Positions 1-35,183 of a DNA stretch of 35,183 bases are shown one piece after another; within the stretch, counting starts at the first letter, position 1; every line of letters starts with the position of its first letter. The notes under the pieces were generated by a model. It saw only the letters and a list, made by a program, of their open reading frames with translations. It searched no databases and had not been told where the DNA came from. This stretch comes from Acidobacteria bacterium ADurb.Bin340 (lineage in GTDB: Bacteria > Acidobacteriota > Holophagae > Holophagales > Holophagaceae): positions 1 through 35,183 of the forward strand of contig MWBB01000003.1 of NCBI GenBank assembly GCA_002068835.1, written 5' to 3'. The translations under genes were made by a program, and so were the position numbers.

Positions 1-1
1 C

Positions 2-400
2 GGGGCTCGGAGGGTCACCGAATCGGTTCTGCGCTCTTTAGAATTTCCCAAGCCCCCCGCCAGCGCTTTGCCAGAGCACCTGGCGGCCTCCAGGGCCGAA
101 TTCGAGGCTTTCCAGCCCAGATTCGCCCAGGCCCTCAATGCAGGATTAACGGCCTTTCCTGTGATCTGCTGGTGGTCCTTCGACCCTGAAACCGGAGACT
201 ACGAGCCGGCGGTCCCGCCTGAGGGGGCTCCTGACTCCCTCAAGGAACTGTCCGATCTGGGCTTGGTTCTGGAGCCGATGGCAGGGGGGGGGAAGCGGGT
301 GGTGAAACCCGAACTTTCGAACGAATCCAAGTCCTCGGAACCTGAACAAGACCTTGCCGCTAAGGGAACGGAGCAACCTCCCAAAACGAAGGCTCGCTAG
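2..400 (+). CDS. C-terminal part of an unrecognised protein (cut by left window edge)
   Basis: The reading frame is open from the first bases of the window to a TAG stop, so this is most likely the tail of a longer gene rather than a complete small one. A TTG at position 68 could serve as an internal start, but no convincing ribosome binding site precedes it and the frame stays open upstream. The visible part (about 132 residues) has a mixed alpha/beta-looking segment containing CWWSFDPETGDYEP and ends in a Lys/Glu/Pro-rich, probably disordered tail. No domain was recognised and no function is proposed. It converges with the propeller/GGDEF gene, and a strong hairpin lies between the two stops. 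Confidence 0.55.
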   Translation, partial: GARRVTESVLRSLEFPKPPASALPEHLAASRAEFEAFQPRFAQALNAGLTAFPVICWWSFDPETGDYEPAVPPEGAPDSLKELSDLGLVLEPMAGGGKRVVKPELSNESKSSEPEQDLAAKGTEQPPKTKAR

Positions 401-556
401 ATACGAATGCCTGGGCAGCTTACTCCGAGAGCATCACCTTCAACCGATAGAAGGCTCTCCGGGCCGAAGATCCATACGAGTTATAGAGTCTTTCGCACAA
501 TCTCCCAGCCCCGGGGGGAATCCATTCAAGCCCGCGCTGTGGCTGAACTTTTAATA

Positions 557-588
557 GCCCCCGGAGCCCGAATCGGGTTTCCGGGGGC
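557..588. terminator. Hairpin between convergent genes, possible bidirectional terminator
   Basis: GCCCCCGGA at 557-565 pairs perfectly with TCCGGGGGC at 580-588, and CCCG/CGGG (567-570 with 574-577) extends the stem inside. It lies between the stop at 400 (plus) and the stop at 607 (minus). On the plus strand a short TTTT follows after a few bases. On the minus strand there is no U-tract. A role in ending both transcripts is inferred from position and stem strength. Confidence 0.5.
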
Positions 589-606
589 CCTGGTTTTCCG
601 GCGGGC

Positions 607-3600
607 TCAGAGGTCCGTTCCCCACTCCAGTGCGGCAGGGTTCGGCATCGAGGTGAGGACTTCGATCTGGCCTTCCTGCACCAGGCCGGGAATGTCGCCT
701 GGCAGGCCTTTCTTGAGCCGCTCGGGTGAGGCGTCCTCCGTGGAGTAGAGGCCCACCCAGGCGTTGCGTCCACTCTGTTTCGCGGCGTACAGCGCCTGGT
801 CTGCCAAGGCGAGGACCCGTTCCCATACGAAAAGCTCGGGGTGTCTGGAAACGAAGGGGAAACTGGTGAAGCCGATGGAACAGGTGCATCGGATGCTTCG
901 GCCCTCTCCGATATCGAAGGCATGCGCCTCCACGTTGGCGCGGATGCGCTCCACCAGAACGGTGGCATCCCGGCGGGCCGCGTGGCGGGCCACCACCAGG
1001 AATTCCTCGCCGCCCCAGCGCACGGCCGTATCGGAATCCCGGACCGTATGGCCCAGGATCGCCGCGACCTGCTGAAGCACCCTGTCCCCTGCGGCATGGC
1101 CATGCTCGTCATTGACGGTCTTGAAGTGGTCCAGGTCGAGCATGATGAAGAGAAGGTCGATGTTCAGGGACAACCGCTCCCGCCGATCGCAGGAGTGATC
1201 CCGGTGGATGCGCTGGACCTGGGCGACATCCTCGGCCATGCACTCGCCCAGGTAGCGCCGGTTGCGGAGTCCCGTGAGGGGGTCCGTGAGGCTCTGATCG
1301 CGCAGAGCTTCGTTGGCGAGGCGCAATTCCTGGGTGCGCTGGGCAACCTTGGCTTCCAGTTCCTGGGTCTGCTTGAGCAGCCTCCTGGTCCGGTACCAGA
1401 CCATTCCGGCCACCAGCCCCAAGCCTCCGAGGACCTCCAAGGTTATGGCCCACCAGGTGAGCCAGGGGGCGGGCAGCACTTTGATCCGGAGCGAGATCGG
1501 GCCCGATTCGTTCCCGGCGAAATCCCTCCCCCACACCTTGAAGGTGTACGATCCCGCCGGAAGCGTGGAGTATTCACGTTTGGCGTCGGCCAGCCATTCG
1601 GACGGCTGGGCTTCCAGGCCTTCCAGCTGGGTGCGGTAGCGGGTGTCCTCTTCCCGGAAGAAGCTCAGCAAGGCGTATTCAAGAGACAAGCGGGGGCTGC
1701 GCCAGGGGATTTCGAGCAGGCGGTCCAAAGGCTTCGACGCGCTTCCGAGCTTCACGTGCTCCAGCAGCAAGGGTTTGGGCGAGCGATCAAAGGCTTCCTG
1801 GGAAAGATCCAGCATGGCTGCGCCCGCCACGGTGCCCGTCCACAGGCGTCCGCGGCGGTCCACGAAGCCGGAGCTCATGGTGCATCCGTTGCTCGGCAGT
1901 CCATCGCCCGTGGTGTAGGTGTACAGGTCGAAAAGGGATGGATTCTGCGCCGAGGGCTTCCGCGGCGTGAGGCGGACGACTCCGCGGTGCGTGAACACAA
2001 AGACACGCCCCTGATCGTCCTTGGCCAGCTGGTACACCAGATTGCTGGGGAGGGGCGGCAGGGCGCCTTGCCCCATGGTTTCCCATGCCCCTGAGGGGAG
2101 ATCCAGGCGAAGGCGGGAGAGGCCGTTGTAGGTTCCTGCCCACAGCCAGTGGCCCGAGGGATCCCGGGTTTCCAGAAGCGCGGTGACGTGGATGTTGCAG
2201 AGTCCATCTGCCGTCGTGATGATCTGCCAGCCTTTTCCGACCTCTTTTGCGAGCCCGGCGCCCCGGGTGGCGATCCAGAACTGCTTGGGTTTTCCCGGTT
2301 CCGTGGTTTCGCAGAAGGCCAGGATGGGGCTGCGGGGAATGGCCTTGCCATCGCCGAAGGACGTCCACCTGCCGTCCACCATGCGCGCGGCGCCATTGCG
2401 GGTGCCGATCCACAGTTCCCGTTGGCCGTTCGGAAGCACACGCTCATGGATGCTGTAGACCCAGGAATCGGGCAGCCCATCCTTTTCGGTGAAGCGGTTC
2501 CAGCGGCCATCCTTGAACCGCAGCAAGCCGCTGCCGCGCGTTCCGACCCAGAGCGTGGAGCGGCCGGATCCGTCTTCCGTGGAGAGGAACCGCATGATCA
2601 GCCGGTCGGGGACTTCGGAATCCTCCCCGTAGGTGTGCCATTGGCCGTTCTCGAAACGGGCCAGGCCTCCCCCCAGAAACCCCACCCAGAAGGCCTCGGG
2701 ATGGCGCGTTTCACCCAGGGCGAAGGACACGTTGTCCGGCAGGCCGTTCTGGGTGCTGAAGGAAAGCCAGGTGCCGCTCACCATGCGGACCAGGCCCCCG
2801 AAGGTGCCCGCCCAGACCGTTCGCACGCCATCGGGGGAGGTGGCGACGTGCAGGCTGCGGATCACATTGTTGGGAAAGCCCTGTCGGCTATCCACCAAGG
2901 TCCACGAACCCTTTTCGCGGATGACAAGCCCCTGTTCCGTGGCGAGCCAGAGGCTGCGCTGGCCTTTCGCGTCCCGGGTTTCCAGGATCCGGTTCACGAC
3001 CGTGCGGGGCAATCCCTCGTCCCTGGCAAGGTTCTTCCACGCCTTGCCGTCCCAGCGGGCCAGTCCTTGGCTGGTCCCGGCCCACACCACGCCCTGTCCG
3101 GCTTCGTCCACGCTGTCCAGAACACTCCACACGGTGCTGTGAGGCAGGCCGTCCGCCTTGGTGAACCATCTCCACTGGCCATCCTGCAATCGTCCCAGGC
3201 CTTTTTCGGTGGCCACCCAAAGCACGCTTGGGCCACCGGGATCCGGGCCCTCGTGCAAACCGAGCACCCCGGAAGCCAGCAGGCCGGATTGTTCCGTGAC
3301 CGGTTGCCAGCGTCCTTCGTGGAAGCGGGCCAGACCTGTCGCGGTGCCGGCGAGCAAGGTGCCGTCCCGGCGCTCCAGCAGGGACAGCACCCGCGTGTGG
3401 GGCAGGCCCTGGGCTGTGTCGTAGGATTCCCATTGGCCGTCCTTCAATCGGCAGACGCCTCCCATGTCCCGGCCGAACCAGAGGCTTCCATCCGATGTCT
3501 GGATCATGGACCGGACCCACCGGGAGGTATGAAGGTCCGGCAGGCTGACAGGGCTCCAGGTGCGCCCGTTGTAGAAGGCTGCGCCGTCCTGCGTGCCTAC

Positions 3601-3798
3601 CCAGAGATAGCCTTTGCGGTCCACCAGAAGCCCCTCGATGGAGTTCTGGGGCAGACCGTCCCGGTCCGTGAAGATCCTCATCGCGGGCCGACCCGCCGAG
3701 GCCACATCTTTCGAACGGGTGTCGGCTTCCGCCCAGGCCGGCAGCAACGCCACCGCTCCCAGGAGGAGCAGAAGGCCGGGAACGGTCAGCAGGCGCAC
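607..3798 (-). CDS. Periplasmic beta-propeller sensor with membrane-anchored diguanylate cyclase (GGDEF)
   Basis: This is a predicted c-di-GMP synthase with a large periplasmic sensor. Residues 1-24 form a signal peptide. Residues about 40-690 hold many propeller repeats of the two-component-regulator type, each with a DGLP turn and an LWxGTxxGLAR-like strand. A Y_Y_Y-type beta domain follows at about 700-775, a transmembrane helix at about 779-802, a short coiled coil and a GGDEF domain from about 835. The catalytic loop is GGEEF (929-933). An RxxD inhibitory site (R920, D923) sits five residues before it, so product inhibition is expected. DLDHF supplies the metal-binding Asp residues. The usual partner of such propellers is a histidine kinase; here the output is directly c-di-GMP. 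The start is GTG, preceded by an AAAGGGA-like ribosome site. The ligand is unknown. The function class is secure. Confidence 0.93.
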   Translation of the reverse strand: MRLLTVPGLLLLLGAVALLPAWAEADTRSKDVASAGRPAMRIFTDRDGLPQNSIEGLLVDRKGYLWVGTQDGAAFYNGRTWSPVSLPDLHTSRWVRSMIQTSDGSLWFGRDMGGVCRLKDGQWESYDTAQGLPHTRVLSLLERRDGTLLAGTATGLARFHEGRWQPVTEQSGLLASGVLGLHEGPDPGGPSVLWVATEKGLGRLQDGQWRWFTKADGLPHSTVWSVLDSVDEAGQGVVWAGTSQGLARWDGKAWKNLARDEGLPRTVVNRILETRDAKGQRSLWLATEQGLVIREKGSWTLVDSRQGFPNNVIRSLHVATSPDGVRTVWAGTFGGLVRMVSGTWLSFSTQNGLPDNVSFALGETRHPEAFWVGFLGGGLARFENGQWHTYGEDSEVPDRLIMRFLSTEDGSGRSTLWVGTRGSGLLRFKDGRWNRFTEKDGLPDSWVYSIHERVLPNGQRELWIGTRNGAARMVDGRWTSFGDGKAIPRSPILAFCETTEPGKPKQFWIATRGAGLAKEVGKGWQIITTADGLCNIHVTALLETRDPSGHWLWAGTYNGLSRLRLDLPSGAWETMGQGALPPLPSNLVYQLAKDDQGRVFVFTHRGVVRLTPRKPSAQNPSLFDLYTYTTGDGLPSNGCTMSSGFVDRRGRLWTGTVAGAAMLDLSQEAFDRSPKPLLLEHVKLGSASKPLDRLLEIPWRSPRLSLEYALLSFFREEDTRYRTQLEGLEAQPSEWLADAKREYSTLPAGSYTFKVWGRDFAGNESGPISLRIKVLPAPWLTWWAITLEVLGGLGLVAGMVWYRTRRLLKQTQELEAKVAQRTQELRLANEALRDQSLTDPLTGLRNRRYLGECMAEDVAQVQRIHRDHSCDRRERLSLNIDLLFIMLDLDHFKTVNDEHGHAAGDRVLQQVAAILGHTVRDSDTAVRWGGEEFLVVARHAARRDATVLVERIRANVEAHAFDIGEGRSIRCTCSIGFTSFPFVSRHPELFVWERVLALADQALYAAKQSGRNAWVGLYSTEDASPERLKKGLPGDIPGLVQEGQIEVLTSMPNPAALEWGTDL

Positions 3799-3966
3799 AG
3801 GCTGTCCCTTTCGAAGGCGGGCGTCGCCACGCGAGCATGCGGTGCCTTCCAGCCGCGAGGCTTGGGGGTGCGGAACAAGAGGCTGACCCGTGTGCGCATC
3901 TCCCTTGCATCGGCCAGGGCGCGGGACGGCTCAAGGACATGAGCTGAACCCATCCCTGCGATCGGG

Positions 3967-4800
3967 TCACAGTCCGTAGCTGCGGCGGACCAGGCGCTCG
4001 AAGAGGGCGGCGGGGAGCAGGCGGTGAGCCACCTGGGCCCAGAAGCTGTCGGTGCCGACGATGAGGCGCCGGGGCGGGCGCTTGCGGTCCATGGCCGCGG
4101 CGATCCGGCGGGCGCAGGCTTCGGCGGTGAGGCCATGCTGCGCCGCGAAGTCATCACGCTTCTTTGCGTAGTGGTCGATGGCGGCCTGGTAGCGGGTGCC
4201 TTCGGCCCGCCGGGGCAGGTCGCCCCAGGCCCGCTTGAGGGTGGCCCGGAAGGCGGTCTTGATGGCTCCGGGCTCCACCAGGATCACGGCGATCTCCCGG
4301 CCCACCTCCAAGCGCAGGGTTTCCGCCAGGGCCACCACCGCGTGCTTGCTGGCGTTGTAGGCCCCGGCCATGGGGATGCTGAGGCGACCCAGCACCGATG
4401 CCACCTGCACGATGCGGCCCTCGCCGGGGCGGGCGCCTGCGCGGAGGAGGGGCAGGAAGGCGTTGGTGCAGGCCTGGAGGCCGATGACGTTCGTCTCGAA
4501 CTGGGCCCTCAGTTCTTCGGGGCGCAGCAGCTCCAGCGGTCCCATCTGGCCGTAGCCTGCGTTGTTCACGAGGCCCACCAGCCGCAGGTCCGCGCAGGTG
4601 GCTGCGGCGGCGGCGAGGGAGGCGCTGTCCGTCACATCCAGGCTCAGGAGGCGCAGGTCCGGCCCGGACGGGAGATCCGCCAGGACCTCCCGGTTCCGGG
4701 CCGTGGCCACCACGCACCACCCGCGGCCGCGCAGCTCTGCCACCAGGGCCCGTCCGATGCCGCTCGAGCACCCGGTGACAAGGATCCAGCCGCGGTCCAT
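3967..4800 (-). CDS. Short-chain dehydrogenase/reductase (SDR), classical type
   Basis: A 277-residue NAD(P)-dependent oxidoreductase with a Rossmann fold. Visible motifs are TGCSSGIG (9-16) for dinucleotide binding, NNAG (79-82), the catalytic Ser135, and the YNASK pair Tyr148/Lys152. The PG turn after the active site (EPGAIKTAF) is also present. Basic residues after the second strand (ATARNRE) suggest NADP(H), which is inference. The substrate cannot be told from sequence; the C-terminal region resembles SDRs that act on lipids, steroids or retinoids. The start ATG lies 3 bases after the stop of the small exported protein at 4804-5067, so the two are probably cotranscribed. Confidence 0.9.
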   Translation of the reverse strand: MDRGWILVTGCSSGIGRALVAELRGRGWCVVATARNREVLADLPSGPDLRLLSLDVTDSASLAAAAATCADLRLVGLVNNAGYGQMGPLELLRPEELRAQFETNVIGLQACTNAFLPLLRAGARPGEGRIVQVASVLGRLSIPMAGAYNASKHAVVALAETLRLEVGREIAVILVEPGAIKTAFRATLKRAWGDLPRRAEGTRYQAAIDHYAKKRDDFAAQHGLTAEACARRIAAAMDRKRPPRRLIVGTDSFWAQVAHRLLPAALFERLVRRSYGL

Positions 4801-4803
4801 GGG

Positions 4804-5067
4804 CTACTTCTTCGCTTCGATCTTGGTGGCCACCTGCTTGTAGGTGACGGCCACCTTGGCGCCGGCCTTCACGGCTTCCCTGCCCGGGGTTCCGGTCTCG
4901 GTGTAGAAGCGCCACTCCCCTTCCTTGCCCAGGTCCAGGGTGAAGCTGTCGGCGGACACTTCCTTGACCACGCCGGTCTTCTGGTAGGTCTTGGCCGCGG
5001 CGGCGAAGCCGAGAGCCCCGCCCACCAGGGCGGCGGCGGCCACGAGGGCGAAGGTGCGCATGCGCAT
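4804..5067 (-). CDS. Small exported protein of unknown function
   Basis: 87 residues. The N-terminus (about 1-22) is a clear signal peptide: two Arg residues, then an Ala/Leu/Val-rich core ending near AAAAK. The mature part is about 65 residues of predicted beta structure containing VVKEVSADSFTLDLGKEG, a pattern seen in small OB-like periplasmic proteins in which a segment describes how a matrix or solute is modified. It ends in a Lys-rich tail. A strong AAGGAGG ribosome site with a 5-base spacer supports the start. It is probably cotranscribed with the SDR gene directly downstream. No family assignment is made. Confidence 0.75.
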   Translation of the reverse strand: MRMRTFALVAAAALVGGALGFAAAAKTYQKTGVVKEVSADSFTLDLGKEGEWRFYTETGTPGREAVKAGAKVAVTYKQVATKIEAKK

Positions 5068-5107
5068 GGATGCCTCCTTGAAGGGGATTCCGATGGAATC
5101 CGGGGGT

Positions 5108-5482
5108 TCAATACAGGATGAACCCGATCAGGACCGGAAGGATCAGCCCAAGGGCCAGGGCTGCGATCAGGGCCTTGCGGTCTTTCCAGGTGGGCCGATG
5201 AAGCAGGTGCGGGGGCGCGAGGGCCAGGAGAGTGGCGCCAAGGAGGGCCGGGCCTTCCGCTGGATCGCTCCGTCCGTCCAGCAGGGCCGCGCAGGCGGCG
5301 GCGGCCAGGGCCAGGGTGGCGCTCCGGAACAGCCGCCAGGCGAGGGCAGGCGAGGGTTCCCGCTGGCGGAGGGCGCGGAAGCCCGCACCCAACCCGGCCA
5401 GACCCAGGGCGACCGCTGCCAGCAGCAGCGGGCGGGCCACAGGCGAAGCAGGGCCGAAGCCTTCGGGCCAGGGCAGGATCAT
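5108..5482 (-). CDS. Small integral membrane protein, unknown function
   Basis: 124 residues, mostly hydrophobic, with about four predicted membrane segments (roughly 17-37, 50-67, 78-92 and 103-122) and short Arg/Lys loops. There is no haem-binding CxxCH and no tryptophan-rich WWD signature, so it is not a recognisable CcsA. Its ATG overlaps the stop of the ResB-like gene in an ATGA junction, so translation is likely coupled. Its position suggests a role alongside the ResB-like protein in the membrane, but no sequence motif supports a specific function. Confidence 0.7.
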   Translation of the reverse strand: MILPWPEGFGPASPVARPLLLAAVALGLAGLGAGFRALRQREPSPALAWRLFRSATLALAAAACAALLDGRSDPAEGPALLGATLLALAPPHLLHRPTWKDRKALIAALALGLILPVLIGFILY

Positions 5483-7152
5483 GGCGTGCCTCCCGGGTGC
5501 CGCAGCTTCAGCCAGGGCTTGAGGAAGAACATCCAGGCCAGCCCCAGGAGCAGCAGACCGCTGCCCGCCCCGAGCAGGGGCAGACCCGGTCGGCGTTCTG
5601 CCCGGAGTCCCAGCACGGGCCCCGTTTCTCCCGGCACGGTGGCGGCCCGCACGGTGTAGGGCCCCAGAGCCACGGGGCGGCCCGGGTGCAGGGTCTTCCG
5701 GGCGAGGATCCGGCCTGCGGCATCCACCAGGATCGTGGCGGCCTTCAGGTCCTTCGGCGCGGGTTCCGCAGGGTGCAGCGCCAGAGACAACCGTCCGAAG
5801 AAGGTTTCTGCTCGGGCGCCCTCGCCGGGGCCCGGTGCCTCCAGCCAGCCGTGGGCCACCCGGCCGCTGGCGGCATCCCGAACGGTGACCTGGAGGGCCG
5901 TGCGGGCTTCGGGGTGCTCCAGCCCCTCGGGCAGGGGCGTGAAGTCCGGTGCCCAGCGGGTGTGGGCGAGATGGGCCACGGGGGTCACGGAGCGGCCCGG
6001 GGCCACCACGAAGGGCTGGCCCAGCACCAGGGGCGCCTCCCGCCGCAGGCGGCCCTCCTCCAGCAGAAGGATGCGGTTCCCGGACCGGTCGAAGACCACT
6101 TGGCGCGGGACCACGGGCTCCAGCAGGCGCAGTCGCGCTCCGGGGGGCAGGGCCGAGGCGTTCAGGCGGTCGCAGAGCTCGGGATGGCGGGCCGAAAGCA
6201 GCAGCAGGGCCCGCTGGCCGTCGGCGGTGACGAGCTGGGCTTCCACCCAGGGCCCTTGCAGCTCGCGGAGGGCCGGTGCCGTTCGGGCCAGATGGGGCGG
6301 AAAGCTGCTGTGGCGGGCTCCCACCCGGAGGGTGAAGCCCGGCAGTTCCCAGGGCCGGGCGGGATCCGCAGGGTGCTCCAGGGCGCCTTCGGCCATTTCC
6401 AGCCGCAGGCGGGGCGTGTCCCGGGGCTGGGCAGCGTCGAAGCGCTCCACGAACCGCACCTCGAAACGGCCATCCGGCGCGAGGCGCGCGGAGGCTTCGG
6501 GATCCCGCAGCCGCAGCAGGCCCACCCGGGGCTCCGGTTCACCGATGCCCAGCAGCACCCGCAGGGCCGGGTCCTCCGGGGCATCGGGATCCTCCACCCA
6601 GCCACCCCGATCCACGGCCCGGGGCAGCAGGCGGCCGAAACGCACTTCGGCCCCGAGGCTCCGCGTCTTCCAGGAGGTGCCTTCCTTCGGGGGATGCTGG
6701 CCCAGGAGTCGGTTCGGGCCTTCCGCAGGGCGGGCGGTCACGGTCAGAGGCTGGGGCGGAAGCTGGATCTCCTCCACCCGCAGGCGCAAGCCCCGTCCCA
6801 GGTTCTGGCCTTCCGGGGCCAGCGCCGAGGCCAGAGGGGCTTCGTGGCGCTCTCCGCTCCAGCCCTCCACCAGCAGACCCCCCACCAGCAGGAGGGGCGC
6901 CAGATGCGCGAGGAGGAAGCCGAAACGAGGTGCGGTGTAGGGTCTGCGCTTCATGATCGCGGTGCCCAGGGAGGCCGCCAGCAGCAGGGCCGAAGGCACC
7001 AGGAACCAGGGCGCGCGCCCCGGGGCCAGGTCGCCTCGCCCTCCCAGAACGATCAGCAGGAGCCCCAGCGCCATAATCTGGGCCACGGCCGAGGGCAGGG
7101 AAGCCAGGGCCGCGAGGCCGCGGCGAGAACCGGTGGAGGGGGAATCAGCCAC
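5479..7152 (-). CDS. ResB-like cytochrome c biogenesis protein
   Basis: 557 residues with the ResB/CcsB layout: three membrane segments near the N-terminus (about 20-37, 47-63 and 77-97), a large extracytoplasmic region (about 100-510) and a last membrane helix near 525-545. Two regions look like the family. The third helix reads as an HLAPLLLVGGL segment. The C-terminus has PGLPLLGAGSGLLLLGL, like the PG..(Y)xGsxlxxxG ending of ResB. ResB works with CcsA to deliver haem and ligate it to apocytochromes c in System II. No CcsA gene is present in the window. The gene begins 9 bases after the IspH-UbiA stop and overlaps the next gene by 4 bases. The family call is probable; the middle domain is divergent. 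Confidence 0.68.
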   Translation of the reverse strand: MADSPSTGSRRGLAALASLPSAVAQIMALGLLLIVLGGRGDLAPGRAPWFLVPSALLLAASLGTAIMKRRPYTAPRFGFLLAHLAPLLLVGGLLVEGWSGERHEAPLASALAPEGQNLGRGLRLRVEEIQLPPQPLTVTARPAEGPNRLLGQHPPKEGTSWKTRSLGAEVRFGRLLPRAVDRGGWVEDPDAPEDPALRVLLGIGEPEPRVGLLRLRDPEASARLAPDGRFEVRFVERFDAAQPRDTPRLRLEMAEGALEHPADPARPWELPGFTLRVGARHSSFPPHLARTAPALRELQGPWVEAQLVTADGQRALLLLSARHPELCDRLNASALPPGARLRLLEPVVPRQVVFDRSGNRILLLEEGRLRREAPLVLGQPFVVAPGRSVTPVAHLAHTRWAPDFTPLPEGLEHPEARTALQVTVRDAASGRVAHGWLEAPGPGEGARAETFFGRLSLALHPAEPAPKDLKAATILVDAAGRILARKTLHPGRPVALGPYTVRAATVPGETGPVLGLRAERRPGLPLLGAGSGLLLLGLAWMFFLKPWLKLRHPGGTP

Positions 7153-7161
7153 CGGGGGACC

Positions 7162-8880
7162 TCAGAGCAGGGCCAGGAGGCCCACGAGGTAGAAGGACAG
7201 CTCCAGGGGCGGTTCCACCTTGGAGGACCCGGCGGTGAAGCGCTCGTGGTACAGCCACAGGTAGGCCACGGGGTAGGCGGCGGCCAGGGTGGCGAGGCCG
7301 ATGGGCAGCCAGGGCCGGGGCAGGCCCGCCTCCAGGGTGGTCCAGGCGAAGGCGGCCAGGGCCAGGGTCAGCAGGGTCAGCAGCACGATCTTGGTGGCCC
7401 GGCGTCCGATGAGGATGGGCAGGGTTTCCCGGCCCAGGATCTGATCGTTCTGCATGTCCTTGATGTTGTGGATGGCGGTACGCGCGAACACGAGGCTGGT
7501 CACCACCAGCACCCCGGCCCAGGTCCGCAGGTTCCAGGCGGCGCTGTGGTGCCACAGGGGCAGGGCCACGGCCACGATGGCGAGGGCCAGGGACACCAGG
7601 ATGTCCTTGGAACCGGGGATGCCCGACAGGCTCAGGCGGCGTCCGAACAGGTTGAGGCGCTGCTTGTACAGCAGACCGAAGGCGGAGGCGGTGGCCACCA
7701 CCAGGAAGGAGCCCAGGCCCATGGTGGCCGCGACCCCCAGGGCGATGCCCAGGCTGGCCAGGCCGGTGCCCAGGAACAGGGCCCGATGGCGTTCCAGAAT
7801 CTTGGCCCGGGCGGGGCCCTTGGAGCCCAGGCCCATGGGGTCCAGGAAGGGGGCCAGCAGGAACATGGCCAGCACGTAGGTGCCGGAGATGGCCGGGTAC
7901 TGCCAGGTGCGGGGCGTGCCCATCCAGTCGTGGATGCCGAGGGTCATGAACACCGCTCCCAGGGCCAGCAGCAGGGGCATCCCCAGGGCCAACCGCAGCA
8001 GCTTGGCCAGGCGGCCGGGGCCCCGGCCCAGCTCCTCCAGGGCGTCCACCACTTCCTCCACCAGCCAGGTGGGGGTGGAAGCACCCGCGAGCACCCCCAC
8101 GGTTTCATGCCCCGTGAAGACCGAACGGTCCAGTTCCGCGGCAGTCTCCACGAACTGGTGGGGCTTGCCGTGGTGCGCCGCCAGTTCCGCCAGGTGGCGG
8201 GTGTTGGCGGAGTTCTTGCCGCCCACGATCACCACGTGGTCCACCCTGGAGGCGATCTCCCGGGCCTCGTTCTGGCGCGTCCAGGTGTCTTCGCAGATGG
8301 TGTTCTCCACGATCAGATCGCCGGACCGCTCCCGGAGCCGGTCCACGATGGTGTGGAAATCCTGCACCGTGAAGGTGGTCTGGGCCACCACCAGGGCCTT
8401 GCGCAGCTGTTCCTCGGGCAGCGCCTCCGCCTCGGCCATGTTCTGCACGATGATCGATCCGTGGTCCGCGAAGCTGCGGTGGGCCTCGCTTTCGGCGTGG
8501 CCCCGACTGCCCAGGATGATGGTGAAGTAGCCCTTGGGGCTCCACTTCTTGATCTTGCTGTGGACCTTGGCCACCTCCGGGCAGGTGGCGTTCACGATCT
8601 TCAGCTCGCCCTTGGCCTGGCGCTCCTTGAGGCCCCGAAGGTCCTGGATGGGGATGCCGTGGGCCCGGATCACCACCGTGCCTTCGGCCACCTGGTCCGG
8701 CGCCGGAGCCACGCCCACGCCCCGCTTGCCGAGGAGGTCCAGGGCCTGGGGGTTGTGGATGAGCGGGCCCAGGGTCTGCACCCGTTCGCCGTCGCTGCGG
8801 GCCGAGGCCTCCAGCACCGCGTCCATGGCCCGGCGCACCCCCCAGCAGAAGCCCGCGGTTTTCGCGACGATCACCTTCAT
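7162..8880 (-). CDS. ispH: Fusion: IspH (HMBPP reductase) with a UbiA-type prenyltransferase-like membrane domain
   Basis: 572 residues. Residues 1-285 are IspH, the [4Fe-4S] enzyme that makes IPP and DMAPP in the last MEP pathway step. The cluster cysteines are C12, C100 and C196. The substrate residues H42, H74, H128, E130, S224, N226 and S268 are all in place. Residues 295-572 form a polytopic domain with about eight membrane segments. It resembles UbiA-type prenyltransferases by the second Asp motif, NIKDMQNDQILGRETLP (472-488). The first UbiA motif, NDxxDxxxD, is not seen; its place (about 345-355) reads FLDPMGLG. ATG at 8880 is preferred because GAGG precedes it by 5 bases and C12 then matches E. 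coli numbering; a GTG two codons upstream is possible. The next gene follows after 9 bases. Confidence 0.9.
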   Translation of the reverse strand: MKVIVAKTAGFCWGVRRAMDAVLEASARSDGERVQTLGPLIHNPQALDLLGKRGVGVAPAPDQVAEGTVVIRAHGIPIQDLRGLKERQAKGELKIVNATCPEVAKVHSKIKKWSPKGYFTIILGSRGHAESEAHRSFADHGSIIVQNMAEAEALPEEQLRKALVVAQTTFTVQDFHTIVDRLRERSGDLIVENTICEDTWTRQNEAREIASRVDHVVIVGGKNSANTRHLAELAAHHGKPHQFVETAAELDRSVFTGHETVGVLAGASTPTWLVEEVVDALEELGRGPGRLAKLLRLALGMPLLLALGAVFMTLGIHDWMGTPRTWQYPAISGTYVLAMFLLAPFLDPMGLGSKGPARAKILERHRALFLGTGLASLGIALGVAATMGLGSFLVVATASAFGLLYKQRLNLFGRRLSLSGIPGSKDILVSLALAIVAVALPLWHHSAAWNLRTWAGVLVVTSLVFARTAIHNIKDMQNDQILGRETLPILIGRRATKIVLLTLLTLALAAFAWTTLEAGLPRPWLPIGLATLAAAYPVAYLWLYHERFTAGSSKVEPPLELSFYLVGLLALL

Positions 8881-8937
8881 GTCCACCTCGAAACCCGACC
8901 TAAATGGTCGATATTCAGTCTAGCGCCAGCCCCGGCC

Positions 8938-8997
8938 GGCCGTGGAAAAAGCCTTGCCTCAAGGCGGGACCTTCCAACACCCTGGAATCCACGGGCC
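8938..8997 (+). promoter_or_regulatory. Possible three-way-junction leader RNA before the anti-sigma-type ATPase gene
   Basis: In the divergent gap ahead of the gene at 9022, CCGTGGA (8940-8946) pairs with TCCACGG (8988-8994), extended by two G-C pairs across a bulged G. Inside it GCCTTG (8951-8956) pairs with CAAGGC (8960-8965), and TTCCA (8972-8976) pairs with TGGAA (8983-8987). The last helix abuts the closing stem. The pairing is seen directly; transcription and function are inference. It matches no riboswitch class I recognise. Confidence 0.3.
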
Positions 8998-9021
8998 GCC
9001 CCGAGCCCGAGGGTATTTCAC

Positions 9022-9468
9022 ATGGCCGTTGCTCCCCCGCTCCTTCCCGTCACGCTCACGTGCAACACGGACCTCCGCTTCATCGACCTGATCCAGGTGG
9101 TGGGCTCGGAGCTGCTCAAGCACCTGAGCTTCTCCCACGAGGATGGGGAACGGCTGTGGCTGGCCATCCAGGAAGGCATCGCCAACGCCATGCGCCATGG
9201 CAACCGTCTGGATCCCGCCAAGCTCATCAAGGTCACCTTCAATCCCAGCGCCGCCAACCTGGAAATCCGCATCGAGGACCAGGGGCCCGGTGTGGACCTT
9301 GAGAGCATCCCCAATCCCAACCTGCCCGAGAACCTCCTGAAGCCCGGCGGCCGGGGCGTCTACTTCATGAAGCAGGTCATGGACACGGTGGAACTGATCC
9401 GAAGCGCCGAAGGCAGCACGCTGGTGCTGGTCAAGCACCGCCGCCACGCGGAGGCCGCGGAGGCCTGA
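9022..9468 (+). CDS. Anti-sigma-factor-type ATP-binding protein (RsbW/SpoIIAB-like HATPase)
   Basis: 148 residues forming a single GHKL ATPase domain without histidine-kinase dimerisation parts. The N box is [11 protein letters not shown] (51-61), the G1 box is EDQGPGVD and the G2 box is [13 protein letters not shown]. This matches serine kinases and anti-sigma factors of the RsbW/SpoIIAB type, which phosphorylate an anti-anti-sigma protein or bind a sigma factor. No STAS partner or sigma factor is adjacent, so the target is unknown. The start follows GAGGG with an 8-base spacer. A long overlapping frame upstream is an antisense shadow of the genes on the other strand. A good terminator follows. 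Confidence 0.88.
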
Positions 9469-9495
9469 GGTTCTGCGCAAACCGCTTCCGCCTTC

Positions 9496-9521
9496 AGCCC
9501 CGGCCCATGCCGGGGCTTTTT
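9496..9521 (+). terminator. Rho-independent terminator
   Basis: AGCCCCGGC (9496-9504) and GCCGGGGCT (9509-9517) form a perfect 9-bp stem with a CCAT loop, followed by TTTT. It lies 27 bases after the stop of the ATPase gene. Confidence 0.88.
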
Positions 9522-9550
9522 GAATTCCCAACGCGCGAATTTCCTATACC
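9520..9550 (+). promoter_or_regulatory. Candidate sigma-70-type promoter for ychF
   Basis: TTGAAT (9520-9525) and TATACC (9545-9550) lie 19 bases apart, or 18 if CTATAC is taken as the -10 element. The pair sits about 30 bases before the ychF start and just after the upstream terminator, whose U-tract overlaps the -35 element. This is pattern-based only. Confidence 0.35.
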
Positions 9551-9578
9551 CTGGAGTATTGGTTTCTGTGAGGTTGGA

Positions 9579-10676
9579 ATGGCTGTTCAGTGTGGCATCG
9601 TGGGGCTTCCCAATGTGGGTAAATCTACTCTTTTCAATGCTTTGACCAGTGCAGGGGCCGCCAGCGCCAACTACCCGTTCTGCACCATCGAGCCCAACAC
9701 GGGCGTGGTGGATGTGCCCGATGACCGCATGGGCAAGCTGGCGGACATCGTGAATCCCCAGCGCGTCCTCCCCGCCGCCCAGGAATTCGTAGACATCGCG
9801 GGCCTGGTGAGGGGCGCCAGCAAGGGCGAAGGCCTGGGCAACGCCTTTCTGGCCAACATCCGCGAGACCGATGCCATCGTCCAGGTGCTGCGCTGCTTCG
9901 AAGGTGAAGTCACCCACGTGGAAGGCGCCGTGGATCCCGTGCGCGACCTGGGCATCATCGATACCGAGCTGATCCTCAAGGATATGGAATCCATCGAGAA
10001 GGCGATGGATCGCCACATCAAGACGGCCCGCAGCGGCAACAAGGAAAGCCAGGCCCTGGTGGCGGTCATGGAGAAGGTCAACGCAGCCCTCAACGATGGC
10101 CGGTGGGCCCGCACGGCAGACCTCTATAAAGAGGATGTGGCCCTGCTCAAGCCCTTCTGCCTGCTGACGTTGAAGCCCATGCTGCTGGTCGGGAATATTT
10201 CCGAAGAGGATATTCCCAACCCGATGGGCAACGCGCATTTTGCGGCCCTCGTGCAGGCCGGCGAAGCGCGCGGGTGCCCTGTGATTCCCATCTGCTCCAA
10301 GCTGGAGGCGGAAATCCAGGAGCTGCCTGAGGAGGAGCGCCCCCTGTTCCTGGAGGAAGCGGGCCTCAAGGAACCCGGGCTCAACGTGCTGATCCGCGCC
10401 AGCTACAAGCTGCTCGGCCTGCAGACCTACTTCACCGCCGGCGTGAAGGAGGTCCGCGCCTGGACCATCCCCGTGGGCGCCACGGCCCCCCAGGCGGCTG
10501 CGGCCATCCATACGGACTTCGAAAAGGGCTTCATCCGCGCCCAGGTCATCAGCTACGACGATTTCGTCCGCCTGGGCGGCGAGCAGCCCGCCAAGGAAGC
10601 GGGCCGCATGCGCAGCGAAGGCAAGGAATACATCGTCCAGGATGGCGATGTGATGCACTTCCTGTTCAACGTGTAG
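9579..10676 (+). CDS. ychF: Redox-regulated ATPase YchF (Obg-family P-loop protein)
   Basis: 365 residues, the usual length for YchF/OLA1. The P-loop is GLPNVGKS (9-16). The specificity motif is NISEED rather than the NKxD of GTPases, which fits YchF's known preference for ATP. A coiled-coil insert lies near the middle and a TGS domain forms the C-terminus, ending VMHFLFNV. The start chosen is the ATG giving MAVQCGIVG, preceded by GAGGTTGGA; the frame is open further upstream but conserved sequence begins here. YchF associates with ribosomes and is linked to stress responses. It is a single-gene unit with its own candidate promoter, converging on the TonB-like gene. Confidence 0.97.
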
Positions 10677-10686
10677 GCGGCTCGCC

Positions 10687-11496
10687 TCACTCCCCTACGA
10701 AGCTGAACCAGAAGCGCACCCCCAGGTAGGGGCCTTCGAAGCCTTCCGGGAGGCGGGGCAGGGGATCGGAGCGGCGCACGGCCAGTTCGGCGCTGCGGTC
10801 CAGGCTGGCATTGCCGCTGGTGACTTCGGTGCGGATGCTGTCCAGGCTGCCATCCCGGCGGATGCGGAAGTAGATCTGCACCCGGCCCTGGGTGCCGCCC
10901 ACCCGGCTCCAGTTGGAGGTGATCTGGTTCTGCACCTGCTGGAGGTACCAGACGAAGGGGAAGTTGCCGTCCAGCTCTCCGATGAGGCCCACGCCGCCCA
11001 TGGCGCCGCCGGAGGCCTTCAGGCCCGGCACGCCGGTGCCCACGCCGATGCCGCCGCCCTGGCCCGCGCCGGCCGCGCCCGTGGCCGTGCGGGGCGCCGC
11101 GTTGGCGCCCTTGGCAGCTGCCGGAGCCTTGCCCATGCTCGTGGCATCGGTGTTCGTGCCCTTGGGTGCTGCGGAACGGCTGGTGCCGAAGGCGTTGGGC
11201 GTGACCGGGGCGGCCTTGCCGCCGTGGTCCGGGGCCACGTCCTCGACCCGACGGATGCGTTCGCCGCTTTCGCCCGCCTCCTGGGGGCTCACCCCGCCGG
11301 AGGTGCCGCCTCCCGAGGCCGGCAGCGTGACCCAGGTGACCTTGGGGGTTTCCGGCGCGGGGGCCATGCGGGGAGCCAGCAGGATGATGCCGGCGACCAG
11401 CAGGTGGACCCCGGCGCTGAGGGCCAGACCCGCCGGGAAGGGCAGCACCCGGAGGGCGGCCCGCTCCTTGAGGAAGCCGTAGAGGTCCTGGCTCAT
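10687..11496 (-). CDS. TonB/TolA-like energy-transducing protein
   Basis: 269 residues: a cytoplasmic N-terminus, one membrane helix (about 20-42), a long Gly/Ala/Pro-rich periplasmic linker (about 50-180), and a C-terminal TonB-type domain. That domain is recognised by [19 protein letters not shown] followed by LPRLPEG and a final beta strand ending in WFSFVGE. Such proteins pass proton-motive energy from an inner-membrane motor to outer-membrane partners. The start overlaps the stop of the ExbD gene by 4 bases, so the two are coupled. Whether it serves TonB-dependent receptors or a Tol-Pal-like role cannot be settled from sequence. Confidence 0.85.
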
Positions 11497-11915
11497 CGGG
11501 CCTGGGAATCCGTGGGGATCGCCTGGGTGACGAAACCCACCTGGGTGAAGCCCGCTTCGCGGACCGCATCCACTACGGTGATGACGCGGCCGTATGGTAC
11601 GGCGTAATCGGCCCGCACCAGCACCGGCCGCTTGCGGCCCTGGGCCGCCCGCTCCCGCAGCCGCCGCTTCAGCACCGCTTCCGTGAGGAAGGCGGACTCG
11701 AACTGGATGCGGCCATCCCGGGCCAGGGAAACGGTGATGGCCTCGCTCTCCAGGTTCCGGCCCGTGCGGCTTTCCGGCAGGTTCACATCCACGCCGGTGG
11801 TCAGCATGGGCGCCGCCACCATGAAGATGATGAGGAGCACCAGCATCACATCGATGAGCGGCGTCATGTTGATGTCCGCCATCTGTCCGCGCTTGCTGCC
11901 GGGCGTGAACGCCAT
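11493..11915 (-). CDS. ExbD/TolR-type biopolymer transport protein
   Basis: 140 residues with the family layout: a short cytoplasmic N-terminus, one membrane helix (about 19-40) carrying the proton-path Asp22 in [14 protein letters not shown], then a periplasmic domain starting [10 protein letters not shown]. The sequence is rather TolR-like. It would form the motor together with ExbB/TolQ, which is not found in this window. The ATG is preceded by GGAGG with a 5-base spacer; the frame is open far upstream, but that part is antisense to the next gene. It is cotranscribed with the TonB-like gene and diverges from the phosphoribosyltransferase-like gene with only 36 bases between starts. Confidence 0.93.
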
Positions 11916-11951
11916 TGCGACCTCCGCGGCCCAGGATACACCCGGGCTACG

Positions 11952-12848
11952 ATGAATCCGGGAGGTCCGGTGCTGCACCGCGCGCTGTACGCCAACTGGG
12001 AGGAGCCGCCGGAGGCCATGGCCTTCGAACTCACCCTGTTCGAAGCCCTGGCGGACCTGCAGGGGCGCCTTGCCCGCATCCTGCCGGGACTGGAGCGGGC
12101 CCTGTCGGATCCGGGGGCCGCGCCTTCGGCCTTCTGGGACGACTGCCTGGGCCTGTATCTGCGGGCTCCGGCCCTGGTGAACATCGCCCTGAACCACAAG
12201 ATCTGCGTGGAGCAGGGCCTGCCCCTGCATCCCACCCACTACTTCGAAGTGGGCGAGAAGCACCGCCACCAGGTGACCTATCCGGAGGCCCAGGTGGCCC
12301 AGGCCCAGGCCTTCTTCCTGGCGGCCATCGCTGCGGCGCGGGCCGTGGTGTCCCTGGCCCCGGAGGCGCCCGCGGCCCTGGCGGACCTGCAGCGGGAGGT
12401 GCCGGACGCCATCCGGCATTTCGTCTACACCAGCACCCGGGACCGCTATACCTGGCGGGCTTCGGAGCCCCGGAAGATCCAGCGCCTGGCCGACGATGTG
12501 CGCCGCGCCATCCGGCCCGCAGCCCTGGTGGGCGCGGCCCACGGCTCCATCATGGCGGGCCTGCTGCTGGCCCACCTGCTGGATGCGCCCCTCTACTTCA
12601 TCCGCTTCTCCCTCTTCAAGCGCAAGGACACGGCGCCGGTCATCGCCCCCAGCGATCTGGCCTGCCTCACGGCCTACCGCCGCGGTCCCGTGCTGCTCTT
12701 CGACGAGGATGTGGCCAAGGGCACCACCCTGGGCCAGTTCTCGCACTTCCTGAAACCCTTCTTCGACGAAGCCTATTCCGCCGGGGTGCTGCGGCACCGC
12801 CACGCGGGTTTCCGCCCCGATTTCGTGGGCGAAGTGTGGTCCGACTGA
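11952..12848 (+). CDS. Phosphoribosyltransferase-like protein of unknown substrate
   Basis: Up to 298 residues. The C-terminal half resembles a type I phosphoribosyltransferase fold: [20 protein letters not shown] (191-210), a strand [11 protein letters not shown] (215-225), and a PRPP-loop-like [10 protein letters not shown] (251-260) after the hydrophobic strand GPVLLF. The N-terminal roughly 180 residues are helical and not recognised. The true start may be a GTG at 11970, which has GGGAGG 4 bases upstream, whereas the ATG at 11952 has no evident ribosome site. The stop overlaps the topB start by one base (TGATG), so the two are probably coupled. It could be a catalytic transferase, a regulator of the PyrR kind, or part of a larger unknown system. 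Confidence 0.7.
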
Positions 12849-15094
12849 TGGCGCGCCTGATCCTCGCCGAGAAGCCGAGCATGGGCCGGGCCATCGCCGC
12901 GGCCCTGGGGCTTGCCGGATCGGGGCGCAGCTTCATCCAGGGCCAGGGCCTCATCGTTACCTGGTGCGTGGGCCATCTGGTGGAGGCCCTGGGGCCCGAG
13001 GGCTACGACCCGGCCCTCAAGAGCTGGCGCATGGACACGCTGCCCATCTTTCCCGAGGCCTTCCGCTACGCGCCCATCGAACAGACCAAGGAGCAGTATG
13101 AAACGGTGGCCCGGCTGCTCACCCGGGAGGACGTGACGGAGGTGGTGAACGCCACGGACGCGGGCCGGGAGGGCGAGCTGATCTTCGACCTGGTGTATCG
13201 GCTCTCGGGCTGTGCCAAGCCGGTGCTGCGCTTCTGGACCTCCAGCCTCACGGACGAGGCCATCCGCGAAGCCTTCGGGGCCCTGAAGCCCGGCGAAGCC
13301 TACGCGGGCCTGCGGGATGCGGCCCGCAGCCGCCAGGAGGCGGACTGGCTGGTGGGGATCAACTGCACCCGGGCCCAGACCCTGGTGGCCCGGCGCTCTG
13401 GCGGAGAGGGCGTGTACTCCGTGGGCCGGGTGCAGACGCCCACCCTGGCCATCCTCGTGAACCGCGAGCGGGAGATCCTCGAGTTTGTGCCCAAGGATTT
13501 CTGGACCCTCCAGGCGGTCTTCGGGGCGCCGGAGGGGAGCTACCGGGGCAAGTGGTTCCGGGCGGGCGAAGGCCGCGACCAGGAGCGCTTCGATACCGAG
13601 GCCGAGGCCCGGGAGCTGGCGGCGCGGCTGGCGGGGCTGCCGGGGCAGGTGGGCTCGGTCACGGGCAAGACGGAGAAGAAGAAGCCGGAGCTGCTCTACG
13701 ACCTCACGACCCTCCAGAAGGAGGCCAACAAGCGCTTCGGCTTCACCGCCGAGCACACCCTGGCGGTGGCCCAGGACCTTTACGAAGCCAAGCTGCTCTC
13801 CTACCCCCGCACCAACAGCCGCCACCTCACCAAGGCCGACGAGGCCAAGGCCGCGGGCTGGCTCAAGGCCCTGGCCCAAGGCCAGCTCGGGGAGCTGAAG
13901 CCCTTCCTGGAGGAGCTGCGGGGCCGCTGGCCCGCGAAGCTGGACAAGCGCTTCGTGGACGATGGCCAGGTGGAGGACCACTCTGCCCTGGTGCCCACGG
14001 AAACCCCTGCCCAGGGCCTGTCGGGCGACCGCCTGAAGGTCTACGAACTGGTTGCCCGGCGCTTCCTGGCCGCCTACTTCCCCGAGCGGGTGGAGGCCAA
14101 GACGGCCGTGGTCACGGTGATCGCGGAGGAGACCTTCAAGACCAACGGCACCGTGGTGAAGGAGCTGGGCTGGTCGGCGGTGGATCCGCCCCATGCCCGG
14201 CCCCGGAAGGAGAAGAAGGCCAAGGAGGCCGATCCCGACGCCGAGGAGCCGGAGGCCGACGAGCCCGAGGAGGAGGCCGGCACCCTGCCGCCCCTGGCCC
14301 GCAAGCAGGCTGTGGAGGTGAAGGACCTGCTGCCCAGATCCGGCAAGACCACGCCCCCCAAGCGCATGACCGAAGGGGATCTGCTGGCAGCCATGCAGGG
14401 GGCGGGCCGTGAGCTGGACGACGACGAACTGAAGGGCGCCATGAAGGACCGGGGCCTGGGCACCCCGGCCACCCGCGCCGGCATCATCGAGACCCTGCTC
14501 AAGCGGGGCTACCTGGCCCGCAAGCGCAACATCCTGCAGCCCACGGACAAGGGCATGGCCCTCATCACCGGCCTCAAGGCCGAAAGCCTCACCTCGCCCC
14601 AGATGACCGGCGCCTGGGAGGCCCGCCTGGAGCGCATGCGCCGCGGCGAGGACACGCGGGAGGCCTTCATGGGCGATGTGAAGGGCTTCGTGGCGGAGCT
14701 GGTGGGCCAGATCCGCGCTTCGAGCCCCGCCGCCGCCCCACGCCCCGTCACGGGGCCCGTGGTGGGCGCCTGCCCCGGCTGCGGGGGCAGCCTGCACCTG
14801 CGCACCTGGGAGGGCCGCTCCTACGTGCGCTGCGGCGGCGATGGGTGCCGGGTGGCCTACGACACCGATGCCGAAGGTCAGCCCCTGGAGCGCTGTCCCT
14901 GCGGCGGCCCCATGCGCACCTTCAAGGATGGCGGCAAGGCCTGCGTGGTCTGCGGCGCCCGGGAGGGCGAACCCGCCGCCCCCGCGCCCCGCCCCTGTCC
15001 CACCTGCGGCCAGCCCATGCGCGTCATCCCCAGCACCCGCCGGGGCCAGTGGTTCCAGCGCTGCAGTGCCTGCGGTATCACCGAGGCGGGGTAG
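12848..15094 (+). CDS. topB: DNA topoisomerase III (type IA)
   Basis: 748 residues. The Toprim domain has EKPS (8-11) and DAGREGE (104-110), which hold the catalytic Glu and the metal-binding Asp residues. The active-site tyrosine is Tyr319 in SYPRTNS. A Lys/Glu-rich acidic insert sits at about 440-475. The C-terminus (from about 635) has three cysteine clusters resembling topoisomerase zinc ribbons: CPGCGG with RCGGDGC, CPCGG with CVVCG, and CPTCGQ with RCSACG. It relaxes and decatenates negatively supercoiled DNA through a 5'-phosphotyrosine link. TopB is expected because the N-terminus begins [11 protein letters not shown] and zinc ribbons are present. It overlaps the upstream gene by one base. 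Confidence 0.95.
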
Positions 15095-15184
15095 GGGGGC
15101 CGAGTTGTTTTGAATGAAGCATGAATTAAGTCGAAAACAATTCCGAATGGGTGCGAAGAAATCCGAGCCAGATGCCTCATTTTA

Positions 15185-15223
15185 AGGGCCTCATGGGTGG
15201 AAGCAGGCCCTCTACGGTTTTTT
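15185..15223 (+). terminator. Likely Rho-independent terminator after topB
   Basis: AGGGCCT (15185-15191) pairs with AGGCCCT (15205-15211) across a 13-base loop, and TTTTTT follows at 15218-15223 after a short CTACGG spacer. The spacer before the U-tract makes it less than ideal. Confidence 0.5.
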
Positions 15224-15253
15224 ACTTTTGTCAGAATTTAATCAAAATTTATT

Positions 15254-15288
15254 AAAAAACGGAATGGCCTAGGGCCATTCCGTTTTTG
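15254..15288. terminator. Bidirectional terminator between topB and the lipoprotein operon
   Basis: ACGGAATGGCC (15259-15269) pairs with GGCCATTCCGT (15273-15283) around a 3-base TAG loop. A run of A residues before it and a run of T residues after it extend the stem and give a U-tract on both strands. It sits just past the last gene of the minus-strand operon and after topB, so it can end both transcripts. Confidence 0.9.
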
Positions 15289-15304
15289 TTGTTTTTGTTT
15301 GATT

Positions 15305-15952
15305 TTATTTTGTTTTTGGGATGTATGGCCCAGAAGGGAGGCCTTGGTCCACTCTGAATATGGCATTACCGTTTGCTTGTTGGGCTAAAGGAATATAATT
15401 AGGGGCTGCCTTGGTTACGCCAGCGGTGATGGCGGCGCTGATGAGATCGACAAGGGGGTTGCCACTAGAACTATTTTGTGGTGTATAATTCATGGATTCT
15501 TGGCTGGACCAGAGTTCTTCTCCTGTTTTTCCACTTTTTAGTGAATATTGGAAAGCAACCTTGACTGATGTTGAAAGTACTGCATATTCGGCAGTCCATT
15601 TATCGATCACAATATACAAAATTGCGTCGGCTCCAAATAATTCGCCAAGTTTTTTGGGGTTTGCATGGTGTACCAGGTTTGCATCAGCAAGTCCATCGTC
15701 TTCTAAAACTCTTTTCACTAGATTTATGGGATAAACATAGAATCCGCGTTCTGCAACTGGTTTGCTGATTGTTGCTAAAAAATAATCCGAGGCCGTGACG
15801 TCAACACTTTTGTTGATAACAGGAATAATTAAGATTGATTTCGGGTTTTCACTATAAAACTTTGTGTAATCTTTGGGTGTGGCTGCTGGTGGCCGGCACC
15901 CTATGGTTATTAATGTGAGTATAGCGGCTGCTAAAAATGGATTATTTTTCAT
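15305..15952 (-). CDS. DUF799 / GNA1162-family lipoprotein
   Basis: 215 residues. The signal peptide ends in a lipobox with the acylated cysteine at C19 (ITIGC). The mature region resembles DUF799 proteins such as Neisseria GNA1162: SILIIPVINKSVDVTASDYF, then PVAERGFYVYPINLVKRVL and LGELFGADAILYIVIDKW. These are anchored outer-membrane-associated proteins of unknown role; family members have been compared to TolB-like folds. It is the last gene of a four-gene operon and overlaps the DUF4810 gene by 4 bases. The base composition is far more AT-rich than the flanking genes, consistent with acquisition. Confidence 0.85.
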   Translation of the reverse strand: MKNNPFLAAAILTLITIGCRPPAATPKDYTKFYSENPKSILIIPVINKSVDVTASDYFLATISKPVAERGFYVYPINLVKRVLEDDGLADANLVHHANPKKLGELFGADAILYIVIDKWTAEYAVLSTSVKVAFQYSLKSGKTGEELWSSQESMNYTPQNSSSGNPLVDLISAAITAGVTKAAPNYIPLAQQANGNAIFRVDQGLPSGPYIPKTK

Positions 15953-16344
15953 CGAGTGCTCCTGCTGTCATTTTTTGAATTTGTTAATTTGTCATCCTTT
16001 TTGGGGGTTGGATTCTTGCAAATTAGAATCATTTTTTCCATAAAAAAAGTTGATTCTGGCCATTTCGATTTTTCTTTTTCAAACCAAATAATCGCATCAT
16101 TGTTTTTTTGCGTTGTTAATAAATAATATCCATATTCGGCATAAATACCTGGTGGCACTTTGCCTTTTGATTCTGCTGATGTTATTTGTTCATGTAATGA
16201 CTCGCCATATTTAGTCAAACTTGTTGGATCCTTCATAAGTTTATATAGTGAATTTTCGTAATCCCCCCATTGGTAAAGGGTTGGAGGTGAACAAGCTACG
16301 CCTGTAATGAGCACCATGGTTCCAATCCATAAAAGTGATTTCAT
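15949..16344 (-). CDS. DUF4810-family lipoprotein
   Basis: 131 residues. The lipobox ends at C18 (TGVAC). The segment LYQWGDYENSLYKLMKDP just after it is typical of DUF4810, followed by helices with LHEQITSAESKGKVPPGIYAEYGYYLL that look like tetratricopeptide-type helical hairpins. The function is unknown. It occurs with CsgG-family and DUF799 lipoproteins in other Gram-negative genomes, and the same order is found here. It overlaps the upstream small lipoprotein gene by one base and the downstream gene by 4 bases. It is AT-rich like its operon partners. Confidence 0.82.
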   Translation of the reverse strand: MKSLLWIGTMVLITGVACSPPTLYQWGDYENSLYKLMKDPTSLTKYGESLHEQITSAESKGKVPPGIYAEYGYYLLTTQKNNDAIIWFEKEKSKWPESTFFMEKMILICKNPTPKKDDKLTNSKNDSRSTR

Positions 16345-16658
16345 TATTTCACCTCACGGGGGACACTTACGGAACGCATTTCGCCCCCTCCAAAGAAAAT
16401 TCGATGAATCAAAAGTGTTGCGCCGTCCTTTTTGATTTCGATGATGTGTGTTCCAGGTTCAACAGAGAGTACATTTGGATCGCCGGAAAAGGCATCTGCA
16501 GAGCCAACCGGTTTTCCGTCAAGAAATAGGATGGCGCCGGAGGGGGCCCCCATCACCCTGAGAGTCGAACGACCATCGATAGTTTGAACAGTCGTGTTTG
16601 GCATTTTACAACTTGTTGAAATAAATCCAATTAACATAAGACATAATGCTTTGTTCAT
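16344..16658 (-). CDS. Small lipoprotein with PEGA-like beta domain
   Basis: 104 residues. A signal peptide leads to a lipobox cysteine at C17 (STSC). The mature part has a beta pattern with APSGAILFLDGKPVGSADAF and VEPGTHIIEIKKDG, which resembles PEGA-type surface or wall-associated modules. That assignment is by eye and tentative. It lies between the CsgG-family gene (4-base overlap) and the DUF4810 gene (1-base overlap). It is an extra member compared with the three-gene CsgG-DUF4810-DUF799 set, so it may act as an additional subunit. Confidence 0.75.
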   Translation of the reverse strand: MNKALCLMLIGFISTSCKMPNTTVQTIDGRSTLRVMGAPSGAILFLDGKPVGSADAFSGDPNVLSVEPGTHIIEIKKDGATLLIHRIFFGGGEMRSVSVPREVK

Positions 16659-17605
16659 GGTTGTTTCACCTCAGAAACATAAAGATTGTCTTGTTGATTA
16701 ATGTTACCTTCGATAATTTCGCAAATCGACCCTTCGCTTATCTCTGAATCTCCAAATAAATTGATCACGCGAACAAGCCCAATTTGTGTGGATGGAAGAG
16801 TTATTTCGAATCCACTCTGATTGCTTTTGACTCTTTCTCCTTCTTTGAATATCGCTAGTTTATCTCCTATTTTTAATCCTTGTCTATGGCCACCCGATAT
16901 GTAAATTTTGTTGCCATCTGTTTTTAGTATGTCGGTTCTCCATGGCCTTTCGTTGATTTTATTGACAATATCATTCATTACGTCAGAGATGGCTGCACCT
17001 ATAGCACGATCATTAAGTGTTGCATCATATTCAGATCTACTTCCGTAGCCAGCAATAGACCCTGTCTCAGTGTTGGCTTCTCCCATTCCCGTCGCCGTGA
17101 AAAATGCAAGGCCTGTTTTCACATCGATTAGGCGCACCTCGACTTTGGCCCTTGCAACTTGGTTCTTGGTGGCACTTAAAAAACCAACTTTGCCACCGGT
17201 GGATCGGCCAAATTCGGTCACGGACCCAACTACCAGGGTGTCTACCCCAACTAGGTTCTCTTGGCCTGTAAGGCGCTGCTCTCGCTTGACTCTTTCTAGG
17301 TCGGGACGCTCGAATACGAGGAATTGTCCGGATTTGATTAACCGGTTGTAGAGCATATCCGAGGCCTGTTTGCCGAGGGGATCGAGATCGCCATCTGTGA
17401 GAAGAGATCGACCGTAACGCGTCTCGTTGGTGAAGCGGGCTACCGCGATCTTCCTCTTAAACCACTTTTCGGGTAGCGAGTTGACTTGTGGTTGGGTTGA
17501 GGAAGGTGGCGTGATTGGGACCAACACTGGCGTGGATACGGTCGCGCAACCAATTCCGACAAGAAGGACTGTTGTCGAGAGGATCAAAGGTGGGATTTTT
17601 GACAT
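16655..17605 (-). CDS. CsgG/HfaB-family lipoprotein
   Basis: 316 residues. The lipobox ends at C20 (VGIGC). The CsgG domain spans about 50-215: KIAVARFTNETRYGR, then ASDMLYNRLIKSGQFLVFERPDLERVKREQ, DTLVVGSVTEFGRST and VEVRLIDVKTG. CsgG forms an oligomeric outer-membrane pore for curli. In CsgG-DUF4810-DUF799 operons no curlin is present, and none is seen here, so the secreted substrate, if any, is unknown. After about residue 225 there is a second small beta domain (ISGGHRQGLKIGDKLAIFKE), not part of classical CsgG. It is the first gene of the operon; GGAGG lies 6 bases before the ATG. Confidence 0.88.
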   Translation of the reverse strand: MSKIPPLILSTTVLLVGIGCATVSTPVLVPITPPSSTQPQVNSLPEKWFKRKIAVARFTNETRYGRSLLTDGDLDPLGKQASDMLYNRLIKSGQFLVFERPDLERVKREQRLTGQENLVGVDTLVVGSVTEFGRSTGGKVGFLSATKNQVARAKVEVRLIDVKTGLAFFTATGMGEANTETGSIAGYGSRSEYDATLNDRAIGAAISDVMNDIVNKINERPWRTDILKTDGNKIYISGGHRQGLKIGDKLAIFKEGERVKSNQSGFEITLPSTQIGLVRVINLFGDSEISEGSICEIIEGNINQQDNLYVSEVKQP

Positions 17606-17921
17606 GGGCTCCTCCAGTGATTGGGGTGATTTGGTTGTTGACTAAAAAAATCGATTGACAATGGCCCAACATTTGGCTGTTCCGACAAAAAATGAAAGGA
17701 AGCCAAGGCTCACTCGACTCGCCCGAAGATCTGCAGAAGCCAGACCCCATTCGAACCCCACTAGGGTTGAATCGTCAATTGGGTTCGTGACCATGACTGA
17801 AATTTCATCCAGACCGTTTCGGGCGTTTTCAGCCCCGGCAAGAGAAGCCTCATCGGTCATTTTGACCTTGCCATGCATCCGCCGACCCGGGTCCTCCGTA
17901 TAGGTCTGTATCGCCGGTGCG
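17606..17921. other. 316-bp divergent intergenic region at the edge of the AT-rich block
   Basis: This gap separates the lipoprotein operon (minus) from the ECF sigma gene (plus), so it should hold both promoters. Composition changes across it from AT-rich to GC-rich. TTGACA is visible on the plus strand at 17655-17660, but no good -10 follows at the expected distance. Open frames exist on both strands (for example 17642-17959 minus), but they lack a recognisable domain and a convincing start, so no gene is called. Confidence 0.5.
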
Positions 17922-18482
17922 ATGCGACGGACGGACCCCTTGGACCTTGAGCTCTCCATGCCCCTGGAAGCGGCCCCGGCCGAGGCCGGCTTCGTGCCCG
18001 GCAGCTTCCGGGAGATCGTGGCGGCCCATCAGTCCCGGGTGTTCTCCATCGCGTTCCACGCCCTGCGGAACCGCGCCCAGGCGGAGGATGTGGCCCAGGA
18101 GGTCTTCCTGCGGCTCTCCAGCCGCCTGGACACGATCCAGTCGGAGGCGCACCTGGTGGCCTGGCTCCGCCGGGTCACGGCGCGCCTCTGCATCGACGAG
18201 CTGCGCCGTCCCGCCCGCAACGCCCCCAGCCTCGAGGGGGTGGCGGAACCGGGCGAGGCGGCGGAGCCCGGCGATCCCTTCCTGTCGGCGCACCTGCGCC
18301 GGCTCCTGGCGGACCTGCCGGGGCCGGCCCGGCTGGCCCTGATCCTCCGGTACCAGGAGGATCTGGAGCCCCAGGAGATCGCCGCGGTCCTGAACGAACC
18401 CGTCCCCACCATCAAGAGCCGCCTGGCCCGCGGTCTCCAGCGGTTGCGGGACGGCCTGAAGCACCTGGGGGTGGAGGCATGA
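17922..18482 (+). CDS. ECF-type RNA polymerase sigma factor
   Basis: 186 residues with the two ECF regions. Sigma-2 spans about 28-95 with VFSIAFHALRNRAQAEDVAQEVF and the promoter-melting stretch that follows. Sigma-4 spans about 125-180 with a helix-turn-helix segment EDLEPQEIAAVLNEPVPTIKSRLARGL. It directs transcription of a specific set of genes, perhaps including this cluster itself. The start ATG at 17922 is plausible; a second ATG at 17958 also keeps both domains. The stop overlaps the next gene in an ATGA junction, as expected for a sigma/anti-sigma pair. Confidence 0.93.
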   Translation: MRRTDPLDLELSMPLEAAPAEAGFVPGSFREIVAAHQSRVFSIAFHALRNRAQAEDVAQEVFLRLSSRLDTIQSEAHLVAWLRRVTARLCIDELRRPARNAPSLEGVAEPGEAAEPGDPFLSAHLRRLLADLPGPARLALILRYQEDLEPQEIAAVLNEPVPTIKSRLARGLQRLRDGLKHLGVEA

Positions 18483-18757
18483 TCGATCTGGAACGGGAAC
18501 TGGCCCGCGCCCTGCGCCCCCAGGAAGCCCCCGCGGGCTTCGCGGAGCGGGTGCTCCGGGCCGACCGGAGCCGCCGCGCCCGGCGCCGCACCTGGCTGGC
18601 CGCCGCCTCCTTCGCCCTCGTCCTCCTGCCCGCGGGCTGGGCCTACCAGCGGCACCAGCAGCAGCAGCGGGCGGAAGCCCAGCTCCGGCTGGCCCTGGAA
18701 GTGGCCAGCGAACGCCTCAACCTCGCCCTTCAACGCCTGAACCCTCCCACGGAGTAG
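18479..18757 (+). CDS. Probable membrane anti-sigma protein
   Basis: 92 residues: a short cytoplasmic N-terminus rich in Arg and Glu (1-38), one membrane helix (about 39-55), and a Gln/Ala-rich helical outer segment (56-92). It has no zinc-binding HxxxCxxC anti-sigma motif. The anti-sigma role is inferred from the 4-base overlap with the ECF gene, the size and the single-span topology. It could instead be a small membrane scaffold. Confidence 0.65.
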   Translation: MIDLERELARALRPQEAPAGFAERVLRADRSRRARRRTWLAAASFALVLLPAGWAYQRHQQQQRAEAQLRLALEVASERLNLALQRLNPPTE

Positions 18758-18759
18758 CC

Positions 18760-19305
18760 ATGTCCAGCCCCCTGTCCCACGCCTTCGTCCCCGCCGCCCT
18801 CGTCTGCCTCCTGGCGGCCCTCCCCGCCTCGGCCCAGCAGGCCCGGCTCAAGCTCGACCACCTGAACGCACTGGCCGCCAAGGCCTCGGAGGTGGTGGAG
18901 GTCACCCTCGACGGCCAGGCCCTGGCCATGGGCGCCAAGTTCCTGGAAAAGGAGCCCGAAGCCCGGGCGCTGGTGCAGGGCCTCACCGGAATCTATGTGA
19001 AGGTCTTCGAGTTCGAGCAGCCCGGCGCCTACACCTCGGCGGACGTGGAGGCCATCCGCAGCCAGCTCCAGGCCCCCGGCTGGTCCCGCATCGTGCAGGT
19101 GAAGAGCCGCAAGGACGGCGATGTGGGCGTCTACGTGTTGTCCGATGGCAAGGGCGGCAACGCCGGGATGGTCATCTTCGTGGCCGAAGCCAAGGAACTG
19201 GTGGTGGTGAACATCGTGGGGCCCATCGACCTGGAGAAGCTGAGCTCCCTGGAGGGCCGCATGGGCATCCCCAAGGTGGGGCTCGGCAAGGGAGGTGCGA
19301 AGTGA
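18760..19305 (+). CDS. DUF4252-type exported protein
   Basis: 181 residues with a signal peptide cleaved near ASAQQA (residues about 1-26). The mature sequence has the DUF4252 pattern: a helical start with LDHLNALAAKASEVVEVTLDG, a strand GIYVKVFEFEQPGAY, SQLQAPGWSRIVQVKSRKDG, and a strand pair VYVLSDGKGGNAGMVIFV with ELVVVNIVGPIDLEKL. The function is unknown. These proteins often follow ECF sigma/anti-sigma genes. It starts 2 bases after the anti-sigma stop and overlaps the next gene in a GTGA junction. Confidence 0.8.
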   Translation: MSSPLSHAFVPAALVCLLAALPASAQQARLKLDHLNALAAKASEVVEVTLDGQALAMGAKFLEKEPEARALVQGLTGIYVKVFEFEQPGAYTSADVEAIRSQLQAPGWSRIVQVKSRKDGDVGVYVLSDGKGGNAGMVIFVAEAKELVVVNIVGPIDLEKLSSLEGRMGIPKVGLGKGGAK

Positions 19306-19784
19306 TCGGCCGCCTGGGCCTGGCGCCGGTCCTGGCTGCGGTGCTGGTGGCGGGCGTTCCGGTCCAGGCCCGGGACCGCGCCTTCAGCCGCCTGGTGGAC
19401 CGCCTGGAGGCCCACTACCAGAAGGCGCCCATGGGCACGGGCTTCCTGGGCTTCCTGGCCCGCTGCTTCAGCCCCGAAGGCGTGAGCGGCCTGCGCATGG
19501 CCATCTTCGAGGACGTGGACAGCCGCCGCGCGCCCCTGGGTGGGGACTTCGACGCCTTCGTGCAGCGGACCGTGGGGCCCGACCGCACGCCCCTGGTGCG
19601 CGTCGCCCGGAAGGATGGCGAGCGGGTCTACCTCTACGCCCGGCCCCAGGGCGAGCGGATGGAACTCCTGGTGGTGGCCGCCGAAGCCACCGAGGCCGTG
19701 GTGCTCTCCATGAAGGTGGATCCGGAGCGCTTTCAGGCCTGGATGGAGGATCCCGAAGGCCTGGCCCGGCGCCGGGGGCATTGA
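19302..19784 (+). CDS. Second DUF4252-like exported protein (diverged paralogue)
   Basis: 160 residues with a GTG start overlapping the previous stop by 4 bases. A signal peptide ends near PVQARDR (about residue 24). The body repeats the layout of its neighbour: a strand GLRMAIFEDVDSRRAP, then VARKDGERVYLYARPQGERMELLVVAAE, then VLSMKVDPERFQAWM. Similarity to DUF4252 is by pattern and is weaker than in the neighbour. It lacks a cysteine lipobox. It probably originated by tandem duplication in the same operon. Confidence 0.68.
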   Translation: MIGRLGLAPVLAAVLVAGVPVQARDRAFSRLVDRLEAHYQKAPMGTGFLGFLARCFSPEGVSGLRMAIFEDVDSRRAPLGGDFDAFVQRTVGPDRTPLVRVARKDGERVYLYARPQGERMELLVVAAEATEAVVLSMKVDPERFQAWMEDPEGLARRRGH

Positions 19785-19843
19785 TCCAGGCGGGGCTGCG
19801 GGAGCCGAACCCTTGTGCCGCTGCATCACCCGGGGTAGCCAAA

Positions 19844-19917
19844 CCCTTGCAGCATGGGGAAGAATGGGGAACCTTGCAGGGCAAAAGCACCCTGGGTGGA
19901 GACACCCAAAGGTTTCC
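19844..19917 (+). promoter_or_regulatory. Candidate structured leader RNA of the kal-crt-hbd operon
   Basis: Stem P1 pairs GGGAACC (19867-19873) with GGTTTCC (19911-19917), including one G-T pair. It encloses two hairpins: CAGGG/CCCTG (19877-19881 with 19890-19894), with an 8-base loop, and GGTG/CACC (19895-19898 with 19903-19906), with a GAGA (GNRA-type) tetraloop. An alternative pairing, CCCT(T)GCA (19844-19851) with TGCAGGG (19875-19881), would break the first hairpin. The region lies about 75 bases before the kal start. It fits no riboswitch class that I can name. Function is inference; pairing is seen. Confidence 0.4.
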
Positions 19918-19992
19918 GATCGTTGAGGCTGACGGTCATCCCGGGGGCCTTCATCCCCTTGGCATCTCGAGCTGGATTTTCTGGAGGATTCA

Positions 19993-20379
19993 ATGGAGAA
20001 GGCGATGATTCGGCTGCGGATGGGCTCGCATGACGCCCATTACGGTGGCGAGCTGGTGGATGGCGCGAAGATGCTCCAGCTCTTTGGCGATGTGGCAACC
20101 GAGCTTCTGATCCGCCAGGATGGCGATGAAGGACTGTTTGCAGGCTACGAAAAGGTGGAATTCCTGGCCCCTGTTTTTGCTGGTGACTACATCGAGGCCA
20201 CGGGTGAAATCATCCATGTGGGGAACTCCTCCCGGAAGATGAGCTTTGAAGCGCGGAAGGTCATTGCGCCCCGGAAGGATCTGAACGATTCGGCCGCCGA
20301 CGTGCTTGCGGAACCGGTTGTTGTCTGCCGCGCCACGGGCACCTGTGTCGTTCCCAGGGACAAGCAGCGCCGCGCGTGA
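19993..20379 (+). CDS. kal: 3-aminobutyryl-CoA ammonia-lyase
   Basis: 128 residues, a single hotdog-fold domain of the usual Kal length. The sequence closely follows known Kal proteins of lysine fermenters: [20 protein letters not shown], then [40 protein letters not shown], and DSAADVL followed by [12 protein letters not shown]. The reaction eliminates ammonia from L-3-aminobutyryl-CoA to give crotonyl-CoA. The substrate normally arises in the lysine fermentation pathway from the Kce cleavage step; kamA, kamDE, kdd and kce are not in the window. The start has GGAGG with a 5-base spacer. The next two genes use its product, which supports the assignment. Confidence 0.92.
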
Positions 20380-20390
20380 GGTTCCTGGCA

Positions 20391-20415
20391 TGAACGCCCA
20401 AACGCATGGCGTTCA
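20391..20415 (+). other. Inverted repeat between kal and crt
   Basis: TGAACGCC (20391-20398) pairs with GGCGTTCA (20408-20415) around a 9-base loop. There is no U-tract. It may be an mRNA processing or stability element within the operon, or an operator-like site; no regulator is identifiable. Confidence 0.4.
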
Positions 20416-20467
20416 CGCAGATGAAAAATCATGGAATGCCGATTGAGCTGTTCGGGAGAATGCGCTG

Positions 20468-21247
20468 ATGCCTTACACCTACTTCACCCTTGAAACGGCG
20501 GATCGCGTCACGGTGGTCACCCTGCGGCGGCCGGAGGCGCTGAATGCCCTGTCCACGGCGGTTCTTGCGGAACTTGACGCGGTGATCGGCGAACTGGAGA
20601 CGATCGAGGCGTCGGATGCCGTCATTCTGACGGGCGAAGGCAAGGCCTTTGTGGCGGGCGCGGATATTGCCGAAATGCAAGGTTTTTCGGCCGAGGAGGG
20701 CCGGGCTTTCGGCGAGTTCGGCGCGCGGGTTTTCCGGCGCCTCGAACGCTTGAAGAAGCCCGTGATCGCGGCGGTCAACGGATTCGCCCTGGGGGGGGGC
20801 TGCGAACTGGCCATGGCCTGCGATCTCCGCATTGCGAGCGATAAGGCCAAGTTCGGGCAACCGGAGGTGGGGCTCGGGATCACGCCCGGCTTTTCGGGAA
20901 CCCAGCGCCTGCCGCGCCTGGTGGGGGTCGCCAAGGCCAAGGAGCTCATCTACACCGGTGACATTATCAAGGCCGACGAGGCGCTTGCGATCGGCCTGGT
21001 CTCCAAGGTCGTTCCGGCCGAGGACTTGATGTCTGCCTGCCATGAACTGGCGCGGCGCATGGTGAAGAACGCCCCCAGGGCCGTGGCCCACGCCAAGGCC
21101 GCCATCCAGCGTGGGATGGAAACCGACCTGGACACCGGCATCGCCCTGGAACACGGGCTTTTCGGCCTTTGTTTCGCCACGGCGGATCAGAAGGAAGGCA
21201 TGGGGGCTTTCCTCGAGAAGCGAACCCCGGTCTTTTCGGGAAAATAG
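20468..21247 (+). CDS. crt: Enoyl-CoA hydratase (crotonase)
   Basis: 259 residues of the crotonase superfamily. The oxyanion-hole segments are [11 protein letters not shown] (60-70) and [15 protein letters not shown] (105-119). The two catalytic glutamates are Glu113 and Glu133 (in [11 protein letters not shown]), both present, which marks it as a true hydratase. It hydrates crotonyl-CoA to 3-hydroxybutyryl-CoA. It resembles short-chain crotonases of clostridia. The ribosome site is GGGAGA 8 bases before the ATG. With kal upstream and hbd downstream it forms a continuous path. Confidence 0.94.
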
Positions 21248-21278
21248 TCTGGGAATCGATTGCACAAGGAGCGAAGCG

Positions 21279-22124
21279 ATGAAGGTGATGGTGCTGGGCG
21301 CTGGAACGATGGGTTCGGGGATCGCGCAGGCGTTCGCCGTTTCCGGTTATCAGGTGATCGTGCGGGATCTTCAGCAGGCATTTGTGGATAAAGGCCTTGC
21401 CGGCATCGCGAAAAGCCTTGACCGCATCGTGGCCAAAGGCAACTTGTCGGACGAGGACCGGAAGGCGGCCTTGGGCCGTTTGTCTGGAACGACGGAGCTT
21501 TCCGCGGCTGCCGATGTGGATCTGGTGATCGAGGCGGCCGTTGAAAACATGGCCATCAAGAAGGCTGTGTTTGCGGAACTGGACAGCGTCTGCAAGCCGG
21601 AAGCGATCCTGGCCACCAACACATCGTCCCTTTCGATCACCGAAATTGCCTCGGCGACCCAGCGGCCTCACCAGGTGATCGGGATGCATTTCTTCAACCC
21701 GGTCCCCATGATGAAGCTGGTGGAGGTCATCAAGGGTTTGGCGACCAGTGATGAAACGAAGGCGACCATCGTCGAACTCTGCGGAACGCTTGGCAAGACC
21801 CCGGTGGAGGTGAGCGAGGCCCCGGGTTTTGTCGTGAACCGCATCCTGATTCCGATGATCAACGAAGCCATCGGCATTCTTGCGGATGGCGTGGCCACGG
21901 CCGAGGATATCGATGCTGCGATGAAGCTCGGTGCCAATCACCCCATCGGCCCCTTGGCCTTGGCGGATCTCATTGGCAACGATGTCAATCTCGCGATCAT
22001 GGAAACGCTCTATCAGGAGTTCGGCGATGCGAAATACCGCCCGCATCCGCTGCTGCGCAAGATGGTCCGCGGGGGATACCTCGGGAAGAAGACCGGCAAG
22101 GGCTTCTTCGACTACTCGAAGTAG
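21279..22124 (+). CDS. hbd: 3-hydroxybutyryl-CoA dehydrogenase
   Basis: 281 residues, typical of the stand-alone short-chain enzyme. The Rossmann motif is GAGTMGSG (7-14). The catalytic dyad is His137 in MHFFNPVP with Glu149, and Ser117 and Asn140 are present. The C-terminal helical dimer domain contains [15 protein letters not shown] and ends [11 protein letters not shown]. It interconverts 3-hydroxybutyryl-CoA and acetoacetyl-CoA with NAD(P). The ATG chosen has AAGGAG 7 bases upstream; an upstream extension of the frame is antisense to conserved sequence and lies in crt. Thiolase, which would be the next step, is not in the window. Confidence 0.95.
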
Positions 22125-22194
22125 GTGAAGGCTTGCGACTGAAGCGGCTTTCGTAAGGCCCTTTCCCTGGCCTGCCGCCTGGGGCGGCGTGCGC

Positions 22195-22959
22195 TCAGGG
22201 GGTGCCGGGGAAGGCCCTGGACTCGCCGCTTCGGCGCAGGTGCAGCAGGAACTCCCGGTTGCCTTCGCCGCCCAGGATGGGGCTGGGCGCCAGGGCCTGG
22301 GGCCGAAGTTCCGTGGCCTGGAAGAAGGCCCACAGTTCCCGGCACACCCGGTCGTGCACGGCGGGATCCCTCACGATCCCGCCGTCGCCCACATCGTCCC
22401 GGCCCGCTTCGAACTGGGGCTTGAGCAGCAGCAGGGCCTCGGCGTCCTCCGTGAGGCTCGGCAGCAGGGGCGGGATGACCAAGCGCAGGCTGATGAAGCT
22501 GAGATCGCCCACCAGCAGACTGCAGCGTTCCGGGATGCGGTCCGGCTCCCAGGTTCGAAGGTTCACCTGCTCCAGGCTCACCACCCGCGCATCGGTGCGG
22601 AGCCTCCAGTGGAGCTGGTTGGTGCCCACGTCCACGGCGTAGACCTTTGCCGCGCCCCGCTGCAGCAGGCAGTCCGTGAAGCCGCCGGTGCTCGCTCCCG
22701 CATCGAAACAGATGCGGCCCGTGGGATCCACGCCGAACACCTCCAGCCCGCCTGCCAGCTTCAGGCCGCCGCGGCTCACAAAGGGCAGGGCCTCGCCTCG
22801 GAGCCGGAGGGGGGCGTCCTCGGCCACGCCCGTTCCCGCCTTGGTCACGGGCCGATCGTCCACCAGCACATCGCCCGCGAGGATCCGGGCCTGGGCCTTG
22901 GCCCGGGTCTCACACAACCCGCGCTGCACCAGGAGTTGATCGAGACGGACCTTGGCCAT
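22195..22959 (-). CDS. tlyA: TlyA family rRNA 2'-O-methyltransferase
   Basis: 254 residues. An S4 RNA-binding domain lies at about 1-62 (VRLDQLLVQRGLCETRAKAQ). A FtsJ-like Rossmann methyltransferase follows, with the SAM motif FDAGASTGGFTDCLL, then YAVDVGTNQLHWRLR, LLVGDLSFISLRL and LLLLKPQFEAGR. TlyA methylates ribosomal RNA at cytidine 2'-hydroxyls and affects sensitivity to capreomycin in mycobacteria. The start is the ATG giving MAKVRLDQ; the frame stays open upstream into the mltG 3' end. It is 44 bases downstream of mltG, so probably in the same operon. Confidence 0.93.
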   Translation of the reverse strand: MAKVRLDQLLVQRGLCETRAKAQARILAGDVLVDDRPVTKAGTGVAEDAPLRLRGEALPFVSRGGLKLAGGLEVFGVDPTGRICFDAGASTGGFTDCLLQRGAAKVYAVDVGTNQLHWRLRTDARVVSLEQVNLRTWEPDRIPERCSLLVGDLSFISLRLVIPPLLPSLTEDAEALLLLKPQFEAGRDDVGDGGIVRDPAVHDRVCRELWAFFQATELRPQALAPSPILGGEGNREFLLHLRRSGESRAFPGTP

Positions 22960-23003
22960 GGATCCAGAAGAACACGACGGGGGCGGCAAGACCAGGAGGC
23001 GGG

Positions 23004-24059
23004 CTATCGGCGTCGCCGGGTGACCTTCCGGGCCTTGGGTTTGGGTGCTGGTTCCGGCAGGCCCTTCTGGCGCCGCAGTTCGGCGCGGTAGGCGGCGACG
23101 TTGCGATTGTGGGCGGCGAGGGTGGGGGCGAAGCGGTGCCCGCCCAGGCCCGTGGCCACGAAGTAGAGGTCCTGGCCCACCTGGGGCTCCCGGGCGGCGA
23201 TGATGGCTTCGGGGCCGGGGAGGCCGATGGGCCCCGGGGGCAGGCCCTTCATGGTGTAGGTGTTGTAGGGGTGCGGGGCGCGCACATCCTGGCCGGTGGG
23301 GGCGGTGAAACGCAGGTCGCCCCGCATCCAGCGGGCGTAGAGGCTGGTGGGATCGCACTGGAGGGGCATGCCGATCTGCAGGCGCTTGAGGTAGACGCCG
23401 GCCACCTTGGGGCGTTCCTCGGGCACCCGGGTTTCCTTCTCCACCAGGGAGGCGAGGATCAGGGTTTCGTAGGGAGCCAGGGGCCCGCCTTCGAGCTTCG
23501 GCCGCACCTGGGCCCGGAAGGCTTCCACGAGGCGCAGCATGACTTCTTCGGGCTCCAGGGCCCGGTGCAGGCGGTAGGTGGCCGGGGCGATCAGTCCCTC
23601 CAGGCTCGGGGCTTCGGGAAAGCCCGCCTCCCGGGCCAGCCGCGGGCTCTTCCAGAGGGTCCAGAAGATGTCCTCGGGCACGAAGGGCTCCAAGCGCTTC
23701 TGGATGGCCCAGGCGTGGAGTCCCGGCACCAGGACGAGGTTGGTGTAGTGGATGTCGCCTTTGCGGAGCTTCTCCGCCACCCGCGCCATGGAGGCGCCGG
23801 GCTGCACGGCGTACTCGCCCCGGATGAGCTGGAGCTTGCGGGTGCGGGCCCAGAGCTTGAACAGGGTGGCGTTGCGGATGACGCCTTCCCGTTCGAGCTG
23901 GTCGGCGATCTGGTCCACCGAGGCGCCCTTGGGCACCAGGAAGCGGGTTTCCTGGCGCAGGGGTCCGCTCCGCCGCCAGGACCAGAGGCCTCCCAGGGGA
24001 ATCAGGGCCAGGATGGCCGTGGCGGCCAGAAGCCGGAGGGAGGCGTGGACCTTCGCCAC
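23004..24059 (-). CDS. mltG: Endolytic murein transglycosylase MltG (YceG-like)
   Basis: 351 residues. A single membrane anchor lies at about 8-28, followed by a LysM-like subdomain (FLVPKGASVDQIADQLEREGV) and the YceG catalytic domain. The catalytic glutamate region is ASLVEKETRVPEERPKVAGVY (203-223), and the conserved YNTYTMKGLPPGPIGLPG motif is near 278-296. MltG cuts nascent glycan strands and sets peptidoglycan chain length. The C-terminus has a basic tail (KARKVTRRRR). The GTG start at 24059 begins 2 bases after the rapZ stop and is the likely translational start; any upstream reading would lie inside rapZ. Confidence 0.9.
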   Translation of the reverse strand: MAKVHASLRLLAATAILALIPLGGLWSWRRSGPLRQETRFLVPKGASVDQIADQLEREGVIRNATLFKLWARTRKLQLIRGEYAVQPGASMARVAEKLRKGDIHYTNLVLVPGLHAWAIQKRLEPFVPEDIFWTLWKSPRLAREAGFPEAPSLEGLIAPATYRLHRALEPEEVMLRLVEAFRAQVRPKLEGGPLAPYETLILASLVEKETRVPEERPKVAGVYLKRLQIGMPLQCDPTSLYARWMRGDLRFTAPTGQDVRAPHPYNTYTMKGLPPGPIGLPGPEAIIAAREPQVGQDLYFVATGLGGHRFAPTLAAHNRNVAAYRAELRRQKGLPEPAPKPKARKVTRRRR

Positions 24060-24061
24060 GG

Positions 24062-24910
24062 TCAGGCCAGCTCGCGGTGCTGAACCACGAGGCCCGGGAT
24101 ATCGGCCTTCAGCTCCTCCGCCAGCAGCTCCACCAGGGCGACGCTGCGGTGCTGGCCGCCGGTGCAACCGATGGCCACGGTCAGGTAGGCGCGTGAATCA
24201 CTCACATAACTGGGCAGCCAGTTTTTGATGAACTGCCGGATGTCAGCCAGCATGCGCATGACTTCCGGCTGGGCTTCGAGAAACTCGATCACCGGTGGAT
24301 CACGACCATCGAGCGGACGTAGCTGTGGATCGTAATGCGGATTGGGCAGGCAGCGGGCGTCCAGCACCATGTCGGCATCCTGGGGCAGGCCGTGCTTGAA
24401 CCCGAAACTGAGGATGCGCAGCACCGTTTCGGGGTGGGGCTTGCCCGGCAGCAGGTTCTCCACCCGCTGCTTGAGCTGGGCCAGGGTGAGGCCGCTGGTG
24501 TCCAGCACGGCATCCGCCCGGCGTCGGATGGGCTCCAGCAGCTTCTGCTCCAGCTCCACGGCCTTCAGCAGGTTGCCCCCCTGGGCCAGGAAATGGGGGC
24601 GGCGGGTTTCGGAATAGCGCCGCACCAGGACCTGGGGCTGGGCTTCCACGAAGACCACCTTGCAGGGCTGGCTGGAACCCTGGAGGCGGTCGAGCACCGG
24701 CAGCAGTCGCGTGGCGAAGTCCGCCTGGCGGTTGTCCAGGCCCACGGCCAGGCTGGCCGTGGTGGGCGTGAGCTGGCTCTGGAGGCCCAGCAGCGGTTCC
24801 ACCAGCTCCGGCGGAACGCTGTCCAGGGTGGCGGCGCCGCTGTCTTCCAGGGCGCTCAGCACCGAGCGGCGCCCTGCGCCGGAAAGGCCGGTGACGAGGA
24901 TCAGGTCCAT
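24062..24910 (-). CDS. rapZ: RapZ/YvcJ-family nucleotide-binding protein with degenerate P-loop
   Basis: 282 residues, full length. The C-terminal domain has the family's GCTGGQHRS (248-256) and SFGFKHGLPQDADMVLDAR, which in E. coli RapZ bind glucosamine-6-phosphate and regulate GlmZ RNA decay. The N-terminal P-loop reads GLSGAGRRS (8-16): the usual GK[ST] is replaced by G-R-R, so both the catalytic Lys and the Ser/Thr are missing. The second nucleotide-binding region is FVEAQPQVLVRRYSETRR, where family members have Asp instead of the Glu. Nucleotide binding may therefore be weak or lost. The start lies about 16 bases after the secA terminator's U-tract. It is first in a rapZ-mltG-tlyA operon. 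Confidence 0.9.
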   Translation of the reverse strand: MDLILVTGLSGAGRRSVLSALEDSGAATLDSVPPELVEPLLGLQSQLTPTTASLAVGLDNRQADFATRLLPVLDRLQGSSQPCKVVFVEAQPQVLVRRYSETRRPHFLAQGGNLLKAVELEQKLLEPIRRRADAVLDTSGLTLAQLKQRVENLLPGKPHPETVLRILSFGFKHGLPQDADMVLDARCLPNPHYDPQLRPLDGRDPPVIEFLEAQPEVMRMLADIRQFIKNWLPSYVSDSRAYLTVAIGCTGGQHRSVALVELLAEELKADIPGLVVQHRELA

Positions 24911-24926
24911 GGAAAAAGCCTACCTC

Positions 24927-24962
24927 AAAACCAGCGGGCGCCGGTCTCCCGGCGCCCGCTGG
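24927..24962 (-). terminator. Terminator of secA
   Basis: CCAGCGGGCGCCGG (24931-24944) pairs perfectly with CCGGCGCCCGCTGG (24949-24962) around a 4-base loop: a 14-bp stem followed on the minus strand by TTTT. It lies 11 bases after the secA stop and just ahead of rapZ on the same strand. Confidence 0.9.
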
Positions 24963-24973
24963 GGTGGAAGATG

Positions 24974-27631
<2,658 letters not shown>

Positions 27632-27753
27632 TCGGGCTCCGGTTGCATCAAACCATCGATTCTACCGCCGAAGCCGCCTTCCTGCGACCCGGATCCCTGC
27701 GTCTCAAGGCTCCTTCCGGGGCTGGTAGCCTGGGAAACCGGCTCGGAGCGTCC

Positions 27754-28173
27754 ATGGACCTGCAGCGCACCTTTGCGATCATCAAGCCGAACGCCGTTCG
27801 GAATGGCCACATTGGCGAGATCATCAGCGCCATCGAGCGGGAAGGCTTCACCATCCACGGCCTGCGCATGGCCCAGCTCAGCAAGGAACTGGTCCGCGGC
27901 TTCTACATCGACCATCTCGGCAAGGCGTTCTATCCCAATCTGGAGGCCTTCATGCTCGAGGGCCCTGTGGTGCTGATGGCCCTGGAGGGGGAGAACGTCA
28001 TTGCGCGGTGGCGGGAACTCATGGGGGCCACGGACCCCGCGAAGGCCTCGGCGGGCACCCTGCGGCGTGCGTTCGGCGAGGATGTCACCCGCAACGCGGT
28101 GCATGGTTCCGATGCCCCGGAAACCGCCCAGCGTGAGGTGATGTATTTCTTCAGCGCCTTTGACCTTGTGTGA
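27754..28173 (+). CDS. ndk: Nucleoside diphosphate kinase
   Basis: 139 residues, the standard length. The first strand has AIIKPNAV (Lys11; Asn replaces the usual Asp of KPDAV), and the active-site histidine is His117 in NAVHGSDAPETAQREV. It transfers the gamma phosphate from ATP to other nucleoside diphosphates through a phosphohistidine. The start at MDLQRTF has GGAG 5 bases upstream. The frame is open further upstream, but conserved sequence starts here. It diverges from secA. Confidence 0.96.
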   Translation: MDLQRTFAIIKPNAVRNGHIGEIISAIEREGFTIHGLRMAQLSKELVRGFYIDHLGKAFYPNLEAFMLEGPVVLMALEGENVIARWRELMGATDPAKASAGTLRRAFGEDVTRNAVHGSDAPETAQREVMYFFSAFDLV

Positions 28174-28238
28174 GTTGTGACCCAGGCCCTTCCGCTGGAG
28201 GAGCCGCAGTCGTAGCTTGAGGGCAGCCGGTATGGCAA

Positions 28239-28256
28239 GGCCCGTTGGATCGGGCC
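28239..28256 (+). other. Short hairpin between ndk and the next gene
   Basis: GGCCCG (28239-28244) pairs with CGGGCC (28251-28256) around a 6-base loop. There is no U-tract. It may shape the mRNA end of ndk or the leader of the next gene; no specific role is proposed. Confidence 0.3.
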
Positions 28257-28272
28257 GGGATCGGAGGCTCCC

Positions 28273-28683
28273 ATGAACCTGCGCGCACGGGTTTTCCGCC
28301 TGGATGACTATTCGGGGGAGCTGGGACAGGCTCTGGAGAAGCTCGAGATCGAGCGGGCTCGGGGCACCCAGAACCGGGAGGAGCAGGAGGATTTCCTGGG
28401 GGACCTCCGTGCGGCCATCGAACGGCGGGACCTGCGCCCCGCGCGCAACCGGGCCCTGCTGGACCTGCTGATGGCGGCCACCGGGGTGCTGGGATTCCTG
28501 GTTCTGCCGACCGCCATGGAGCATCGCCATCTGATGGCCGGGATCTTCCTCGGGGTGGCCGCCCTGGGCGCAGGTCTCACAGTTTGGCGGATCGTCATCT
28601 TCCTGCGCCGCCGCAAACATGACCTTGCCTGGCTTCGGGAGCTGAAGGAGCGCCTGGCCCGGACCGGGAGCCTGTTCGATTAG
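28273..28683 (+). CDS. Hypothetical protein with two membrane helices
   Basis: 136 residues: a charged, helical cytoplasmic N-terminus (about 1-60, with ALEKLEIERARGTQ), two membrane helices (about 62-80 and 87-110) joined by a short loop, and a basic helical tail (RRRKHDLAWLRELKERL). No family recognised. GGAGG lies 5 bases before the ATG. It converges with the minus-strand gene at 28685 with one base between the stops. Confidence 0.75.
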   Translation: MNLRARVFRLDDYSGELGQALEKLEIERARGTQNREEQEDFLGDLRAAIERRDLRPARNRALLDLLMAATGVLGFLVLPTAMEHRHLMAGIFLGVAALGAGLTVWRIVIFLRRRKHDLAWLRELKERLARTGSLFD

Positions 28684-28684
28684 T

Positions 28685-29158
28685 TCAGCCTTCCTTCACG
28701 GCCTGGATGGCCGCTTGGCACAGGCGTCGGATGCCCGGCAGCAGGTCCAGGGTGGCCAGGGCCTTCTCGCCCACCCACTGGCCGCCTTCGGGGGGATCCG
28801 GCAGCAGGGCCTCCTCGGCCTTGGTGCGCAGCAGGTGGCTGAGGTAGAGGCGCTGCTGGCCTTCGAGCCCCTCCAGGCGGAGGAGCCACGGGGTGGGCAG
28901 GCGGCTGGTGCGCTCATCGAAGACCACGGGCAGTCGGGAGCCGTCCACGAAGCGGAAGGGGATCTTCCACTGCCCGGTGATCTGGGTCTGGAGCAGGGCC
29001 GGGGGCAGGAAGCCCGGGGACCAGGGCACCTGGGGCGGCATGAGCAGGCCCCGGTGGGGCGCATGCTGGGCCGGTACCAGCATCACGAAGGGGGCCTGGG
29101 TGCCGTGCACCAGCACCCCTTCGATGAAGGTGGTCAGGTAGACCGGTCCCTCCGCCAT
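28685..29158 (-). CDS. Hypothetical protein coupled to proS
   Basis: 157 residues, soluble, with no signal peptide or membrane helix. It begins with predicted strands (GPVYLTTFIEGVLVHG, FVMLVPAQ), has a Pro-rich middle (PPQVPWSPGFLPPALL), and ends in helices. No domain recognised. Its ribosome site GGGAGG overlaps the proS stop codon, so it is likely translated from the same message. A functional link to proline charging or editing is possible but nothing in the sequence shows it. Confidence 0.7.
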   Translation of the reverse strand: MAEGPVYLTTFIEGVLVHGTQAPFVMLVPAQHAPHRGLLMPPQVPWSPGFLPPALLQTQITGQWKIPFRFVDGSRLPVVFDERTSRLPTPWLLRLEGLEGQQRLYLSHLLRTKAEEALLPDPPEGGQWVGEKALATLDLLPGIRRLCQAAIQAVKEG

Positions 29159-29160
29159 GG

Positions 29161-30945
29161 TTACCTCCCGCCGGCTTCGCGCAGTTCGGCCAGGATACGC
29201 TCCCGGGCTGCGAGAACGGCGTCCTTCGCGCCTTCGGGGGCCACCTTGACCACCTCCTTGGTGCGGCGGTCCCGCAGCTCCACCACGCCGTCCTTGAGGC
29301 CCTTGGCGCCCACAGTGAGGCGCAGGGGGAAGCCCAGCAGGTCGGCATCCTTGAACTTCACGCCGGGGCTCATGCCCTCGCGGTCATCGTGGAGCACCTC
29401 GATGCCCGCTGCCTCCAGCTCCCGCTCCAGGCGCTCCGCCACGGCGGACACCTCCGGGTTGGCGGGGTCCAGGCTCAGCAGGTGCACGTGGTAGGGCGCC
29501 ACAGGCCAGGGCCAGAGGATGCCGTCGGCGTCGTAGTTCTGCTCGATGACGGCGGCCACGGTACGGGTGATGCCGATGCCGTAGCAGCCCATGACCATCG
29601 GGGCTTCCTTGCCCTCGGTGTCGAGGTAGGTGCAGGCCATTTCCTTGGAGTACTTGGTGCCCAGCTTGAAGACCTGGCCCACTTCGATGCCCCGGAAGGC
29701 CTGGTAGCGGCCCTTGCCGCAGCGGGGGCAGAGATCGCCCTCCACGGCCAGGCGCAGGTCGTGGAAGCCCTTGAACTGCTTGAGGTCGCGATCCGGGCGG
29801 AAGCCGAAGTGGTGGAAATCGGTTTTGTTGGCGCCGCAGGTGAGGTTGAAGGCGCCCTCCAGACTGCGGTCCACGTAGATCGGCACGTTCAGTTCCACGG
29901 GGCCGATGAAGCCCGATTTGGCGCCGCTCAGGGCCTCGGCCTCCGGCAGCGGCACCAGGTCCAGGAAGCTCACGCCCAGGAGATTCTTGAGCTTCACGGG
30001 ATTGGGCTCGTGGTCGGATCGCAGCACCAGGCCCACATCGAAGGTGGTCTCGTCGGCGCGGGTGGCGCGGTAGAGGTAGAACTTGCTGGCGTGGTCCAGA
30101 GGCAGGCCGTCGTGGTCCGCATCCTTGAAAGCCCGGGCCTGGTCCTCCATGGCCACGATGCCGGGGGTGGCGAAGTGGGCCGGTTTCAAGGGCAGTTCGG
30201 CTTCCCCTGTGTGGGGATAGGGCAGGCAGGGCGCTTCGGTTTTCTCGCTGTTGCTGGTGTATTCGCAGGCATCGCAGCTGAGGATGGCGTCCTCGCCGGA
30301 GCCGGCCAGCACGTGGAATTCGTGGGTGAAGCTGCCGCCGATGGCGCCGCTGTCCGCCTCCACGGGGCGGAACTTCACGCCCAGGCGGCTGAAGATCCGC
30401 TTGTAGGCGTTGAACATGGTCCAGTACTCGCGGTCGGCGCAGGCATCGTCCGCATGGAAGGAGTAGCCGTCCTTCATGATGAATTCCCGGCCGCGCATGA
30501 GGCCGAAGCGGGGGCGGATCTCGTCCCGGAACTTGCCCTGGATCTGGAAGAGGTTGATGGGCAGCTGCTTATAGCTCTTGATGCTGCGCCGAACGATGTC
30601 GGTGATCACCTCTTCGTGGGTGGGGCCCAGGCAGAAGTCGGCGTCCTTGCGGTCCTTGAAGCGCAGCAGCTCCTTGCCGTAGAACTGCCAGCGCTTGGAT
30701 TCCTGCCACAGCTCTGCGGGCTGCACCATGGGCATCAGCAGCTCCTGGCAGCCGTCCTTCTCCAGTTCCTCCCGGACGATGCCTTCGAACTTCTTGATGC
30801 TGCGGTAGGCCAGAGGCAGGTAGTTGTAGATCCCGGCGGCCAGCTTCTGGATCATGCCGGCCCGCATCATCAACTGCTGGCTGATGACATCGGCATCCCG
30901 GGGCACTTCCCGGAGGGTCTGGATCAGGGCGCGGCTCTGCTTCAT
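29161..30945 (-). CDS. proS: Prolyl-tRNA synthetase (bacterial type)
   Basis: 594 residues. Class II motifs are recognisable: GPTHEEVITDI, then RFGLMRGREFIMKDGYSFH, and the C-terminal GCYGIGITRTVAAVIEQ. An editing-type insertion domain lies between motifs 2 and 3 (about 220-400), as in the long bacterial form, and the anticodon-binding domain follows. It attaches proline to tRNA-Pro. The start at MKQSRALIQTLRE matches the usual N-terminus; an upstream extension of the frame is not conserved. The gene is followed directly by a coupled unknown gene. Confidence 0.96.
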   Translation of the reverse strand: MKQSRALIQTLREVPRDADVISQQLMMRAGMIQKLAAGIYNYLPLAYRSIKKFEGIVREELEKDGCQELLMPMVQPAELWQESKRWQFYGKELLRFKDRKDADFCLGPTHEEVITDIVRRSIKSYKQLPINLFQIQGKFRDEIRPRFGLMRGREFIMKDGYSFHADDACADREYWTMFNAYKRIFSRLGVKFRPVEADSGAIGGSFTHEFHVLAGSGEDAILSCDACEYTSNSEKTEAPCLPYPHTGEAELPLKPAHFATPGIVAMEDQARAFKDADHDGLPLDHASKFYLYRATRADETTFDVGLVLRSDHEPNPVKLKNLLGVSFLDLVPLPEAEALSGAKSGFIGPVELNVPIYVDRSLEGAFNLTCGANKTDFHHFGFRPDRDLKQFKGFHDLRLAVEGDLCPRCGKGRYQAFRGIEVGQVFKLGTKYSKEMACTYLDTEGKEAPMVMGCYGIGITRTVAAVIEQNYDADGILWPWPVAPYHVHLLSLDPANPEVSAVAERLERELEAAGIEVLHDDREGMSPGVKFKDADLLGFPLRLTVGAKGLKDGVVELRDRRTKEVVKVAPEGAKDAVLAARERILAELREAGGR

Positions 30946-31142
30946 GGGTTCTCTCGGAAAGGTTGTAGATGCTGGGTTTCGGGACGCGATGGCGCGCGGT
31001 TTGGAGAGCTTCCAGGCCGGGAATTCCGGGGAAACGGCCAAACCCTTATCTTCCCGCCGATGGGAGATGGCAGCAATCGCCGGTTCTCAGGTTCCCTGGT
31101 GGTGGGCCGATAGGGCCTTGGAACCGTTCCTTCGGGGTCCCC

Positions 31143-31607
31143 ATGAATGTCGCCTTCATCAATCCTTTCATCGAAAGCACCCTCCGGAGCCTGGAGATGA
31201 TGGCCAGCATCAAGGCGGAGAAGGCCGGCCTGGAACTGAAGGAGGACTTGGTCACCACCTACGATATTTCCTCCATCATCGGCCTGACGGGGGAGACTTC
31301 GGGTTCGATCATCATTTCCGTGCCCGCCAAGCTGGCCTGCAGGATCGCCTCCAACATGCTGATGGAAGAGGTCACCGCCCTGAACCAATCGGTGGAGGAC
31401 GCCATCGGCGAGATCGGCAACATCGTGGTGGGCGATGCCCGTCGGGCCCTGATCCAGGAGGGCTACCAGCTCAACATCTCCGTGCCCACGGTGGTGGTGG
31501 GCACCGGGCACAAGATCAGTCGCTCCTCCAGCGTTCCCTGCATCGGCATCCCCTTCACCACGGAGTTCGGGGATTTCGAGGTGAACGTGGGGCTTCAGGA
31601 AGGCTGA
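31143..31607 (+). CDS. cheX: CheX-type chemotaxis phosphatase
   Basis: 154 residues of the CheC/CheX/FliY family. The phosphatase signature is in the helix EDAIGEIGNIVVGDARRAL: Glu90 and Asn93 form the ExxN pair that attacks CheY phosphate. The region KEDLVTTYDISSIIGLTG and the strand GSIIISVPAKLA match the fold. It dephosphorylates CheY-P to reset signalling. No other chemotaxis gene is in the window, so its CheY is elsewhere. CheX acts as a dimer in characterised species. Confidence 0.88.
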   Translation: MNVAFINPFIESTLRSLEMMASIKAEKAGLELKEDLVTTYDISSIIGLTGETSGSIIISVPAKLACRIASNMLMEEVTALNQSVEDAIGEIGNIVVGDARRALIQEGYQLNISVPTVVVGTGHKISRSSSVPCIGIPFTTEFGDFEVNVGLQEG

Positions 31608-31620
31608 GCGTTTCCGCCCC

Positions 31621-31661
31621 AATGCCAAGGCGCCCCGGGAGATCCGGGGCGCCTTGGCATT
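31621..31661. terminator. Long hairpin between cheX and ferredoxin gene, probable shared transcript end
   Basis: AATGCCAAGGCGCCCCGG (31621-31638) pairs with the complementary arm at 31644-31661, an 18-bp perfect stem with a 5-base loop, between two convergent genes. No U-tract follows on either strand. The role as transcript end is inferred. Confidence 0.6.
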
Positions 31662-31670
31662 CAGGAACCG

Positions 31671-31922
31671 TTATTCCTCGTATTTGATCACTTCCACGGG
31701 GCAGCCGGAGGCGGCGGCCTTGATGCCATCGGCCAGGCTGTCGCGGTGTTCAGCCTTCAGGAGGCTCTTCTCGTCGCGGTTTTCGCTCTCCTGGCCATCC
31801 TCGCGGACATCCGCCTTGATCATGCAGGTGGTGTCGGTGACCAGGAACACGTCGGGGCATTCGGCATCGCAGGCGTTGCACATGATGCAGCCTTCTTCGA
31901 TCCAAACGGTCTTGATGGCCAT
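31671..31922 (-). CDS. Single-cluster [4Fe-4S] ferredoxin
   Basis: 83 residues. The cluster motif is CIMCNACDAECP followed by DVF, with a distal CPVEVI near the C-terminus. This is the pattern of monocluster ferredoxins such as that of Thermotoga: three close cysteines plus one distal Cys-Pro bind the cluster, and an extra Cys is present. An acidic insert lies between (ADVREDGQESENRDE). It carries electrons for anaerobic redox enzymes; the partner is unknown. The start at MAIKTVW is supported by AAAGGAG; upstream codons are open but not conserved. Confidence 0.9.
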   Translation of the reverse strand: MAIKTVWIEEGCIMCNACDAECPDVFLVTDTTCMIKADVREDGQESENRDEKSLLKAEHRDSLADGIKAAASGCPVEVIKYEE

Positions 31923-32022
31923 GGGGCTCCTTTCCTGGACTCGCGCCGTACGCGCGGAACCCACACCCTAGCACCGGGCCCGATCCGTACCAAGCGGCGG
32001 ATGTTCGTGGGAAGCTTTGGGG

Positions 32023-32946
32023 ATGACGTTCGACGAAGGGGCCATCATCCACCACATCCGTGCCCGCTTTCCGGGAGGGGCGGACCTGCATGACGATTGC
32101 GGGCTCCTGCCGGAACCGCTGGTCGGGGAGCGCCTGCTGGTGACCACCGATGTGATGGAATCGGGCCAGCATTTCCGCCTGGATTGGCATCCGCCCCGGC
32201 TCCTGGGGCGGAAACTCCTGGCGGTGAACCTGTCGGACCTGGATGCCAGCGGTGCCCGTCCCCTCGGGTTCACCCTGACCCTGGCCCTGGGGCGGGAGGT
32301 GGGAGCCGACTGGATCCTGGAGCTGCTGGAAGGGCTGGCGGAGGGCGCCGAAGCGGCGGGCATTCCCGTGCTGGGGGGCGATACCGTGGGGCGGGCCGAA
32401 GGCGTGGGGCTGGGGGTCACGGCCTATGGCACCGCGGCCCGTTGGCTTCGTCGGGACCATGTGCGGCCCGGGGATCGGCTCTATGTGGATCAGCCCCTGG
32501 GCGCCAGCCTGAGGGGGCTTCGCAAGCTCCAGGCCGGTCAGCGCTGGGACCCCGCGCAGCCCGATCCGGATCTGGCCGCCCACCTGGATCCCCGGCCCCA
32601 TCTCGGCCTTGGTCGTCGTCTGGCGGACCTGCGGGAGGTGCATGCCTGCATTGACCTGAGCGATGGTCTCAGCCGGGATCTCCGCATGCTGGCGGAGGCC
32701 TCGGGGGTGAGCGTGCGCCTGGCCTCGGATCTGGCCGAGGACGAACTCCGGGGCGGCGAGGACTACGCCCGCTGCTTTGCAAGCGATGCGGCCCAGGCGG
32801 ATCTGGAGGCCAGGCTGGGACTTGGGCTGCGCTGCGTGGGCCAGGCTCTGGAGCGAGGTTCCGCGCCGCTCCTCTATGATGGAGGCCAAGGTCTTCGGCC
32901 CCTGCCGGACCTGAGCTTCGACCATTTCGCCCCCGAGGTCCGATGA
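32023..32946 (+). CDS. thiL: Thiamine-monophosphate kinase
   Basis: 307 residues of the PurM-like ATPase fold. Visible are DLHDDCGLL (21-29), TTDVMESGQHF (41-51), NLSDLDASGARP (69-80), GGDTVGRAEG, and the second-half motif DLSDGLSRDL. These are ThiL signatures for ATP and thiamine phosphate binding. It makes thiamine diphosphate. The ATG at 32023 is chosen; a TTG two codons earlier is possible. The stop overlaps the next gene in an ATGA junction, so an operon with the DUF2062 gene is likely. Confidence 0.93.
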   Translation: MTFDEGAIIHHIRARFPGGADLHDDCGLLPEPLVGERLLVTTDVMESGQHFRLDWHPPRLLGRKLLAVNLSDLDASGARPLGFTLTLALGREVGADWILELLEGLAEGAEAAGIPVLGGDTVGRAEGVGLGVTAYGTAARWLRRDHVRPGDRLYVDQPLGASLRGLRKLQAGQRWDPAQPDPDLAAHLDPRPHLGLGRRLADLREVHACIDLSDGLSRDLRMLAEASGVSVRLASDLAEDELRGGEDYARCFASDAAQADLEARLGLGLRCVGQALERGSAPLLYDGGQGLRPLPDLSFDHFAPEVR

Positions 32947-33515
32947 CCGAAACGCCTGATCCGAAAGGACCCGCTGCCGCGAAGCCCGGGCTGTGGGGGC
33001 GCATGAAACAGCACCTCCTGCATCCCGAACTGACGCCCCACCAGGTGGCGCTCAGTTTCGCCCTGGGCTTCCACATCTGCTGGAACCCCCTGCTGGGGCT
33101 CCACACCGCACTGGTGCTGCTGCTCTGCTTCCTCTTCAAGGGGCTGCACCGCCCGGTGATGCTGGTGGGCGCCTTCCTGAACAATCCCTGGACCATGGTG
33201 CCCATCGCCACCGCCAGCACCTACGCGGGGAACCTCCTGCTGGGCCGGGGCCTCAACCTGGATCTCGCCGCCATCGACTGGCGCAGCATCGGCTGGAAGA
33301 CCTTCACCACCCGCGAAGGCTTCGAGGCCGCCAGCCGCATGCTGGAGCCCATCCTGGTCCCCTACCTCCTGGGTGGCGCCCTGATGAGCCTTCTGGCGTT
33401 CGGGATCGGCTACCTGGTGGTGCGCCGCCTTGCCGTGCGCCTCCGGGCCCTGCACCTGCCCCACCTTCACCTTCCACACCCGCACCGGCCCTCGGGGGCC
33501 GAGGATTCCAAGTAG
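32943..33515 (+). CDS. DUF2062 membrane protein
   Basis: 190 residues. Typical DUF2062 features: [21 protein letters not shown], then [14 protein letters not shown], and a later helix ([22 protein letters not shown]). About three membrane segments are visible. The C-terminus is His/Leu/Pro-rich ([12 protein letters not shown]), which is unusual. The family's function is unknown; members are often fused to or next to glycosyltransferases. It is coupled to thiL by a 4-base overlap and followed closely by ybaB. Confidence 0.88.
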
Positions 33516-33523
33516 GAGCAGCC

Positions 33524-33829
33524 ATGGACATGCGCTTCCTCATGAAACAGGCCCAGGCCATGCAGCAGAAGCTGCAGGACGCCCAGCAGAACCTCCGGGC
33601 CGTGGGCACCGCCGGGGGTCAGATGGTCACGGTGACCCTCAACGGCGCCAAGGAGCTGGTGGACCTCACCATCGCCAAGGAGGCCATCGATCCCGACGAT
33701 CCCTCCATGCTGGAGGACCTCCTCAAGGCCGCCTTCAAGGATGCCTCCGCCAAGGCGGATGAAGGCATGCAGGCCGTGTCCGGCGGCATGATGGGGGGTG
33801 GGTTCAACATCGCCGGGCTCAAACTCTAG
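33524..33829 (+). CDS. ybaB: YbaB/EbfC-family nucleoid-associated protein
   Basis: 101 residues. The helical N-terminus ([22 protein letters not shown]) leads to the beta sheet with [11 protein letters not shown] and [15 protein letters not shown], then a helix [14 protein letters not shown] and a Gly/Met-rich tail. YbaB dimers bind DNA and help organise the nucleoid. AGGAG lies 5 bases before the ATG. It is next to recR, the standard order in many bacteria. Confidence 0.95.
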
Positions 33830-34426
33830 ATGAAACTGCCTTCCCCTCTCGAAGCCGTGGTGGAGGCCCTTCAGCGCCTGCCGGGCGTGGGGCCCAAGTC
33901 CGCCCAGCGCATGGCCCTGCACCTGCTGAAGGAAGGGCCCCAGGCCATGGCCCACCTGGGCGAGCTGCTGCACCAGGCGGCGGATCGCGTGACCTTCTGC
34001 ACCGAGTGCGGATCGTTTACAGACCGTCCCCGCTGCGCCATCTGCGAGAACCCCGAGCGGGATCCCGCCACCCTCGTGGTGGTGGCCGAGGCCAGCAACG
34101 TGCTCACCTTCGAGCGCAGTGGCCACTTCAAGGGCCGCTACCACGTGCTGGGGGGGCTCATCTCGCCGCTGCGGGGCATCGGGCCCGATCAGCTGAAGGT
34201 GCGGGAGCTCCTGAAGCGCCTGGAGGACCGTCGGATCACCGAGATCGTGCTGGCCACCAATCCCACCCTGGATGGCGAAGCCACCGCCGCCTGGCTGGTG
34301 CGCCTCCTGGAGCCCCTGCACCTGCGCATCACCCGCATTGGCCTGGGCCTGCCCATCGGCTCGGATCTGGAATACGCCGATGACCTGACCCTGGACCGGG
34401 CGCTGGAAGGACGACGGCCGCTCTGA
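33830..34426 (+). CDS. recR: Recombination mediator RecR
   Basis: 198 residues. The helix-hairpin-helix near LPGVGPKSAQRMA, the zinc-finger cysteines C57, C60, C69 and C72, and the Toprim domain with VVAEASNVLTFERSGHFKGRY fit RecR. It works with RecF and RecO in loading RecA at gaps. The ATG is directly after the ybaB stop (TAGATG), with no separate ribosome site, so translation is likely coupled. The gene is followed by a strong hairpin. Confidence 0.96.
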   Translation: MKLPSPLEAVVEALQRLPGVGPKSAQRMALHLLKEGPQAMAHLGELLHQAADRVTFCTECGSFTDRPRCAICENPERDPATLVVVAEASNVLTFERSGHFKGRYHVLGGLISPLRGIGPDQLKVRELLKRLEDRRITEIVLATNPTLDGEATAAWLVRLLEPLHLRITRIGLGLPIGSDLEYADDLTLDRALEGRRPL

Positions 34427-34435
34427 GCATTCACG

Positions 34436-34480
34436 CACGGGAAAGGGCACGGCGCCTTGAGCTCCGTGCCCTTTCCCGTG
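34436..34480. terminator. Long hairpin between recR and the ribonucleotide reductase gene
   Basis: CACGGGAAAGGGCACGG (34436-34452) pairs perfectly with CCGTGCCCTTTCCCGTG (34464-34480), a 17-bp stem with an 11-base loop, between convergent genes. There is no U-tract on either side. It probably marks the end of one or both transcripts. Confidence 0.6.
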
Positions 34481-34493
34481 TGGCGGTTCCTTC

Positions 34494-35183
34494 CTAGCTG
34501 CAGCCCGTGGTGGCGCCGCAGGTCTGGCACTTCAGGCAGGCGCCGTTGCGCACCAGGGTGAGGTGGCCGCACTCGGGGCAGGGATCGCCGGTGTAGCCCT
34601 TCTCCCGGGCAGCCTTGTAGGCGGAGGTTCCGGGTTTGGCGGCGCCGGCGTGGGCGTGGACCTGGATGGGCAGGGGGGCGGGTTCGGGCGCAGGGGCTTC
34701 GTTGGCCGCTTCGGGGAAGAGGGGCGTCATGCCGCCGTTGGCGTTGGCCAGGCCCGGGGCGTGGCTTTCAGGCTTCAAGCCGCCGGCCAGCTGCATGAGC
34801 TGCTCGGGTTCCACCTGGGCCAGTTCGAAGCGGCCCAGGTAGCTGATGGCCAGCTCCCGGAACACGAAATCGATGATGGAGGTGCTGAACTTCACCGTGT
34901 CGGAGCCCTGGACCATGCCGTTGGGCTCGAAGCGGGTGAAGAGGAAGGCATCGCAGAATTCCTCCAGGGGCACGCCGTGCTGCAGGCCCATGCTCACGGC
35001 GATGGCGAAGCAGTTGAGCACGGCGCGGAAGGCGGCGCCCTCCTTGTGGATGTCCAGGAAGATCTCGCCCAGGGTGCCGTCTTCGTATTCGCCCGTGCGC
35101 AGGTAGAGCTTGGTGCCGCCCACGCTGGCCGCCTGGGTGTAGCCGCCACGGCGGTTGGGGAGCTTGCGGCGGTAGGTGCGCAC
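34494..35183 (-). CDS. nrdJ: C-terminal part of class II (adenosylcobalamin-dependent) ribonucleotide reductase, cut by right edge
   Basis: The frame is open at the right edge, so only the last 229 residues are seen. It matches Nrd[30 protein letters not shown], then [18 protein letters not shown] and [14 protein letters not shown]. The tail is a cysteine module, CPECG...[14 protein letters not shown], which holds a zinc-ribbon-like pair and the redox cysteines that re-reduce the active site. The enzyme makes deoxynucleotides using AdoCbl and needs no oxygen. The first codon in view is internal, so the start is outside the window. Confidence 0.93.

Follow-up and report, generated by a model that had tools for sequence, protein, structure and literature searches.

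The enzyme IspH catalyses the final step of isoprenoid-precursor synthesis in bacteria, the conversion of HMBPP to IPP and DMAPP on a 4Fe-4S cluster. When a gene joins this enzyme to a membrane domain resembling the UbiA prenyltransferases, the question arises whether the fusion is genuine and, if so, what the membrane half does for the IspH half. Such a gene is found in a 35,183-nucleotide stretch of DNA (the window) from Acidobacteria bacterium ADurb.Bin340, the assembly of which comprises 2.8 Mb in 448 contigs and is 96% complete. A sequence-only reading of the window had reported a continuous frame through both domains, with the strand left out. Reading of both strands places the gene on the minus strand, where one uninterrupted frame of 572 amino acids runs from an ATG at 8880 to a stop codon at 7162-7164, and both Pfam domains in it score above their cut-offs. 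A frame break between residues 285 and 295, which the same reading had named as one observation that would speak against a fusion, was looked for and none was found. An SD-like GAGGTGG lies directly 5' of the start, and a GTG at 8886 is an alternative start. Read on the plus strand, positions 7162-8880 give a low-complexity antisense frame, part of a 1323-aa low-complexity open frame (5497-9468, plus strand) that is antisense to both the fusion gene and its downstream gene and whose far end runs into a real HATPase_c_2 gene at approximately 9019-9468. The features referred to below are as follows.

7162..8880, minus strand: whole fusion ORF, 572 aa (open frame; full-length homologues)
8020..8880, minus strand: IspH (LytB) catalytic domain and linker, residues 1-287 (Pfam, TIGR00216, PDB 3dnf, residue invariance, Foldseek)
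7165..8019, minus strand: UbiA-fold membrane domain with nine predicted helices, residues 288-572, start at about 288-290 (Pfam, AlphaFold, Foldseek)
7828..7854, minus strand: degenerate first Asp-rich motif A343-xxx-D347-xxx-L351, canonical form NxxxDxxxD (alignment)
7606..7617, minus strand: family signature P422-G-S-K425 in the loop between helices 4 and 5 (P422 invariant)
7444..7458, minus strand: retained second Asp-rich motif D475-xxx-D479 (conservation among fused relatives)
5479..7152, minus strand: next gene, membrane protein of 557 aa (same direction as the fusion; no Pfam match)

It is clear that the N-terminal half is a complete IspH domain. Pfam LYTB matches residues 3-282 (E 9e-81, 271.5 bits against a cut-off of 24.5), the NCBIfam model TIGR00216 (ispH_lytB) covers the whole domain with 257.4 bits (cut-off 187.85), and PDB 3dnf is matched at 9e-51. 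All cluster and substrate residues had been claimed to be in place, and this is borne out by the 4Fe-4S cysteines C12, C100 and C196 and the active-site residues H42, H74, H128, E130, T169, S224, N226 and S268, every one of which is invariant in all 108 distinct fused sequences (window included). The cluster cysteines, the HMBPP-binding residues and the fold are common to stand-alone IspH/LytB (3dnf, 3ke8), from which the present protein differs by an extra C-terminal membrane domain of 285 residues. The IspH-RPS1 fusions likewise carry a C-terminal extension of IspH, consisting in their case of ribosomal protein S1 repeats, whereas the partner here is a membrane domain; S1 repeats are absent, as NF000907 (IspH/S1) covers only the IspH part (273.6 vs 624 bits). 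A search of the 96% complete assembly identified the fusion protein as the sole IspH of the genome. IspG is present, split across two contigs, and HMG-CoA reductase was searched for in the source genome and is absent, from which IPP would be expected to come from the MEP pathway and the fusion to be an active IspH. Full conservation of the residues, the sole-IspH status and the MEP context together suggest that the fused IspH is catalytically active.

The C-terminal half had been described as polytopic and UbiA-like, and both structure prediction and structure comparison agree. Pfam UbiA (PF01040) matches residues 362-544 (E 3.6e-11, 43.3 bits against a cut-off of 34.2) with the match restricted to profile positions 64-235, and NCBIfam gave weak UbiA-family matches only. 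AlphaFold produced a confident two-domain model of the full-length protein from a 46-sequence alignment (pLDDT 85.8, pTM 0.78) and a nine-helix model of the membrane half alone (pLDDT 88.4, pTM 0.87). Because all nine helices are present in the model, we take the missing N-terminal Pfam match as divergence and not as truncation. With the full-length model Foldseek returned IspH crystal structures and, independently, the UbiA homologues 4tq3, 4tq4 and 4od4; the membrane half matched 4tq3 (E 2.3e-5, TM 0.65) and also UBIAD1 in its complex with HMGCR (8djk, E 0.024). The nine-helix fold is shared with the archaeal enzymes AfUbiA (4tq3) and ApUbiA (4od5), as are the second DXXXD motif and the conserved block following it, whereas the membrane half has no intact first motif NDXXDXXXD, is fused to IspH and is 16-18% identical to these enzymes. 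Compared over the same pairs of proteins, the UbiA halves are 50% and the IspH halves 78% identical, showing that the UbiA half is the faster-evolving one; matched-pair identity was used for this comparison, and dN/dS (Nei-Gojobori) was set aside as unreliable, the gene being rich in GC and its synonymous changes saturated or biased.

The architecture is already known. Rao et al. 2015 (PMC4746011) described 47 IspH-UbiA fusions and attributed all of them to sulfate reducers. They called these 'Rosetta stone' proteins, reported two DXXXD motifs in their fused set as well as separate UbiA/MenA genes in the fusion genomes, and upon expression of IspH-UbiA obtained mostly truncated, insoluble protein with no full-length product. 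One further paper was found to name such fusions, and it only cites that work. The domain order, IspH followed by a C-terminal UbiA-like membrane domain, is the one found here, and the source genome also has an additional separate UbiA/MenA-type enzyme (MqnP-like, see below). The hosts differ, being sulfate reducers in the published set and Holophagaceae and other phyla in ours, and so does the state of the first motif: both DXXXD motifs were reported by Rao et al., whereas motif 1 is broken in all copies sampled here, which come from outside the Desulfobacterales. It is this break in every lineage sampled and the wider distribution that are new.

The same single ORF is present in more than 100 independent assemblies, with hosts among Holophagaceae, Nitrospirota, Nitrospinota, Sumerlaeota and Fermentibacterota (bins labelled Nitrospirae, Nitrospinota, Sumerlaeota and Fermentibacteria/Sabulitectum) and including cultured Geothrix species such as G. 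fermentans DSM 14018. Within the class, the full fusion occurs in all Holophagaceae-level relatives with an IspH match and in a second family, while a third family has IspH alone. Over 247 Acidobacteriota genomes 29 carry the fusion, namely Holophagaceae and the second family plus two other families; for the phylum of genome G275 the count is 11 of 77, and for that of G278 15 of 18, two of these 15 being cut short. The claim that the fusion is unusual does not hold for this lineage, every sufficiently complete Holophagaceae genome sampled carrying it, and the type was published in 2015. Conservation across genera, which the sequence-only reading had named as support for a biological meaning, extends in fact to full-length homologues in several phyla, and no locus with two separate genes was found among the close homologues. 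Searching 149 Acidobacteriota genomes with a profile of the UbiA half detected no stand-alone member of the fused subfamily: each of the 18 strong matches lies in an ORF of fused length, and a large gap separates fused proteins (E <1e-68) from ordinary UbiA proteins (E >1e-11). A tree of 78 IspH domains, with single-domain members drawn mainly from two phyla, unites the 49 fused domains in one group (support 100/99) containing one single-domain intruder, which suggests rather than proves a single origin of the fusion. The intruder (L112:2592-3428), from a Verrucomicrobiota bin, sits on a long branch; it may have lost its membrane half, or its placement may be an artefact of the tree. A split locus was considered there and rejected, the next gene being pantothenate-synthesis-like and not UbiA. 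One Holophagaceae genome has a second, divergent fused copy (G008:C1:718300-720100) of 517 aa and 43% identity, which stops short within its membrane portion; the main IspH motifs can still be read in it, and it is possibly a paralogue with a different role.

UbiA enzymes hold the Mg2+-diphosphate by the motifs NDXXDXXXD and DXXXD (PMC7839719), and these two motifs have fared very differently in the fused proteins. In a profile alignment the canonical N92, D96 and D100 align to A343, D347 and L351, and the canonical UbiA proteins from fusion-bearing genomes retain all three. The N and both D residues of motif 1 occur together in none of 121 distinct fused sequences, and D-xxx-D at these positions was sought in the same 121 and not found; the count covers lineages outside the Desulfobacterales. 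The residues lost depend on the lineage. In Nitrospirota the motif reads N..D..V/I (N and first D kept), in the phylum of G278 it reads N..S/G..D (N and second D kept), and most Holophagaceae copies retain the first D alone or neither; no copy from Holophagaceae, Sumerlaeota or Fermentibacterota has an intact motif. From these lineage-specific losses it looks as if motif 1 was lost repeatedly and independently after the fusion. In Holophagaceae a new conserved sequence, about PYLDPxGLGxKGPARARFLERN, now occupies the loop; it could serve a new function, and may represent new chemistry rather than decay. Motif 2 (D475, D479) is nearly invariant among the fused relatives and belongs to a conserved block with G483, T486-L-P488 and G492, and the basic residues K425 (or R) and R358 are kept as well. 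Only three of 108 fused sequences have a broken motif 2, two Acidobacteriota copies (L172, L173) and one contig from a viral collection (L151), all of which retain the membrane domain. The last of these (L151:1049-2683) is an IspH fused to a membrane domain with neither UbiA Asp motif; its neighbour is radC-like, and a tadA-like gene is found on the near-identical contig L153.

The surroundings of the gene offer little guidance as to a prenyl acceptor. The 557-aa gene (5479-7152) begins with a GTG 9 nt past the fusion stop; its product looks ResB-like by eye, but it has no Pfam match and the ResB matches of the genome lie on another contig (C11), so that this assignment was rejected. It is not conserved as a partner of the fusion across phyla, and comparison of neighbours revealed no operon partner conserved across phyla that would indicate an acceptor. 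Elsewhere in the window there are a cluster of CsgG-like, PEGA-like, DUF4810 and GNA1162-like lipoprotein genes (15305-17605, minus strand) and a gene for a large GGDEF protein with regulator propeller repeats and a Y_Y_Y domain (607-3798, minus strand). A separate UbiA gene on contig C37 scores 266.8 bits with TIGR01475 (cut-off 180.8) and falls short of the cut-offs in its matches to MqnP models. While belonging to the same superfamily as the fused half, it differs from that half in having an intact NxxxDxxxD. It fits futalosine-route menaquinone synthesis, as do two PF02621 genes in the genome. Since this MqnP-like enzyme and the two PF02621 genes are present, the fused half is probably dispensable for menaquinone, and a role as the menaquinone prenyltransferase is unlikely.

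Collectively, these data lead us to favour, with a probability of about 0.58, an active IspH that is anchored in the membrane through a domain of UbiA descent, which probably lacks catalysis and possibly binds a ligand. What is observed is one ORF, a conserved fusion, a predicted fold and the state of the two motifs. As motif 1 fails, we do not class the UbiA half as an active prenyltransferase; since motif 1 is broken everywhere sampled while the fold persists throughout and motif 2 in nearly all cases, ordinary prenyl transfer has most likely been lost. We infer the membrane localisation and the purpose as a tether as well. In favour of the reading as a whole we count the retention of the membrane domain in L151, L172 and L173 despite loss of motif 2, the missing stand-alone copies of the UbiA subfamily, the separate MqnP-like enzyme and the faster evolution of the UbiA half. 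The gene would then give one membrane-bound protein, with an N-terminal half working as IspH (HMBPP to IPP/DMAPP on its 4Fe-4S cluster) on the cytosolic side and a C-terminal nine-helix domain derived from a prenyltransferase, most likely without ordinary Mg2+-dependent prenyl transfer. The latter would tether IspH to the inner membrane near the membrane enzymes using isoprenoids, and perhaps bind a prenyl diphosphate via motif 2 and the conserved basic residues.

Against a tether speaks that the near-invariant D475, D479, G483, P488 and G492 exceed what a passive anchor would need, and the new Holophagaceae loop and the two DXXXD motifs reported for the published set (PMC4746011) point the same way. 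An alternative is the bifunctional enzyme proposed in that report under the 'Rosetta stone' heading, in which IspH feeds IPP/DMAPP to a UbiA domain still active with an atypical motif 1 and making a membrane product, e.g. a prenylated lipid or quinone precursor. The shared pathway, the near-invariance of motif 2 and its surrounding block and the retention of K425 (or R) and R358 are in line with this, and the new loop could be part of it. We nevertheless consider such an enzyme rather unlikely, as an intact NxxxDxxxD is found in 0 of 121 sequences, motif 2 is lost too in three fused members, no acceptor-pathway gene adjoins the fusion consistently across phyla, and menaquinone is served by a separate prenyltransferase. 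Furthermore, IspH yields C5 units, whereas the prenyl diphosphates taken by most UbiA enzymes are longer and come from a different enzyme. The sequence-only reading had taken the shared pathway theme as an argument against a chance fusion; the fusion is indeed conserved and not due to chance, while the idea of a prenyltransferase using the IspH products is weakened, with motif 1 broken in 121 of 121 sequences and menaquinone prenylation assigned to the MqnP-like enzyme.

The near-invariance of a half-site in a domain that has likely lost catalysis could also be explained if that half-site bound long-chain prenyl diphosphates and regulated the fused IspH, as a bacterial counterpart of animal UBIAD1 binding HMG-CoA reductase. 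UBIAD1 is known as a GGPP-responsive regulator of HMGCR (PMC8641950, PMC4374513), and its complex with HMGCR was among the Foldseek matches. That match, however, reflects general UbiA likeness and is weaker than the one to archaeal UbiA, and we regard such feedback as quite improbable. About as improbable in our view is that a UbiA prenyltransferase fold joined IspH early in evolution, came to occupy several phyla, repeatedly lost its catalytic motif and was re-used as a membrane-embedded prenyl-diphosphate sensor controlling isoprenoid supply, in parallel to UBIAD1 and HMG-CoA reductase of animals. A chance fusion or an assembly or frameshift artefact might be suspected in an assembly of 448 contigs, but we give it practically no weight: the same ORF is present in complete single-contig genomes and isolates and in several phyla, and the fused IspH domains form a supported tree group. 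Conservation in independent assemblies refutes chance and artefact alike.

Returning to the tethered IspH that we favour, its meaning would be that some bacteria hold the last step of the MEP pathway at the membrane. Should the membrane half prove to be a pseudo-enzyme, the annotation of the fused proteins as prenyltransferases would be wrong, and the published idea of C5 units being channelled into prenyl transfer would need revision. The distribution takes the fusion far past the sulfate reducers, and makes cultured hosts (Geothrix) available for testing these ideas.
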